A DNA stretch of 64,000 nucleotides from Halomonas sp. JB37 (GTDB lineage: Bacteria; Pseudomonadota; Gammaproteobacteria; Pseudomonadales; Halomonadaceae), in the NCBI RefSeq assembly GCF_002332255.1, contig NZ_NRGW01000001.1:2728001-2792000 (forward strand), read 5' to 3'. Position 1 is the stretch's first letter; each line of letters opens with the position of its first letter. The notes under the pieces were generated by a model. It was not told where the DNA came from, searched no databases, and saw only the letters and a list, made by a program, of their open reading frames with translations. Below are positions 1 through 64,000 of this stretch, piece after piece. Position numbers and translations under genes: made by a program.

Positions 1-853
1 GCACCGTCGCGCCCACATCATTGAACTCACCAATCGACAGATCAGGTCCTGCAGTGATGTTAACCAGAATACCGCGTGCGCCATGAAGATCGATATCTTC
101 CAATAGCGGGCTACGGATAGCTTTTTCAGCCGCTTCACGAGCACGATTCTCACCGGTCGCGCCGCCGGTACCCATCATCGCCATGCCCATTTCGGACATC
201 ACCGTGCGCACATCTGCAAAGTCGACGTTGATAATACCTGGGCTAGTGATCAGCTCAGCAATGCCCTGAACCGCCCCGAGCAGCACATCGTTAGCAGCGC
301 TAAATGCTGTCAACAACGTGGCATTTTTACCCAGCACAGAAAGCAGCTTTTCGTTGGGAATCGTAATCAACGAATCAACGTGCTGAGAGAGCTCTTTCAT
401 GCCCTCTTCAGCTGCACGCATACGCTTAGGCCCTTCAAAGGGGAAGGGGCGCGTTACCACCGCAACGGTGAGTATCCCCAGCTCCTTGGCGACCTGTGCA
501 ACAACCGGCGCACCGCCAGTGCCGGTACCACCGCCCATACCGGCAGTGATAAACACCATGTCGGCGCCTACCAGCAATTCAGCAATGCGCTCACGGTCTT
601 CCATGGCCGCCTGACGGCCCACTTCAGGATTGGCACCTGCGCCCAATCCTTTAGTGATCTCACTGCCTAGCTGCAATACCGTTTTAGCCGACACGCGCTT
701 TAATGCCTGCGCGTCAGTATTGGCGCAAATAAACTCTACGCCCTCAATATTGCTTTCGACCATATGGTTAACAGCATTGCCGCCACCGCCGCCAACACCC
801 ACCACTTTGATGACCGCACTGCTCGAGGGTGCGTTATCTACCAATTCGAACAT
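1..853 (-). CDS. ftsZ: Cell division protein FtsZ (partial, C-terminus outside window)
   Basis: FtsZ is the tubulin-like GTPase that polymerises at midcell into the Z ring and recruits the divisome. Reading the minus strand from the ATG at 853 gives [20 protein letters not shown] followed by the glycine-rich GGGGGNAVN loop. The tubulin signature GGGTGTG and the N-terminal GTPase core are visible. About 284 residues are present, so roughly the last quarter, including the C-terminal peptide that binds FtsA and ZipA, lies beyond base 1. It follows ftsA by 34 bases and is the last visible gene of the dcw cluster. The open reading frame is uninterrupted to the window edge. Confidence 0.95.
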
Positions 854-887
854 AAGCCCCGTCTCCTGAACCGCGCTTGCGGCCCTG

Positions 888-2177
888 TCAGAAATTTCCT
901 TTGAACCAGCCTTTAAATCTTGCCAGCGTCGAATGGTCTTCCTTGATATCACGCCGGGCAAGTTCGTTACGGCCCTTATGAGCTGCAACAACTCCCCCGT
1001 GGCTTTTCAAGCCTTGCCCATGACGCGTTTCCTGCAAGGCATAGTGCAGCAAGCCAACACCCGTAGCATAAATCGGGTTACGGACGACATCCGCCAAACC
1101 TTTTACATTTTGAGGGCAAGCGATACGAACGGGCATATGGAAAATTTCTTCCGCCAATTCGCTAACGCCTTCCATGCGCGAAGTACCGCCGGTAAGCACT
1201 ATCCCTGCAGCGACCATATCCTCATAGCCACTGCGACGTAATTCATCTCGTATTAGCGTAAACAGCTCTTCGTAACGTGGTTCTACCACTTCAGCCAGCG
1301 CCTGACGTGATAAATCACGAGCAGCGCGATCGCCGACGCTAGGAACTTTAATCATTTCATCACTTGCCGCTAAATGAGTAAGCGCACAAGCATATTTAAC
1401 TTTGATTTCTTCTGCATGCTGCGTGGGCGTACGCAGTGCCATTGCAATATCGTTGGTGACCTGGTCGCCAGCAATAGGAATAACCGCTGTATGACGTATA
1501 GCACCTTCGGTAAAGATAGCCATATCGGTAGTGCCGCCGCCGATATCTACCATGCACACGCCCAGCTCACGCTCGTCTTCTGTAAGCACGGCCATGCTTG
1601 AGGCAAGCTGCTCTAAAATAATGGCGTCTACTTCCAAGCCACACCGCCGCACGCATTTTTCAATATTCTGCACCGCGTTTAACGCCGCGGTGACCAAATG
1701 TACCTGAGCTTCTAAGCGTACGCCTGACATACCTAATGGCTCACGAATGCCGCCCTGAGCGTCAATCGAAAATTCTTGAGGTAACACATGAAGGACACGC
1801 TGCCCTTCTGAAATAGCACGAGCACGAGCCGAGTCAATAACACGCTCAATATCTGAAGGGGTTACTTCACGCTCTTTAATGGCCACGACGCCATCAGAGT
1901 TCATTGAGCTAATATGGCTGCCCGCGACGCCAACATATACCGAGTGAATATCACAGCCAGCCATTAACTCAGCTTCTTCTACTGCCCGCTGAATAGACTG
2001 CACGGTGGATTCAATATTGATCACCACGCCGCGTTTCATTCCACGCGAAGGATGCGAGCCAATACCGGCAATTTCAATTCCGCCGTCATCGGTAGGTTGA
2101 CCGACTATCGCGACGACCTTGGACGTTCCAATGTCCAGCCCGACCACCATATTGGATGCGTTGGGTGAGCCTGCCAT
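888..2177 (-). CDS. ftsA: Cell division protein FtsA
   Basis: FtsA is the actin-like ATPase that tethers FtsZ filaments to the inner membrane and recruits later division proteins. The 429-residue product has the family's N-terminal phosphate loop ([16 protein letters not shown], about residues 11-26), a second phosphate motif around [12 protein letters not shown], and the adenosine motif [11 protein letters not shown]. Its last residues ([13 protein letters not shown]) form a basic/aromatic amphipathic membrane-targeting helix. Length is close to the usual 420. An AAGGAG Shine-Dalgarno lies 12 bases before the ATG, a rather long spacing. Unusually, 312 bases separate it from ftsQ upstream, so it may have its own promoter. 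Confidence 0.96.
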
Positions 2178-2489
2178 GAGTCGGTAAATCTCCTTGCGTC
2201 ATGTTTAAAGGTAAATATAAATAGGGAGGCACTTAATCCAACGTTAAACATTGAAGGCGTACAACCCGAAATAATCAGTGATGTTTCTCACATCATGCTA
2301 AGTACAAATAGTCGAATTTAAAAAACTATTTAACCAGCGCCTGGGCCATAGTATAGAAACAATAGTAGCAATACGACTAGTACAAACACACAATAATAGG
2401 CTTTGAAAGCAAAATGAAGGCTAATATCGACTTTTCAGCGATGGCAACCACTCACTTTTACACCTTATTTGCACTAAGTAATAGCATTG
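2178..2489. other. AT-rich ftsQ-ftsA intergenic spacer
   Basis: This 312-base gap contains no convincing ORF and is visibly more AT-rich than the flanking genes. It includes an inverted repeat TGATGT-N5-ACATCA at 2279-2295 and, on the minus strand, a TATACT hexamer near 2350 without a clear -35 partner. By position it could hold a promoter for ftsA-ftsZ or a regulator site, but neither is proven by sequence. In many gammaproteobacteria ftsQ and ftsA are almost contiguous. Confidence 0.6.
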
Positions 2490-3203
2490 TTACTCATCTG
2501 GCTCCTCAAATTCACTTTCTCCATGCCACGCAACGGCAACGCCATTAGGGTAGCGCAGATCAATATAGCGAATCTTGTCACCAAGAGAATATAGTTCTCG
2601 TTGCCATGACGCAGACAACCTGGCTAAGCGGACTTCGTGCTCCCGACGACCCAACATTACCCAAACACCATCATTTAACTGTAACCGCCAAGCACCCCTT
2701 GGCTCTAAACGCAGTTGCGTAAGATCAAGCGATAGCTGTGCAAAGTGAGATTTTAACCGCTGGTAATAACGCAATACTTCTTCACTGCTTCCGTTAGGCC
2801 CTGCTAAATCTGGGAGCCCGGACGGTGGAGAAAGCGGCGCAAAAGCAAAAGCCTCGCCCTTGGGATTAACTAAGAAGTCATCATTCCAACGTGCAACGGG
2901 CTGCTGCTCAACCAACTCAAACACTAAGGCATTGGGCCATTCACGGGAAATACGCACTTCGTTCAACCAGCCAATATCGAGGGCTCGATCACGTAGTTCA
3001 CCAAGATCTGCCGACAGCCAGGTGGCATTTACCACCAGCGGAGCAAGCTGAGTGCGCAAATAATCAGCGCTCACGTACTCCCATTCGCCGCGAATAGACA
3101 CCCGTTCGATGGGACGATCTAGCCACAACCAAAGCGCACGCCCGCCTGCTCCCATAAGCAAAGCAAGCAGGATAATCCCCAGCCAAGCATTGCGCCTTTT
3201 CAT
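2490..3203 (-). CDS. ftsQ: Cell division protein FtsQ
   Basis: FtsQ is a bitopic inner-membrane divisome protein that links early cytoplasmic to late periplasmic proteins through FtsB/FtsL. The 237-residue product has a short basic cytoplasmic tail, one membrane segment (about residues 8-26), then a POTRA domain beginning near IERVSIRGEWEYVSADYLR and the FtsQ beta domain (PNALVFELVEQQPVARWND). Its length is slightly under the E. coli protein. It starts 36 bases after ddlB, the usual dcw order. The tail is acidic (EFEEPDE). Confidence 0.93.
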   Translation of the reverse strand: MKRRNAWLGIILLALLMGAGGRALWLWLDRPIERVSIRGEWEYVSADYLRTQLAPLVVNATWLSADLGELRDRALDIGWLNEVRISREWPNALVFELVEQQPVARWNDDFLVNPKGEAFAFAPLSPPSGLPDLAGPNGSSEEVLRYYQRLKSHFAQLSLDLTQLRLEPRGAWRLQLNDGVWVMLGRREHEVRLARLSASWQRELYSLGDKIRYIDLRYPNGVAVAWHGESEFEEPDE

Positions 3204-3239
3204 AAGGCACTTTTAAATAAGGCATTATTCATGCTGTTA

Positions 3240-4169
3240 CTACTCGCCTGCGGTGTTGAGTATTTGTAGCACGAGATCATCAAAATCAATCCCAGCGTAA
3301 GCGGCCGCCTGAGGAACCAGGCTATGATCGGTCATACCCGGCACTGTATTGACTTCTAGTAGCCAAAAGCGCCCTTCTCCGTCGTGCATAACGTCAACCC
3401 GACCCCAGCCCTCGCAGCCAATGGCGGCAAACGCTTTCTGGCAGAGCACTGCAAGCACGGCTTCTTGTTCAACAGACAAGCCGCAGGGCAGATGATACTG
3501 AGTCGTGTTAGAGATATATTTGGCTTCGTAATCGTAAAACCCACCCGGCACCTCAACGCGAATCGCCGGAAGCACCTGATCGCCCAGCAGCGCGACGGTG
3601 TACTCATCCCCAACGACAAAACGCTCCGCCATGACGCGCGCATCAAATTGCGCTGCTTCTTGGTAGGCCGCTTCCAGCGCTGCCTGACTTTTCACAATGC
3701 TGATACCAAGCGTTGAGCCTTCATGCACCGGCTTCACAATTAACGGTAAACCAAGCTCAGCTACCACGGCAGCCCAGTCAGAGCTTGCATCCAGCATAAT
3801 ACTTTCAGGCGTTGGCAGACCCACCGCGTGCCATACTTGCTTAGTGCGCTGCTTATCCATACCCAGCGCAGAGGCCAAAACACCGCTGCCGGTATAAGGG
3901 ATATTGAGCAATTCCAAAGCGCCCTGTAGCGTTCCATCTTCTCCACCGCGACCGTGCAGAGCGACAAATACTACGGAAGGCGCCAGCTGTTCCAAGCCGA
4001 CTAAACCTTTATCGCGCAGATCATAGCCACATACCGCCACGCCTTTACGCTTCAGCGCATTCAGAATCGCGGCACCGCTTTTAAGCGACACATCACGCTC
4101 AGCAGACGTGCCGCCGTAAACCACAACGACGTTTTCAGGGGATTGTGTATTGGTCACATCAACGCTCAC
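3240..4169 (-). CDS. ddlB: D-alanine--D-alanine ligase
   Basis: This ATP-grasp ligase joins two D-alanines to make the dipeptide that MurF adds to the UDP-MurNAc-tripeptide. The 309-residue product carries the N-terminal [17 protein letters not shown] motif, the flexible-loop motif [11 protein letters not shown] and the C-terminal ATP/metal motif ([16 protein letters not shown]). The start is a GTG at 4169 whose last two bases are part of the murC stop (GTGA overlap). A GAGGT Shine-Dalgarno sits 7 bases upstream, suggesting translational coupling to murC. Confidence 0.96.
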
Positions 4170-5635
4170 AGTTCTACCTCATTCATCACTAGCTGCGCCT
4201 GCGCCAGGCGAAGAGAAATTCCGCCCACATCGCCTGCCCCTTGAGTAATTAAAATATCATCGGGGCGTAGCACGTTGGCGAGTAGCGTTGGCAGCTCATG
4301 CTTGTGCTCTACAAATAGCGGATCCACTTCGCCACGTTGGCGAATAGAGCCTGCCAGCGTTCGCCCTTCCGCCCCGGGAATCACGGCCTCACCGGCACTA
4401 TAAACATCCAGCAACACCAGCGTATCAACCTGGGAAAGCACCCGCACAAAGTCTTCGTACAAATCACGGGTCCGGCTATAGCGATGGGGCTGATAGAGCA
4501 TTACCAAGCGGCGTTCGGGCCAGCCTGCGCGAATAGCCTGAATCACCATGTCGACTTCACGCGGATGGTGACCGTAGTCATCTACCAGCATGATGTCGCC
4601 ATCTCCTTTTGGTGCAGGAAAGTGGCCATGCACCTGGAAACGACGCCCTACCCCAGCAAAGCCCGCTAAACCGCTTAAGATAGCGGCATCGCTAACGCCA
4701 GCATCGGTGGCTACGACAATCGCCGCCATAGCATTCAATGCATTGTGACGCCCAGGCATCGCTAAACGTACCCGTAGTGGCTCAACGTCTCCCGGGCGCA
4801 GCGCAGTAAATGTGACTTCACCGCCGCACTGAGAAAAATCTACAATGCGATAGTCGGCATCGCTGTCAAACCCATAGGTCACGAATTGGCGCTTAACTTG
4901 CTCGCAGAGACCGCGAATGTGCGGATCATCAATGCAGAGTACCGCCAACCCATAAAACGGCAGGTTGTGCAGAAACTCGATAAAGGTGCTCTTCAGGCGT
5001 TCGAAGTCCCCACCATACGTCGCCATATGATCAGCATCGATATTAGTAACAATGGATACCATCGGCTGAAGATGCAAAAACGAGGCATCCGATTCATCGG
5101 CTTCAGCGACCAAGTAATCACCGGCGCCCAAGCGTGCGTTAGCGCCAGCACTGGTGAGTTTTCCACCAATCACAAACGTCGGATCAAGCCCGCCTTCCGC
5201 GAGCAGCGTCGCCGTTAAGCTGGTCGTCGTCGTTTTACCATGGGTACCGGCAACCGCGATGCCGTGTCTAAAACGCATCAGCTCCGCCAGCATTTCTGCC
5301 CGACGCACGACCGGCACGCGATGCTCATGGGCCCAGCGAATTTCTGGATTCGTGTCATCAATGGCACTTGATACGACCACCACGTCCGCCCCATCAACGT
5401 GGGCTTCAGCGTGGCCAATCTCGATACAAACACCACATTGACGCAGCCGCTCCACCGCGGATGAGGCGCTCATGTCACTACCACTAACGGTGTAACCCTG
5501 ATTGGCAAGTACCTCTGCGATACCGCACATACCGACACCACCGATGCCCACGAAATGAATACGCCGGATGCGGCGCATTCCCGGAGCCGTTGTACAACCA
5601 CGCTGGGGCGTCATGGACTTGATTAGATCGGTCAC
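4166..5635 (-). CDS. murC: UDP-N-acetylmuramate--L-alanine ligase
   Basis: MurC adds L-alanine to UDP-MurNAc, the first amino acid of the peptidoglycan stem peptide. It shows an N-terminal Rossmann motif ([18 protein letters not shown]), the Mur ligase P-loop GTHGKTTTT, and the YGHHP and YQPHRYSRT motifs. I place the start at the GTG at 5635. It overlaps the murG stop as GTGA and has a strong TAGGAG Shine-Dalgarno 7 bases upstream. An ATG at 5668 lies inside murG and an ATG at 5614 lacks this signal. The product is then 489 residues, typical for the family. Confidence 0.95.
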
Positions 5636-6729
5636 GCAGAGTCTCCTAACGACACCATCGCCAAACACCCTTCCACTAAGCGCTCTGTGGCGTCTAAATG
5701 GGCGGCTTGGCGTGCTTTAGACGCCATCATTGCCAGGGTATTTGGGACGAGTAATTCATTTAAAAAATCGGTTAAACGCTCAACGGTCAGATCTGACTGA
5801 ACAACGCACTGTGCCGCACCGGCGTTTACCAGCACCTGGGCATTGATACGCTGATGGTCATCAACCGCGAAGGGAAAAGGCACCAGCAGCGCGGGCTTGG
5901 CCGCCGCCGCCAGCTCAGCGACCGTTAAGGCGCCCGAACGGCATACGACAAGGTCAGCCCAGTCATAGGCAGCGGCCATATCATCGATAAACGCACTGAC
6001 TTCTGCGACAACACCGTACTGCTGGTAAAGCGCTGTTGTATCCGCATCACGACCTTTGCCTGCCTGATGGCGCACCTGGGGGCGTTGCTCTTCAGGCAGC
6101 TGCGCCAAAGCAGGCGCCAGGCGTTCATTGAGCGCAACCGCGCCAAGCGAGCCGCCCACTACTAACAATCGTAGAGGGCGCGCGGACAGTACAGACACAT
6201 CACGCGGCGCACTGCCTAGGCTGGCAATATCGTCACGCACCGGATTGCCGATAACGTCGGCGCGCGCGCCAAAGGCTTCCGGAAATGCCGCAAAGGTGCG
6301 CTTGGCGAAGCGTGATAAAACGCGGTTGGTGAGCCCCGCCACAGCATTCTGCTCATGAATAATCAGCGGGATGCGCATTAGCCATGCCGCAAGCCCACCG
6401 GGGCCGCTGGCAAAGCCGCCCAGCCCTACCACAACCTGGGGTTTAAAATCGCGAATAACTGCACGCGCCTGCAAAACGGCGCGGGTAAGATTCAGCGGCG
6501 CCTTGAGCCAGCCCATTAACCCATTGCCGCGCAGTCCGCTTACTGCAATGGTGTGCAATGTAATGCCCGCTTCAGGAACAAGGCGATTTTCAATGCCCCT
6601 AGGGCTGCCTAGCCATTCAACGTCTACTTGCTGCGCTTGCAGTGCCCGAGCGAGTGAAAGCGCAGGAAACACGTGGCCACCGGTTCCACCTGCCATAATC
6701 AGCACTCTTCGACGTGCGTTCGTGGTCAC
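5632..6729 (-). CDS. murG: UDP-GlcNAc:lipid I N-acetylglucosaminyltransferase MurG
   Basis: MurG transfers GlcNAc from UDP-GlcNAc to lipid I on the inner face of the cytoplasmic membrane, making lipid II. The 365-residue protein has the diagnostic GGTGGH loop at residues 14-19, [11 protein letters not shown] in the N-domain, GGSLGA in the C-domain and the UDP-binding [13 protein letters not shown] segment. It is a GT28-family enzyme of normal length. It lies 18 bases after ftsW and overlaps murC by a GTGA junction. Confidence 0.96.
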
Positions 6730-6747
6730 ATTAAACTCCTAAAATGC

Positions 6748-7929
6748 CTACGATAAACGCGGCTCATGGCGCGGCTTATAAGGCGTAGAGGAACGCCGAG
6801 GACGATGGCGTGTTTCGGCATCGACGCGCAGCAGCAGTCCCACCATCATACCGGTCACCAGCAGGCTTGAGCCGCCATAGCTTATCAGCGGCAGCGTTAG
6901 TCCTTTGGTAGGCAGCAACCCAGAGCTCACCGCGATATTGATAAATGCTTGAGCCGCAATGACAAATCCAATACCGTAACTGACGTAGGCACCAAACAGA
7001 TGGCCCGCCAACTCAGCACGCCGCCCCACCCACATTGCGCGAGCAATAAAAATAGTAAACAGTAAGACAACAATAATGGCGCCAATCATACCGAGCTCTT
7101 CAGCAATGACGGCAAAAATAAAGTCGGTGTGCGCCTCAGGCAAATAGTGCAGCTTTTGCACACTATTGCCCAAACCAGTGCCTGTAACATGGCCGCGACC
7201 AAACGCAATTAACGCCTGAGTCAACTGATAGCCCGTAGCGAACTGATCAGCCCAGGGGTCGAGAAAACTGGTCCAGCGCGCCAGTCGATAGGGTTCAATG
7301 ATGACCATCATGACCGCGCCAGAACCGAGCAGCCCGCCACTACCAACCAGTAATACCAGCGATGCTCCGCTCATCATCAGCATACCGATGACACAAATAG
7401 CGAGCACCACCATGCCGCCAAAGTCAGGAGCTAGAAACAGCAGACCAACCGGTGCGGCCAGCACAGCCAACGGGCGCCACATGCTAAATGCCCGCTGACG
7501 GAGATCATAAGTAAAGCGCGACATAAACGCCGCCATGTAGAAAATAAGCCCAATTTTGGCAAACTCAGAGACCTGTAAGCTAGGCAATGGTCCCGGTAAT
7601 GCAATCCAGCGCTTACTACCATTAATCTCTTGACCAACGAACAGCACCAGAATCAACAGAAAAATACTGGCCATGAGAATCAGTGCAGCATTTTGGCGCC
7701 AGACTTCAAGCGGCACGCAGAGCATAAAGATACAGGCGACAATAGAGATCACTAGAAAAACGCCATGCTGGCGCGAGTAGTGAAAGGTATCTTCCAACAG
7801 GCCAATCGATGCTGAGCTCACCATGACCCACCCCAGCCCAGCTAAAGCTACGGCTGCAATAATCAACCAAATATCGCAAGGTAGATCACGGGTCGTAAGT
7901 GCAGCGCGTAAACGCTGAAGTCTGCTCAT
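6748..7929 (-). CDS. ftsW: Septal peptidoglycan glycosyltransferase FtsW
   Basis: FtsW is the SEDS-family polymerase that works with FtsI to build septal peptidoglycan from lipid II. The protein has about ten hydrophobic segments, the conserved PEAHTDFIFAVIAEELG loop and the C-terminal PLISYGGSS motif. The frame is open upstream to 8049, but the ATG at 7929 is preferred: it forms an ATGA overlap with murD, has a GAGG Shine-Dalgarno 7 bases upstream, and yields 393 residues starting MSRLQRLRAALTTRDLPCD. Translation is probably coupled to murD. Confidence 0.95.
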   Translation of the reverse strand: MSRLQRLRAALTTRDLPCDIWLIIAAVALAGLGWVMVSSASIGLLEDTFHYSRQHGVFLVISIVACIFMLCVPLEVWRQNAALILMASIFLLILVLFVGQEINGSKRWIALPGPLPSLQVSEFAKIGLIFYMAAFMSRFTYDLRQRAFSMWRPLAVLAAPVGLLFLAPDFGGMVVLAICVIGMLMMSGASLVLLVGSGGLLGSGAVMMVIIEPYRLARWTSFLDPWADQFATGYQLTQALIAFGRGHVTGTGLGNSVQKLHYLPEAHTDFIFAVIAEELGMIGAIIVVLLFTIFIARAMWVGRRAELAGHLFGAYVSYGIGFVIAAQAFINIAVSSGLLPTKGLTLPLISYGGSSLLVTGMMVGLLLRVDAETRHRPRRSSTPYKPRHEPRLS

Positions 7930-9314
7930 AGAGAAGCCTCGGTGACACGCTGCGCCTTCTGCTCGATCCAGCGTCGAAACATATCGCCGCGCTCTTGATA
8001 ATTGGCAAACTGATCTAGGCTGGCACAGGCGGGGGATAAGAGCACGCAATCTCCGGGTTGGGCGAGTTTAAAGGCAGCCTCCATGGCTTGGGATAAATTG
8101 TCTACTTCTTGGACACTCACATGCTTAATTAACGCGCCTGCTAAGCGCGGGGCATCTAAGCCGAATAGCAACACATGCCGCGCGCATGAGGCAAGCGGCG
8201 CCGCTAAAGGAGAAAAATCCGCCCCCTTACCGACTCCGCCAGCCAATAGAATCAAGCGCCCTTCCAGCGAAGCGCCAATACCGTTAATGGCCGCTAACGT
8301 AGCCCCCACATTGGTGCCTTTAGAGTCGTTCACCCAGGTAACGCCGTTAATACGCGCCACCACTTCACTACGATGCGCCAAGCCTTTAAATTCACGCAGC
8401 GCCTCACACATGGGCGCTTCGGCAAAGCCTAGCGCCTGCCCCATGGCCAGCGCGGCAAGTGCGTTTGCGTAATTGTGCTGGCCGGCCATAGGCATCTCAT
8501 CAACCGCCAGCCAAGGCTTATTACCCTGCATTAACGTCAACGTATCGTGACAAAGCGTTAAGCCCCATTCAGAACCGCTGGGCGCTTTCGTTGAGAAGTG
8601 AGCAATCTGGGCAACCCGCTGGTCGGGCCACGTTAAAGGCTCATCGGCGTTGACAACGGCGTGCTGAGCTCCGATAAAAATTCGCTGCTTAGCCGCGCGA
8701 TAACCGTGCATATCACCATGACGATCCAGATGATCTTCCGACAAATTTAAAAAAGCTGCACAGCTGGCGCCTAAACGAGGCGTTGTCTCAAGCTGGAAAC
8801 TGGAAAGCTCTAGTATGAAAAGTTCAGCATTAGGATGGCTGGCCAATAAATCCAGCGCGGGAGTGCCTAAATTACCGCCGACAGCTGCATCAACACCAGC
8901 GGCAGCCGCCATGTCGCCCAATAGAGTGGTAACCGTCGACTTCGCATTAGACCCGGTGATCGCCGCAATAGGCGCATGGGCTGCACGCACAAAGAGCGCA
9001 ATTTCACCCACCACCATTGGCTCACCGGTGTCAGGGCTTAACTGATCAGCGAGGCTTTCTAGTCCTGCCATACGAGAATCAAGACCGGGGCTCACTACGA
9101 CCTCTTTTACATCGCTTAAATCAAGCGCTGTGAGCGAACCACAGTGAATAGCAACCCCAGGGTGAGCAGCGCGAAAGTCATCCAACCCCGGTGGCGCGGC
9201 GCGCGTATCGGCGACCATATAGGGCAGATTTAAGCGCGTTAAATGACGGCAAATAGCGCGACCTGAGACCCCTAGCCCTACTACCAGCGTCAAACCTTTA
9301 GCTACTCGAACCAT
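7926..9314 (-). CDS. murD: UDP-N-acetylmuramoyl-L-alanine--D-glutamate ligase
   Basis: MurD adds D-glutamate to UDP-MurNAc-L-Ala. It has the Rossmann start LTLVVGLGVSGRAI, a Mur P-loop written GSNAKSTVTT (Ala where E. coli has Gly), and the WVNDSKGTNVGAT and LLSPACASLDQFANYQERG motifs of the family. I choose the ATG at 9314 because an AAGGAG Shine-Dalgarno lies 6 bases upstream. An in-frame ATG at 9341 has no such signal. The product is 462 residues. It sits between mraY and ftsW, and its stop overlaps the ftsW start. Confidence 0.95.
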   Translation of the reverse strand: MVRVAKGLTLVVGLGVSGRAICRHLTRLNLPYMVADTRAAPPGLDDFRAAHPGVAIHCGSLTALDLSDVKEVVVSPGLDSRMAGLESLADQLSPDTGEPMVVGEIALFVRAAHAPIAAITGSNAKSTVTTLLGDMAAAAGVDAAVGGNLGTPALDLLASHPNAELFILELSSFQLETTPRLGASCAAFLNLSEDHLDRHGDMHGYRAAKQRIFIGAQHAVVNADEPLTWPDQRVAQIAHFSTKAPSGSEWGLTLCHDTLTLMQGNKPWLAVDEMPMAGQHNYANALAALAMGQALGFAEAPMCEALREFKGLAHRSEVVARINGVTWVNDSKGTNVGATLAAINGIGASLEGRLILLAGGVGKGADFSPLAAPLASCARHVLLFGLDAPRLAGALIKHVSVQEVDNLSQAMEAAFKLAQPGDCVLLSPACASLDQFANYQERGDMFRRWIEQKAQRVTEASL

Positions 9315-9374
9315 CAACGGCTCCTTGTCGCACAATGCCACGCCTAATAGGCGTAGCCGTCATGACTACGTGCA

Positions 9375-10457
9375 TTAACGAATTTTGAGCGTCGCAAGGC
9401 CGAGTAACACCAGCACTACGGTAATAATCCAGAAGCGTACGATGACGCGAGGTTCGGGCCAGCCTTTCAATTCATAATGGTGGTGCAACGGCGCCATACG
9501 GAAGATGCGACGCCCGGTCAGCTTGTACGACCCCACCTGAAGAATTACTGACACCGTTTCGAGGACAAAAATGCCGCCCATGATAAATAGCACTATTTCT
9601 TGGCGAACAATTACCGCCACCACGCCGAGCGCAGCGCCCAGTGCTAGCGCGCCCACATCGCCCATAAAAACCTGCGCGGGATAGGTGTTAAACCACAAGA
9701 AACCCAGCCCAGCACCGGCAATCGTGGCGCAAAAAACCGCTAGCTCGCCGGTGCCAGCAATAAACGGAATGTGCAGATAGTCGGCAAACACGGTGTTGCC
9801 GCTCGCATACGCGAAAACCGACAAGCCCATCGCCACCAGCACGGTAGGCATGATCGCCAGGCCATCAAGACCATCGGTCAAGTTCACCGCGTTGGAGCTA
9901 CCGACAATGACAAAATAGGTGAGAACGATATAGAAAACGCCCAAAGGCAGGGCAACGTCTTTGAATAGCGGCACGAGCAAACTGGTTTCAACCGGCGTAG
10001 AGGCGGTGACATAAAGCAGCACCGCGGCCCCTAACCCAACGATAGATTGCCAAAAGTATTTCCAGCGAGCAGGCAGACCCCGCGGGTTTTTCTCAACCAC
10101 TTTGCGATAATCGTCCACCCAGCCAATGGCGCCAAAGCCTAAGGTGACCGCCAAGACAACCCAAATATATAGATTCGTTAAGTCCCCCCATAGCAAGGTA
10201 CTGATCGCAATAGCCAGTAGTATCATTGCCCCGCCCATCGTGGGCGTGCCTGCTTTAGAGAGATGCGACTTAGGCCCATCATCACGCACTGCTTGACCAA
10301 TTTGCCCTTCAACCAAACGCCTGATCATCCATGGCCCTAGCCACAGGCACAGCATTAATGACGTGAGGGCACCTAAAATCACCCGCAGGGTTAAGTAATT
10401 AACAACCTGGAAAGCAGATTGGTACTGCGATAAAAAATTCGCCAAGTGAAGTAACAT
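9375..10457 (-). CDS. mraY: Phospho-N-acetylmuramoyl-pentapeptide transferase MraY
   Basis: MraY couples UDP-MurNAc-pentapeptide to undecaprenyl phosphate, making lipid I in the inner membrane. The 360-residue polytopic protein has the conserved cytoplasmic motifs [18 protein letters not shown] (about residues 59-76), the aspartate pair in [21 protein letters not shown], and the histidine-rich [13 protein letters not shown] loop near the C-terminus. Length and motif order match the E. coli enzyme. It follows murF by 9 bases in the same operon. Confidence 0.97.
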
Positions 10458-10466
10458 GAACGGCGT

Positions 10467-11825
10467 TTACCTTATTTCATCCGAACGCAGCGCTTTAACG
10501 ACATGTTCCATGCCTGCGCTGCGCGATCCTTTCACCAGCAACGTGGTATCAGGCGGCAAAGTATTAGTGACATGGCGCGTTAGCGCCTCGTGATCGTTAA
10601 AATGCAGCCCTCGACCAAAGGCATCGCTGGCGGCACGGGCGGCCTCGCCTAGCGTCAACAGTTCATCAATCCCTAGTGCCGCGGCATAGCGGCCAATCTC
10701 TGCATGCAGCGCGTCCGACTCACTGCCTAGCTCACCCATCGCACCTAGCGCACACCAGCGGGGCGCAGGAAAGCTTGCCAGCGTATCCAAAGCCGCCTTG
10801 ACCGCGCCAGGGTTAGCATTATAGGTATCGTCGAGCACATTCGCCCCACGTAAACCGGGCACAACGGCCAACCTACCTGCTAACGTTTGCAGAGACTGAA
10901 GGCGTTCAACAACCTGCTCTGCAGTAACGCCTAGCACTAACGCCGCTGCCGCTGCTGCCAGCGCATTACTTACATTATGCTTACCCAACAACCGCAGTTG
11001 AACGCGGCCTAACGCTTCGCCATTATGCATAAGCGTGAAAGCATAACGTCCTTGAGGATCACAGGAAAGCGCTGAGGCACTAACATCAGCCGAGCTGTGA
11101 AAGCCAAAACTCACTAATCGCCGAGGTGCATTGCGCGCGGCCCAAAAGGAAAAATAGCGATCGTCGCGATTCACTATAGCTGTACCGCTCTCGCTTAGGC
11201 CGTCCAGCACTTCGCTTTTCGCCTGTGCGATCTGGCCCATTCCGCCAAACTCACCGACATGAGCGCCAGTCACGTTGGTAATAAGCGCAACGTCAGGCTT
11301 TGCCATGTGAACCGTCCAGGCAATTTCACCAAGGTGGTTCGCCCCAAGCTCTATCACAGCAGCGGCGTGGCTCGGCGCTAACCTCAACAGCGTAAGCGGC
11401 GCACCGATATCATTATTCAGATTGCCTTGAGTGGCTAAAACATTCCCCAAAGGTGCCAGCAGCGCCGCACACATTTCCTTAACAGACGTTTTACCACTAT
11501 TGCCAGTCACGGCCACTAAAGCGCCGTGCCATGCTTGGCGATGCGCCCCGGCGAGCAACCCTAGACCTAAGCGCGTGTCGGGGCATACCAACTGAGGCAA
11601 ATCGCTATCGATAGGCGTATCGACTAAAGCCGCTGCAGCGCCGAGTTCATAGGCATGCTTTACAAAGTCATGACCATCAAAATTAGGGCCTCTTAGCGCC
11701 ACAAACAAACATCCGGGCTCGATTTTACGGCTATCGATGACGATCGAGCTGATCAACACTTGTGCATTGGCGGCAGGCACGGCAATGCTGAGCATTGTGG
11801 CTAGCTGACCGAGCGTCCAGCGCAT
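10467..11825 (-). CDS. murF: UDP-MurNAc-tripeptide--D-Ala-D-Ala ligase
   Basis: MurF adds the D-Ala-D-Ala dipeptide (product of DdlB) to complete the UDP-MurNAc-pentapeptide. The 452-residue protein has the Mur ligase P-loop VTGNSGKTSVKEM (about residues 104-116), the ELGANHLGEI segment and the C-domain motif VLDDTYNANPGAVKAAL. Its ATG shares one base with the murE stop (TAATG junction), implying coupled translation. The N-terminal domain with IDSRKIEPGCLFVALRGPNFDGHDF resembles that of MurE, as is usual. Confidence 0.96.
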   Translation of the reverse strand: MRWTLGQLATMLSIAVPAANAQVLISSIVIDSRKIEPGCLFVALRGPNFDGHDFVKHAYELGAAAALVDTPIDSDLPQLVCPDTRLGLGLLAGAHRQAWHGALVAVTGNSGKTSVKEMCAALLAPLGNVLATQGNLNNDIGAPLTLLRLAPSHAAAVIELGANHLGEIAWTVHMAKPDVALITNVTGAHVGEFGGMGQIAQAKSEVLDGLSESGTAIVNRDDRYFSFWAARNAPRRLVSFGFHSSADVSASALSCDPQGRYAFTLMHNGEALGRVQLRLLGKHNVSNALAAAAAALVLGVTAEQVVERLQSLQTLAGRLAVVPGLRGANVLDDTYNANPGAVKAALDTLASFPAPRWCALGAMGELGSESDALHAEIGRYAAALGIDELLTLGEAARAASDAFGRGLHFNDHEALTRHVTNTLPPDTTLLVKGSRSAGMEHVVKALRSDEIR

Positions 11826-13318
11826 TATAAGGCTCTCCGTACAGCAAAGGCGCGCAGGATCTCTTGACTGTCTTCATAGGCGTGGCGTACCCCCTGAATA
11901 TCTTGATACGCCTCATGCCCTTTTCCAGCGATAAGCACCACGTCCTGAGGACTAGCATCGTGAATAGCGGTCGCCACTGCCTGGCGACGATCCGCTATTT
12001 CAATGGGCTGTGCAGCAGCGGAGAAGCCGGTCAATATTTGCTGACGAATGTCCGCAGCTGCCTCATAGCGAGGATTATCATCGGTAACCACAACGTTATC
12101 CGCGAGCTGTTCGGCGATCTTGGCCATTTCGGCACGCTTTCCCGTATCGCGATCGCCACCACAGCCAAATAGGCACCATAGCTTGCCTGCACTGCCTAAG
12201 TGCGCTCGCAGCGCTTGCAATGCGCTGCGCAGAGCGTCCGGCGTATGAGCATAGTCGACGACCACGCTAGGCGTATCAGTATCGCGGTAGAGCGCCATGC
12301 GGCCGGGCACGGGGGTGAGCGATGACGCGGCCTCAAAGAGCACATCAATCGACTCCCCCATCCCATAAAGCACGGCCATTGCCTGCAGCACATTGTCTAA
12401 ATTAAAACGGCCCATGAGTTTTAACGACAGTATTTTCTCGCCTTCCGGCGTTGCAATCATTGCCTGCTGACCATGCTCAAAGGCCTGCCAATCCATCACT
12501 CTGAACGTGACCGCCTCGTCTTGGCCCGTCGCCAAGACTCGAACGCCTTTGGCGCAGCCTGCCAGCATTAAACGCGCCAACGCATCATCACCGTTCACAA
12601 CCACTAAGCTAAGCTCTGAGCGACGAAATAGCTTCGCTTTTGAAGCCGCATAGGCTGCCATACTGCCGTGGTAATCCAGGTGATCGCGGGTCAAATTGGT
12701 AAACACGCCCACGCTAACGTTGACGGCCTCCAAGCGCCGCTGATCAAGCGCGTGAGAAGAGACTTCTACCGCGACACGACGAACGCCCTGCTGCGCAAGC
12801 TCGCCCAGCGCCGCTTGAAGCATCAGCGGACCCGGCGTTGTTAAGCCGCTATCATTAAGCGCACCTGGGCGCCCCATGCCTAACGTACCAATGACACCCG
12901 CTTTGATTCCCAGCGCCTCGCTGAGGGCCGCGATGTAATGCGTCACTGAGCTCTTACCATTGGTACCGGTAACGCCGATGACCTCAAGATCAGACGGCAC
13001 TTTAAACAGCGCGCTGCCGAACTCGCCCAGGCGCGTCGACAGATGAGGAAGCGCCAACACCCGCCCTTCTAACTGCATATCGTCATGCAGCCCTTGCGCC
13101 AAGATAAGCGCAGCGCCAGCCTCAATGGCCAGATCAATAAAATCGCGACCGTCACGCAGACTACCCGGCACCGCTACAAAAATGTCCCCCGGCTGCAGCT
13201 TGCGCGAATCTGTTTCGATCCGCACCTCTGCAGGAAGCGTAGGTAGGTCAACGGGCAGCGGTGACGCTGGCCATACCTGCCTGAGCGCCGTCAACACATC
13301 GCCTGGACTCAGCGTCAT
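11825..13318 (-). CDS. murE: UDP-MurNAc-L-Ala-D-Glu--meso-diaminopimelate ligase
   Basis: MurE adds the third stem-peptide residue. The 497-residue product has the uracil-binding N-domain (ETDSRKLQPGDIFVAVPGS), the P-loop VTGTNGKSSVTHYIA (about residues 115-129) and the C-terminal DDNPRYE motif, which is characteristic of meso-diaminopimelate-specific MurE of Gram-negative bacteria. It is therefore expected to make DAP-type peptidoglycan. It starts 16 bases after ftsI and its stop overlaps murF by one base. Confidence 0.96.
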   Translation of the reverse strand: MTLSPGDVLTALRQVWPASPLPVDLPTLPAEVRIETDSRKLQPGDIFVAVPGSLRDGRDFIDLAIEAGAALILAQGLHDDMQLEGRVLALPHLSTRLGEFGSALFKVPSDLEVIGVTGTNGKSSVTHYIAALSEALGIKAGVIGTLGMGRPGALNDSGLTTPGPLMLQAALGELAQQGVRRVAVEVSSHALDQRRLEAVNVSVGVFTNLTRDHLDYHGSMAAYAASKAKLFRRSELSLVVVNGDDALARLMLAGCAKGVRVLATGQDEAVTFRVMDWQAFEHGQQAMIATPEGEKILSLKLMGRFNLDNVLQAMAVLYGMGESIDVLFEAASSLTPVPGRMALYRDTDTPSVVVDYAHTPDALRSALQALRAHLGSAGKLWCLFGCGGDRDTGKRAEMAKIAEQLADNVVVTDDNPRYEAAADIRQQILTGFSAAAQPIEIADRRQAVATAIHDASPQDVVLIAGKGHEAYQDIQGVRHAYEDSQEILRAFAVRRAL

Positions 13319-13334
13319 GCCATCTCCTTAAAAG

Positions 13335-15041
13335 CTACTCCGCCTCATGATCCGGCGGCACGTCTAACAAGCGTAAAGCATTACCCGTCACACTGGAAAA
13401 CACGGGTGCCGCAACGGCGCCGCCGTAAAACTCACCCGCTTTGGGATGATCAATCATGACAACGGTAACAATTCGCGGGTCTGAAATAGGTGCAATCCCG
13501 GCAAAAACACTGCGATAAGCATCGGTGGTATAGCCCTGCTGGCCTATTTTACGCACCGTGCCCGTTTTCCCCCCTACACGGTAGCCTTCAACGCGTGCTC
13601 GTCGTCCGCCGGTATAGGCGGCAACTGAGGTTTCAAGAATATTAAGCAGATCATTGGCAACAGTGGGCGACATCGCCGGTATACCCTGAGGTGGTTCAGA
13701 CAGGCGCAGTAAAGACGGCGGCAAACGTTCGCCGTTGTTTGCAATAGCGGTGTAGGCACTCGCCAACTGGACCGCTGAAACGGATAGGCCATATCCATAG
13801 GAAAGCGTTGCCCGCTCGCTACGCGACCAACGCACTGGAGCAGGCAAACTACCCGTCGACTCACCGGGGAAACCGGTGCCAGGTGCCTGCCCTAATCCTA
13901 ACTGATTATACTTTTCCCAAATCGCAGTATCGCTGAGGCGTAGCGCCAAACGAGACATGCCCACGTTTGAAGAGTGCTCAAGGATCCCCGCTAGATCTAG
14001 CTCACCGTAGTTACGGAAATCGCGAATGGTAAACTGATCCAGCCGCATCCAGCCAGGCGAGGTGTCTACCAAGGCATCACGATCAACGACGCCACTTTCC
14101 AGCACGGCGGCCATGGCCAATGGCTTCATTACAGAGCCTGGCTCAAACACATCCACCAACGCCTGATTACGCAGCCCACGAGGATCAAGCCCCGCCCGGT
14201 TATTGGGATTGTAGGAAGGCAGGTTGGCCATTGCCAACACTTCTCCAGTGCGTGCATCCATCATCACCAGCACGCCGCCATCCGCATCATGCTCAGCGAC
14301 CGCCGCTCGCAGCTCGCGGTAGGCCATGTATTGGATGCGCTGATCAATCGCTAAAATCAGCTCGCCCCCTGGCTGGGCCTCACTAATCACACCCAGCTCG
14401 CGCACCAAACGGCCTCGGCGATCTTTAATAACGCGGCGCTGCCCCGGGTGTCCGGCTAAGTAGGACTGATAGGAGAGTTCTAACCCCTCCTGGCCGATAT
14501 CATCTACATTGGTCACCCCCAACAGCTGGGCAGCCACCTCACCGGCAGGATAATAGCGCTTATATTCACGCTGGGGATAAACGCCAGGGGTGCGCAAGTC
14601 GAGAATTCGCTGAGCGGCAGCAGGCGTCATTTGGCGACGTAAATACATAAATTCACGTTCACTATAACGCGAGACTCGCGACTCAAAATCGTCCAGCGTC
14701 ATTCCTAGCGCTTGCGCTAACATCACACGCTGGATAGCGTCTACTGGCAATTCTTGGGGGTTGGCCCATAGCGTTACTACGGGTGTAGAAATTGCCAGCG
14801 GCTCGCCATTGCGATCTGTAATCATGCCCCGGTGGGCAGGTATCGCTTCATGACGCAGGGTTCTAGCATCCCCCTGACTCTGCAAAAAGGGACGATCAAT
14901 AACCTGCAGAAGAGTGATGCGACCGATGAGGATCGTAGACGCTAAAGCAATAGCGATAAGAATAAAAAGAAAACGCCCGCCGCCTAAAGGAGGCGCAACG
15001 GGCTGCTGACGAGAGGTGCCGCCTCGACGCTCACGCATCAT
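13335..15041 (-). CDS. ftsI: Septum-specific peptidoglycan transpeptidase FtsI (PBP3)
   Basis: FtsI is the class B penicillin-binding protein that cross-links septal peptidoglycan with FtsW. The 568-residue protein has one N-terminal membrane anchor (about residues 23-47), a pedestal domain starting with RHEAIPAHRGMITDRNGEPLA, and a transpeptidase domain with catalytic Ser303 in SVMK, SSN at 357-359 and KTG at 492-494. All three active-site boxes are intact. It overlaps ftsL by 4 bases (ATGA) and precedes murE by 16. Confidence 0.96.
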   Translation of the reverse strand: MMRERRGGTSRQQPVAPPLGGGRFLFILIAIALASTILIGRITLLQVIDRPFLQSQGDARTLRHEAIPAHRGMITDRNGEPLAISTPVVTLWANPQELPVDAIQRVMLAQALGMTLDDFESRVSRYSEREFMYLRRQMTPAAAQRILDLRTPGVYPQREYKRYYPAGEVAAQLLGVTNVDDIGQEGLELSYQSYLAGHPGQRRVIKDRRGRLVRELGVISEAQPGGELILAIDQRIQYMAYRELRAAVAEHDADGGVLVMMDARTGEVLAMANLPSYNPNNRAGLDPRGLRNQALVDVFEPGSVMKPLAMAAVLESGVVDRDALVDTSPGWMRLDQFTIRDFRNYGELDLAGILEHSSNVGMSRLALRLSDTAIWEKYNQLGLGQAPGTGFPGESTGSLPAPVRWSRSERATLSYGYGLSVSAVQLASAYTAIANNGERLPPSLLRLSEPPQGIPAMSPTVANDLLNILETSVAAYTGGRRARVEGYRVGGKTGTVRKIGQQGYTTDAYRSVFAGIAPISDPRIVTVVMIDHPKAGEFYGGAVAAPVFSSVTGNALRLLDVPPDHEAE

Positions 15042-15373
15042 GGTCGAATCACCTCGACATCGTTGACATCAGGAATTCGCATACCCAGGCGATCAGTCGC
15101 AATTTGCTCAATGCGCGCAGGTGTTGACCAAGCGCCCTCCTCAAGCAATAGCTGCCCCCATTCAGTCTGCAACTGACTCTCCTCTTGCTCTAGCTGTTGC
15201 AACTGAGCAAATTGAACCCGCGTCATGTAAGTCGTGACGACGACGCTCAACCCAGAGGCCATGCAGAGTAAAAACAATAGGCTAATAATGACGGGCCAAG
15301 TGCGCAGGCGCAGCTTAAAAGGCCATTCGGTGCGTAGCGTGGTTGCCCACTGCTCAATCCGATCCATGCTCAT
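15038..15373 (-). CDS. ftsL: Cell division protein FtsL
   Basis: FtsL is a small bitopic protein that forms the FtsQLB complex and activates FtsWI. The 111-residue product has a basic cytoplasmic tail, a single membrane helix (about residues 26-47, TWPVIISLLFLLCMASGLSV), then a periplasmic coiled coil rich in Gln/Leu/Glu and a short C-terminal region with DRLGMRIPD, the conserved FtsL ending. Its position between rsmH and ftsI supports the assignment despite the low sequence conservation of the family. The start at 15373 lies 2 bases after the rsmH stop. Confidence 0.92.
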   Translation of the reverse strand: MSMDRIEQWATTLRTEWPFKLRLRTWPVIISLLFLLCMASGLSVVVTTYMTRVQFAQLQQLEQEESQLQTEWGQLLLEEGAWSTPARIEQIATDRLGMRIPDVNDVEVIRP

Positions 15374-15375
15374 GA

Positions 15376-16332
15376 TTACATCCGTTTACGCGCAGCCCGC
15401 ATCACGGCACTGCGTGAACGAGGATTAGCATCTACTTCCTCGTCGCTTGGCCGCACGCCTTTGCCCAGCGCCTCAAGGCGGCGATTCAACTGATCGTCGC
15501 GGATAGGCACGCCGCGCGGCAAGTGAGTATCGCCGCGCACGTGATGACGAATAAAGCGCTTCACACGACGATCTTCCAATGAGTGAAAGCTGATCACAAC
15601 CAAATGCCCACCGGGTGCCAGCGCCTCTAACGCGGCGTCAAGCGCGCTGTCCAACTGCTCAAGCTCACCATTGACAAAAATGCGCAGCCCTTGGAATGCT
15701 TTCGTCGCGGGGTGGCGCCCTTTCTCCCAGGCAGGATGAGCGACTTTTAGCACTTCGGCTAAATCCACCGTATGGGTGAACGGCTTTTCAACTCGCCGGG
15801 TAACCACGGCACGCGCTAGGCGTTTGGCATAGCGCTCTTCGCCATAGGTTTTGAACACGTAAGCAATGTCGGTTTCGCTCGCCCGCGCCAGAAATTCAGC
15901 AACGCTTTGTCCCTGGGTAGGGTCCATGCGCATGTCCAGCGGCCCGTCGCGCATAAAACTAAAACCGCGCTCAGGATCATCCAACTGTGGCGATGAAACG
16001 CCCACATCGAGCAGTATCCCTGAAAGCTTTCCGAACACGCCCTGCTCACGAGCAAACTCGCCCAGCTGGGCAAACTCACGCTGAGTAATGTGAAAGCGTG
16101 AATCGTCTATTTCAGCGGCAGCTGCAATGGCCTGAGGGTCGCGATCCATCGCCAGCAACCGGCCCTGCTCATCAAGCCGTTCTAAAATCACGCGTGAGTG
16201 ACCACCTCTCCCGAAAGTACCATCTAGATAAACACCTTGGATGTCATTGACCAAGGCATCGACAGCACCCTCCAGTAATACGCTGGTATGGCGAAAGCGG
16301 TTAGCAACCTGTTCAGCGTCAGGAGAAGACAT
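15376..16332 (-). CDS. rsmH: 16S rRNA (cytosine-1402-N4)-methyltransferase RsmH
   Basis: RsmH (MraW) methylates N4 of C1402 in 16S rRNA in the ribosomal P site using S-adenosylmethionine. The protein begins [20 protein letters not shown]. It shows the SAM-binding motif [29 protein letters not shown], and the C-terminal [17 protein letters not shown] block. The frame is open up to 16494 but that extension overlaps rnpB. The ATG at 16332 gives 318 residues, the usual length. It heads the dcw operon here. mraZ, normally just upstream, is absent and rnpB lies there instead. Confidence 0.95.
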
Positions 16333-16355
16333 GTTTCTCTCACAGAAGATTTGGG

Positions 16356-16375
16356 AAGGCGTGCATGCACGCCTT
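16356..16375. repeat. Perfect 20-bp palindrome between rnpB and rsmH
   Basis: AAGGCGTGCATGCACGCCTT is a perfect palindrome in the 55-base space between the rnpB 3' end and the rsmH start. On the minus strand it follows a CCCCCTTTTT tract and is followed by CCCAAATC rather than a U-run, so it is not a canonical intrinsic terminator. It could be a processing or attenuation hairpin for readthrough from rnpB, or a dimeric-protein operator. Confidence 0.6.
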
Positions 16376-16387
16376 GGTATAAAAAGG

Positions 16388-16759
<372 letters not shown>

Positions 16760-16763
16760 GGCA

Positions 16764-16792
16764 AGCATACCAGCGCCCTCGCCTAGCCTCAA
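16764..16792 (-). promoter_or_regulatory. Sigma-70 promoter of rnpB
   Basis: On the minus strand TTGAGG (16792-16787) and TATGCT (16769-16764) are separated by exactly 17 bases, 4-8 bases upstream of the expected rnpB 5' end. The -35 box overlaps the stop codon of rsmI. Confidence 0.75.
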
Positions 16793-17646
16793 TGCTCACC
16801 TTTGATTGCTTGCAAACGAGCGTACCAAGTTTGCTTGCGTCCACCGAGCATTCGCGCAGCAATCGCGGCGCCCTGCTTCACTCCAACGCCCTCCGCCAAT
16901 AGCGTTTCTAACAGCGTATCTGCTGAAATATCCTGGCGCTCACTTTGCGTAACGGGCGGCGCACCGGCCACGATCACCACAAACTCGCCACGCGCCTGAT
17001 TCGGATCCGCCGCCAGCTGTGCCAATAACCGCTCTGGGGTGCCGTGCAGAAACGTCTCAAAGGTTTTCGTCAACTCACGCGCCAGCACTACGTCCCGCTC
17101 AGCCATCTGTTCTTGCAAGGCCTCCAGGGTATGCACGATGCGATGAGGAGATTCATAAAACACCAGCGTCTCTTCGCGGGTTTTCCAAGACTCTAACGCC
17201 TGACGGCGAGCGCCTGGCTTAGCGGGCAAAAAACCACCAAACACAAAGCGATCAGTCGGCAAACCTGCCCCCGAAAGCGCTGTAATCAGTGCGCAAGGGC
17301 CGGGGATCGGCACAATGTGACGATTACGAGCGCGCAGCTCGCGCACTAGTACAAAACCTGGATCGCTAATCAGCGGCGTACCTGCATCACTGATCAGCGC
17401 AATGTCTTCGCCCGTAGCAAGATAGCTGTCTAACGTATCAACCCGGCGCGCCTCATTATGCTCATGCAATGAAAGCATCGGCTTATTCAGCCCTAAATGT
17501 GCCAAAAGACGGGCACTATGACGAGTATCTTCCGCGGCAATGCGCGATACTTGCCCTAATACTCGGACGGCACGTGAGGTTAAGTCTTCTAAGTTCCCAA
17601 TTGGCGTAGCAACCACGTACAATGTGCCCGGATTATGATCTGTCAT
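16789..17646 (-). CDS. rsmI: 16S rRNA (cytidine-1402-2'-O)-methyltransferase RsmI
   Basis: RsmI adds the 2'-O-methyl group to C1402 of 16S rRNA, the same nucleotide that RsmH modifies on N4. The 285-residue protein begins with the family motif GTLYVVATPIGNLEDLTSRA and has AEDTRHSARLL, the SDAGTPLISDPG glycine loop and PGPCALITALSGAGLPTDRF, all typical of this tetrapyrrole-methylase-fold family. It is separated from rsmH only by rnpB and is divergent from lpoA, with 115 bases between the two starts. Confidence 0.95.
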   Translation of the reverse strand: MTDHNPGTLYVVATPIGNLEDLTSRAVRVLGQVSRIAAEDTRHSARLLAHLGLNKPMLSLHEHNEARRVDTLDSYLATGEDIALISDAGTPLISDPGFVLVRELRARNRHIVPIPGPCALITALSGAGLPTDRFVFGGFLPAKPGARRQALESWKTREETLVFYESPHRIVHTLEALQEQMAERDVVLARELTKTFETFLHGTPERLLAQLAADPNQARGEFVVIVAGAPPVTQSERQDISADTLLETLLAEGVGVKQGAAIAARMLGGRKQTWYARLQAIKGEH

Positions 17647-17761
17647 TGATGACTCTCGATTCGTTGATGGCTTGCTCTGCCGGTGCGCTATGCTTGTGCA
17701 GTGGCCTCGTCAATCGCAGGCAAGCTGCGACAGCGCAAATGTACATTTTAAGGAAGGATAC

Positions 17762-19256
17762 ATGAAACAGTCATTACGTGGCTTACTCGCCGCTGCCCTC
17801 ATGGCACTTCTGGTTGCGGGCTGTGCTATGCAGCCGCCCAACGTGGTTGACCGCGTGTCCGGCGAGGACGCCGGCCAATTACTCAGCCAGGCAGAACAAC
17901 AAGCACCGGAGCAAGCCGCTAAAACCCGCCTCGAAGCAGCCAGCATTTTGGCCGGTCAAGGCGAGCGTGATAAAGCGTTTGAAACCGCCGATGCCATTGA
18001 TGAAAGCCTCTTATCGGAAGGCGATCGCGTGCGTTGGGCGCTGCTTTTCTCTGAACTGGCACGGGCGCTAGATGACCCACGTGCCGTGCTACGCGCAACT
18101 CAGGTACTCAACGACGAACTGCCGATGCAGGCCAATCAACAGGAAACCCTGGAGGAACGCCAGCGCTGGGCACGAGAAGCGTTAGATCAGCAGGGCATGG
18201 CCAATGTTGCGCTACCCGAGCTTGAAGGCCAAGAAATACGCCGCATTGTGGTTGCCCTACCCGAATCGGGCCCGCTTAGCAGCGTTGCTAATACCATCGC
18301 GACCGCCATGCGCAACCATCATGACACCAAAGGCGATAACACAGAGCTAAGCTTTCTAGATGCCTCACGTTATTCACTGGATGAGCTGTACCAGCAGGCT
18401 CAGCAGATGAATGCTCAGCTAATGATTGGCCCGCTTGATAAAGACCAGGTCACTCAGCTAGAACAGCGCGACAGCGTACCCCTGCCGACACTGGCCCTCA
18501 ATTACGGCAGCGGTGACCACAACCAGGCACAGCGCCTGTTCCAGTATGGTCTGTCCGCTGAAGATGAAGCTCGCCAAGCCGCTCGACGCGCTTGGCAAGA
18601 TGGTCACCGTCAAATGTCAATGATGGTGCCCGATAATGGCTGGGGTCGACGCGTAGGCGAAGCCTTCTGGAACGAGTGGAAAAGCCAGGGTGGCGAAATT
18701 ACCAATGCCGTTCGCTACAATCCTGAAAGCTCTGTTTCTACCGCAGTCCAAAGCGCACTCAATGTTAGCGGTGAACGTGCACGCTTAGGCAACATTGATG
18801 CCCTCTTTCTACTTGCCTTGCCAGAATATGCTCGCCAAGTACCGCCTACGATGGATTACTACTACGCCCCTGACTTACCCATCTACGCCACCTCACATCT
18901 ACACGAAGGGCGCCTACAGACCCGCCTGGACCAAGACCTTAACGATGTGATGTTCATGGATATCCCGTGGCAAATTCCGGACGCGGCCGTCGGTGGCGAA
19001 GAAGCACTGCCCTTCTCAGCCTCTTACCGCAGCTTACGCGATGAGTCCGATGCCTCAATGTTCCGCCTAATGGCGATGGGCGTTGATGCTTACGAGCTGG
19101 CTATTCGCTTTTCTAACCTAGCGGAGTTAGAAGGTTTAAGTGGCAGCACCGGCACGCTGTCCTTGAGAAGTGACGGACGCATTTACCGCGAACTGCCATG
19201 GGCGAAGTTTCAAAACGGTGCACCCGCCCCTATTTTAATTCCTAACTTGGATAACA

Positions 19257-19267
<11 letters not shown>
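17762..19267 (+). CDS. lpoA: LpoA-like outer-membrane lipoprotein, activator of PBP1A
   Basis: LpoA is an outer-membrane lipoprotein that reaches through the periplasm to stimulate the bifunctional synthase PBP1A. The protein has a lipoprotein signal with lipobox LVAGC (Cys about residue 21), an N-terminal helical region to about residue 150, and a periplasmic-binding-protein-like domain beginning near RRIVVALPESGPLSSVA. The ATG at 17762 is chosen because AAGGAAGG precedes it and the signal peptide starts there. At 501 residues it is much shorter than E. coli LpoA (678), the deficit lying mainly in the N-terminal TPR-like part. Its yraN-diaA-dolP neighbourhood is the classical one. Confidence 0.9.
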
Positions 19268-20242
<975 letters not shown>

Positions 20243-20337
20243 ACGCCTATCGGCTTCGAAGTTTTTATCAGTATTTTTCTTACCAGCATGTTTCATATAT
20301 AACTATGCGTAAACCACTTGCATCATGGAGCTATACG

Positions 20338-20910
20338 ATGACCCAGCGCCTCTCTCCCCGCAGCTTAATGGCGGCCACCCTTTGCGCAGTACTGCTGCTC
20401 AGCGGCTGCGCCAATAACTCCGCGTCCAATCAGTCTAACTACTCCCAGCGTAGTAACGATGTTGAAGCCGTTGATGCCACCATCGAGCGTGAAGTTGAGC
20501 GCGCGCTAGAACGAGCCGATGCACGCCTGGGCGATGCGCGAATACGCGCTAATAGCTTTAATGGTGCGGTCTTACTGGTTGGTCAAGTGCCAAGCGAAGA
20601 GCTTCGCGACATGGCCGGCGAAGTGACAGGCAATTTGCGAGGCGTTAATGAAGTACATAACGAGCTGACCGTTGCGGCACGCCTTCCGGCCAGCCAACGG
20701 CTGACCGATACGTGGCTTACCACTAATGTCGTTAGCCACTTAGCGACTAATGATCATATCGATTCTGGAAAAATAAAAGTAACCACTGAAAACGCTAGCG
20801 TCTACCTGATGGGGATTGTTACGCGTGAAGAGGCAGACCGTATCGTCAACGCCGCTTCCGCCGTGGGCGGCGTGCAGCGCATTGTTAAGGTATTTGAATA
20901 CATCGACTAA
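20338..20910 (+). CDS. dolP: Outer-membrane lipoprotein DolP (BON domains)
   Basis: DolP (YraP) is a dual-BON-domain lipoprotein linked to outer-membrane integrity and the BAM complex. The 190-residue product begins with a signal peptide and lipobox LLSGC (Cys about residue 24). Two BON domains follow, the first around DARLGDARIRANSFNGAVLLVGQV and the second around SGKIKVTTENASVYLMGIV, both with the conserved glycine-containing turn. The ATG at 20338 has GGAG 8 bases upstream. It ends the lpoA-yraN-diaA-dolP run and is followed by a strong terminator. Confidence 0.92.
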   Translation: MTQRLSPRSLMAATLCAVLLLSGCANNSASNQSNYSQRSNDVEAVDATIEREVERALERADARLGDARIRANSFNGAVLLVGQVPSEELRDMAGEVTGNLRGVNEVHNELTVAARLPASQRLTDTWLTTNVVSHLATNDHIDSGKIKVTTENASVYLMGIVTREEADRIVNAASAVGGVQRIVKVFEYID

Positions 20911-20923
20911 CTGCGCCGCCATT

Positions 20924-20959
20924 AAAAAGCCTCGCTCTTATCTAAGAGCGAGGCTTTTT
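20924..20959. terminator. Bidirectional intrinsic terminator between dolP and sspB
   Basis: AAAAAGCCTCGCTCT and its perfect complement AGAGCGAGGCTTTTT flank a 6-base loop, giving a 15-bp stem with U-runs in both directions. It lies between the convergent dolP (plus) and sspB (minus) genes. Confidence 0.92.
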
Positions 20960-20981
20960 TATTACGCAATGCCAAGGCTGG

Positions 20982-21527
20982 TTATTTAACAACCCTTAGC
21001 GTTGGCTTTTTCTTCGGCTTAGCATCGTCACCCGACGCTTTTGAGGAAGCCTTGGAACTATTGCCTTCCTCAGGAACTGGCGCGGTGATCGACAGCTCTG
21101 GCTTAGCTAACTCTCGTTTGGCTGAGAGCTCTCGTTTTGTAGCTGAAGGCTCTGACGGATCAGAAGCGTTACCGTCATCCTCAATGTCACCAAAGGACTC
21201 GGCCCCATCTTCAAGTTCGGGCTCATGACCAAACACCATCCCCGCGCCGTTTTCACGGGCGTAAATAGCAATTAATGCTGGCGTAGGAATCATCACCTGC
21301 ATCGGCTGGCCACCAAAGCGAGCATTAAAACTGATCGCCTCGTTTTCCATGAAAAAATCACGCACCGCCGTCGGCGCCGCGTTTAATACAATCTGGCCAT
21401 TTTGCACTAGCTGGCGAGGCACCTCGACACCTGGCTGAGTGGCATCCACTACCAGGTAAGGTGTTAACTCATTATCTAACAACCACTCATAAAGCGCTCG
21501 GGCGAGATAGGGGCGACTCGATTTCAT
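20982..21527 (-). CDS. sspB: ClpXP specificity-enhancing factor SspB
   Basis: SspB is an adaptor that delivers ssrA-tagged proteins to the ClpXP protease. The 181-residue product starts SSRPYLARALYEWLLDNELTPYLVVDA, typical of the substrate-binding domain, and continues with FNARFGGQPMQVMIPTPALIAIYARENGAGM. A long acidic/Ser-Lys-rich flexible tail follows. It ends in PTLRVVK, the conserved ClpX-binding (XB) peptide. It is downstream of sspA, 64 bases away, as in most gammaproteobacteria. Confidence 0.95.
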   Translation of the reverse strand: MKSSRPYLARALYEWLLDNELTPYLVVDATQPGVEVPRQLVQNGQIVLNAAPTAVRDFFMENEAISFNARFGGQPMQVMIPTPALIAIYARENGAGMVFGHEPELEDGAESFGDIEDDGNASDPSEPSATKRELSAKRELAKPELSITAPVPEEGNSSKASSKASGDDAKPKKKPTLRVVK

Positions 21528-21551
21528 CTAGACTCCCTCCTCCAACAGTAA

Positions 21552-21583
21552 GGCTCCCTGCCTTTACTCAAGGCAAGGGAGCC
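21552..21583 (-). other. Hairpin between sspA and sspB
   Basis: On the minus strand GGCTCCCTTGCCTT pairs with AAGGCAGGGAGCC around a short loop, giving about 13 bp with one bulge. No U-run follows, so it is more likely an mRNA-processing or stability element, or a weak attenuator, than a full terminator. Confidence 0.55.
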
Positions 21584-21591
21584 GAATGAAT

Positions 21592-22218
21592 TCAAGCGCG
21601 CATCTCTTTTTCACGCTCACTTAAAGATGCCTTAAACGCTTCACGCTCAAATACTCGCGACATGTAACTCAACAAGGGCTTGACCTGCTTTTCGGGCAGT
21701 TCAATATTGAGATCCGGCAAACGCCAAAGAACCGGTGCTAAACAGCAATCCACCAGCGTAAACTCTTCACTCATGAAGTAAGGCATGTCTTCAAAGATCG
21801 GCGAGATACCAATGAGGCTCTCGCGTAGTTCTTTACGTGCTTTATCCGCTTCTTTTTTTCCACCGCTGCGAATTTGGTCGACCATTGGGCACCACTCGCG
21901 CTCAATGCGGTGCATCCATAGGCGGCTTTGTGCACGCGCCACAGGATAAACAGGCAATAGCGGAGGATGCGGGAAACGCTCATCCAAGTACTCCATCATG
22001 ACTTTGGATTCATACAGCACCAGGTCACGATCTAATAGCGTCGGTACGCTATTGTACGGATTGAGGTCTGCCAGCTCTTCCGGTGGTTTTTCGTCGAGTA
22101 CATCGACGATATCAACGGCAACCCCCTTCTCGGCCAACACAATGCGCACACGATGACTGAAATGATCATCACTACCCGAGTAAAAGATCATCGACGACCG
22201 CTTGGCCACAACACCCAT
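21592..22218 (-). CDS. sspA: Stringent starvation protein A
   Basis: SspA has a glutathione-transferase fold, binds RNA polymerase and alters transcription in stationary phase and acid stress. The 208-residue product reads [20 protein letters not shown] and then [33 protein letters not shown], and the highly conserved [20 protein letters not shown], which is the sspA signature surface region. The first Met is supported by alignment from memory with E. coli SspA and a GAGG upstream. It forms an operon with sspB. Confidence 0.96.
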
Positions 22219-22248
22219 GAAAGCATCCTCGCATCAAAACAATCTTGG

Positions 22249-22257
22249 ATAATAACA
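22249..22257 (-). promoter_or_regulatory. Possible extended -10 promoter of sspA
   Basis: On the minus strand TGTTATTAT matches the extended -10 form TGnTATAAT with one mismatch, about 30 bases upstream of the sspA start. No good -35 box is seen. Confidence 0.35.
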
Positions 22258-22315
22258 CGCCAGCACTCCCTTAGGGGAAGCTAGCTTGCTTTGCTTTTGT
22301 TGCCATGCTGGCAGT

Positions 22316-22343
22316 CAAAAAGGTGCGCAGCCTTTGTCGCACG
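22316..22343 (-). terminator. Probable terminator of petABC
   Basis: On the minus strand GTGCG and CGCAC pair around a 10-base loop, followed by CTTTTT. The stem is short. It lies about 27 bases beyond the petC stop and upstream of sspA. Confidence 0.45.
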
Positions 22344-22369
22344 CCCCATTGCCCGCCAGAACCGGCGAA

Positions 22370-23125
22370 TTAGTGAATGTCTCGCCAATACTCGCGCTTG
22401 AGCAGGTAAGCCATCACCCCAAAAATGAAAATAAAGATCAGTACTTTAGGCGCCAATGCTTGAGCCTTAAGCCGGGAAGGCTCACCAACATAAGCAAGAA
22501 AATTAGTTAAATCATAAACGACCTTCTCAAACTCAGCGGGCGCCAGCTCGCCTGGCTGGGTTATTTTAAGCCCCTCGCAGGATGAGCCCTGAGCAGACAG
22601 CGCATTCGCGTCCCGGCCATCTTCCTGAGCGCAGACCAGCGCCTGCACACCTTGCAAAGGCTCCAGCACATTAGGCATAGCCACTGAATCGGATACCGTA
22701 TTGTTAACACCCGTCGGCTGACTAGAATCTTGATAAAAACCGAGTAAAAAAGCGTAAATCCAATTAGGACTGCGCAGACGCGCCTGCAGGGTCAAGTCTG
22801 GCGGCACAGCACCAAACCACACAGTGGCATCGTCACTTTCAAGCGCTATAAGCATTTGATCGTTATAGGCTAATTCAGACGAAAAAATTAGATTCGCCTC
22901 AACCAAGTCCTGCGGAATCCCTAAATCATCAGCCGCCCGAGAAAAACGCTGATATTCCAGCGAATGGCAGCCCATGCAGTAGTTCACAAACAGCTTCATG
23001 CCATTTTGCAGCGACGCTTGATCCTGCAGGTCAGGCTCCATCGAATGGGCCGCGCCAGCACTAGCGGCTGCCAACGTAGCGATGAAACACCCAACGACTA
23101 ACATTCTCAATCGGCGCATTCTCAT
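22370..23125 (-). CDS. petC: Ubiquinol-cytochrome c reductase, cytochrome c1
   Basis: Cytochrome c1 is the c-type haem subunit of the bc1 complex and passes electrons from the Rieske protein to soluble cytochrome c. The 251-residue product has an N-terminal signal peptide (about residues 8-26), the covalent haem motif CMGCH near residue 50, and a C-terminal membrane anchor (about residues 226-243). A methionine-containing SVAMPNVL segment may supply the sixth haem ligand. Its ATG shares one base with the petB stop (TAATG), so it is the third gene of petABC. Confidence 0.95.
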   Translation of the reverse strand: MRMRRLRMLVVGCFIATLAAASAGAAHSMEPDLQDQASLQNGMKLFVNYCMGCHSLEYQRFSRAADDLGIPQDLVEANLIFSSELAYNDQMLIALESDDATVWFGAVPPDLTLQARLRSPNWIYAFLLGFYQDSSQPTGVNNTVSDSVAMPNVLEPLQGVQALVCAQEDGRDANALSAQGSSCEGLKITQPGELAPAEFEKVVYDLTNFLAYVGEPSRLKAQALAPKVLIFIFIFGVMAYLLKREYWRDIH

Positions 23126-24384
23126 TAGCCGGTCACCCTACTAGGAAGCGGCTTTGTCTTCTCAAGCTTGGTATAAATCGGCATTAACAGGAAGAAAGCA
23201 AAATAAACAAAGGTACACACCTGCGCCAACATGGTTCGTCCCGCGGTTGACGGCAGAACACCTAAAATTCCTAGGAGCACAAAACTAACAACGAATAAAA
23301 GCAGCATGGCTTTGGACATCCACCCTTTATAGCGCATAGACCGCACCGGACTGCGATCAAGCCAAGGCAAAACGAAAAGCACCGCAATGGCCCCTCCCAT
23401 AAACATAATGCCCAGAAACTTAGCCTCTAAGCCAAATACCGAGAAGGTGATAGCACGCAGAATCGCGTAAAAGGGCGTGAAGTACCAAACGGGCGCAATA
23501 TGATCGGGTGTTTGCAGAGGATTGGCGGGTTCAAAGTTGGATTTTTCAATAAAATATCCGCTGCCTTCCGGAAAATAAAACACCACCACGCAAAAAACGA
23601 ACAAGAATATGGCTACGCCAACAAGGTCTTTGACAGTGTAGTAAGGGTGAAAGGGTATTCCATCTAACGGCACACCTGCCCCACCTTTGTGCTGCTGGAT
23701 ATCGATACCGTCAGGGTTATTGGAACCCACTTCATGCAGCGCAATAATATGCAGCACCACAAGCGCTAGAATAACGATGGGTAGAGCAATAACATGTAAC
23801 GCAAAAAAACGGTTAAGGGTGATACCTGAAATAAGATAGTCACCGCGTATCCACTGCGCCAAATCAGGACCTAACCCCGGAATAGCAGAGAATAGCGACG
23901 TAATGACCTGCGCGCCCCAATAAGACATTTGACCCCATGGGAGCAGATAGCCCATAAAAGCCTCGGCCATTAATACCAGATAGATGCTCATGCCAAATAT
24001 CCACACTAGCTCGCGCGGCGCCTTATAAGAGCCATATAAAAGCCCCCTAAACATATGCAGATAAACAACGATAAAGAAGGCTGAAGCGCCCGTGGTGTGC
24101 ATATGACGTATCAACCACCCCCACTCCACGTCGCGCATAATATATTCGATAGATGCAAATGCACCCTCAGCAGAGGGATTAAAACTCATCGCCAGCCAAA
24201 TGCCCGTCAGAATTTGATTAACTAAAACCAGCAGCGCCAATGAGCCAAAACAGTACCAAAAGTTGAAATTCTTTGGTGCGTAGTAGCGGGAAAGATGATT
24301 TTGCCACATCCGTGTAGCGGGGAAGCGGTCATCTATCCAGCGCATAACCCCTTTTTCAGCCTTAGCCTTATTGCACTCTTCCAT
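23125..24384 (-). CDS. petB: Ubiquinol-cytochrome c reductase, cytochrome b
   Basis: Cytochrome b is the membrane core of the bc1 complex, binding two b haems and carrying the quinol-oxidation and quinone-reduction sites. The 419-residue product has eight or so hydrophobic helices and the haem-ligand histidines (RHMHTTGASAFF, HVIALPIVILALVVLHIIALHE in part). The quinol-oxidation-site Pro-Glu-Trp position appears as TPDHIAPVWYFTPFYA with PVWY. The ATG at 24384 overlaps the petA stop (TGATG) and has GGAGG just upstream. An internal Met at 24342 is less supported. Confidence 0.96.
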   Translation of the reverse strand: MEECNKAKAEKGVMRWIDDRFPATRMWQNHLSRYYAPKNFNFWYCFGSLALLVLVNQILTGIWLAMSFNPSAEGAFASIEYIMRDVEWGWLIRHMHTTGASAFFIVVYLHMFRGLLYGSYKAPRELVWIFGMSIYLVLMAEAFMGYLLPWGQMSYWGAQVITSLFSAIPGLGPDLAQWIRGDYLISGITLNRFFALHVIALPIVILALVVLHIIALHEVGSNNPDGIDIQQHKGGAGVPLDGIPFHPYYTVKDLVGVAIFLFVFCVVVFYFPEGSGYFIEKSNFEPANPLQTPDHIAPVWYFTPFYAILRAITFSVFGLEAKFLGIMFMGGAIAVLFVLPWLDRSPVRSMRYKGWMSKAMLLLFVVSFVLLGILGVLPSTAGRTMLAQVCTFVYFAFFLLMPIYTKLEKTKPLPSRVTG

Positions 24385-24980
24385 CAGGCCTCCTCATCTT
24401 CGCCAATGACAATAATGTCATCGCTTGCAAATCGATAAGGCGGCACCTCAAGATTGGTTGGCGCAGGAACGTTACTGAACACGCGGCCAGCCAAATCAAA
24501 GCGCGAGGCGTGGCAAGGACAAAAGAAGCCGCCCGGCCAGTTATCAACACCCACCCCGGCAGCATCTGGCTCTGGCCGGAAAAGCGGCGAACACCCCAAG
24601 TGAGTACAAATACCCACAAGCACGCCAATTTCTGGCGTCACAGAGCGCAAGCCACCGGCAATATAGGCCGGTTGCTGCGGAACATTGGAATCTGGGTCTG
24701 CCAAGCTCGTCACATCTATTGCCTGCGTTCGCGCAATCATTTCGGGCGTGCGGCTAATAATCCACACAGGACGGCCGCGCCACTCAACGATCACCCTCTG
24801 CCCTGGCTCAAGACGCGAGATATCTGCCCGAACGGGAGCACCAGCCGCCTTGGCCCGAGCACTAGGCTGCCAAGAAGCCACAAAGGGGACCGCCACCCCG
24901 ATAGCCCCAACCGCCCCGACAACGGAGGTGGCCACCACGAGGAAACGGCGTCGGCTTTTGTTAATGCCGCTATCTGCCAT
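24384..24980 (-). CDS. petA: Ubiquinol-cytochrome c reductase, Rieske iron-sulfur subunit
   Basis: The Rieske protein carries the 2Fe-2S cluster that takes electrons from ubiquinol in the bc1 complex. The 198-residue product has a twin-arginine-type leader (KSRRRFLVVA) that stays as a membrane anchor, then a soluble domain with the two cluster motifs CTHLGC and CPCHAS, containing the two Cys and two His ligands. A strong GGGAGGG site precedes the ATG. It is the first gene of petABC and lies downstream of rpsI, separated by a terminator. Confidence 0.96.
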   Translation of the reverse strand: MADSGINKSRRRFLVVATSVVGAVGAIGVAVPFVASWQPSARAKAAGAPVRADISRLEPGQRVIVEWRGRPVWIISRTPEMIARTQAIDVTSLADPDSNVPQQPAYIAGGLRSVTPEIGVLVGICTHLGCSPLFRPEPDAAGVGVDNWPGGFFCPCHASRFDLAGRVFSNVPAPTNLEVPPYRFASDDIIVIGEDEEA

Positions 24981-25095
24981 TTCAGATCCCTCCCCCTAGC
25001 CTACCCGCTATGCTGAAAAGCCTTGCGGTGAACAATAATGACCGACCGTACACGACGATGACAATTCGGACAGCCTATCTTTTTGAGATTCCAAT

Positions 25096-25128
25096 AAAAA
25101 ACGCCCAGGTCGATGACCTGGGCGTTTT
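25096..25128 (-). terminator. Intrinsic terminator of rplM-rpsI
   Basis: AAAACGCCCAGGTC and GACCTGGGCGTTTT form a perfect 14-bp stem around a 3-base loop. On the minus strand it is followed by a six-T run just after rpsI. It separates the ribosomal operon from petABC. Confidence 0.92.
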
Positions 25129-25144
25129 GCAGCGCTGGTTAAAA

Positions 25145-25534
25145 TTAGCGCTTGGAGAACTGCGGACGACGACGTGCTTTGCGTAGACCAACTTTCTTAC
25201 GCTCAACTTGACGTGCGTCACGCGTTACGTAGCCAGCGGCTCGTAGCGAAGGACGAAGGTCTTCGTTGTAGTTCATCAGGGCGCGAGTAATGCCGTGACG
25301 AATGGCGCCAGCTTGAGAAGAGCCGCCGCCGCCAGCGACAGTCACGAAGATGTCAAACTGGCTTACCGTTTCAGTCAACTCAAGCGGCTGACGAACAACC
25401 ATACGACCCGTTACACGACCAAAATAAAGGTCAAGGTCTTGATTGTTGACGGTAATTTTACCAGAGCCCGGCTTCATAAACACGCGAGCGGTGGAAGTCT
25501 TGCGGCGCCCGGTACCGTAATACTGCTGTGTCAT
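25145..25534 (-). CDS. rpsI: 30S ribosomal protein S9
   Basis: S9 sits in the 30S head, with its C-terminal tail contacting P-site tRNA. The 129-residue product begins [18 protein letters not shown] and ends in the conserved basic tail [18 protein letters not shown], whose terminal Lys-Arg is the tRNA-contacting end. Length matches the E. coli protein (130). It follows rplM by 13 bases in the conserved rplM-rpsI operon. Confidence 0.98.
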
Positions 25535-25547
25535 GGCGAAGATTTCC

Positions 25548-25976
25548 TCAGATGTTCAGTTCAAGCGGCTGTTGGGCAGCATGCGGATGCTCAGCACCGG
25601 CGTACACTTTCAATTTAGTGTACATGGCGCGGCCCAAAGGACCTTTCGGCAACATGCCTTTAACGGCAGACTCGATGATGCGCTCAGGGGCATGATCCAG
25701 CATTTTGTCGAATGTCATAGAGCGCAGACCGCCCGGGTAACCAGTGTGGCGATAGTAGGTTTTAGCCTTCGCCTTGTTACCGGTCACGTGGACTTTCTCT
25801 GCGTTGATCACGACAATGTAGTCGCCAGTATCAACGTGAGGGGTAAATTCGGGCTTATGCTTGCCACGTAAGCGGCGAGCAATCTCGGTTGCCAGACGAC
25901 CGAGCGTTTTGTCCTTAGCGTCGACAACATACCAGTCGCGCTGGACGGACTCAGGCTTAGCACTGAACGTCTTCAT
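25548..25976 (-). CDS. rplM: 50S ribosomal protein L13
   Basis: L13 is an early-assembling 50S protein. The chosen start at 25976 gives 142 residues beginning [20 protein letters not shown], with [22 protein letters not shown] and the conserved [15 protein letters not shown] ending. The frame is open further upstream to 26090, but that stretch lies in the untranslated leader. In E. coli L13 represses this operon. Here a roughly 105-base leader containing a 9-bp hairpin follows a good promoter. Confidence 0.98.
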
Positions 25977-26052
25977 GGATGAAATCACCAGATTAAATGT
26001 ATTGGGCGACTCACACCGCTTACACGGCGAAGCACCATCCCTATTTTTCTTG

Positions 26053-26073
26053 GTTGCCTGCATTGCAAGCAAC
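26053..26073 (-). promoter_or_regulatory. Hairpin in the rplM leader
   Basis: In the minus-strand leader RNA, GUUGCUUGC pairs with GCAGGCAAC around a 3-base loop, nine consecutive pairs including one G-U. It lies about 10 bases after the expected transcription start and about 77 bases before the rplM ATG. It is a candidate autoregulatory or stability element. Confidence 0.5.
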
Positions 26074-26088
26074 ATGTAGCGAGGCGGC

Positions 26089-26117
26089 ATTCTACAGCAA
26101 GGACCGAGACAAGTTAA
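26089..26117 (-). promoter_or_regulatory. Sigma-70 promoter of rplM-rpsI
   Basis: On the minus strand TTAACT and TAGAAT (5 of 6 matches) are spaced by 17 bases, about 105 bases upstream of the rplM start codon and just past the 3' end of zapE. Confidence 0.7.
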
Positions 26118-26152
26118 GCCGCATCACCACTTTTTTACACTACCAGCAATGG

Positions 26153-27340
26153 TTAGGGTTTATGTGCTAGCGCCAGATACTCCTGCGACTGCATTTCTTG
26201 CAGGCGCGAAAGAGTACGCTGGAACTCAAACGTCAGCTTTCCATCGCTATACAGCTGCTCGACGGACACTTCTGCCGACATCAGTAGCTTGACGCCGCGA
26301 TCATAAAACTCATCGACCATATTGATAAAACGGCGCGCCTGATCATCCGTTTTGGCATCCATACGCACAACGTTAGACACCAATACGGTATGAAACTCTC
26401 GCGCCAGCTCAATGTAGTCATTTTGGCTGCGCGGGCCATCACATAGCTCTAAAAACTCAAACCAAGCAATATCTTCATGCAGTCGGCGTGCTTTTAGCAC
26501 GCGACCATTTATCTCTAACGAGGCGTCTGACTCGCCCTCATGCCCAGCTATCTCTCTAAAGCTTCGCGACAGCTCACGCTCAGCCGAATCATTCAGCGGC
26601 GAGTAAAAAATGGCGGCACGCTCTAGCGCACGCAACCGGTAGTCAACGCCAGAGTCCACATTCACCACGTCGCAATGACGATTAACAAGTTCGATAGCCG
26701 GTAGGAAACGTGCCCGCTGTAATCCTTCTTTGTACAAATCGTCAGGCACGATATTAGAGGTCGCGACCAACACCACGCCTCGTTCAAAGAGCGCCTCCAG
26801 CAGGTTGGCAAGAATCATTGCGTCGGTAATATCTTTGACAAAAAACTCATCGAAGCAGATCACTCGATACTCGGTCGCAAACTTCCCAGCAATCAGTGTT
26901 AAGGGGTTTTTTTCGCCTTTATAGTGCGTCAACTCATTGTGAACGCGCTGCATAAAGCGATGAAAGTGAGTGCGCATTTTGTCTGAAAAAGGCAGCGCCT
27001 CATAAAATGTATCGACTAAGTAGGTCTTGCCACGCCCTACACCGCCCCAAAAGTAGAGCCCTTTTACCTGAGGCAGCATGGGCTCACGAGAAGAAGATGA
27101 CTTCTTTCCCATTAGCCCCGCCATTTTGGCTTTAAACCCCTTGTGGGCAACCAACGCCTTGGGCATGGTTGTTGGCGCCGCGACAAGCTCATCGTAAAGT
27201 CGCTGTAAGTGCGTTACCGCTAGCTCTTGCGCTGCATCATATTGAAAATCATCGCGTTCTAAGTCCGCGCGATAGCGCTCTATAGGCGTCGCAGGACGCG
27301 CTTTTGGCACAGACCTACCCGCAGCAGATGTTGATGACAT
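26153..27340 (-). CDS. zapE: Cell division ATPase ZapE (AFG1 family)
   Basis: ZapE is an AFG1-like P-loop ATPase linked to Z-ring function late in division and under low-oxygen stress. It shows the Walker A motif GGVGRGKT, the HFHRFMQRVHNEL block, and Walker B VICFDEFFVKDITDAMIL followed by TSNIVPDDLYKEGLQRARFLP, all diagnostic. The ATG at 27340 is chosen because a strong TAGGAGG lies 7 bases upstream, giving 395 residues. An in-frame upstream start at 27376 has none. It has a KKSSSS insertion before Walker A. It is divergent from zapG. Confidence 0.93.
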   Translation of the reverse strand: MSSTSAAGRSVPKARPATPIERYRADLERDDFQYDAAQELAVTHLQRLYDELVAAPTTMPKALVAHKGFKAKMAGLMGKKSSSSREPMLPQVKGLYFWGGVGRGKTYLVDTFYEALPFSDKMRTHFHRFMQRVHNELTHYKGEKNPLTLIAGKFATEYRVICFDEFFVKDITDAMILANLLEALFERGVVLVATSNIVPDDLYKEGLQRARFLPAIELVNRHCDVVNVDSGVDYRLRALERAAIFYSPLNDSAERELSRSFREIAGHEGESDASLEINGRVLKARRLHEDIAWFEFLELCDGPRSQNDYIELAREFHTVLVSNVVRMDAKTDDQARRFINMVDEFYDRGVKLLMSAEVSVEQLYSDGKLTFEFQRTLSRLQEMQSQEYLALAHKP

Positions 27341-27442
27341 GCAATCGCCTCCTACAGCGTGCAAAGCGGTAGCCACAATCGTTACTACCCGCCTTAAAAG
27401 GCTGCGATTATACCCATTGAGGCACCATAACGCATGAGCGGA

Positions 27443-27473
27443 TTGACCCGACTAGCGGACTGACGCCTATAAT
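27443..27473 (+). promoter_or_regulatory. Probable promoter of zapG
   Basis: TTGACC and a perfect TATAAT are separated by 19 bases, somewhat long, about 70 bases upstream of the zapG start codon. On the opposite strand an ATTATA at 27413-27418 could be the -10 box for zapE. Confidence 0.55.
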
Positions 27474-27544
27474 GGCAGTCTGTTAGCTCACAACAGCTGG
27501 CTAATAACGTCGGCTGTTATATACAAGGCGCCAGGGAGAACACT

Positions 27545-27997
27545 GTGGACGCAAGCTCACCATTAACCTTTGCTGTTATCGGTCTTATCGTCGGTTTTAT
27601 TGTCGGAATGGGCTGCTATCGCCTATTCAGTAAAAGCCAGCGCGAGACGGCCTCCATGCGCCAGCAGCTGCTTGAACGCGAACATCAAATTGCCGAAATG
27701 AAGACCAGCGTAGGCAACCATTTAACCGGCATATACGAACGTCTCAGCAATATTCGTGATGAAGCTAACCAGCTGGAACTTCAGCTCAAAGAGGACGCCG
27801 CGGAATGGAACATTCGGGATGCTGCCGTTCAGCATAGCCTGGATCTTTCCGGCATCAATTCAAAACAGCAACCATCAGAAGATAACACCCCGCCCGCGAT
27901 GCCGCGTGATTACGCTGACGGCAAAGGTGGCACGCTATCCGAAAATTTCGGCTTAAAAAGCCATGAGGTAGCCACTCCCCAGCCACCACGCTATTAA
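27545..27997 (+). CDS. zapG: Z-ring-associated protein ZapG (YhcB, DUF1043)
   Basis: ZapG is a small inner-membrane protein with a cytoplasmic coiled coil, tied to division and envelope synthesis in E. coli. The 150-residue product has an N-terminal membrane helix (about residues 7-27, with glycine-rich VGFIVGMGCYRLF), then a coiled coil of about residues 33-85 and a polar, proline-rich disordered tail. The GTG at 27545 is preceded by GGGAG. Its place next to zapE is the same as in other gammaproteobacteria. Confidence 0.88.
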   Translation: MDASSPLTFAVIGLIVGFIVGMGCYRLFSKSQRETASMRQQLLEREHQIAEMKTSVGNHLTGIYERLSNIRDEANQLELQLKEDAAEWNIRDAAVQHSLDLSGINSKQQPSEDNTPPAMPRDYADGKGGTLSENFGLKSHEVATPQPPRY

Positions 27998-28086
27998 TCC
28001 ACATAGCAGGCCCCGACAGCCGTCAAAAGCCGTTATTAGCGACTGATGGCTAAAAACGCGTCGGGGTCCACTGGTTATAAAGACCT

Positions 28087-28848
28087 CTAGGCAGGATTAT
28101 CAATATCCACAAACCGGTGCTCAATCGCATACTCATCGGCCAGCCACTCCCCCAACGCCTGAATACCGTAACGCTCGGTAGCATGATGCCCCGCGGCGAT
28201 ATAATGAATACCCATTTCGCGCGCAAGATGCGTGGTTCGCTCCGATATCTCACCCGATACAAACACCTGCGCACCGGCTTCATACGCAGAGGCTATCATG
28301 TCTTGAGCGCCGCCGGTGCACCAAGCAATTCGCTCAATTTCGCCCACTTGCGGCGCTTCAATCATCAGCGGCTCACGCTGCAACGACTGAGAGATTTGCG
28401 CAGCTAGCACGTGTATCGAGCTCGGCTGAGTTAAACGCCCAGACCATAAGAGCCCCTCCCCCAGCTCACCATCAATGCACCCCTCCACTTTCCAACCCAA
28501 ACGCCTAGCCAGCTCGGCGTTATTACCTAACTCTGCATGCGCATCAAGGGGCAAGTGATAAGCGAGTAAATTAATCCCATGATCGAGCAGCGTTTTGATG
28601 CGCTTCTGCTTCATACCGGTAATAGCAACGGGCTCGTTTTTCCAAAAGTAGCCGTGATGCACCAGCACCATGTCTGCCTTCCAAGCGACCGCTTCGTCCA
28701 GCAGTGCTTGGCAAGCCGTCACGCCCGTCATCACGCGTTTAACACAATCAGTGCCAGCGACCTGCAGCCCATTAATCGTAAAGTCTTTGAATTGGGCGGC
28801 GCGCAGCTGATGATCACAGGCTGCCACTAGTTGGTCGCGATATATCAT
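28087..28848 (-). CDS. NIF3-family dinuclear-metal protein
   Basis: A member of the NIF3/YbgI family, proteins that form hexameric rings with a dinuclear metal site. GTP cyclohydrolase I type 2 activity has been proposed, but the role is unsettled. The 253-residue product contains the metal-ligand motif VHHGYFW near residue 64, NLLAYHLPLDAHAELGNNA, and the C-terminal HHATERYGIQAL, giving the expected His/Glu ligands. Length equals that of the short bacterial form without the central PII-like insert. It is convergent with zapG and divergent from the DegS-like protease. Confidence 0.9.
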   Translation of the reverse strand: MIYRDQLVAACDHQLRAAQFKDFTINGLQVAGTDCVKRVMTGVTACQALLDEAVAWKADMVLVHHGYFWKNEPVAITGMKQKRIKTLLDHGINLLAYHLPLDAHAELGNNAELARRLGWKVEGCIDGELGEGLLWSGRLTQPSSIHVLAAQISQSLQREPLMIEAPQVGEIERIAWCTGGAQDMIASAYEAGAQVFVSGEISERTTHLAREMGIHYIAAGHHATERYGIQALGEWLADEYAIEHRFVDIDNPA

Positions 28849-28979
28849 GCTGACTCCTTTCGTTAATGGTTGAATTGCACCCGTGAGGAACTCGCTAAGA
28901 AAGTGTTACCATACGGCTATTGTTAAACTCGCTTCTTTTGTCACGATTGGCAAGACTGACTCGTTAAGGAATTTTTTGC

Positions 28980-30236
28980 ATGAGACGCTATGTGCTGCCT
29001 TATTTATGGCCAGTCATCACTGGCGTATTGATCGCTTTGCTGATCTTACCGGGGCTCCCAGATCTGTTATCAAACCCGTTTCAAAGCCCAGCGACGCAAG
29101 AAACTACTCCTGCAGTGGTCACGGTACCGGCCGTTGTCGAACCAAGCCCCAACCGCCCCGCCCCCGAAATACATCAAGCAGAACCGATGGCACGTAACCA
29201 AGGGCCTTCTAGCTACTCATATGCGGTGGATCAAGCCGCCCCCGCCGTCGTCAACATTTACTCTTCGCGCATTGTAGAGCGCGACCAGCATCCGCTGATG
29301 TCTGATCCTTTTTTCCAGCAGTTCTTTGATGACCAGGGCGATGACACGACTACCCATCAGCGCATGCTTTCGAGCCTGGGCTCTGGCGTAATCGTGAGTG
29401 ACGATGGCTATGTGCTCACTAATCACCATGTCATCAACGGGGCTGATGAGATTCAAGTAGCCTTACGCGATGGACGTGAGACGCTAGCTGAAGTGATTGG
29501 GACTGACCCTGAAAGCGACCTGGCAGTGCTGCGTATTGAGCTAGACGATTTGCCGGTGATTGAGCTGACCGACTCAGCAGACGTGGCGGTTGGCGACGTG
29601 GCGCTGGCCATCGGCAACCCGTTCGGCGTGGGCCAAACAGTGACCATGGGCATTATCAGCGCCACTGGGCGTAATCATTTAGGGCTCAATGCCTACGAAG
29701 ACTTCATACAAACTGATGCCGCCATCAACCCAGGCAACTCGGGGGGCGCTTTAGTCAATCCTGACGGCGCGCTAGTAGGCATCAATACGGCTATTTTCTC
29801 GCGCTCTGGCGGCTCACAGGGCATTGGCTTTGCAATCCCTGCCAATCTCGCCCACAGCATACTCGATGAACTTGTCACTCAAGGACGCGTCATTCGTGGC
29901 TGGCTGGGCATCGAGGCTCAGGCACTTTCCCGCGAGCTTGCCGCCTCTTTTGGCCTGCAAACACCGCAGGGCGTTATCGTCGCCGGGGTTGTCAGTGATG
30001 GTCCCGCCGATGAAGCCGGACTGGAGCCTGGCGACGTACTGCTCGCCGTTAATGGGCAAGCTATCTTGGATGCGCGCACCGCGATGAGTGACATCGCCTC
30101 GATTCCACCGGGCACTTCGCTGCCGCTGACCATCGTACGTAGCGGCGAGCGTATGGACATGACGCTAGTGGTGGGCGAACGGCCGCCTCCAGCTATCCCT
30201 ATTAACGAAGTCGTGCCACGCCAACGCGACTCATAA
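28980..30236 (+). CDS. DegS/AlgW-like periplasmic serine protease
   Basis: An HtrA-family protease anchored in the inner membrane. DegS in E. coli and AlgW in Pseudomonas cleave the anti-sigma factor RseA/MucA to start the sigma-E envelope-stress cascade. The 418-residue product has one N-terminal membrane anchor (about residues 8-26), a proline-rich linker (about 36-72), a trypsin-like domain with His150, Asp180 and Ser254 (NPGNSGG), and a single PDZ domain (about 300-395). One PDZ and a membrane anchor favour DegS/AlgW over DegP/DegQ. The DPFFQQFFDDQGDD loop is closer to DegQ or AlgW than to E. coli DegS. The anti-sigma partner is not in this window. Confidence 0.88.
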   Translation: MRRYVLPYLWPVITGVLIALLILPGLPDLLSNPFQSPATQETTPAVVTVPAVVEPSPNRPAPEIHQAEPMARNQGPSSYSYAVDQAAPAVVNIYSSRIVERDQHPLMSDPFFQQFFDDQGDDTTTHQRMLSSLGSGVIVSDDGYVLTNHHVINGADEIQVALRDGRETLAEVIGTDPESDLAVLRIELDDLPVIELTDSADVAVGDVALAIGNPFGVGQTVTMGIISATGRNHLGLNAYEDFIQTDAAINPGNSGGALVNPDGALVGINTAIFSRSGGSQGIGFAIPANLAHSILDELVTQGRVIRGWLGIEAQALSRELAASFGLQTPQGVIVAGVVSDGPADEAGLEPGDVLLAVNGQAILDARTAMSDIASIPPGTSLPLTIVRSGERMDMTLVVGERPPPAIPINEVVPRQRDS

Positions 30237-30277
30237 TAGTGTCTCGTTGGCGTAGCGGATCCGCCCCCAGCACTATT
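30235..30277. other. Inverted repeat between convergent protease gene and hisD
   Basis: AATAGTG (30235-30241) and CACTATT (30271-30277) are exact complements, with a nested GGCG/CGCC pair inside. It lies between convergent genes, starting within the stop codon of the protease. There is no T-run, so any terminator role is weak. Confidence 0.35.
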
Positions 30278-30299
30278 CACAAAGAAAGCTACGAGAAAC

Positions 30300-31628
30300 T
30301 TAATCTCGGATGCGGTATTCAGCGGAGCGTGCATGAGCCGTTAGCGACTCGCCCCTGGCCAATACCGAAGCGATCTTGCCCAGCTCGGATGCTCCGGCAG
30401 CAGAACAGTGAATGATAGATGAGCGCTTCTGAAAATCATACACGCCTAGCGGAGAAGAGAAGCGTGCGGTGCCTGACGTGGGCAGCACGTGATTGGGCCC
30501 TGCACAGTAATCACCTAAAGCTTCCGCGGTGTAACGCCCCATAAAGATCGCACCGGCGTGACGAATATCGTCTAGCCATGCCTCAGGCGCAGCGACCGAT
30601 AGCTCTAAATGCTCTGGCGCAACGCGATTGATGATCGTCACGGCCTCTTCGGCATCCTGGCAATGAATGAGGGCACCACGGTTGCGCAGCGACTCACGTA
30701 CAATGCCTTCACGCTCTAAACTCGGCAGCAATCGCTCAATTGCAGCCTCGACAGCGTCTAAATGCTCGGCATCCCAACTAATTAATATCGCCTGAGCATC
30801 TTCATCGTGCTCTGCCTGAGAAAACAAATCCATCGCCAGCCAGTCAGGATCAGTTTGCCCATCGGAAACGACCATGATCTCCGACGGACCGGCGATCATA
30901 TCAATACCCACCTGACCAAACACCGCACGTTTAGCCGTCGCGACGTAAATATTGCCCGGCCCCACAATCTTGTCGACCCGAGGCACGCTTTCAGTACCAT
31001 AAGCGAGCGCGGCGATCGCCTGCGCACCGCCGATAGTGAATACATAGTCGACACCGGCCAAATGCGCCGCGGCTAGCACCAGCTGGTTTAAGACGCCATC
31101 CGGAGTGGGCACTACCATGACTATTTCACGCACCCCTGCCACATGAGCGGGAATGGCATTCATCAGTACCGACGACGGGTAAGCCGCCTTACCGCCTGGA
31201 ACATAAATACCGGCGCGATCAAGCGGCGTCACTTTTTGCCCTAACACCGTGCCATCAGCTTCTTCATACTGCCAAGAATTCGGCTTCTGACGCTCGTGAT
31301 AGCGCTTAATTCGCTCTGCTGCCTTCGTCAGCGCATCGCGCTGGCTGGCGGGCAAGTGGTCATACGCGTGCTTCAACTGCTCATGCGTTAACCGCAGCTC
31401 GTCCATACAAGTAGCGGAAAGGCGATCAAAACGATTAGTGGCATCGATCACGGCAGCGTCGCCATGCTGCTTAACGCTAGCAAGAATTTCATCAACCCGT
31501 GCCTGCACCGCTTTATCGGATACGCCCTCCCAGTCCAGCAAAGCATCAAGACGCTGGTGGAAGTCAGCAGCGCTGGTCGACAGGCGTGATACCGTGGCAG
31601 CAGTTTGTTCGCTTGTGAGCTCGTTCAT
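30300..31628 (-). CDS. hisD: Histidinol dehydrogenase
   Basis: HisD catalyses the last two oxidations of histidine synthesis, L-histidinol to L-histidine, with NAD and zinc. The 442-residue product shows the family regions [27 protein letters not shown] (in part), the catalytic [15 protein letters not shown] block with its Glu-His pair, and [21 protein letters not shown] near the C-terminus. Length is normal. It sits 13 bases downstream of hisG. hisC, which I recall next to hisD in Pseudomonas, is not present on this side. Confidence 0.97.
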
Positions 31629-31641
31629 GGATTACCTCAGA

Positions 31642-32295
31642 TCAATCGGCAAGTGCTATCTGGCGCTTTTTGACCGCGCTTTCTAAACGCGCCAAGAGCG
31701 GCTGAATACGCTCATGCTTCATTGTCATGGCCGCTTTATTAACCACTAATCGCGTACTGATATGGGCAATGAACTCACGCGGCTCCATCCCGTTCGCCCG
31801 CAGAGTATTGCCGGTATCGACGATATCGACAATCTCATCGGCTAGGTTCATCAGGGGCGCAAGCTCCATGGCGCCGTAAAGCTTGATCACCTCAGCCTGA
31901 ATCCCCTGCTCGGCATAGTAACGGCGAGCTATATTGACAAACTTAGTCGCCACACGACGCCGGGCGCGAGCAGGCAACTGGCCCTTAACCCCAGCCGTCA
32001 TCAATTTGCAGCGAGCAATATCTAGATCTAGCGGCTCATACAGGCCTTCAGCACCATGTTCAAGCAGCACATCTTTACCTGCGATACCCACGTCCGCAGC
32101 GCCTAGCTGAACGTAGGTTGGCACGTCGGTCGCCCGCAGAATTACCAGTTTCACATCGGGCAGATTGGTATCAAATAGCAGCTTGCGGCTTTTGCTTAGA
32201 TCCTCTGCGGGCGTGATACCCGCATCGGCCAATAGTGGCAGCGTTTCTTCAAGAATACGGCCCTTCGAGAGGGCTAAAATCAGTTGCTTACTCAT
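31642..32295 (-). CDS. hisG: ATP phosphoribosyltransferase, short form
   Basis: HisG commits ATP and PRPP to histidine synthesis. The 217-residue product is the short form lacking the C-terminal regulatory domain. It shows [46 protein letters not shown] and the PRPP-binding [17 protein letters not shown] motif. Short HisG needs the HisRS-like partner HisZ for activity and feedback control. hisZ is not in this window and must be elsewhere. It lies 18 bases after murA and before hisD. Confidence 0.96.
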
Positions 32296-32313
32296 CGTGT
32301 CGGCCCGTCGGTT

Positions 32314-33838
<1,525 letters not shown>

Positions 33839-33931
33839 GGGGCAGAAAACTCCTTTGGGGTCATCGTGATTAATGAGCGTAAGCGGGTCGACATAATAAA
33901 GAAAAGCGGTGCACTTGGCGATGCCGCACTG

Positions 33932-34270
33932 TTAAACGGCTAGCGCCGTGGACGGGTTCTCAATTAGATCGTCCAACTCAGCCAATGACGCTAGCCGCTT
34001 AAGCGGCTCAGACAAATCAATCGCATCAACGCCGATGGCACGCTGCTGGCAAATACGCAGCCATTCAAACAGCACGCTAATAGCAACGCTGCTGGCTTTA
34101 TCAACGCCGCTAAAATCAAACGTCACGGCGTCTAGCTCAGTGCTTTTCAGCCACTTAACGCCACTGGCGGCCAAATCGGCCGCCAGTGCTACGTTTACGT
34201 CGCCTATGACCCTTAGAGCCGTGGTTTCTACGTGAATAGAGACGTCAGTGTGCGAATACAGCACTGTCAC
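33932..34270 (-). CDS. mlaB: STAS-domain protein MlaB
   Basis: MlaB is the cytoplasmic STAS subunit that binds and stabilises the MlaF ATPase of the phospholipid transporter MlaFEDB. The 112-residue product is a single STAS domain with a central VTFDFSGVDKASSVAISVLFEW segment, where the Ser-Ser corresponds to the STAS loop. Sequence conservation in this subunit is low, so the call rests on fold pattern plus position after mlaC. The start is a GTG overlapping the mlaC stop (GTGA). Confidence 0.88.
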   Translation of the reverse strand: MTVLYSHTDVSIHVETTALRVIGDVNVALAADLAASGVKWLKSTELDAVTFDFSGVDKASSVAISVLFEWLRICQQRAIGVDAIDLSEPLKRLASLAELDDLIENPSTALAV

Positions 34271-34929
34271 GCATCGCCTCCTTGTTCCAACTCTTCAACG
34301 CCTACTTCGGGCGACCACCCATTAATGACCGCATCATAATCGCGGTTATTATCACGCATCGCCTGGTCGAACTGATTACGGAATGTTAGGCCCAAATTAA
34401 TGCCATTGACGATTACATTGACCACACGCCATTCGCCACCTGAAAGTCTCAGGCTATAGCTCACGGGATACACTTGGCCGTTGTTGGCAACTACTTCCAT
34501 GGCAACACTAGCTTGGTCGTCGTAGCGCTGAGCCTGCTGGGAATCCAGCACTCGCAGCTCGTCATAATCAAAGGTCACCAATCCACGCGTATAGGTGTCA
34601 ATCAATGTTTGACGAAACACATCGGCAAAGCGACTACGCTGCTCCGGTGAAGCATTGCGGAAATAGTTACCCATGACGCTAGCACCGATATAGCGAAAGT
34701 CAGCTACTTGATCGAGGCTGCTATCCACCAGCGCTTCAAGCTCATTCAAGTTATTGGCGTAGTAGTCTTCTCTACCGTCAAGATCCGCCATTAACGAACT
34801 TATATTGTCACGGATCATATCTTCGGGCGATTGAGACTGCGCCAGCGCCTGAAAAGGTAGCGACATTGCAACCAGCATGGTGGCTGCGACAAGCCAACGG
34901 CTAACGGCGTTATTTGCTTTTTTCATCAC
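34267..34929 (-). CDS. mlaC: Phospholipid-binding periplasmic protein MlaC
   Basis: MlaC shuttles phospholipid across the periplasm between the outer-membrane MlaA complex and inner-membrane MlaFEDB. The 220-residue product has a cleavable signal peptide (about residues 1-30, ending near FQALAQS), then the MlaC fold with YYANNLNELEALVDSSLDQ, FRYIGASVMGNYFRNASPEQRSRF and WRVVNVIVNGINLGLTFRNQF. Length is in the family range. It overlaps mlaB by 4 bases and follows mlaD by 54. Confidence 0.94.
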   Translation of the reverse strand: MMKKANNAVSRWLVAATMLVAMSLPFQALAQSQSPEDMIRDNISSLMADLDGREDYYANNLNELEALVDSSLDQVADFRYIGASVMGNYFRNASPEQRSRFADVFRQTLIDTYTRGLVTFDYDELRVLDSQQAQRYDDQASVAMEVVANNGQVYPVSYSLRLSGGEWRVVNVIVNGINLGLTFRNQFDQAMRDNNRDYDAVINGWSPEVGVEELEQGGDA

Positions 34930-34983
34930 TTTAATCTCCCTACTCGTTATCCTATGAGAACGGCGTTTAACGTCTTGTTGCCA

Positions 34984-35448
34984 TTAACTGCTTGCCATAT
35001 TGGACACAAATTGTTGAATAAGTTCTTCTAGCACCAGCGCAGACTGGGTGTCACGAATCGAGTCGCCGTCTTCGAGCATGTCAGGATCACCGCCTACACT
35101 CAGGCCAATATACTGCTCACCCAGAAGACCTGCGGTTAGGATAGAGGCAATGGAGTCGCTAGACAGCTGGCCTTCAAGCTCGCTATTCAAGCTCAATACC
35201 ACGCGGGCATCATACCACTGCTGGTCTAGCTCAATGCTTTCTACCCGCCCTACCGTTACGCCTGCCATGGTGACCCGCGCACGCGGCTTTAGCCCGCCGA
35301 TATTGGCAAAGTTAGCTTCCAACTGAAACGACTGCGAGGGCGCTGAAAGCGTTAGCCCACTGACGCGCAAGCCGAGGAATACCAAGCCCAAAATGCCGGC
35401 AATCATAAACAGGCCAACACCAAACTCCATGCTTTTACTACGTCTCAT
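34984..35448 (-). CDS. mlaD: MCE-domain subunit MlaD
   Basis: MlaD is the single-pass inner-membrane MCE protein that forms the hexameric lipid-binding ring of MlaFEDB. It has a membrane helix (about residues 9-28), then the MCE domain around FANIGGLKPRARVTMAGVTVGRV and LLGEQYIGLSVGGDPDML, and ends in the amphipathic LVLEELIQQFVSNM helix that lines the ring pore. I choose the ATG at 35448, with GGAG 8 bases upstream. An ATG at 35478 inside mlaE lacks this signal. The product is 154 residues, shorter than E. coli MlaD because it lacks the disordered tail. Confidence 0.92.
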   Translation of the reverse strand: MRRSKSMEFGVGLFMIAGILGLVFLGLRVSGLTLSAPSQSFQLEANFANIGGLKPRARVTMAGVTVGRVESIELDQQWYDARVVLSLNSELEGQLSSDSIASILTAGLLGEQYIGLSVGGDPDMLEDGDSIRDTQSALVLEELIQQFVSNMASS

Positions 35449-35464
35449 GAAACGACTCCACCCA

Positions 35465-36265
35465 TCAAAGGCCGCCAAACATAACGGCCGTCATCACAAA
35501 ATCAAGCCCCAGAACTGCAAGCGACGAATACACAACCGTGCGCGTGGTGGCACGTGAGATACCTTCAGAGGTAGGCACCAGATCATATCCTTGAAAGACA
35601 GCAATCCACGTCACTACCAGGGCAAAGACCAAGCTTTTGATCACGCCATTGCCAACATCGTTAACGAAGGCGACGTTAGCCTGCATATTGCTCCAATAGG
35701 AGCCTTCAAACACGCCTAGCCACTCAACGCCGACTAAATAACCACCCCAAATACCCACCACGCTAAACCCGACGGTCAGAATAGGCAGTGACACGAACCC
35801 CGCCCACAGCCGTGGCGCCACGACTCTGCGCAATGGATCAACGCCAATCATCTCCATGCTGGTTAACTGCTCAGTGGCTTTCATTAATCCAATTTCTGCG
35901 GTCAACGCAGAGCCGGCGCGGCCAGCAAACAACAGCGCGGCCACCACCGGCGCGAGCTCACGCAGCAGAGACAGCGCCACCATTTGACCCAGCGCTTGCT
36001 CAGCGCCAAAATCGACCAAAATGGTGTACCCCTGCAGCGCCAGCACCATGCCGATAAACAGCCCTGACACCAGCACAATAGCCAACGAGAGTACGCCAAC
36101 AAAGTGCATTTGATGCACCCATAACCGCCATCCCTCCCGAGAGGGAACGCCGACTGCCGACTGGGCAAGAAACACACCAGCGCGGCCTAAGGCTTCCATT
36201 AAATCGCACCCTTTGCGCCCCAGACGGGTAATACGCGCGGTGCCGTTTGAGAATTTTGACTGCAT
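35465..36265 (-). CDS. mlaE: Phospholipid transport permease MlaE
   Basis: MlaE is the membrane-spanning subunit of the MlaFEDB ABC transporter. The 266-residue product has five or more hydrophobic segments, the [22 protein letters not shown] start, and the conserved cytoplasmic coupling region with [25 protein letters not shown] and [21 protein letters not shown]. Both stretches are family signatures. It begins 24 bases after mlaF and ends 16 bases before the chosen mlaD start. Confidence 0.96.
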
Positions 36266-36289
36266 TGACCCTGCCTTTGTACATTTTGC

Positions 36290-37105
36290 CTATTGTCGTA
36301 GCGCGGCTTGCCCCAGAATATCGCGATAAAACGCCTCAGCGGGGTAGTGAAACGGCACGGGACCGTCGGGCTCGCCATGAACAAATTGACTAACCCGTGG
36401 ATCCTGGTTGATATCCAGCGTTTGCGGCGTGCCATGCGCCACTACCTGCCCATCAGCGATCAAATAGAGGTAGTCCGCAATACTCAAGGTTTCTTTAATA
36501 TCGTGCGAGACCACGACAGAGGTCAGCTGTAGCGCTTGACTGAGGCGCTTAATCAGCTGAACCAAAACGCCCATTGAAATAGGGTCCTGACCAACGAAAG
36601 GCTCATCGTACAAAACCAGCTCGGGGTCTAGTGCTACGGCTCGCGCCAAGGCGACTCGCCGCGCCATTCCGCCTGAAAGCTCTGCGGGAGTTAATTCACG
36701 CGCTCCACGCAAACCTACCGCCTGCAGCTTCAGCAGCACCAGATCACGCACCATCGTGTCGGGCAAGTCGGTGTGCACGCGCAGCGGAAAGGCGACATTT
36801 TCAAACACGTCTAAATCTGAAAATAACGCACCACTTTGAAACAGCATACCCATGCGTTTACGTAGCGTGAACAGCGCTTTGCGTGAGAGGCGATGAACGT
36901 CCTGACCATCAATTAAGACTCGTCCTCGGTCCGGTGCCAACTGGCCACCTATGAGCTTAAGCAGCGTTGTCTTGCCGGTGCCACTGGGCCCCATGATAGC
37001 AGTGACTTTACCCCGCGGAATCGTCATATTGACGCCACGAAAAATCTCGTGATCGCCACGAGAAAAATAAAGATCTTCAATTTCTATGAAGGGTGTCTCT
37101 GTCAT
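36290..37105 (-). CDS. mlaF: Phospholipid transport ATP-binding protein MlaF
   Basis: MlaF is the ATPase of the Mla transporter that maintains outer-membrane lipid asymmetry. The 271-residue product has Walker A GPSGTGKTT (about residues 39-47), a Q-loop region MGMLFQSGALFSDL, signature LSGGM, Walker B LVLYDEPFVGQDP and the switch VSHD. It is the first gene of mlaFEDCB, which continues into ibaG-murA-hisGD. A 277-base spacer separates it from divergent kdsD and contains AT-rich stretches (for example TATATATA near 37146) likely to include promoters. Confidence 0.96.
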   Translation of the reverse strand: MTETPFIEIEDLYFSRGDHEIFRGVNMTIPRGKVTAIMGPSGTGKTTLLKLIGGQLAPDRGRVLIDGQDVHRLSRKALFTLRKRMGMLFQSGALFSDLDVFENVAFPLRVHTDLPDTMVRDLVLLKLQAVGLRGARELTPAELSGGMARRVALARAVALDPELVLYDEPFVGQDPISMGVLVQLIKRLSQALQLTSVVVSHDIKETLSIADYLYLIADGQVVAHGTPQTLDINQDPRVSQFVHGEPDGPVPFHYPAEAFYRDILGQAALRQ

Positions 37106-37382
37106 AGCTCAGTTGACTCTTAGCGCGACGCGGCTAGGGCTAACTATATATACGCCACTTGCCGCTGCCGCATTTAAAAAAACAGCGTTCTAATACATTA
37201 TCGAACAACGTACTATAACTCTACTAAGCGCTATCACGCTAACCGATGTTGCGATTATTAAGCACAGCATATCTCAGCACATCTGCCCCAATAGCAGCTG
37301 AAGTACTGCCTACTAGCACTGCCAAGATGTTATTCTTAGCGCTTGTCGCCTTTTATATTTTCAATCGCCAAGAGATATCGCT

Positions 37383-38369
37383 ATGCGCCAGCCTCTCGCC
37401 TCCCTCAGCTTACTGCGCGAAAGTGCCTTACGTACGCTGCAAATTGAGCAGGCAGCTATTGGTGGCCTGCAGGCCAAGTTAGATGAAAACTTTGACCGCG
37501 CCTGCGAGCTTATACTCGCCTGCCAGGGGCGCGTCGTGGTCACTGGCATGGGTAAATCTGGCCATATAGCCGGCAAGCTTGCCGCCACCCTAGCCAGCAC
37601 CGGCACACCCGCCTTCTTTGTTCACCCAGGTGAAGCCAGTCACGGCGACCTGGGCATGATTACTCGCGCCGACGTTGTGTTGGCCCTGTCTAACTCAGGC
37701 GAAACGGCCGAAGTGACCGCCCTTCTGCCGCTACTGAAACGTTTAGGTACGCCGCTGGTCAGCATGACAGGGCGGCCTGGCTCCACGCTCGCTAAGCATG
37801 CTGATGCGCATCTAAATAGCGGCGTTGAGCGCGAGGCATGCCCGCTGGATCTCGCCCCCACTAGCTCGACCACTGCCGCCCTAGCGCTGGGTGATGCGCT
37901 CGCCGTAGCACTGCTGGAAGCCCGAGGCTTTACGGCAGAAGATTTCGCTCTTTCCCATCCGGGTGGCAGCTTAGGCAAGCGCTTGTTGCTGCGCGTGAGA
38001 GACCTTATGCACGATGGCGCACGCTTGCCGCAAATTCCGCTAGGCAGCCCGCTGCGCGACGCTTTATTGGAAATTACCCGCCAAGGGCTGGGCTTTACCT
38101 GCGTGGTTGATAGTGACGGTCGTTTAGCCGGGGTATATACCGATGGCGACCTGCGGCGCACGCTGGATCAATACCACAACTTACGCGACGTCTTAGTCGA
38201 TGATGTCATGACTCGGCCAGGTAAACGTATCGGCCCCGACATACTGGCAGCAGAGGCGGTACGCATTATGGAAGAGGGCCGAATTACCGCACTCGCGGTG
38301 GTTGATGAACAACAGCGCCCGGTTGGTGCCTTACATATGCATGACTTGCTTGTTAGCGGCGTTATTTAA
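37383..38369 (+). CDS. kdsD: D-arabinose 5-phosphate isomerase KdsD
   Basis: KdsD interconverts ribulose 5-phosphate and arabinose 5-phosphate, the first step toward the Kdo sugar of LPS. The 328-residue product has an N-terminal SIS domain with VVTGMGKSGHIAGKLAATLASTG and ALSNSGETAEVTALLP, the conserved HPGGSLGKRLLLRVRDLM linker, and two C-terminal CBS domains (about residues 205-320). It heads the kdsD-kdsC-lptCAB-rpoN run and is divergent from mlaF. Confidence 0.95.
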   Translation: MRQPLASLSLLRESALRTLQIEQAAIGGLQAKLDENFDRACELILACQGRVVVTGMGKSGHIAGKLAATLASTGTPAFFVHPGEASHGDLGMITRADVVLALSNSGETAEVTALLPLLKRLGTPLVSMTGRPGSTLAKHADAHLNSGVEREACPLDLAPTSSTTAALALGDALAVALLEARGFTAEDFALSHPGGSLGKRLLLRVRDLMHDGARLPQIPLGSPLRDALLEITRQGLGFTCVVDSDGRLAGVYTDGDLRRTLDQYHNLRDVLVDDVMTRPGKRIGPDILAAEAVRIMEEGRITALAVVDEQQRPVGALHMHDLLVSGVI

Positions 38370-38416
38370 CGTATTTATCGCAAGATTTAGCGACTTCTTA
38401 AAAGAATGGAGGCTTT

Positions 38417-38959
38417 ATGACCCTATCTGCAGCCCTACTTGATCGACTTCGCCGCGTTCGTCTATTGGCGTTAGATGTTGATGGCGTACTCACCGATGGT
38501 CGACTTTACTTTCAGGCTGACGGCATCGAAATTAAAGCCTTTCATACTCAGGATGGCCATGGTCTAAAGCTGCTTAAGCGAGTCGGCATCCACGTCGCGC
38601 TGATTACTGGCCGCGATTCGCCCATGGTTAGTCAACGTGCCGCAGCGCTGGGTATCGACCATGTCTTTCAAGGCTGCGAGGATAAGCTCGCCACCTTGCG
38701 CGGCCTGTGCCAGCGTTTGGATATAGAGCTAGAGCAAGTCGCCTATTGCGGCGATGATCTCCCCGACCTATCGGTTATCAAGCGCTGTGGTGTCGGCATT
38801 ACCGTCCCCAATGCGCCGGACTATATGCACACTCATGCCGACTGGACAACGGAACGGCTTGGCGGGCACGGCGCGGTACGCGAAATTTGCGATACTCTGC
38901 TTGAAGCCCAAGGGCACTGGAGCGCAGTGCTCGACACTTACTTGCACGGCCGCACATAA
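38417..38959 (+). CDS. kdsC: 3-deoxy-D-manno-octulosonate 8-phosphate phosphatase KdsC
   Basis: KdsC is a HAD-family phosphatase that dephosphorylates Kdo 8-phosphate. The 180-residue product carries the HAD motif LDVDGVLTDGRLYF (nucleophile and acid Asp, about residues 20-22), the GRDSP motif II region and motif III/IV CGDDLPDLSVIKRCGVGI. It lacks a cap domain, as expected for this tetrameric subfamily. It lies 47 bases after kdsD and directly abuts lptC. Confidence 0.95.
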   Translation: MTLSAALLDRLRRVRLLALDVDGVLTDGRLYFQADGIEIKAFHTQDGHGLKLLKRVGIHVALITGRDSPMVSQRAAALGIDHVFQGCEDKLATLRGLCQRLDIELEQVAYCGDDLPDLSVIKRCGVGITVPNAPDYMHTHADWTTERLGGHGAVREICDTLLEAQGHWSAVLDTYLHGRT

Positions 38960-39529
38960 ATGCTTAAGCATCTTAAAACACGCCTAGGATTAACAGGGCT
39001 TTTTATCGCCTTGGGCGTGCTATTGGTGTGGCTTGGCCCAGGCGGGCCTCAAAAAACCGCTATCGACCCAGAAGCGCAGGCCCAAGAGCCAGGGCACGTC
39101 CTGGAGGATGCTGAAATCACTCTGTTTGGCGACAACGGTAACGTCTTGCAGTCATTAAAAACACCGCGCCTCATCCATACGCCGCAAAGCGGGGAAACCT
39201 GGTCTGAGAGCCCTCAGGCCACCCTGTATGACAGCGATGAGCGCCAGTGGCTAGCCAGTGCCGATGTGGGCACGCTTAATACCAATACGCAGTCCCTCGT
39301 TATGTCCGGCTCCGCGCGACTTATTGCGCCAGACGAAGGATGGCAGCTGGATACTGAAGAACTGCACTATGATGGCCTCACTCAACATGCATGGAGCGAG
39401 GCACCGGTATTACTGCAACAGCCGCCCCAGCAAATGAATGCTTCACATATGGATGTATGGTTAAACGATAGCCAGGTCCGCTTATCTGACGGTGTGCGCG
39501 GCACTCATCCACCGGCCACACAACGCTAA
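38960..39529 (+). CDS. lptC: LPS export protein LptC
   Basis: LptC is a bitopic protein that receives LPS from LptB2FG and passes it to LptA. The 189-residue product has an N-terminal membrane helix (about residues 9-27, with GLFIALGVLLVWLGPGG) and a beta-jellyroll domain with DAEITLFGDNGNVLQSLKTPRL and SGSARLIAPDEGWQLDTEELHYD. Its ATG follows the kdsC stop immediately (TAAATG), and lptA starts 12 bases later. Confidence 0.92.
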   Translation: MLKHLKTRLGLTGLFIALGVLLVWLGPGGPQKTAIDPEAQAQEPGHVLEDAEITLFGDNGNVLQSLKTPRLIHTPQSGETWSESPQATLYDSDERQWLASADVGTLNTNTQSLVMSGSARLIAPDEGWQLDTEELHYDGLTQHAWSEAPVLLQQPPQQMNASHMDVWLNDSQVRLSDGVRGTHPPATQR

Positions 39530-39540
39530 CAGGAGTCGCC

Positions 39541-40044
39541 ATGAAAGCACTTATCTACACCGCCCTTTTTGCGCTTGCCGTGCCGCTATCCGCGGCAGCC
39601 CAAACCAGCTCGTCTTCACAACAGGCCCCCGTGGAGGTCGAAGCCGACCGCCTAGATCTTGATCAGCGCGCGGGCACCGCCGTCTACACCGGGGATGTCA
39701 ATATTCGCCAGGGCGAAATGCAGCTGCGCGGCGAACGAGTGGAAATTCAACGCAATGAGGCGGGCGAGCTTTCACGGGCAACGTCGACCGGTGAGCGTGC
39801 TTATTTGCGCCATCAGGCCGAAGGGCAAGAAGGCCCGACGGAAGGCTGGGCTCGGCGGATTATTTATCACGTCGCCGAACGCCGAGTGGAGCTCGTTGAT
39901 CAAGCTGAATTGACACAGCAGGACGACAAATTTACCGGAGGTCGGCTTGAATATTTCATCGACCGTGAAGTGATTCAAGCGCGCTCAGACGTTGAAGGTA
40001 GCGAGCCGCAGCGTATACGCATGACTATTCAGCCTGAACAATAG
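39541..40044 (+). CDS. lptA: Periplasmic LPS-binding protein LptA
   Basis: LptA oligomerises into the beta-jellyroll bridge carrying LPS to the outer-membrane LptDE complex. The 167-residue product has a signal peptide (about residues 1-20, ending SAAAQ), then [23 protein letters not shown] and [19 protein letters not shown], matching the OstA-like repeat pattern of the family. It lies between lptC and lptB, with 11-base gaps on both sides. Confidence 0.94.
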
Positions 40045-40055
40045 AGAGTCTATCG

Positions 40056-40805
40056 ATGGCAACTGCTGACAATGCGCCGATAAAAACACTATATGCCCAC
40101 CACTTGGCAAAAAGTTACAAACGCCGCCGAGTGGTTAAAGATATTAACTTGGAAATCTCCCAAGGCAGCGTCGTTGGCTTACTCGGCCCTAACGGCGCGG
40201 GCAAAACCACGTCGTTTTATATGATTGTCGGGCTGGTCAAATCTGACGCCGGCAAAGTGGGTATTGACGACTTAGATTTAACTCGTGCTCCGATGCATGA
40301 GCGCGCAGCGGCAGGCATTGGCTACCTGCCCCAAGAAGCGTCTATTTTTCGCAAATTATCGGTTGCCGATAACATTATGGCGATATTAGAAACGCGCAAA
40401 GAGCTCGACCGCCCAGGTCGCGAAGAGCGCCTGGAGGCTCTGCTTGAAGATTTCCATATCACCCATATTCGCGACAACCTAGGCATGAGCCTCTCAGGGG
40501 GAGAGCGTCGCCGTGTAGAAATTGCCCGCTCGCTAGCGACCGAACCCGCCTTCATCTTGCTAGATGAGCCCTTTGCCGGGGTTGACCCCATTTCAGTGGG
40601 CGAGATTAAAACCATCATTCGCGCGCTGAAACAGCGCCACATTGGCGTTCTGATTACCGACCATAACGTCCGTGAAACGCTGGACATTTGCGATATCGCT
40701 TATATTGTCGGCGATGGCCATATCATCGCCAGCGGCCCCCCGGCATCTATCCTCACTAACCAGCAAGTCAGGGATGTTTATCTGGGCGCAGATTTTCGTC
40801 TGTAG
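40056..40805 (+). CDS. lptB: LPS export ATP-binding protein LptB
   Basis: LptB is the ATPase that drives LPS extraction by LptB2FG. The 249-residue product has Walker [10 protein letters not shown] (about residues 45-53), a Q-loop region [15 protein letters not shown], signature LSGGE, Walker [14 protein letters not shown] and switch [10 protein letters not shown]. All are intact. It closes the Kdo/LPS-transport run, and lptFG, its membrane partners, are not in this window. A sigma-54-type promoter element lies downstream before rpoN. Confidence 0.96.
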
Positions 40806-40852
40806 GCTTATTTTTGCCCATAAATCCCGCCTTATAACGCTTTAACTACCAA

Positions 40853-40868
40853 TGGCATGCTTATTGCA
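40853..40868 (+). promoter_or_regulatory. Sigma-54 (-24/-12) promoter element upstream of rpoN
   Basis: TGGCATGCTTATTGCA matches the sigma-54 consensus TGGCACG-N4-TTGCA with one substitution (T for C in the -24 element). The GG and GC pairs have the required 10 bases between them. It lies on the coding strand between lptB and rpoN, placing the predicted transcription start near 40879 and a leader of about 50 bases before the rpoN ATG. Confidence 0.65.
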
Positions 40869-40928
40869 CTTGCACCCAGCTCCCACTCGCACTAGGGTAA
40901 AGCATTCCGATTAACGAGTGGTTCTCAA

Positions 40929-42341
40929 ATGGTCATGAAAGCTTCTCTTCAACTGCGCATTGGGACACAGCTGACCATGACACCTCAGCTGCAGCAGGCT
41001 ATCGCCCTGCTGCAGCTATCGACTCTGGATCTTCGTCAGGAAATTCAGCAGGCCTTAGATGCCAACCCCATGCTGGAACAGGAAGATGAGTTCGGTGAAG
41101 AGGCCGTAAGCGAGCCTAAAGAGGAGGAGTGGTCAGAGAGCATTCCCACCGAGCTTTCCGTTGATAGCGACTGGTCGGACACCTATCAAGACATTGGCGG
41201 CACTGGCAGCAGCAGCGAGGGCCCTGATTTTGAGCGCCAGGCTGCCGAACAGAGCCTTCACGGCCACCTATTGTGGCAACTCGCCATGACCGATTTTAGT
41301 GTGCGTGAACAGCTGGTTTCCGAGAGCCTCATTGATGCACTAGATGCCAACGGCTATTTGACCCAGCCGCTTAATGATATTCGTGAAGGGCTACGCGCCC
41401 AGGGCATTGATAGCCTTAGCCAGCGCGAAGTCGAAACGACATTATTAAAACTGCAGCAATTCGAGCCCACCGGTATTTTTGCCCGCGACCTGCGTGAATG
41501 TTTGATGCTGCAGCTCGCCGCCCTGCCAGATGATACGCCACTGCTGGTGCCTGCTCGTAGGCTAGTGCGTCAGTTTCTTGAAGCGCTCAGCAAAGATGAC
41601 ATGCGCTTACTCAAGCGACGCTTAGGACTCGATGACGAGCAGCTAGCCGATGTCATACAGCTAATTCGCAGCTTAGATCCACGCCCAGGCAGCGCTTATG
41701 GCGTGACCAACGACAGCTACATCACGCCCGACTTGGTGGTGCGTCATGATAATGAAGGCTGGCATTTAGAGCTCAATCAGGACGCCCTGCCTCGGTTAAG
41801 AATCCAACCTGATTACGCCAGCCTGATAAAGCGTGCGGACAAAAGTCAGGATAATCAGTTTTTGAAAGAACACCTGCAGGAAGCGCGCTGGTTAATTAAA
41901 AGCCTTTCGAGTCGTAACGACACGCTGCTGCGAGTGGGCCGTGAAATCATTACCCGTCAAATCGGCTTTCTCGAACATGGCGAAGAATCCATGAAACCGC
42001 TGATTTTGGCCGATATAGCCGCAGCCGTTGAAATGCATGAATCAACGATTTCACGGGTGACAACGCAGAAATATATTCATACGCCGCGTGGCGTGTTCGA
42101 GCTGAAATACTTTTTCTCTAGCCAAGTGAGTGGCCAGGATGGCGACAGCCACTCCAGTACCGCGATCCGCGCCCGCCTGAAAAAGCTGGTTCACGAAGAA
42201 GCGCCCAGCAAACCGCTTTCTGATAGCCGCTTAGTGACATTATTAGAAGAAGGTGGCATTCAAGTTGCAAGGCGTACGGTAGCCAAATATCGTGAAGCCA
42301 TGGGCATTCCCTCTTCCAGTGAGCGGCGCCGTTTGCGCTAG
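40929..42341 (+). CDS. rpoN: RNA polymerase sigma-54 factor RpoN
   Basis: RpoN directs RNA polymerase to -24/-12 promoters and needs bacterial enhancer-binding proteins for open-complex formation. The 470-residue product has the Gln-rich activator-interacting region I (LRIGTQLTMTPQLQQAIALLQ), an acidic region II (about residues 50-95), the core-binding domain, a helix-turn-helix (about 360-385, IAAAVEMHESTISRVTTQK) and the C-terminal RpoN box ARRTVAKYREAMGI. An ATG at 40935 two codons later is an equally possible start. It is followed by hpf, ptsN, rapZ and ptsO, the usual rpoN neighbourhood. Confidence 0.96.
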   Translation: MVMKASLQLRIGTQLTMTPQLQQAIALLQLSTLDLRQEIQQALDANPMLEQEDEFGEEAVSEPKEEEWSESIPTELSVDSDWSDTYQDIGGTGSSSEGPDFERQAAEQSLHGHLLWQLAMTDFSVREQLVSESLIDALDANGYLTQPLNDIREGLRAQGIDSLSQREVETTLLKLQQFEPTGIFARDLRECLMLQLAALPDDTPLLVPARRLVRQFLEALSKDDMRLLKRRLGLDDEQLADVIQLIRSLDPRPGSAYGVTNDSYITPDLVVRHDNEGWHLELNQDALPRLRIQPDYASLIKRADKSQDNQFLKEHLQEARWLIKSLSSRNDTLLRVGREIITRQIGFLEHGEESMKPLILADIAAAVEMHESTISRVTTQKYIHTPRGVFELKYFFSSQVSGQDGDSHSSTAIRARLKKLVHEEAPSKPLSDSRLVTLLEEGGIQVARRTVAKYREAMGIPSSSERRRLR

Positions 42342-42378
42342 GATCTGCCAGGTTGCAGCGAAACTCTCGACAAGGGCT

Positions 42379-42405
42379 TTGCAACGGGGCAAAAAGGGTT
42401 ACAAT
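42379..42405 (+). promoter_or_regulatory. Possible sigma-70 promoter of hpf
   Basis: TTGCAA and TACAAT are spaced by 15 bases (short of the optimum) about 95 bases upstream of the hpf start and before the tandem repeat. Confidence 0.4.
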
Positions 42406-42421
42406 CAAAAGGGCTACATAT

Positions 42422-42480
42422 CTAAGTACTAAGTACAGTCCCTAAGTACGGTTCCTAAGCACGGTTCCTAAGTACAGTCC
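42422..42480 (+). repeat. 13-bp tandem repeat before hpf
   Basis: Four contiguous 13-base units (42429-42441, 42442-42454, 42455-42467, 42468-42480) read CTAAGTACAGTCC, CTAAGTACGGTTC, CTAAGCACGGTTC and CTAAGTACAGTCC. A partial unit CTAAGTA precedes them at 42422-42428. Units 1 and 4 are identical, and the middle ones differ by 2-3 bases. The array ends 8 bases before the AAGGAG ribosome-binding site of hpf, so it lies in the hpf leader or in the rpoN-hpf intergenic mRNA. Confidence 0.9.
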
Positions 42481-42500
42481 GATAGATAAGGAGTACGTCA

Positions 42501-42809
42501 ATGCAAGTAAATATCACTGGTCATCACGTAGAACTGACTGACGCCTTGCGTGACTATGTTAATGAAAAGCTTGAACGTGTTGAGCGTCATTACGACAATA
42601 TAACCACTGTGCAGGTCACCCTATCGGTGGAGAAAGAACGCCAACAGGCAGCCTGCACACTGCATGCAGCAGGCGCTGACTTACATGCAGAAGCCCTAGA
42701 CAGTGATATGTATGCCGCTATCGATGCGCTAGCGGACAAAATTGATCGTCAACTCGTTAAACATAAGGAAAAAGCACAAGCTCGCGCCCAAGGCGCAGGT
42801 GTGCGTTAA
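42501..42809 (+). CDS. hpf: Ribosome hibernation promoting factor, short form
   Basis: HPF binds the 30S decoding region in stationary phase and, with RMF, forms inactive 100S ribosomes. The 102-residue product begins MQVNITGHHVELTDALRDYV and has the YDNITTVQVTLSVEKERQQA strands typical of the S30AE fold. No C-terminal dimerisation domain is present, so it is the short gammaproteobacterial form. A strong AAGGAG precedes the ATG. It lies between rpoN and ptsN, as in E. coli and Pseudomonas. Confidence 0.95.
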   Translation: MQVNITGHHVELTDALRDYVNEKLERVERHYDNITTVQVTLSVEKERQQAACTLHAAGADLHAEALDSDMYAAIDALADKIDRQLVKHKEKAQARAQGAGVR

Positions 42810-42813
42810 TTCA

Positions 42814-43284
42814 ATGACGTTGGAAACCATACTCCCCCCAGAGCGCGTTCTTTTCGACGTCCCTGGGGGCAGCAAAAAAAGGGTGCTGGAATTTTTCAGC
42901 ACCTTTATCGCCCAAAATACGCCCAGTTTAGATAGCCAAGAAGTGTTCAGTCGCTTAATCGGCCGAGAACGCTTAGGTAGCACAGGGATTGGTAACGGCG
43001 TGGCTATTCCACATGCCCGCAGCCCTCACTGCTCTACGCCTATTGCTGGTTTTTTAAAACTCTCAGAAGCGATTGATTTTGATGCTATCGACGGCGACCC
43101 CGTTGATCTAGTGTTTGTGCTGCTCGTACCGGAACAAGCGGATGACACACACCTCTCTTTGCTAGGCCAAGTAGCCACCATCATGAATGATGCGGATACT
43201 CGCCAGCGGCTACGCAAAGCAGGCAGTCAGCGCGAACTACTCGACCTCATTACAGCTAAAATTCGTGAGCATTCAGCGGATTAA
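42814..43284 (+). CDS. ptsN: Nitrogen PTS component EIIA-Ntr (PtsN)
   Basis: PtsN is the terminal phosphoacceptor of the nitrogen PTS (PtsP-PtsO-PtsN), which regulates potassium uptake, carbon/nitrogen balance and envelope stress rather than sugar transport. From the ATG at 42814 it has 156 residues, with phosphorylated His67 in GNGVAIPHARS. An in-frame start at 42742 lies inside hpf and would add residues unrelated to the family. It begins 4 bases after the hpf stop. Confidence 0.95.
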   Translation: MTLETILPPERVLFDVPGGSKKRVLEFFSTFIAQNTPSLDSQEVFSRLIGRERLGSTGIGNGVAIPHARSPHCSTPIAGFLKLSEAIDFDAIDGDPVDLVFVLLVPEQADDTHLSLLGQVATIMNDADTRQRLRKAGSQRELLDLITAKIREHSAD

Positions 43285-43346
43285 GCGACAATCAATGACC
43301 ATCAAGTCCCTATTTAAGCCGTTGGATTAACGCGAAGAGAAACTCT

Positions 43347-44279
43347 ATGCAACTGGTCATCATTAGCGGTCGTTCTGGGTCTGGCAAATCTATCGCCTTA
43401 CAGGCGTTGGAAGACCTAGGCTACTACGCGATTGATAACCTTCCCGTCATGCTGCTGGGGTCACTGGTCGACGAATTACGCGACCAGAGTGATCGTACCC
43501 ATCTGGCGGTCAGCATTGATGCACGCAACTTACCGGGGGCTCTTGAACGCCTGCCCTCGCTATTACAAGAGTTGCGCCAGCGCACCATTGATTTCCAAGT
43601 TATCTACCTAACCACTGATGCCCGAATTCTTCTAGAGCGTTACTCCGCCACACGCCGCCGACATCCGTTGACGCGCAATAGTGAAATGACCCTTGAAGAG
43701 GCTATCAATAAAGAAGAAGAGACCCTGCATGACATACGTGATCTAGCCGATCTATTGATCGACACATCGCGACTGTCAGTACACGACCTACGCCGCCGGA
43801 TTACTGACCAGGTGGCTCACCAGCAGTGCGACCAGTTGACGTTGACGTTTGAATCGTTCGGTTATAAGCGTGGGGTACCCTTGGATGCTGACCTCGTCTT
43901 CGACGTGCGCTGCCTGCCCAATCCTTACTGGGACCCAACGCTGAGACAATCGACAGGCCGTGACGCCAACATCGTTGCCTTCTTAAAAGGCTATCCCGTT
44001 GTGGATGCCATGAGTAACGATATCCAGGCATGGCTTGAGCGCTGGTTACCGGCTTATCAGAATAGCCAACGTAGCTACATGACCGTTGCTATTGGCTGCA
44101 CCGGTGGTCAACATCGCTCTGTCTATATGGTGGAGCAGCTAGCAAAAAGCTTAGCGGCTCGTGTGGGCGAAGTTCAATTGCGCCACCGAGAGCTAGGCCT
44201 GCAATATACGCTGAGCGAACAGCCCCCAACGCCGTTGACCAGTCTCTCCTCGACCAGCGATCAATTACCAACGACTTAA
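43347..44279 (+). CDS. rapZ: RNase adapter protein RapZ
   Basis: RapZ (YhbJ) is an RNA-binding adaptor that in enteric bacteria guides RNase E to the GlmZ small RNA and so controls GlmS and amino-sugar supply. The 310-residue product has a P-loop GRSGSGKS (about residues 8-15), the DARNLPGALERLPSLL and YSATRRRHPLTRN blocks, and the C-terminal AIGCTGGQHRSVYMVE RNA-binding motif. A polar Thr/Ser-rich tail follows. It lies between ptsN and ptsO, as in E. coli. Confidence 0.95.
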   Translation: MQLVIISGRSGSGKSIALQALEDLGYYAIDNLPVMLLGSLVDELRDQSDRTHLAVSIDARNLPGALERLPSLLQELRQRTIDFQVIYLTTDARILLERYSATRRRHPLTRNSEMTLEEAINKEEETLHDIRDLADLLIDTSRLSVHDLRRRITDQVAHQQCDQLTLTFESFGYKRGVPLDADLVFDVRCLPNPYWDPTLRQSTGRDANIVAFLKGYPVVDAMSNDIQAWLERWLPAYQNSQRSYMTVAIGCTGGQHRSVYMVEQLAKSLAARVGEVQLRHRELGLQYTLSEQPPTPLTSLSSTSDQLPTT

Positions 44280-44324
44280 GCACGTCTATTGATTAATGAC
44301 ACCACTCGGCGAAAAGGAACCAGG

Positions 44325-44594
44325 GTGCCAGAAAGAACACTCACACTCACCAATCAACGCGGACTACATGCCCGCGCGGCGACGAAACTAGTTAAATGCG
44401 GCCAACAGTTCACGGCTAATATACGTGTCTATAAGCAGCAGCAGGCTGCCGATGCCGCTAATATTATGTCGTTATTAATGCTCGCCGCCCCGTGCGGTAC
44501 TGAGCTAGCTATACACGCCGAGGGCGACGACGCAGAACAGGCGCTTGATGCGATTCAAGCGCTGTTCGAGGCTCGCTTTGAGGAAGATCAGTAG
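44325..44594 (+). CDS. ptsO: Nitrogen PTS phosphocarrier NPr
   Basis: NPr is an HPr-like protein that passes phosphate from PtsP (EI-Ntr) to PtsN. It carries the phosphorylated histidine (residue 15 from the chosen start) in NQRGLHARAATKLV and a Ser-containing SLLMLAAPCGTEL helix. The start is taken as the GTG at 44325, with AAGGA 7-8 bases upstream, giving 89 residues, close to E. coli NPr (90). An upstream TTG at 44289 is less likely. It is the last gene of the rpoN run and is convergent with pmbA only 13 bases away. Confidence 0.92.
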   Translation: MPERTLTLTNQRGLHARAATKLVKCGQQFTANIRVYKQQQAADAANIMSLLMLAAPCGTELAIHAEGDDAEQALDAIQALFEARFEEDQ

Positions 44595-44607
44595 CCATTT
44601 ACGCCGA

Positions 44608-45948
44608 TTAGTTACCGGCTACTGTCATCGCATCAATCAACCAGCTACCCGTGTGCACGCTGCCACGGGTATCGGCATCATCACCAATGCCCACTAGGCC
44701 CGCGAACATCCGCTCCAGATTACCAGCGATCGTAAACTCTTCGATCGGGTATTGAACCTTACCGTTCTCGACCCAAAAGCCGGCCGCCCCACGGGAGTAA
44801 TCGCCGGTAACGCCATTAACGCCCTGGCCCATCAGCTCCGTCACCCAAATACCTTTCCCCATCTCTTGCAGCAGTGCTTCGCGAGGCTTCAGCGGTGCTG
44901 TCAGGCGTACATTGCGCGCCCCACCAGCATTGCCCGTGGTCTGCATACCCATCCGCCTAGCGCTGTAGGAAGACAGCATATAGCTTTCGATACGCCCCTC
45001 ATCGATAAAGCGATTATTGCGCGTTTGCACCCCTTCGCCATCAAACGGTGAGCTCGCGGTAGCGCCCACTTCCATGGGTCGCTCTTCAAGGCTAAACCAG
45101 TCAGGAAAGAGCACAGTACCAAGCCGATCACATAAAAAAGATGACTGGCGATACAACGCTCCACCGGCGATACCGCCCAACAAATGCCCGATCAAACCAC
45201 CGGATAACGACGGATCAAACAGCACTGGAAAGGTCCCCGTGGGCGGACGCTGAGCACCCAGCCTACGCAGCGTGCGTGCGGCGGCTTCACGCCCCACGTC
45301 AGCGGGGTCACGCAGTGCTCTGGGATCACGCGCAGAGGTATAGTCGTAGTCACGCTGCATGCCGCCGTCATCTTGAGCAATCAGCATGCATGATAGTGAA
45401 TGGCTACTGCCTTTTTGAGTGCCTAAAAAACCATGGCTATTGGCATAAACGCGCACCCCTTCACCGCTGGACAGCGAGGCACCATCCGACTGAGAAATAC
45501 CTTCCACGTCACGCCCCGCCTGCTCGCAGGCAAGCGCTAATTCAATCGCTTCATCCGTGGTAAGCGCCCAAGGATAGTGCACTTTCAAATCGGGCAGCTC
45601 GCTTGCCATCAGCGCCGCATCGGCTAGCCCTGCGGCGGGATCTTCACCGGTATATCGAGCAATCGCCAACGCTTTCTCTACGGCGGCCTGAATCGACGCG
45701 CTGCTGGCATCTGTAGATGAAGCGCTACCCTTACGCTGTCCTACGTAAAGCGTCACGGCAATACCCTGGTCTCGGGATAGCTCAACCGTCTCAACTTCGC
45801 CCAGACGCACGCTCACGCCTATACCCTGATCCACGCTTGCACCCACTTCGGCGGCATCTGCGCCCATACGTTTTGCCAACGCTAGCGCCTCTTCGGCCCG
45901 CGCGGTGAGTAGCGACTGCTGCGCGGATGCATCAAATGCCTGTGCCAT
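44608..45948 (-). CDS. pmbA: Metalloprotease subunit TldE (PmbA)
   Basis: PmbA/TldE pairs with TldD in a protease that degrades unfolded peptides and processes microcin B17 and CcdA in E. coli. The 446-residue product has the family blocks SDGASLSSGEGVRVYANSHGF and FDPSLSGGLIGHLLGGIAGGALY, and lacks the HExxxH zinc site that TldD provides, as expected for TldE. AAGGAGG precedes the ATG closely. A 9-bp inverted repeat abuts that site. tldD is encoded separately, beyond darP. Confidence 0.95.
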   Translation of the reverse strand: MAQAFDASAQQSLLTARAEEALALAKRMGADAAEVGASVDQGIGVSVRLGEVETVELSRDQGIAVTLYVGQRKGSASSTDASSASIQAAVEKALAIARYTGEDPAAGLADAALMASELPDLKVHYPWALTTDEAIELALACEQAGRDVEGISQSDGASLSSGEGVRVYANSHGFLGTQKGSSHSLSCMLIAQDDGGMQRDYDYTSARDPRALRDPADVGREAAARTLRRLGAQRPPTGTFPVLFDPSLSGGLIGHLLGGIAGGALYRQSSFLCDRLGTVLFPDWFSLEERPMEVGATASSPFDGEGVQTRNNRFIDEGRIESYMLSSYSARRMGMQTTGNAGGARNVRLTAPLKPREALLQEMGKGIWVTELMGQGVNGVTGDYSRGAAGFWVENGKVQYPIEEFTIAGNLERMFAGLVGIGDDADTRGSVHTGSWLIDAMTVAGN

Positions 45949-45960
45949 ATGGCCTCCTTT

Positions 45961-45997
45961 TTCGCCGAATCTCTCTCAATAGAATGTCTTCGGCGAA
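45961..45997. repeat. 9-bp inverted repeat between pmbA and darP
   Basis: TTCGCCGAA (45961-45969) and TTCGGCGAA (45989-45997) are exact reverse complements with 19 bases between. In pmbA mRNA the repeat would form a hairpin ending within a few bases of the AAGGAGG ribosome-binding site. For darP it lies just upstream of the -10 element. It could be an operator or an mRNA structure. Confidence 0.7.
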
Positions 45998-46016
45998 TCA
46001 ATGTTGTACTCGCAGC

Positions 46017-46025
46017 TGGTATAAT
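46017..46025 (+). promoter_or_regulatory. Extended -10 promoter of darP
   Basis: TGGTATAAT is a perfect extended -10 element (TGnTATAAT), about 32 bases before the darP ATG. No strong -35 box is evident at 17 bases, consistent with an extended -10 promoter. Confidence 0.65.
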
Positions 46026-46056
46026 GCCGCAACGAATCTTGTCTGTGAGTCACATT

Positions 46057-46578
46057 ATGCGTAAGCAACGTCCCGATCCAGTTGAAGTAGAAGAACAGGA
46101 AGAACGCCCTAGCAAGTCGCAACTCAAACGCGAAATGCATGCCTTACAGGCACTTGGGGAAACATTGATCGCTATGCGACCAGCAGAACGCGCCCGTTTC
46201 CCCCTCTCTGACGATATGCTGCGCGCAATTGAAGAAACCGCACGCATTCGTTCTCATGAAGGTCGCCGACGTCATATGCAGTACGTTGGCAAATTAATTC
46301 GTAAAGAAGATCTCACTGCCATTCAAGGCGTATTCGATTCCATTGATCAGGAACAAGAGCAGCGCGATCACGCCTTTCATCGCCTCGAAAAATGGCGCGA
46401 ACGCTTAATTGACGAGGGCGATGAGGCTGTCGATCTGTTCATGACTGAACACCCCGACGCCGATCGTCAAACGCTGCGTCAGCTCATTCGCAATGCCCAG
46501 CGAGAACGCGAAGAGGGCAAGCCGCCAACGAGCTCGCGCAAGCTCTTCAAACACCTGCGCGAAACCCTGGCACTTTAA
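46057..46578 (+). CDS. darP: Ribosome biogenesis factor DarP (YjgA)
   Basis: DarP binds late 50S precursors and helps their maturation. From the ATG at 46057 (GAG-containing site upstream) the product has 173 residues. It is highly charged: an acidic N-terminus (MRKQRPDPVEVEEQEERPSK), SQLKREMHALQALGETLI, and the helical core RRRHMQYVGKLIRKED with QEQRDHAFHRLEKWRERLI, all family features. An earlier in-frame start at 45949 would include the promoter region. It is convergent with tldD, 20 bases away. Confidence 0.94.
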   Translation: MRKQRPDPVEVEEQEERPSKSQLKREMHALQALGETLIAMRPAERARFPLSDDMLRAIEETARIRSHEGRRRHMQYVGKLIRKEDLTAIQGVFDSIDQEQEQRDHAFHRLEKWRERLIDEGDEAVDLFMTEHPDADRQTLRQLIRNAQREREEGKPPTSSRKLFKHLRETLAL

Positions 46579-46598
46579 GCCCGAGCGTAAGACAGCGC

Positions 46599-48050
46599 TT
46601 ACGAATGAGTACCGCCGACCGTCAGCTCATCCAACTTGAGGGTGGGCTGACCAACACCGACCGGCACCCCTTGTCCTTCTTTACCGCACACACCAATCCC
46701 GGTATCAAGGGCCATATCGTGACCGATCATCGAAACGCGCCCCATCGCCTCAGGGCCATTGCCAATAAGCGTTGCGCCTTTGACCGGCACAGTCACTTTG
46801 CCATCTTCAATTAAGTAAGCTTCACTGGCGGAAAATACGAACTTACCCGACGTTATATCAACCTGGCCACCCGCAAAACTTACTGCGTAAATGCCACGTT
46901 TTACGCTTTTGATAATGTCACTAGGCTCATCCTGACCAGCCAGCATGACGGTATTGGTCATTCGCGGCATCGGCATGTGAGCAAATGACTCGCGCCGCGC
47001 ATTTCCTGTCGGCGCCATTCCCATCAAGCGAGCATTGAGCTTGTCCTGCATGTAACCGGTCAAAATACCGTCTTCGATAAGCGGCGTGTATTGGCCAGGC
47101 GTACCCTCATCATCGATACTCATTGAGCCACGACAATCGGTTAGCGTCGCATCATCTACAATATTGACGCCCTTCGCGGCGACCCGCTTGCCCATCTGCC
47201 CTGAAAAAGCGGAGCTTCCCTTACGGTTAAAATCCCCTTCAAGACCGTGGCCCACGGCTTCATGCAGCAAAATACCCGGCCATCCTGACGCCAAAACCAC
47301 GGGCATTTGACCCGCGGGCGCATCAACGGCCTCAAGGTTCACCAGCGCCTGACGCACAGCTTCTTTAGCATAGCGCTCCGCCACCTGCTCATCACGCAGC
47401 TTTGCCATTGAATAACGGCCACCGCCGCCCGCGCTGCCGCGCTCACGACGACCATTTTTAACGGCAATAACGCTAACGTTAAAGCGAACCAACGGGCGAA
47501 TATCCGCCGCCAGAGTGCCATCGCTGGCACGCACCAATACGACTTCATAGGTACCGGAGAGAGAGGCACTCACTTGGCTAATGCTCGGGTCCGCTGCACG
47601 CGCCACGCAATCGGCCTGCTTGAGCATGGCCACCTTATCTTCCGCGCTCAGACCTGCCAATGGATCAATCCCGACATAGCGTGACATAGCAGACACCGGG
47701 CGGACCAGTTGCCCAGGTAGGCGCTTACCGCTGCGCACAATGCCTGCCGCGGTGCGGCCAGTATCCATTAGCGCATCGGCGGTAATTTGATTTGAGTAGG
47801 CAAAGCCGGTTTTTTCACCCGCCAATGAGCGCACGCCAACCCCACCATCAATGCTGTAGCTGGCTTCTTTTACTTCGCCATCTTCTAATACCCAGCCTTC
47901 TTGCCAAGTACGCTGAAAATACAGATCAGCGTAGTCTATGCCCGCGCCCATCGCGTAGCCAAGCCCGGTTTCCAGAGCATCTAAATCCAGCCCCCCGGGT
48001 GTCAACAAAATGGCGGCAGCCGTGTCTATATCACTTTTATATACGGTCAT
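46599..48050 (-). CDS. tldD: Metalloprotease TldD
   Basis: TldD is the zinc-bearing subunit of the TldDE peptidase. From the ATG at 48050 it has 483 residues, including the zinc-site motif [20 protein letters not shown] with the HExxxH pair, the GGGGRYSMA block, and the third-ligand region near the C-terminus ([17 protein letters not shown]). The ATG overlaps the yhdP stop (ATGA), so translation is likely coupled. An in-frame ATG at 48086 lies inside yhdP. Its partner pmbA is about 0.7 kb away on the same strand. Confidence 0.95.
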
Positions 48051-51000
48051 AGGGGGCCCTCTAAAGTAACCTGCGGCGAAGTCCAAGGGCCTCGCACGCG
48101 ATAATGAAGTGTCGTGACCCGATCTAGCGCGTCACCAAAAAGCTTGTCTGCGATGAATAGCGCACCGCCAACAATGGGCGCACCGACAGCAATTGCCGCG
48201 ATAGGTAAACTTTGTGTCACTGGCAGTGTGACGCCAAGCCGCTGATCAAGTTCACGCGTAACCAGGTCGACATTGCCGGTAAGCGTTAAGGTGGTAGCCG
48301 GGGCATCAATTTCCAATGGCCCTCGCAGCGTTAGCAGTCCACCGGTGACATCGGCAGTACCACTGACACTGTCAAACGCCGTGCCTTGGCCGGTAACGTC
48401 AGAAAAATCTAAGCGTATGCGGCGTAAAATATTATCGAAATTGAGCAGTCCGATTAAACGCGCAGGCGCAGATTCTAGGGTGGCAAAACGGCCATCACGC
48501 ATATCCGTGCTTAGGGAGCCATCGGCATTGCGCAAATCGAGCTGCCAAGGCGCTCCCGGCCAGTTCAGCGATGCTTTTACGTCGGTACTGCGGCTACGCA
48601 TCACCACAGGCTGATCAAGCCGCTCAAGCGCCGTGCCGATGTCTCCACCTTGAATAGAGATATCCGCCCAAGTGTGGCTGGTGGTTGAATCTCCTTCCCA
48701 GTGAAGCTCGCCACGAGCGGAAAGCTGCCCCATGGTGAGACCGACTGGGGTCAGCGAAAACCGCTGCCCGTCGGTTTGCCAATACGCGGTCAACGGACCA
48801 AAGCGACGCGTGCCCATGGCAATCTCTGCTAAGCGTAAACGGCCATTCGGCACATCGGCCAGCCACTCGGGAATCACCGTCGGCGGCTTGCGCTGGGTCT
48901 CAACCGCCTGCCACCAGGAATCGGGTGCTGGCGTCTCGCTGTCATGCTCGACATTAGCGAGTTTCAACAAACGGTCTAGCGCAATGCCATCAATCGCAAT
49001 ATCCAGCGGCTGCGGCGAATCACCATTGTACAGCAAATGCCCGGTGACTAGATTACCGCCCACATCAAGATCGACCTGGCCGCCGCTGACACTACCTGAC
49101 GCGTTGACATTGCCTAAACATTCCGCCTGATAAACCACACAGGACGTTGTTAGCGAGACATTCAGCGGCATTTGGCTATCTGCGCCACTCGGTTGAGATG
49201 CGCTTAGCGCCATCATTGGCTTAATAGCCTGCTGCCACGCCAGTGGATCAATACGCGGCACATTCGCAACGAGATTTATCCCAGGCTGAGCTGGCCAAGC
49301 AGGCACTTGCTCTGCGGCACTGCCCAGATGCATCGTGCCGGCCAGCGCTTGATGACCGAACAGCCCTCGCGCAGAGAAAATATCAGCTAAGCGGCTTTCA
49401 ATGCGTCCGGAATCGATATCCGCGGTCAACACCCATGGCCAGGGCTGCTGTGACGTTTTTGCAAAGGGTTCAGGTAGGTGGCTAGTAACGCCGACTAAAC
49501 GACTTTCCACTCTCACGGTCGGTGTGGGCAACAGGCCAACGTGGCCCTGCCACTGTAGCTGTCCCTCTAGCGGCAAGCGCCCCTGGCTATCGTCTAACCC
49601 AGCCAAACCGAAAAGTGCCGCCGTCGCAACGCTACCTTGCAGTTGAATCCCGTCGCCCAGCGTATCAATATCGGCGTTTATTTCACCGCCCAAGACTTGG
49701 CCACTCGCCGTGCCAACCAGCCCTCCGTTTTCGCCATTTTGTAACCAGCGTAGATCCCCTTCGGCCGACCGGAGGCGCACCCCCAGCGGTAGATAAGCAA
49801 TCTCAGAGAAGCGTGGCTGCGCATTGATTTCTAGCTGAAGTGTCTCGGGCGTTTTCAGCGGCAGCGAAAGCGCAATATCGCCATCAACGTCACCGGTTAT
49901 CCGCAAATCACTCAGCTGCGAAAGATCAATATCAGGCATGGCCTGAAGAAACGACATAAGCGCCGAGCCTTCCGACTGTAATTCCCCGGAGAGCTTAAGC
50001 GTCTCATCTTCCATTACCAGCTCGCCCTTGGAAGCTGCCACGCCATGGCTCTGGGCACGCTCTATCTCCGCTTTTAGCACTTTATCCTGCCACTTGAGGC
50101 GGCCCTCAATATCGTCAAGGCGCGGCCAGCCGGGCGCAATGGGCAAATGTCCTTGGGTAACGGCCAGCGCTAGCGTCGCGGTAAAGTCATCAGCGCCGAC
50201 GGTTTCACCAATCGGCAAACTCAGCTGTAATGATCCTTCGGTCACGTAGCCGCCAATATCATCAAGCAGCCAGTCCTGAAGCTCATTATCCATAACACTT
50301 AGCGGCAGCCATTGAGCCAACGGGCGTTCAAGGGCATCCACATCGCTAAAATCAAGGTCTAAACCAAAATGACCGCGCTGATTACCGCTGACCAATCCGA
50401 AGCCACCCGACACCTGAGCCCCATCCCACTCAACGTTTAGCTGCTTGCCGCTAACCATCGTGTTAGGGCCGTCGTATACCCACTCAACCTCTCCTTCGGC
50501 GCTTTGCAACTGCATGGGAGCGGCAAAAAACTCGGGGAAATAAAGGGTGCTGTCGCCGTCACTACTAAACTGCACACGACCGCGAAAGTCACGCGCTTGA
50601 ACCCAGGCATCAAGCGGGCCGCCGCCGGGCACCTGCTCCCAAGGCGATACTTCGACATCGCTAAGGGCGGCGTCTACTCCCCAACGACCATCCTGCTGCC
50701 CCACCTGCAGCCCCTGCACCTGACCGCGCGGCGAAAGCGTTTGCAAAACGCGCGTCAACGATTCGGGCAGCAAGACATAGTCACGCCAAGCAGTAAGCGA
50801 TGCGAGTTCAAAGGCACTGGTGCGCACTTCCCAGCGACCCGGCTGATGCGTGGCATGCCAATGTCTCGGCAAGGCGGGTCCAACGCTAGCACCAGGCGGC
50901 TGCGCCCACTCGACCCTGTCCGCATCGCCACTTAGCCATGCCTCACCGCCATCACCGTCGCGCTGCCACAAACCGCTGGTTTTAATATCCCTTAACACCG

Positions 51001-51898
51001 CGTACTGAACGTCATGGCGCAGCGTCAGTTCAGGAACTTTGACAGAAACCCTCGCCTCTTCAAGACGCCCGGCGCTCCAACGTCCCCACAGCCGCGCACT
51101 GCCACCCGCCTGCTCTAAATAAGGCATATGATCGGGGCGAAACATAGCGGCTAGCACGACCAATTGATCTAACTGAATATCCAACTGCAAAGCAGCCGAA
51201 AAGTCGCTAAAGCCATGCTGGCCAGGCTGCATTTCGACCTTTATTTCAGCCGCAGGCAGAGCAATCTCGTGTGCCTGCTGCAGTGACTGTGCAATATTGA
51301 TAGCACCTTCAAGCCTCGTACGCCGCTCATCACCGGTCAGCAGCAGGGTCTGGGCATGCAGCAGCACGGTATCTTCCCGGCCATGCAACACGACACGCGT
51401 GTCATCGACCCACAGCCGTTGGCGCAAAATTAAGCCGGTCCAGTCGTCGACAGTGGCTAGATCCATATCGGGGTCAGGTGCCAATAGCGGGAGCTTAGCA
51501 GGCTCAGGCCACTGCCACGCTGCGCCGGCGCCCTGATAAAGATGAAACTGCGTGCCGGTAATGCGAGCGTCGCTAAAGATCGGCGCTAAATTGGCAAGTG
51601 ACGCCCATGTATCCAGCTGCAAGCCCGCATGGTCCAGCGAAAACAGCGCCTGACCATCCGGCGTCTCCGCATTAACGCCGTCAAGACTTAACAGCAGATC
51701 ATTACGAGAAAGAGATAGCGACATGCGCTCGATAGTGACAGGCACGCCGATACGCGCTTCAAGCAGCGCTTCAATACGCGGGGTTAAGGCATCGGACTGG
51801 CTCATCACCAGGCGGAGTAACAGCAGCAGCACGGCGATGCTGCCCAATACCCATGCCGTGGCCGCCAAGCTCCAACGCACCAGTAAACGAGTCTGCAT
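48047..51898 (-). CDS. yhdP: AsmA-like phospholipid transport protein YhdP
   Basis: YhdP is an inner-membrane-anchored, periplasm-spanning AsmA/VPS13-like protein that helps move phospholipid to the outer membrane, redundantly with TamB and YdbH. The 1283-residue product has an N-terminal membrane helix (about residues 9-32), a long beta-rich body with repeated hydrophobic strands, and the conserved C-terminal block with [20 protein letters not shown] and the [21 protein letters not shown] hydrophobic stretch. Length is close to the E. coli protein (1266). It lies 3 bases after rng and overlaps tldD. Confidence 0.93.
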
Positions 51899-51901
51899 GA
51901 T

Positions 51902-53365
51902 TTACATCAGCACGATATCGTACTGCTCTTGGGAATAGTGCTGTTCAACCTGAAAGCGAATCGTTTTGTTGATAAAGGTTTCCAGGTCTGCCACCGCCGC
52001 TGACTCCTCATCCAGTAACCGGTCAACGACTGACTGCGAGGCAAGCACCATGTAGGTTTCAGCACTGTAGGCGCGCTCTTCGCGCAGAATCTCCCGAAAG
52101 ATTTCGTAGCAAACGGTTTCTGGCGTTCTCAGCGTTCCCCTGCCACTGCAGGTGGTGCAAGCTTCACAGAGCGTTTGCTCCAAGCTTTCGCGGGTACGCT
52201 TGCGGGTAAGCTGAACAAGCCCAAGCTCTGTGACGCCCGTGCACTTGGTTTTAGCATGATCGCGCTCTAAAGCTTTTTCTAAAACGCGCAAGACCTGGCG
52301 CTGGTGTTCAACGTCAATCATATCGATAAAGTCGATAATGATGATGCCACCTAAATTGCGTAGCCGAAGCTGGCGAGCAATCGCTGTTGCCGCCTCCAGG
52401 TTGGTTTTAAAGATAGTCTCTTCAAGATTGCGGTGGCCGACATAGCCACCGGTATTAACATCGATGGTGGTCATTGCCTCGGTCGGGTCAATCACGAGAT
52501 AACCACCAGACTTCAGCTGCACCCTACGACCCAATGCCTTTTGGATCTCATCTTCGACGCTATAGAGATCGAAAATGGGCCGCTCGCCAGGATAATATTC
52601 AATGCGATCAACGGCATTGGGCATGAACTCTTCAGCAAACTCAACTAGCTTGACAAAATTTTCACGCGAATCGATACGCACTTTTTCGATGTCATCACGC
52701 ATCACATCACGCAGCGTGCGCATGAATAGCGGCAGGTCATCATAAATAACGGTTTGTGGGGCCGCACTGACTTTCCGCTCGCTGACGTTACGCCATAGTC
52801 GCAGCAGAAAATTCATATCGCCTTTAAGTTCTTCGTCGCCCACACCTTCGGCCGCCGTACGAACAATAAATCCACCCGTCACTTCTAGCGTTTGCTCGCT
52901 AATACTGGCATCCAATAGCGCCTTTAAGCGCTCACGCTCATGCTCATCTTCAATGCGCTGAGAAACACCGTGGTGTGGCGAATCAGGCATATAAACCAAG
53001 TAGCGCGAAGGGATCGAAAGATGTGTAGTTAAGCGCGCACCTTTACTGCCAATAGGATCTTTGGTCGCCTGCACGACGAGCGCCTGACCTTCATGTAGCA
53101 GTTGAGCGATCGTTTGCTGCTCATCCTGAGGCGTGCCGGGCGGCATCACTTCATGCACATGAATGAAGGCTGCGCGCTCAAGGCCAATATCGACAAAAGC
53201 AGCCTGCATACCAGGCAGCACGCGTACCACTTTGCCTTTGTAGATATTGCCCACGATGCCACGCCGTCGGGAGCGCTCGATCAGTGCCTCTTGCAAAACG
53301 CCATTTTCCACCAGCGCAACGCGGGTTTCCATTGGCGTTAAATTGATGAGAACTTCACCGCTCAT
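51902..53365 (-). CDS. rng: Ribonuclease G
   Basis: RNase G is an RNase E homologue that matures the 5' end of 16S rRNA and degrades some mRNAs. From the ATG at 53365 (AAGGA 8 bases upstream) it has 487 residues, near the E. coli 489. It shows the S1 RNA-binding domain (GNIYKGKVVRVLPGMQAAFVD), the Mg-binding catalytic region LVIDPTEAMTTIDVNTGGYVG and DFIDM, and a CEACTTCSGRG zinc-link-type Cys motif. The mre-maf-rng-yhdP order is conserved in gammaproteobacteria. Confidence 0.96.
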   Translation of the reverse strand: MSGEVLINLTPMETRVALVENGVLQEALIERSRRRGIVGNIYKGKVVRVLPGMQAAFVDIGLERAAFIHVHEVMPPGTPQDEQQTIAQLLHEGQALVVQATKDPIGSKGARLTTHLSIPSRYLVYMPDSPHHGVSQRIEDEHERERLKALLDASISEQTLEVTGGFIVRTAAEGVGDEELKGDMNFLLRLWRNVSERKVSAAPQTVIYDDLPLFMRTLRDVMRDDIEKVRIDSRENFVKLVEFAEEFMPNAVDRIEYYPGERPIFDLYSVEDEIQKALGRRVQLKSGGYLVIDPTEAMTTIDVNTGGYVGHRNLEETIFKTNLEAATAIARQLRLRNLGGIIIIDFIDMIDVEHQRQVLRVLEKALERDHAKTKCTGVTELGLVQLTRKRTRESLEQTLCEACTTCSGRGTLRTPETVCYEIFREILREERAYSAETYMVLASQSVVDRLLDEESAAVADLETFINKTIRFQVEQHYSQEQYDIVLM

Positions 53366-53435
53366 GCACAAATCCTTATAGGTTGACGTATTCCTTGCTA
53401 GCGTTACATGCGCCGATCTACCCATGCTTAGCGCG

Positions 53436-54023
53436 TTAAATGCACTGCCAAATAGGAACTCCCTGTCGGCGTAGCAAGCTCGTCGTCTCAAATAGCGGCA
53501 GCCCCACTACTGCAGAATGGCTGCCTTGAATCTCTTTTACAAATATCGATGCTAAACCTTGGATGGCATAGCCTCCCGCTTTATCAGCCGGCTCACCGGT
53601 CTGCCAATAGGCAGAGATTTCCTGCTCGTTAATTACGCGCATCGTTACTTGAGTGGTGACGCAGCAAGAGAGCATACCCTCCGGCCCGGTCACGGCTACT
53701 GCCGTGAGCACTTGATGCGATCGCCCTGACAATAGGCGCAGCATCGAGGCTCCATCTTGAGCATCCGCCGGCTTACCTAGAATACGCCCATCAACAGCAA
53801 TAGCGGTATCGGAACCTAAGGTTGGCAAGTCAGTAAGCGACATAGCCGCCTCTACTTTGGCAATCGCTAAGCGACTCACATAGGTCGTCGCCGACTCCCC
53901 AGTTAGCGGCGTTTCATCAATATCACAGGGATGAACCGTTACCGGCACCCCGATGGAGGCCAGCAAAGCACGCCGACGCGGCGAAGCGGAGGCCAGGCAC
54001 AAGACCGGCACTGAAGCGCTCAT
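53436..54023 (-). CDS. Maf-family nucleotide pyrophosphatase (YhdE type)
   Basis: Maf proteins hydrolyse nucleoside triphosphates such as dTTP and UTP to monophosphates, acting as house-cleaning enzymes. The 195-residue product has the N-terminal LASASPRRRALLASIGV loop, GKPADAQDGASMLRLLSG, and the YAIQGLASIFVKEIQGSHSAVVGLPL C-terminal core. Its place between mreD and rng is that of E. coli yhdE. It starts 7 bases after mreD within an 11-bp direct repeat. Confidence 0.94.
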   Translation of the reverse strand: MSASVPVLCLASASPRRRALLASIGVPVTVHPCDIDETPLTGESATTYVSRLAIAKVEAAMSLTDLPTLGSDTAIAVDGRILGKPADAQDGASMLRLLSGRSHQVLTAVAVTGPEGMLSCCVTTQVTMRVINEQEISAYWQTGEPADKAGGYAIQGLASIFVKEIQGSHSAVVGLPLFETTSLLRRQGVPIWQCI

Positions 54024-54040
54024 GAAGCGCTCATGAAGCG
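54012..54040 (-). repeat. 11-bp direct repeat at the mreD-maf junction
   Basis: The unit TGAAGCGCTCA (plus strand) occurs at 54012-54022 and 54023-54033, with TGAAGCG again at 54034-54040. The maf ATG falls in one copy and the mreD stop in the next, suggesting a short local duplication that set the present spacing. Confidence 0.7.
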
Positions 54041-54519
54041 GCTAACCGGCGTTCCAATGCCTGAAACATCGTGGATAGCCAAGGCCACAGCAGAGCGCTA
54101 ATCAAGGAAGGAATCAAAAAGGCCAAATGGATCGAAAAATCGCCCACGATAGTACGCAACCATTGCGCAACAAGCTGCACTAAACCAATGAGCACCAGCA
54201 CGAGCGCCGACTGCTGCACCAGCGAATAGGCGCGGAATCGGGGGTATACCAAGGCACATAAAAAAGCCAGCAGTGCATAAACCATCGCATGCTGGCCTAG
54301 CGCAGTGCCTTCTATTAAATCCATCAAGATACCCAGCACAAAGCCGTGAAAAACGCCGACTCTATCGGGCGTGCGCATACACCAGTAGACCAGCATCAGG
54401 CCCAGCCATTCAGGGCGATATACCTGCCAGCCATCGGCCAGCGGCATTACTTGAAGGCACAATGCTAATAACAGGCTTAGCCAAACAAACAACAGCGGAA
54501 CAATCGGTGCGCGGGCCAT
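54031..54519 (-). CDS. mreD: Rod shape-determining protein MreD
   Basis: MreD is a polytopic inner-membrane partner of MreC in the elongasome. The 162-residue product is very hydrophobic, with about five predicted membrane helices (starting PLLFVWLSLLLALCLQVMPL in part) and the family stretch YRPEWLGLMLVYWCMRTPDRVGV with GFVLGILMDLIEGTALGQHA. Length matches E. coli MreD (162). Its ATG shares one base with the mreC stop (TGATG). Confidence 0.94.
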   Translation of the reverse strand: MARAPIVPLLFVWLSLLLALCLQVMPLADGWQVYRPEWLGLMLVYWCMRTPDRVGVFHGFVLGILMDLIEGTALGQHAMVYALLAFLCALVYPRFRAYSLVQQSALVLVLIGLVQLVAQWLRTIVGDFSIHLAFLIPSLISALLWPWLSTMFQALERRLAAS

Positions 54520-55463
54520 CAGGGCACCTCTTGGGATGATACATTTTGATCGGGATTGGATAGTTGAAGCGAAGAGCGCAGCGCTGCTGCGGAAATATCC
54601 AACGTCTCATCCCATGCATGTTCGTCAATCTCTTGCTGGGGAGGTGGAAAAAGTAGCAAGAAGTGGCGCGAGCGCTGCAACTGCGCCATTGGCTCAGCCG
54701 TTACGCGTGCAAAAGGTTGACCCGGATCATGATAGACCTCGGTCACTCGGGCTACGGGATACCCGGGAGGAAAGCGCCCGGCCAGGCCTGACGTGGTTAG
54801 CAGATCACCCTCACGAATGTCTGCCGTATCCGGCACGTGCATTACATTGACGCTGCTGTAGCGCCCGGCACCCTGCACAATAAAGCGCAGACCGTTGCGA
54901 TTTAGCTGCACAGGCAAAGCATGGCTGGCATCGGCCAATAGCAGTACGCGGCTAGAGTAAGCCGAAACCGCCGTAATTTGGCCGACTAAACCCGATGCAT
55001 CGATGACAGGCTGTCCCACGTAGGCACCGTTGCGGTGCCCGCGATTAACCACCATTTGATGGCTGAAGGGATCGTTATCCAACGACAACAACTCGGCGGT
55101 GATATAGGGAATGTCACGTCGCTCGGCGGCATTGAGCAAATCACGTAATTCGCTATTTTCTGCCGTCAGGTTAGCCATACGCTGACCGCGATGGGAAAGC
55201 GTTAGGATTTGCTCGCGCAGACGACGGTTTTCGTCCACCAGCGCCTGCTGATCGGAGAGCGCAAGCGAGCCCCAGTTCAATAGATCGCTAGGCACACTAA
55301 CGATCCATTGAACAGGCGCCACAACCATCGACATTTGCGCGCGCACCTGCTCCATACGCGTGAAATGATGGTCGACAAACATCAAAGCACTGGCGGCCAA
55401 CGCGCAAAAAAACAGCCGGTAGCCCGGCAATGGCCCGTGCGAAAACAGCGGTTTAATAGGCAA
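54519..55463 (-). CDS. mreC: Rod shape-determining protein MreC
   Basis: MreC is a bitopic periplasmic scaffold linking cytoplasmic MreB to the PBP2-RodA synthase. The 314-residue product has an N-terminal membrane helix (about residues 13-29), a coiled coil (about residues 75-112, LVDENRRLREQILTLSHRG), and the paired beta-barrel domain with HRNGAYVGQPVIDASGLVGQI and GDLLTTSGLAGRFPPGYPVARV. A Gln/Ser-rich tail follows. It lies 23 bases after mreB. Confidence 0.95.
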   Translation of the reverse strand: MPIKPLFSHGPLPGYRLFFCALAASALMFVDHHFTRMEQVRAQMSMVVAPVQWIVSVPSDLLNWGSLALSDQQALVDENRRLREQILTLSHRGQRMANLTAENSELRDLLNAAERRDIPYITAELLSLDNDPFSHQMVVNRGHRNGAYVGQPVIDASGLVGQITAVSAYSSRVLLLADASHALPVQLNRNGLRFIVQGAGRYSSVNVMHVPDTADIREGDLLTTSGLAGRFPPGYPVARVTEVYHDPGQPFARVTAEPMAQLQRSRHFLLLFPPPQQEIDEHAWDETLDISAAALRSSLQLSNPDQNVSSQEVP

Positions 55464-55486
55464 TCCCCCCGCATTAACCGCTGAGA

Positions 55487-56536
<1,050 letters not shown>

Positions 56537-56662
56537 CTAGTGCAGACCGGGAACCCTGTGCGGATGCAAACGGTATCACCGCAACCCCCTGGCAGCAAGC
56601 ACGAGTCGTGCCTAATACTGCCCGTTAAGGCCAAGATGTGGTACCTTTAGCGGCTATTTTCC

Positions 56663-56688
56663 ACGTCTGCGACACAAGACGTTTTTTT
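56663..56688 (+). terminator. Terminator-like hairpin upstream of gatC
   Basis: On the plus strand ACGTCT and AGACGT pair around an 8-base loop, followed directly by seven Ts. It lies 66 bases before the gatC start, with mreB divergent, so it cannot end any known upstream gene. It may be an attenuator in a gatCAB leader or the end of a small transcript. The opposite strand has no matching T-run. Confidence 0.5.
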
Positions 56689-56753
56689 GATATCGGTATG
56701 TATACCGCTTAAAGCGGATTATGTTCCCTTACGTTTATGAGGAAATTCCGATC

Positions 56754-57041
56754 ATGGCGCTTGAAGAATCTCATGTGCGCCGGGCTGCCCACCTAGCCCG
56801 ACTCGCCGTCAGCGATGACCAAGCCAGCGGCTTTGTAGATGATCTAAGCCGGATTCTGGACATGGTCGACCAACTACAAGGCGTTGATACCGAAGGTGTT
56901 TTACCGCTATCTCATCCGCTAGATGCGACCCAGCGGCTGCGCGCCGACGAAGTCACTGAAACCAACCAGCGCGATACTTTTCAGCGCTGTGCTCCGGCAG
57001 TGGAAAACGGCCTGTATCTCGTCCCCCGCGTTGTTGAATAA
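56754..57041 (+). CDS. gatC: Asp-tRNA(Asn)/Glu-tRNA(Gln) amidotransferase subunit C
   Basis: GatC is the small helper subunit wrapping around GatA and GatB in the transamidase that makes Asn-tRNA and/or Gln-tRNA from misacylated precursors. The 95-residue product begins MALEESHVRRAAHLARLAVS and has DLSRILDMVDQLQGVDTEGV and PLSHPLDATQRLRADEV, the family core. The ATG at 56754 is chosen, with GAGGAA upstream, over an in-frame start at 56721. It heads gatCAB. Enteric bacteria such as E. coli lack this operon. Confidence 0.94.
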   Translation: MALEESHVRRAAHLARLAVSDDQASGFVDDLSRILDMVDQLQGVDTEGVLPLSHPLDATQRLRADEVTETNQRDTFQRCAPAVENGLYLVPRVVE

Positions 57042-57126
57042 ATTTGTTGAACAGAAACGCGTTCGAGATTACTGAGCCGCCACTTTCGCCGCTATTTTTT
57101 TCGCCCCTGAACGGAGCTTCTGGGTC

Positions 57127-58587
57127 ATGTATGAGAAAACATTAACGCAACTCGCTGTCGCCTTAAAAAAAGGCGAGTTTTCGAGCCGCGAACTGACCAC
57201 ACATTATTTACAGCGTATCGAAAAGGCTGATAGCAAGCTCAACAGCTTCATCAGCGTAACCGCAGAGCAAGCGTTGGCGCAGGCTGACGCAGCCGACAGC
57301 ACGCGCGCCGCTGGCAAAGCAGGAGCGCTCACGGGCATTCCTCTAGCGCTCAAAGATATTTTTTGTACTCGCGATGTAAAAACCAGCTGTGGCTCCAAAA
57401 TGCTGGATAATTTTATTGCGCCCTACAATGCCACCGTGGTTGAAAAGCTCAACGCTGCGGGCACGGTCAGCGTGGGTAAAACTAATATGGATGAGTTCGC
57501 TATGGGCTCTTCCAATGAAAATAGCTTTTACGGCCCGGTAAAAAACCCCTGGGATCTGAGTGCAGTACCCGGCGGCAGCTCCGGCGGCAGCGCGGCAGCA
57601 GTGGCAGCAGGCTTAGTACCCGCGGCGATGGGCACCGATACTGGCGGCTCCATTCGCCAACCGGCGGCGTTTTGTGGGATTACCGGTTTAAAGCCTACTT
57701 ACGGCCGAGTGTCGCGTTACGGCATCATCGCCTACGCTTCAAGCCTTGATCAGGCAGGCCCCATGGCACGCAGCGCTGAAGACTGCGCGCACCTGCTAGG
57801 GGTAATTGCAGGCCACGATGGCCGCGACTCCACCAGCGTTGCGCGTGGCGTACCGGACTATGTAGAAGGGCTTAACGCCCCGCTTTCAGGGCTCAAAATC
57901 GGGTTACCTAAAGAATATTTTGGCGACGGATTAGACCCCGCGGTTGAAAAAGCCGTGCGTGAAGCGGTCAGCGTTTACGAGTCGCTGGGTGCCACGGTGC
58001 GTGAAGTCAGCTTGCCGCATACGCACTACGCCATTCCGGCTTACTACGTTATCGCTCCCGCCGAAGCATCTTCAAACCTGTCACGCTACGACGGCGTGCG
58101 CTTTGGTCACCGCTGCGAAAACCCCAGCGACTTAATTGATTTATATACCCGCTCACGCGCAGAGGGTTTCGGTGAAGAGGTCAAGCGGCGCATTCTGATC
58201 GGCACTCATACGCTCTCAGAAGGCTTCTTTGACGCCTACTACACCAAGGCACAAAAAGTGCGCCGCCTGATCCGTCAGGACTTCTTAGACGCTTTTCAAG
58301 ACGTGGATGTACTGATGGGGCCAGCCTCGCCTACGCCAGCTTTCGACCTGGGTGCTAAAAAAGACCCGGTGTCGATGTACCTGCAGGATATTTACACCAT
58401 CGCCGTTAACCTAGCGGGCATTCCCGGCATCAGCGTACCCGCCGGTTTTGTCGGCAAGCGTCCCGTTGGCCTGCAGATTCTAGGCACCCACTTTGCTGAG
58501 GCGCAGCTGCTTAACGTCGCCCACCAATTTCAGCAAGCGACCGACTGGCACCTACAACGTCCTGCCTTTGCCGAGGAGAACGCCTAA
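57127..58587 (+). CDS. gatA: Asp-tRNA(Asn)/Glu-tRNA(Gln) amidotransferase subunit A
   Basis: GatA is the amidase subunit releasing ammonia from glutamine. The 486-residue product has the amidase-signature triad Lys-Ser-Ser: the lysine in [10 protein letters not shown] (about residue 78) and the serines in [15 protein letters not shown] (about residues 150-158) with [16 protein letters not shown]. It ends in a helical segment typical of GatA. It lies 85 bases after gatC and overlaps gatB by one base. Confidence 0.97.
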
Positions 58588-60041
58588 TGCAATGGGAAAC
58601 CGTGATTGGGCTTGAAGTCCACGTTCAGCTCGCTACGCGTTCAAAAATCTTTTCCGGCGCCTCAACGGCGTTTGGCGCTGAGCCAAACACCCAGGCCTGC
58701 GCGGTTGACTTGGGTCTGCCGGGCGTGCTGCCAGTGCTCAACGAACAGGCCGTCGCCATGGCCGTTCAGTTTGGCCTGGCGGTGCATGCCGATATTGCTG
58801 AAGTATCAATATTTGACCGCAAGAACTACTTCTACCCTGACCTGCCTAAGGGCTATCAGACTAGCCAGATGTATCACCCGATTGTGGGCCCTGGTGATGT
58901 TGAGGTCACTTTGGAAGATGGCAGCACCAAACGCATTCGCATTCATCATGCGCATCTTGAAGAGGATGCAGGCAAGTCGCTGCATGAAGACTTCCAAGGC
59001 ATGACGGGCATTGATCTCAACCGCGCGGGAACACCGCTGTTAGAGATCGTGTCTGAGCCAGACATGAGCAATGCCAAAGAGGCCGCTGCGTATCTTAAGG
59101 CGATTCACTCAATCGTTACTTACCTGGGCATTTCCGATGGCAACATGGCGGAAGGCTCTATGCGTTGCGATGTGAATGTCTCGGTGCGTCCGAAAGGCCA
59201 AGCAACGTTAGGCACTCGGGCTGAAATCAAAAACGTTAACTCGTTCCGCTTTGTCGAGCGCGCGATTGCCTTTGAGGTTGAGCGCCAAATTGAGCTCATC
59301 GAAGACGGTGGCAAAGTCGTTCAAGAAACACGCCTGTTTGATCCAGACCGCGATGAAACGCGCAGCATGCGTACCAAGGAAGAAGCCAACGACTACCGCT
59401 ACTTCCCCTGCCCGGACCTACTGCCGATAGTGCTTGATCAGGCCTATCTGGACCACCTGCGCGGCCAGCTGCCCGAGCTGCCTGCCGATAAGCGCGAGCG
59501 CTTCCAAAGCGAGCTGGGCCTGTCGGCTTATGATGCCAATGTCATCTCTGCTAGCCGGGATATGGCCGAGTTCTTTGAAGCAGTGCATAACGTATGTGGC
59601 GATGCCAAGCAGTCGGCCAACTGGGTGCAGGGAGAGTTTTCCGGTGCGCTTAATCGTGAAAACCTGAGCATTGCCAATAGCCCCATTTCCGCACGCCAGT
59701 TAGGCGAGCTGATTAGCCGTGTACTCGACGATACGATTAGTGGCAAGGCGGCTAAAGATGTTTTCCAGGCGCTTTGGAACGGTCAGGGCGAAACAGCCGA
59801 TGAGATCATTGACGCTAAAGGCCTCAAGCAAGTCACTGATACCGTTGCTATTGAAGCCATGATTGATCAAGTGATCGCAGACAGCCCTGCTCAGGTGGCC
59901 CAGTATCGCGACTCAGAGCCCGACAAGCGCGGCAAAATGATTGGCTACTTTGTTGGCCAGGCGATGAAAGCGTCACGGGGCACCGCTAACCCACAGCAGG
60001 TAAACGGTATATTGAAGCAGAAATTGGATGCGCTGCTTTAA
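58587..60041 (+). CDS. gatB: Asp-tRNA(Asn)/Glu-tRNA(Gln) amidotransferase subunit B
   Basis: GatB binds the misacylated tRNA, activates the Asp/Glu carboxylate with ATP and receives ammonia from GatA. The 484-residue product begins [20 protein letters not shown] and has [30 protein letters not shown] and [13 protein letters not shown], the catalytic-cradle motifs, then a tail domain (YqeY-like) from about residue 400. The start overlaps the gatA stop (TAATG). A terminator follows. Confidence 0.97.
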
Positions 60042-60066
60042 TCTCGTTTGAACATTCTTAGACGTT

Positions 60067-60093
60067 AGTGGCTGCCTCGGCAGCCGCTTTTTT
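60067..60093 (+). terminator. Intrinsic terminator of gatCAB
   Basis: AGTGGCTG and CAGCCGCT pair (8 bp, one G-U) around a 6-base loop, followed by six Ts. It lies 25 bases beyond gatB and just before the convergent sixA stop. Confidence 0.88.
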
Positions 60094-60101
60094 ATGGCCT
60101 G

Positions 60102-60590
60102 TTAGCCACTCGCCAGTTGGCTAGGCTGGGTAAAACTCACTAATTGCGCGCAGCCTGCAGCCCATATCTCGCCTGTCAGCTCGGCAATAGCCGCCGTAGG
60201 AAAACCAACGCCCTGAGCGCGGCTACCCCCCACCAGCCAACCCGCCAGATCCCCCACCAAGGGCATATGGCTGACCAACATTATCGGCGCACCTTCTGCC
60301 TGCTCAAGCAGCCAGTCGCCAACGGCCGAGGGCGCGTCATCGGGAGTAATAAAATCCAGCGTTTCCAGCCCAATGCCCAGCGCATCACACAGCGCCTGTG
60401 CCGTCTGCTGCGCGCGCACATAGGGGCTAGCGTAAAGCCTTGGCATGGGCAGCTCGCCCTGGGCAACACGCTGCGCCAGCCAGCTCGCCATTGTTTCAGC
60501 TTCCTGCACGCCACGTGGAGTCAACTGGCGTGCATGATCGGGAGATCCCGGCGCGGCCTCACCATGACGCATAATCAGCATACGCTGCAT
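60102..60590 (-). CDS. sixA: Phosphohistidine phosphatase SixA
   Basis: SixA is a histidine-phosphatase-superfamily enzyme that in E. coli dephosphorylates phosphohistidine on the nitrogen PTS protein NPr. The 162-residue product begins MQRMLIMRHGEAAPGSPDHA with the catalytic RHG motif, then LYASPYVRAQQTAQAL and MLVSHMPLVGDLAGWL with the second catalytic His. The ATG at 60590 has an AGGGGA site upstream. The frame is open further upstream but that part lies inside gpsA. A functional link to ptsO/ptsN in this window is possible. Confidence 0.92.
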   Translation of the reverse strand: MQRMLIMRHGEAAPGSPDHARQLTPRGVQEAETMASWLAQRVAQGELPMPRLYASPYVRAQQTAQALCDALGIGLETLDFITPDDAPSAVGDWLLEQAEGAPIMLVSHMPLVGDLAGWLVGGSRAQGVGFPTAAIAELTGEIWAAGCAQLVSFTQPSQLASG

Positions 60591-60591
60591 G

Positions 60592-61713
60592 CTAATCCCC
60601 TTTCTTAAGCGGTGACGGGGTTTGAGAAGAAGCATGCTGATTAGGCTGATCACGATGGGCCTGCAGTACGGACTCACGAGGCAAGATAAACTCTACATCA
60701 CTGCTCTGCTCCCCCATCATTAATGTGCGCGCCATATCCTGTGCCGGCACGCCATCAAATAATACGCGAGAAAGTCCCTCAGCTAAGGGCATATAAACAC
60801 CCATTTCACGCGCTTTAGCACACACCAATTTGACGGTATTGACCCCTTCTGCGACCTGGCCAAGCGAACTGACGGCCTCTTCCAGCGTGCGCCCCTCACC
60901 CATGGCATGCCCGACTCGATAGTTGCGCGACAAGTTAGACGAACAGGTAACGATTAAATCTCCGACCCCCGCCAGCCCCAGAAACGTCATCGGATTAGCG
61001 CCTTCAGCGACGGCAAAGCGGCTCATCTCTGCCAAGGCACGCGTCATCAGCATACTGCGGGTGTTTTCACCCATGCCCAGCGCCGCTGCCATTCCTGCGG
61101 CTATCGCATAAATATTTTTCAACGCACCGCCCAGCTCGACGCCATGGCGGTCATCGCTGGCGTAAACTCGAAAGTAGCGACAGCCTAATGCTTGCTGAAC
61201 TCGAGTTCGCGTTAATGGATCGGCGCTTGCAATCACGGTAGCAGTGAGCTGCTTATCGGCAATTTCCGAGGCCAAATTGGGGCCTGCAATCACACCAATG
61301 TGCTCAAAGCCGGTTTCTTGCTCAAGCACTTGGCTCATTAATAAAAAGCTATCTGGCTCGATCCCTTTCGTAGTGCTAACCAAAATCTGCTCAGGCGTTA
61401 ACCATACTTTGGCCGCTTGCACTACGCTGCGAAAAGCCTTTGAGGGAATCGCGATCAGCACCAGCGAGGCATCGGCCAACACGGTTTTAAGATCGGTTGA
61501 GGCCTGCACGGCAGGATTGATAGCGTAATGGGGCAGATAACGCCCGTTACGATGTTCCTGGTTAATCTGCGCCACCAGCGCTTCGTCACGCATCCACTGG
61601 CGAACGCGGGCGTTATTATCCGCGGCAATGCTTGCCAGCGCCGTACCGAAACTACCGCCTCCAAGCACCGCAACATTGATGGGCACCGCGCCGTTGATTT
61701 GCTGCTCAGCCAT
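60592..61713 (-). CDS. gpsA: Glycerol-3-phosphate dehydrogenase [NAD(P)+]
   Basis: GpsA reduces dihydroxyacetone phosphate to sn-glycerol 3-phosphate for phospholipid synthesis. The 373-residue product has the Rossmann motif [36 protein letters not shown] and the [22 protein letters not shown] active-site region with its catalytic Lys. It is about 30 residues longer than E. coli GpsA because of a polar tail ([20 protein letters not shown]). It is followed immediately by sixA (1-base gap) and lies downstream of htpG behind a terminator-like hairpin. Confidence 0.96.
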
Positions 61714-61780
61714 GATGATGTCCTAATAAGTCTCGCGGAACGTATAGCTACTGTATCAAAATCGATTTATTAAAGCAGAC

Positions 61781-61806
61781 GGCCCGCTTGGATAACCAAA
61801 CGGGCC
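61781..61806 (-). terminator. Terminator-like hairpin after htpG
   Basis: In minus-strand RNA GGCCCGUUUGG pairs with CCAAGCGGGCC around a 4-base loop, 11 pairs including one G-U. The same site on the plus strand would have a C-A mismatch, which indicates it works in the htpG transcript. The following tract is only CTTTAAT, so termination may be partial. Confidence 0.65.
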
Positions 61807-61868
61807 GACGGCATAGCAACGCTACATTACCGACATTGCCTAAGGGCGTGCGTAAAACAGCGCCTAAA

Positions 61869-63773
61869 TTAGGCGGTCAGCACGCTATTAAGACGCTTCA
61901 CGTAAGCGGCGGGGTCATCCAGATGTCCGCCTTCGGCAATAATCGCCTGATCTAGCAATATGTAGGAAAGCTGGGTGAACAGTTCGCCCTCAGCGCTTTC
62001 AAGGCGTGTCACTAACGCATGATCCGGATTAAGCTCAAGAATCGGCTTCACTTCAGGCAGCGGCTGTCCCGCAGCTTCCATAATACGGCGCATTTGATAG
62101 CCCATTTCATGCTCGGGCAACACGACGCACGCCGGCGAATCGGTCAGGCGGTGGGTCACTTTAACGTCTTGAACACCGTCACCCAACGCTTCTTTGACAC
62201 GCTTGACCAGATCTTCTTTGGCTTTAGCCGTTTCTTCCTGGGCTTTCTTTTCCTCTTCGTCCTCGACATCGCCAAGATCGAGTTCGCCTTTGGCCACATC
62301 GGCAAAGGTTTTGCCATCAAACTCGGTTAAATGACTCATCAGCCAATCATCGATACGGTCAGAAAGCAGCAGTACTTCGATACCTTTTTTACGAAAGATC
62401 TCCAAGTGCGGGCTATTTTTTGCCGCATTGAGGCTGTCAGCGACCACATAATAAATCTTCTGCTGACCTTCTTTCATGCGCTCAACGTAATCGACTAAGG
62501 CGTGTTCTTGGGCAGCAGTATCGGTATGCGTTGAGGCAAAACGCAGCAGGCTGGCAATTTTTTCACGATTGGCTGAATCTTCTCCAGGACCTTCTTTCAA
62601 CACGCTGCCGAAGGTATTCCAGAAGGTTTGATACTGCTCTTTGTCGTTGGCAAGTTTTTTCAACATGTCCAAGCCGCGCTTGGTGAGCGCTGCCTTGATC
62701 TTGTCGACCTTAGGATCTTGCTGGAGCAGCTCGCGAGATACGTTTAGCGACAGCTCGCGGGTGTCCAACACGCCTTTGACAAAGCGCAGGTATAGCGGCA
62801 GGAACTGTTCGGCATCATCCATAATAAAGACGCGCTGAACATAGAGCTTAACGCCGCGTGAACCATCACGATCGAACATATCGAACGGCGCACGGCCGGG
62901 CACATACAGCAGGCTAGTGTATTCAAGCTTGCCTTCAACCTTATTGTGACTCCAGGCCAGCGGATCAGAAAAATCGTGCGCCACGTGCTTATAGAACGCT
63001 TTGTACTCGTCCTCGGAAACATCACTCTTCGGACGCGCCCATAGCGCTGTCGCTTCGTTAACTGTTTCCCACGTCGTTACTTCACTACCTTCAATGCTGT
63101 TGCCTTCGTCATCTTTAGGCGTTTCGGTTTTCGGCATGCGGACCGGCACTTCGATATGATCCGAGTACTTACGCACTAAGCCTTGCAGGCGATAGTCGTC
63201 GGCGAACTCTTTTGCATCTTCTTTTAAGTGCAGAGTAATTTCGGTACCGTGCTGCGCGCGCTCGATATCGGCAACGGTAAACTCGCCCTCGCCTTTTGAA
63301 CGCCACTCAACGCCTTGAGCCGCATCGGTGCCTGCTTTACGGGTACGTACCGCAATTTCATCGGCAACAATAAAGCCTGAGTAGAACCCCACACCGAACT
63401 GGCCGATCAGCTTGGCATCTTTTTGCTGCTCGCCGGAAAGCTGCTTAAGAAACTCAGCAGTACCAGAGCGCGCAATCGTGCCCAGGTTGGCGATGACATC
63501 TTCGCGATTCATACCCACACCGTTATCGCGCAGGGTAATAGTATTGGCATCGCGGTCATGCTCAATTTCGATGCGCAGCTCACTGTCGCCTTCATACAGC
63601 GCATCGTTATCCAGCGCGGCATAGCGAAGCTTGTCGCAGGCATCTGCTGAATTCGAGATAAGCTCGCGCAAGAATATTTCGCGATTAGAATACAGGGAGT
63701 GAATCATCAGATTCAGGAGCTGCTTAACTTCCGTTTGAAAGCCAAGAGTTTCTTCATGGGTAGCAGTAGTCAT
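61869..63773 (-). CDS. htpG: Molecular chaperone HtpG (Hsp90)
   Basis: HtpG is the bacterial Hsp90 dimer that remodels client proteins with ATP, working with DnaK. The 634-residue product has the GHKL ATPase motifs: the catalytic Glu and Asn region [20 protein letters not shown], the ATP-binding [10 protein letters not shown] and the lid [14 protein letters not shown]. Middle and C-terminal dimerisation domains follow in normal order, with an acidic/Lys-rich segment ([14 protein letters not shown]). An AAGGGG site precedes the ATG. Upstream lie a leader hairpin and a sigma-32-type promoter. Confidence 0.98.
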
Positions 63774-63825
63774 GCGCTTAGCCCCTTATTTATGGATCAC
63801 GTTTTAGGATCAGGTTGAGTCATGC

Positions 63826-63850
63826 GCCTCTGCGCCATGCGCCCAGAGGC
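63826..63850 (-). promoter_or_regulatory. Hairpin in the htpG leader
   Basis: On the minus strand GCCTCTG and CAGAGGC form a 7-bp stem enclosing GGCGCATGGCG, which can add two more G-C pairs. It lies between the predicted heat-shock promoter and the htpG ribosome-binding site, in the 5' untranslated region. Confidence 0.55.
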
Positions 63851-63871
63851 ATAATCTAGTTTCGTGAGCCT

Positions 63872-63900
63872 TATATGGTGTTAAGCAACGTTTTTTCAAG
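63872..63900 (-). promoter_or_regulatory. Sigma-32 (heat-shock) promoter of htpG
   Basis: On the minus strand CTTGAA (63900-63895) and CACCATATA (63880-63872) are separated by 14 bases. This matches the RpoH consensus CTTGAA-N13-17-CCCCATnTa with one substitution in the -10 region. It sits about 100 bases upstream of the htpG start. Confidence 0.75.
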
Positions 63901-63928
63901 CAGGTAGGTGATAACTAGCGGACAAGTA

Positions 63929-64000
63929 TTAAGACGGCGTCATATCGGGGTTGGTGTATTTCCAGGCACGATAGCCTTCTAAGCGCTGATCAATACGGTT
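63929..64000 (-). CDS. 3' end of an unidentified gene (partial)
   Basis: The minus strand from the window edge is open for 23 codons and ends at a TAA at 63931-63929. It reads NRIDQRLEGYRAWKYTNPDM then TPS. Codon use resembles neighbouring genes, so it is probably a real C-terminus. I do not recognise the family. It lies upstream of htpG on the same strand, and the predicted htpG promoter follows it. Confidence 0.5.
   Translation of the reverse strand, partial: NRIDQRLEGYRAWKYTNPDMTPS

Follow-up and report, generated by a model that had tools for sequence, protein, structure and literature searches.

The rpoN locus and its sigma-54 element

The window, that is, the whole stretch of 64,000 nucleotides of Halomonas sp. 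JB37 that was analyzed, contains an intact gene for sigma-54 (rpoN), whose product has each of the three Pfam domains of sigma-54. The gene upstream of it is presumably lptB, a name given from its position beside rpoN. On the 3′ side of rpoN lie genes with S30AE, PTS EIIA, RapZ, and HPr domains, which are taken to be hpf, ptsN, rapZ, and npr. The gap between lptB and rpoN holds a 16-base near-consensus sigma-54 -24/-12 element, located 47 bases 3′ of the lptB stop and 60 bases 5′ of the rpoN ATG (Table 1). The element points towards rpoN, being on the same strand. Its GG (40854–40855) and GC (40866–40867) are separated by a spacer of 10 bases, and the sequence agrees with GG-N10-GC in the TGGCAYG / TTGCW context, from which binding of sigma-54 at this position is predicted. 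The initial annotation had described a near-consensus sigma-54 element just upstream of rpoN, with all invariant positions present about 60 bases before the ATG, and this description is borne out. In the -24/-12 geometry, transcription usually starts 12 bases past the C of the GC.

Table 1. Features of the lptB–rpoN region, with positions counted from the first base of the window.
Feature	Position	Strand	Basis
lptB (assumed name), upstream, same orientation as rpoN	40056..40805	+	PF00005, PF12399
Sigma-54 -24/-12 element TGGCATGCTTATTGCA	40853..40868	+	Consensus match, conservation
-35-like hexamer TTGCAC of the sigma-70-type rpoN promoter	40870..40875	+	Pattern, conservation
Predicted start if the sigma-54 element is active	40879	+	Usual distance (12 bases) from the C of the GC
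-10-like hexamer TAGGGT, 17 bp past the -35	40893..40898	+	Pattern, conservation
Predicted start of the sigma-70-type promoter	40904..40906	+	Inferred from the -10 position
Untranslated leader ATTAACGAGTGGTTCTCAA, near-invariant in the genus	40910..40928	+	Profile of 46 distinct upstreams
rpoN (sigma-54, 470 aa)	40929..42341	+	PF00309, PF04963, PF04552

The strength of the element was assessed with a -24/-12 scoring matrix built from the consensus (GG-N10-GC, TGGCAYG / TTGCW context), whose maximum is 21.4 bits. With this matrix, the rpoN element scores 19.2 of 21.4 bits, more than any other sequence on either strand of the window, and the next match reaches 15.6 bits. It is also the only exact TGGCAYGN4TTGCW in the window; the 3.8-Mb genome has four such sequences, against one for the backwards control. 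When up to two mismatches are allowed, 23 sites are found in the window and 29.6 are expected. Relaxed sites are not in excess, and the evidence for the element is therefore its strength, position, and conservation rather than the number of such sites. This lack of excess would suit a chance match without function.

Two further sequences at this locus deserve mention. The second-best sigma-54-like match of the window (42254–42269) lies inside rpoN, in the codons just before the RpoN box; it was rejected as a second element, as only 8 of 86 distinct relatives reach at least 11 bits there, and it is probably a coincidence. The rpoN leader varies less within the genus than the sigma-54 site does, which may point to translational control.

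Conservation within Halomonadaceae

The conservation of the element was studied in 114 Halomonadaceae loci (L005–L118), comprising 80 named records and 34 further genome loci that overlap with them, which were reduced to 100 distinct 220-base rpoN upstreams. A forward site of at least 12 bits is present in 99 of the 100 upstreams and a reverse match of at least 12 bits in one, counts that come from inside one family and are phylogenetically non-independent. In shuffled sequence, a 12-bit site appears at a rate of 0.9% per strand per 220 bases (47/5350, measured on sequences of other families). The genus of the window is presumably Vreelandella, to judge by the closest named records. Outside this genus (53 site-anchored upstreams), the TGGCA and TTGC positions hold 1.9–2.0 bits, while the flanks mostly hold 0–0.5 bits. 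Within the genus, the part of the lptB–rpoN gap that lies 5′ of the site differs in both length and sequence among the sequences listed.

The annotation had named absence of conservation among relatives as evidence against the element; instead, the site is retained while its surroundings drift. Mere inherited identity, like a chance match, was rejected as an explanation of this pattern on account of the fall of the flanks to near zero bits outside the genus. Retention in 99 of the 100 distinct upstreams argues against chance family-wide, and that the element is a chance match without function is extremely improbable. The only Halomonadaceae upstream without a site is L071, which comes from a metagenome-assembled genome and keeps TTGCAG-N17-TAGGGT despite the absence of the sigma-54 site.

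The adjacent sigma-70-type promoter

One base past the end of the sigma-54 element begins a second promoter-like sequence, TTGCAC-N17-TAGGGT (40870–40898), which is not mentioned in the initial annotation. Its recurrence was measured with the pattern TTGNNN-N16..18-TANNNT, the -35 being required to start between -10 and +40 of the site start, and with a control in which the sigma-54 site was kept and the flanks were shuffled. The pattern is in place in 98 of the 99 Halomonadaceae upstreams that have the site (the exception is L076), compared to 4.4 expected; it was picked after the sequences had been viewed, so that the fit is partly by construction and the control handles composition, not this choice. 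In a profile of 54 upstreams from outside the genus, anchored on the -10, TTGCA and TANNGT are prominent. This conservation suggests that the sequence is an active sigma-70-type promoter. A generic E. coli sigma-70 matrix was also tried; it located the Halomonadaceae promoter poorly, with the -35 of its best match falling within -10 to +30 of the site start in 31 of 99 upstreams, and was replaced by the relaxed pattern.

Tandem sites

In part of Halomonadaceae the site is doubled. The main site is accompanied by a second one of at least 8 bits, at a distance of exactly 18 bp, in 23 of the 99 distinct upstreams; the second site is upstream in 20 of them and downstream in three, and the remaining offsets between -80 and +80 (those below 5 excluded) yield only two second sites. 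Judged by record title, the 18-bp tandems are spread across Halomonas, Vreelandella, Litchfieldella, Bisbaumannia, Larsenimonas, and Aidingimonas; examples are L058, L060, L063, L080, L083, L051, L054, and L057. The locus of the window has a single site with no 18-bp tandem, and none of the 38 forward sites found outside Halomonadaceae is part of such a pair. An 18-bp spacing should be too short for two holoenzymes, and the tandem may consequently increase occupancy or be bound by core-free sigma-54.

Other families of the order and class

The comparison was extended to 145 genomes of the order, from which 84 loci outside Halomonadaceae were taken (24 from the search and 60 picked, mostly one per genus); no rpoN start was found in three of them, and 81 were used. 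Sites of at least 12 bits are forward in 32 of the 81 and reversed in eight. The class-level set consists of 28 new loci, of which 26 were usable (L212 was too short and no start was found in L214); six upstreams have a forward site, three a reversed one, and 17 none at 12 bits. Counted by family at 11 bits, 20 of 37 families have at least one forward site, six have at least one reversed site (one family having both), and 12 have none.

Among the 38 forward sites outside Halomonadaceae, a sigma-70-like promoter is in place in 17 (3.0 expected) and absent in 21. In 10 other-family loci, the TTGC of the -35 is the same TTGC as the -12 of the sigma-54 site, and joint occupancy of the two should therefore be excluded. 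The 11 reversed sites are accompanied by a sigma-70-like promoter in five cases (0.3 expected), four of which belong to a single family, f35.

Another family, f19, which we would guess to be Pseudomonadaceae, shows a different arrangement. Thirty-nine genomes were searched and 30 distinct upstreams were read, 27 of which have a forward site of at least 11 bits (the misses are L281, L292, and L298). In 20 of the 30, TATAAT lies inside the sigma-54 spacer. The best -35 candidate for this TATAAT is TAGGCA-like, at 19 bp, and weak, and the relaxed sigma-70 pattern occurs in two of the 30 upstreams, in neither case placed as in other families. In the f19 loci (L138, L153, L156, L157, and L275–L303), one TATAAT-bearing stretch could serve both sigma factors.

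Reversal of the site in family f35

Family f35 was sampled more densely: 41 genomes were searched and the loci of 31 were examined, one of them with no rpoN start found, which left 30 distinct upstreams (loci L125, L195, and L246–L273). The site, at a threshold of at least 11 bits, is on the reverse strand in 28 of the 30 upstreams and on the forward strand in none; the two upstreams lacking it are L249 and L256. In the f35 profile, the GG and GC positions reach 2.0 bits, and conservation is near 0 a few bases off. A sigma-70-like promoter is found between -30 and +45 of the site start in 29 of the 30 upstreams, mostly as TTGCNN-N18-TACACT starting 19–22 bases past the site start.

In all 28 loci (28/28), the rpoN strand carries an lptB-like ABC-ATPase signature farther upstream, whose stop comes before the site; this signature was used in place of a looser lptB motif, which gave one distance of -131. 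Because the lptB stop precedes the reversed site, transcription starting there would enter lptB in the antisense direction. Downstream of the reversed site, 21 of the 28 loci have an open frame of at least 100 codons that starts within 250 nt; five of these frames were scanned and gave no Pfam match, which is what shadow frames would show.

The reversed motif in f35 presumably binds sigma-54 as well. Being reversed, it cannot drive rpoN there, and the flip is the strongest evidence in this analysis: it suggests that what has been kept is binding beside the promoter, rather than transcription of rpoN from the element. It is conceivable that the site belongs to another regulator and merely resembles -24/-12, or that it is only a part of the sigma-70 promoter architecture. 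This would suit the operator-like way in which the element stays near the sigma-70-type promoter in either orientation across families. However, the invariant positions in both orientations and in f19 are the GG-N10-GC of sigma-54, despite otherwise different sequence, L071 has the sigma-70-type promoter without the element, and RpoN of P. aeruginosa is bound upstream of rpoN (PMC8855297). Taken with these observations, a site for a different regulator or a mere promoter part appears very unlikely.

Enhancers, activators, and other sigma-54 sites

A sigma-54 promoter depends on an enhancer-binding protein, for which the initial annotation had suggested a scan of the 3′ end of lptB and of the region upstream of lptB. 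Third-base entropy in the 3′ end of lptB is flat (46 sequences, 84 columns at invariant four-fold codons) and no enhancer footprint is visible there. An NtrC-type consensus scan of the window gives matches at chance level, the nearest to the locus having three mismatches. The scan and the entropy profile address NtrC-type and nearby enhancers, and a distant or degenerate enhancer would be compatible with both results.

In the genome as a whole, TGGCAYN5TTGCW occurs 19 times, compared to seven times backwards. By a simple open-frame test, seven of the 19 sites are intergenic, namely that of rpoN and L001, L002, L231, L234, L236, and L237. The genes after the six others encode a Peripla_BP_5 protein, an Fe-alcohol dehydrogenase, a product with no Pfam match (L231), an SBP_bac_3 protein, an FAD oxidoreductase, and a cytosine/purine permease. 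A sigma-70-like promoter is in place at one of these six, L236, where the -35 is formed by the -24 itself. Three of the 19 sites (L232, L241, and L245) are identical copies of TGGCACTGGCATTGCT with identical neighbouring translations, and L232 falls in an IS66 transposase frame. The genome also has eight strong and four weak matches to PF00158, the enhancer-binding ATPase, which means that activators exist.

These data bear on the main rival to autorepression, a mixed switch in which the element represses without and activates with an enhancer-binding protein. In this dual-promoter arrangement, the sigma-70-type promoter would give basal expression of rpoN, an enhancer-binding protein such as NtrC would activate the sigma-54 element under nitrogen limitation, and the same site might repress when no activator is active. 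In its favour, the full-consensus site 60 bases before rpoN is in forward orientation, five of the six other intergenic consensus sites precede genes typical of sigma-54 control, and the eight strong PF00158 matches provide candidate activators. In Halomonas bluephagenesis, deletion of ilvA, which mimics nitrogen limitation, is reported to raise both rpoN and glnA (PMC13101641); such a joint rise is not predicted by simple autorepression. A survey of sigma-54 regulons takes the enrichment of rpoN among sigma-54 targets as autoregulation (PMC12316311). Against activation, however, stand the reversed site in 28 of 30 f35 upstreams, which cannot activate rpoN, and the lptB 3′ end with no conserved enhancer signal, together with NtrC-type matches at chance level. 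On balance, the dual promoter is regarded as rather unlikely.

A model of negative autoregulation

The element, the promoter-like sequence adjacent to it, their joint conservation, and the reversal in f35 can all be seen directly in the DNA. The explanation that fits them best is that the element is probably a conserved sigma-54 operator, through which rpoN would be negatively autoregulated via the adjacent sigma-70-type promoter. According to this model, rpoN would be transcribed from TTGCAC-N17-TAGGGT, and sigma-54, as an inactive closed holoenzyme or possibly in free form, would bind the element against the -35 of this promoter. The bound sigma-54 would compete with sigma-70 polymerase at rpoN, and a higher level of sigma-54 would lead to less rpoN transcription, making the locus a homeostat. 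We infer the binding of sigma-54 in this organism, the activity of the promoter, and the sign of the regulation from sequence comparison.

Occlusion of this kind would explain the overlap with a sigma-70-type promoter, the use of either orientation, the promoter without a site in L071, and why no enhancer footprint is seen. The initial annotation, whose title calls the element a promoter, had offered two modes for it, repression of a sigma-70 promoter and positive feedback. The first is favoured by the comparison, through the conserved sigma-70-type promoter that abuts or overlaps the element and the reversed site in 28 of 30 f35 upstreams; the second is less supported and is possible for forward sites.

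Several observations count against autorepression. Ordinary promoters, too, can take the form of strong forward sites close to a gene, and the proteins behind the eight PF00158 matches could activate this one. Twelve of the 37 families have no site at 11 bits, and 17 of the 26 class-level upstreams have none at 12 bits. In addition, 21 of the 38 other-family forward sites lack the relaxed sigma-70 pattern in the required position, and the open frames that follow 21 of the 28 reversed f35 sites could count on the same side.

A broader proposal may be formulated tentatively, as a possibility rather than an expectation. Sigma-54 could be an orientation-independent repressor at its own gene, a homeostat that recurs in many families by site turnover, with the site flipped in the sampled f35 and tandem operators exactly 18 bp apart in part of Halomonadaceae; the overlapping sites would then point to a cooperative array or to binding by sigma-54 free of core, and less to a single promoter-bound polymerase. 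If autorepression is true, a sigma factor that needs an activator acts at its own gene chiefly to repress it. Conserved beside a sigma-70-type promoter, reversed in f35, and duplicated at 18 bp in part of Halomonadaceae, the site constitutes a natural experiment separating promoter from operator.

Comparison with known systems

Autoregulation of rpoN and repression by sigma-54 through overlap are already known. In the literature on rpoN autoregulation, on rpoN of Halomonas and pseudomonads, and on sigma-54 repression, no description was found of the composite arrangement and its conservation, of a flip across a whole family, or of tandems 18 bp apart; this search was not aimed at flips or tandems, and the novelty of the orientation flip and the 18-bp tandem is a lead rather than a finding.

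In pseudomonads, autoregulation by RpoN is reportedly negative. ChIP-seq in P. aeruginosa found RpoN bound upstream of rpoN, and RpoN is said there to regulate its own expression, in a passage that cites Kohler et al. 1994 and gives no sign (PMC8855297). The likeness to the present locus is binding of RpoN upstream of rpoN, detected there by ChIP and represented here by a predicted site. The Pseudomonadaceae-like f19 site mostly holds TATAAT inside, unlike the site of the window.

In Rhizobium leguminosarum, rpoN is stated to be negatively autoregulated (PMC3538637); the likeness is that rpoN limits its own expression, and it is drawn from this statement rather than from site architecture. A possible repressor role for RpoN present in excess is argued in PMC2725144. 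On how rpoN controls itself, the available portions of PMC10621929, PMC2725144, PMC5626770, PMC8577284, PMC3188799, and PMC3162934 contain nothing. The regulon survey reports that genes preceded by sigma-54 promoters are enriched for rpoN in alpha-, beta-, and gamma-proteobacteria as well as in other classes; in its available sections, it infers autoregulation through sigma-54 promoters and is silent on sigma-70 overlap, reversed sites, and 18-bp tandems (PMC12316311).

A further parallel is found in E. coli, where sigma-54 sites overlap sigma-70 promoters (class I/II; argT, chaC, mdfA, and patA were tested) and where, in the portion of the report available, repression by competition for binding was proposed and tested in vitro (PMC4551910). 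The present locus resembles these in the adjacency of the two motifs, which would place its -24/-12 motif within the footprint of a sigma-70 holoenzyme. In contrast to class I/II, the arrangement described here would have rpoN itself as its target, is conserved family-wide, recurs elsewhere, and occurs in places as tandem sites.
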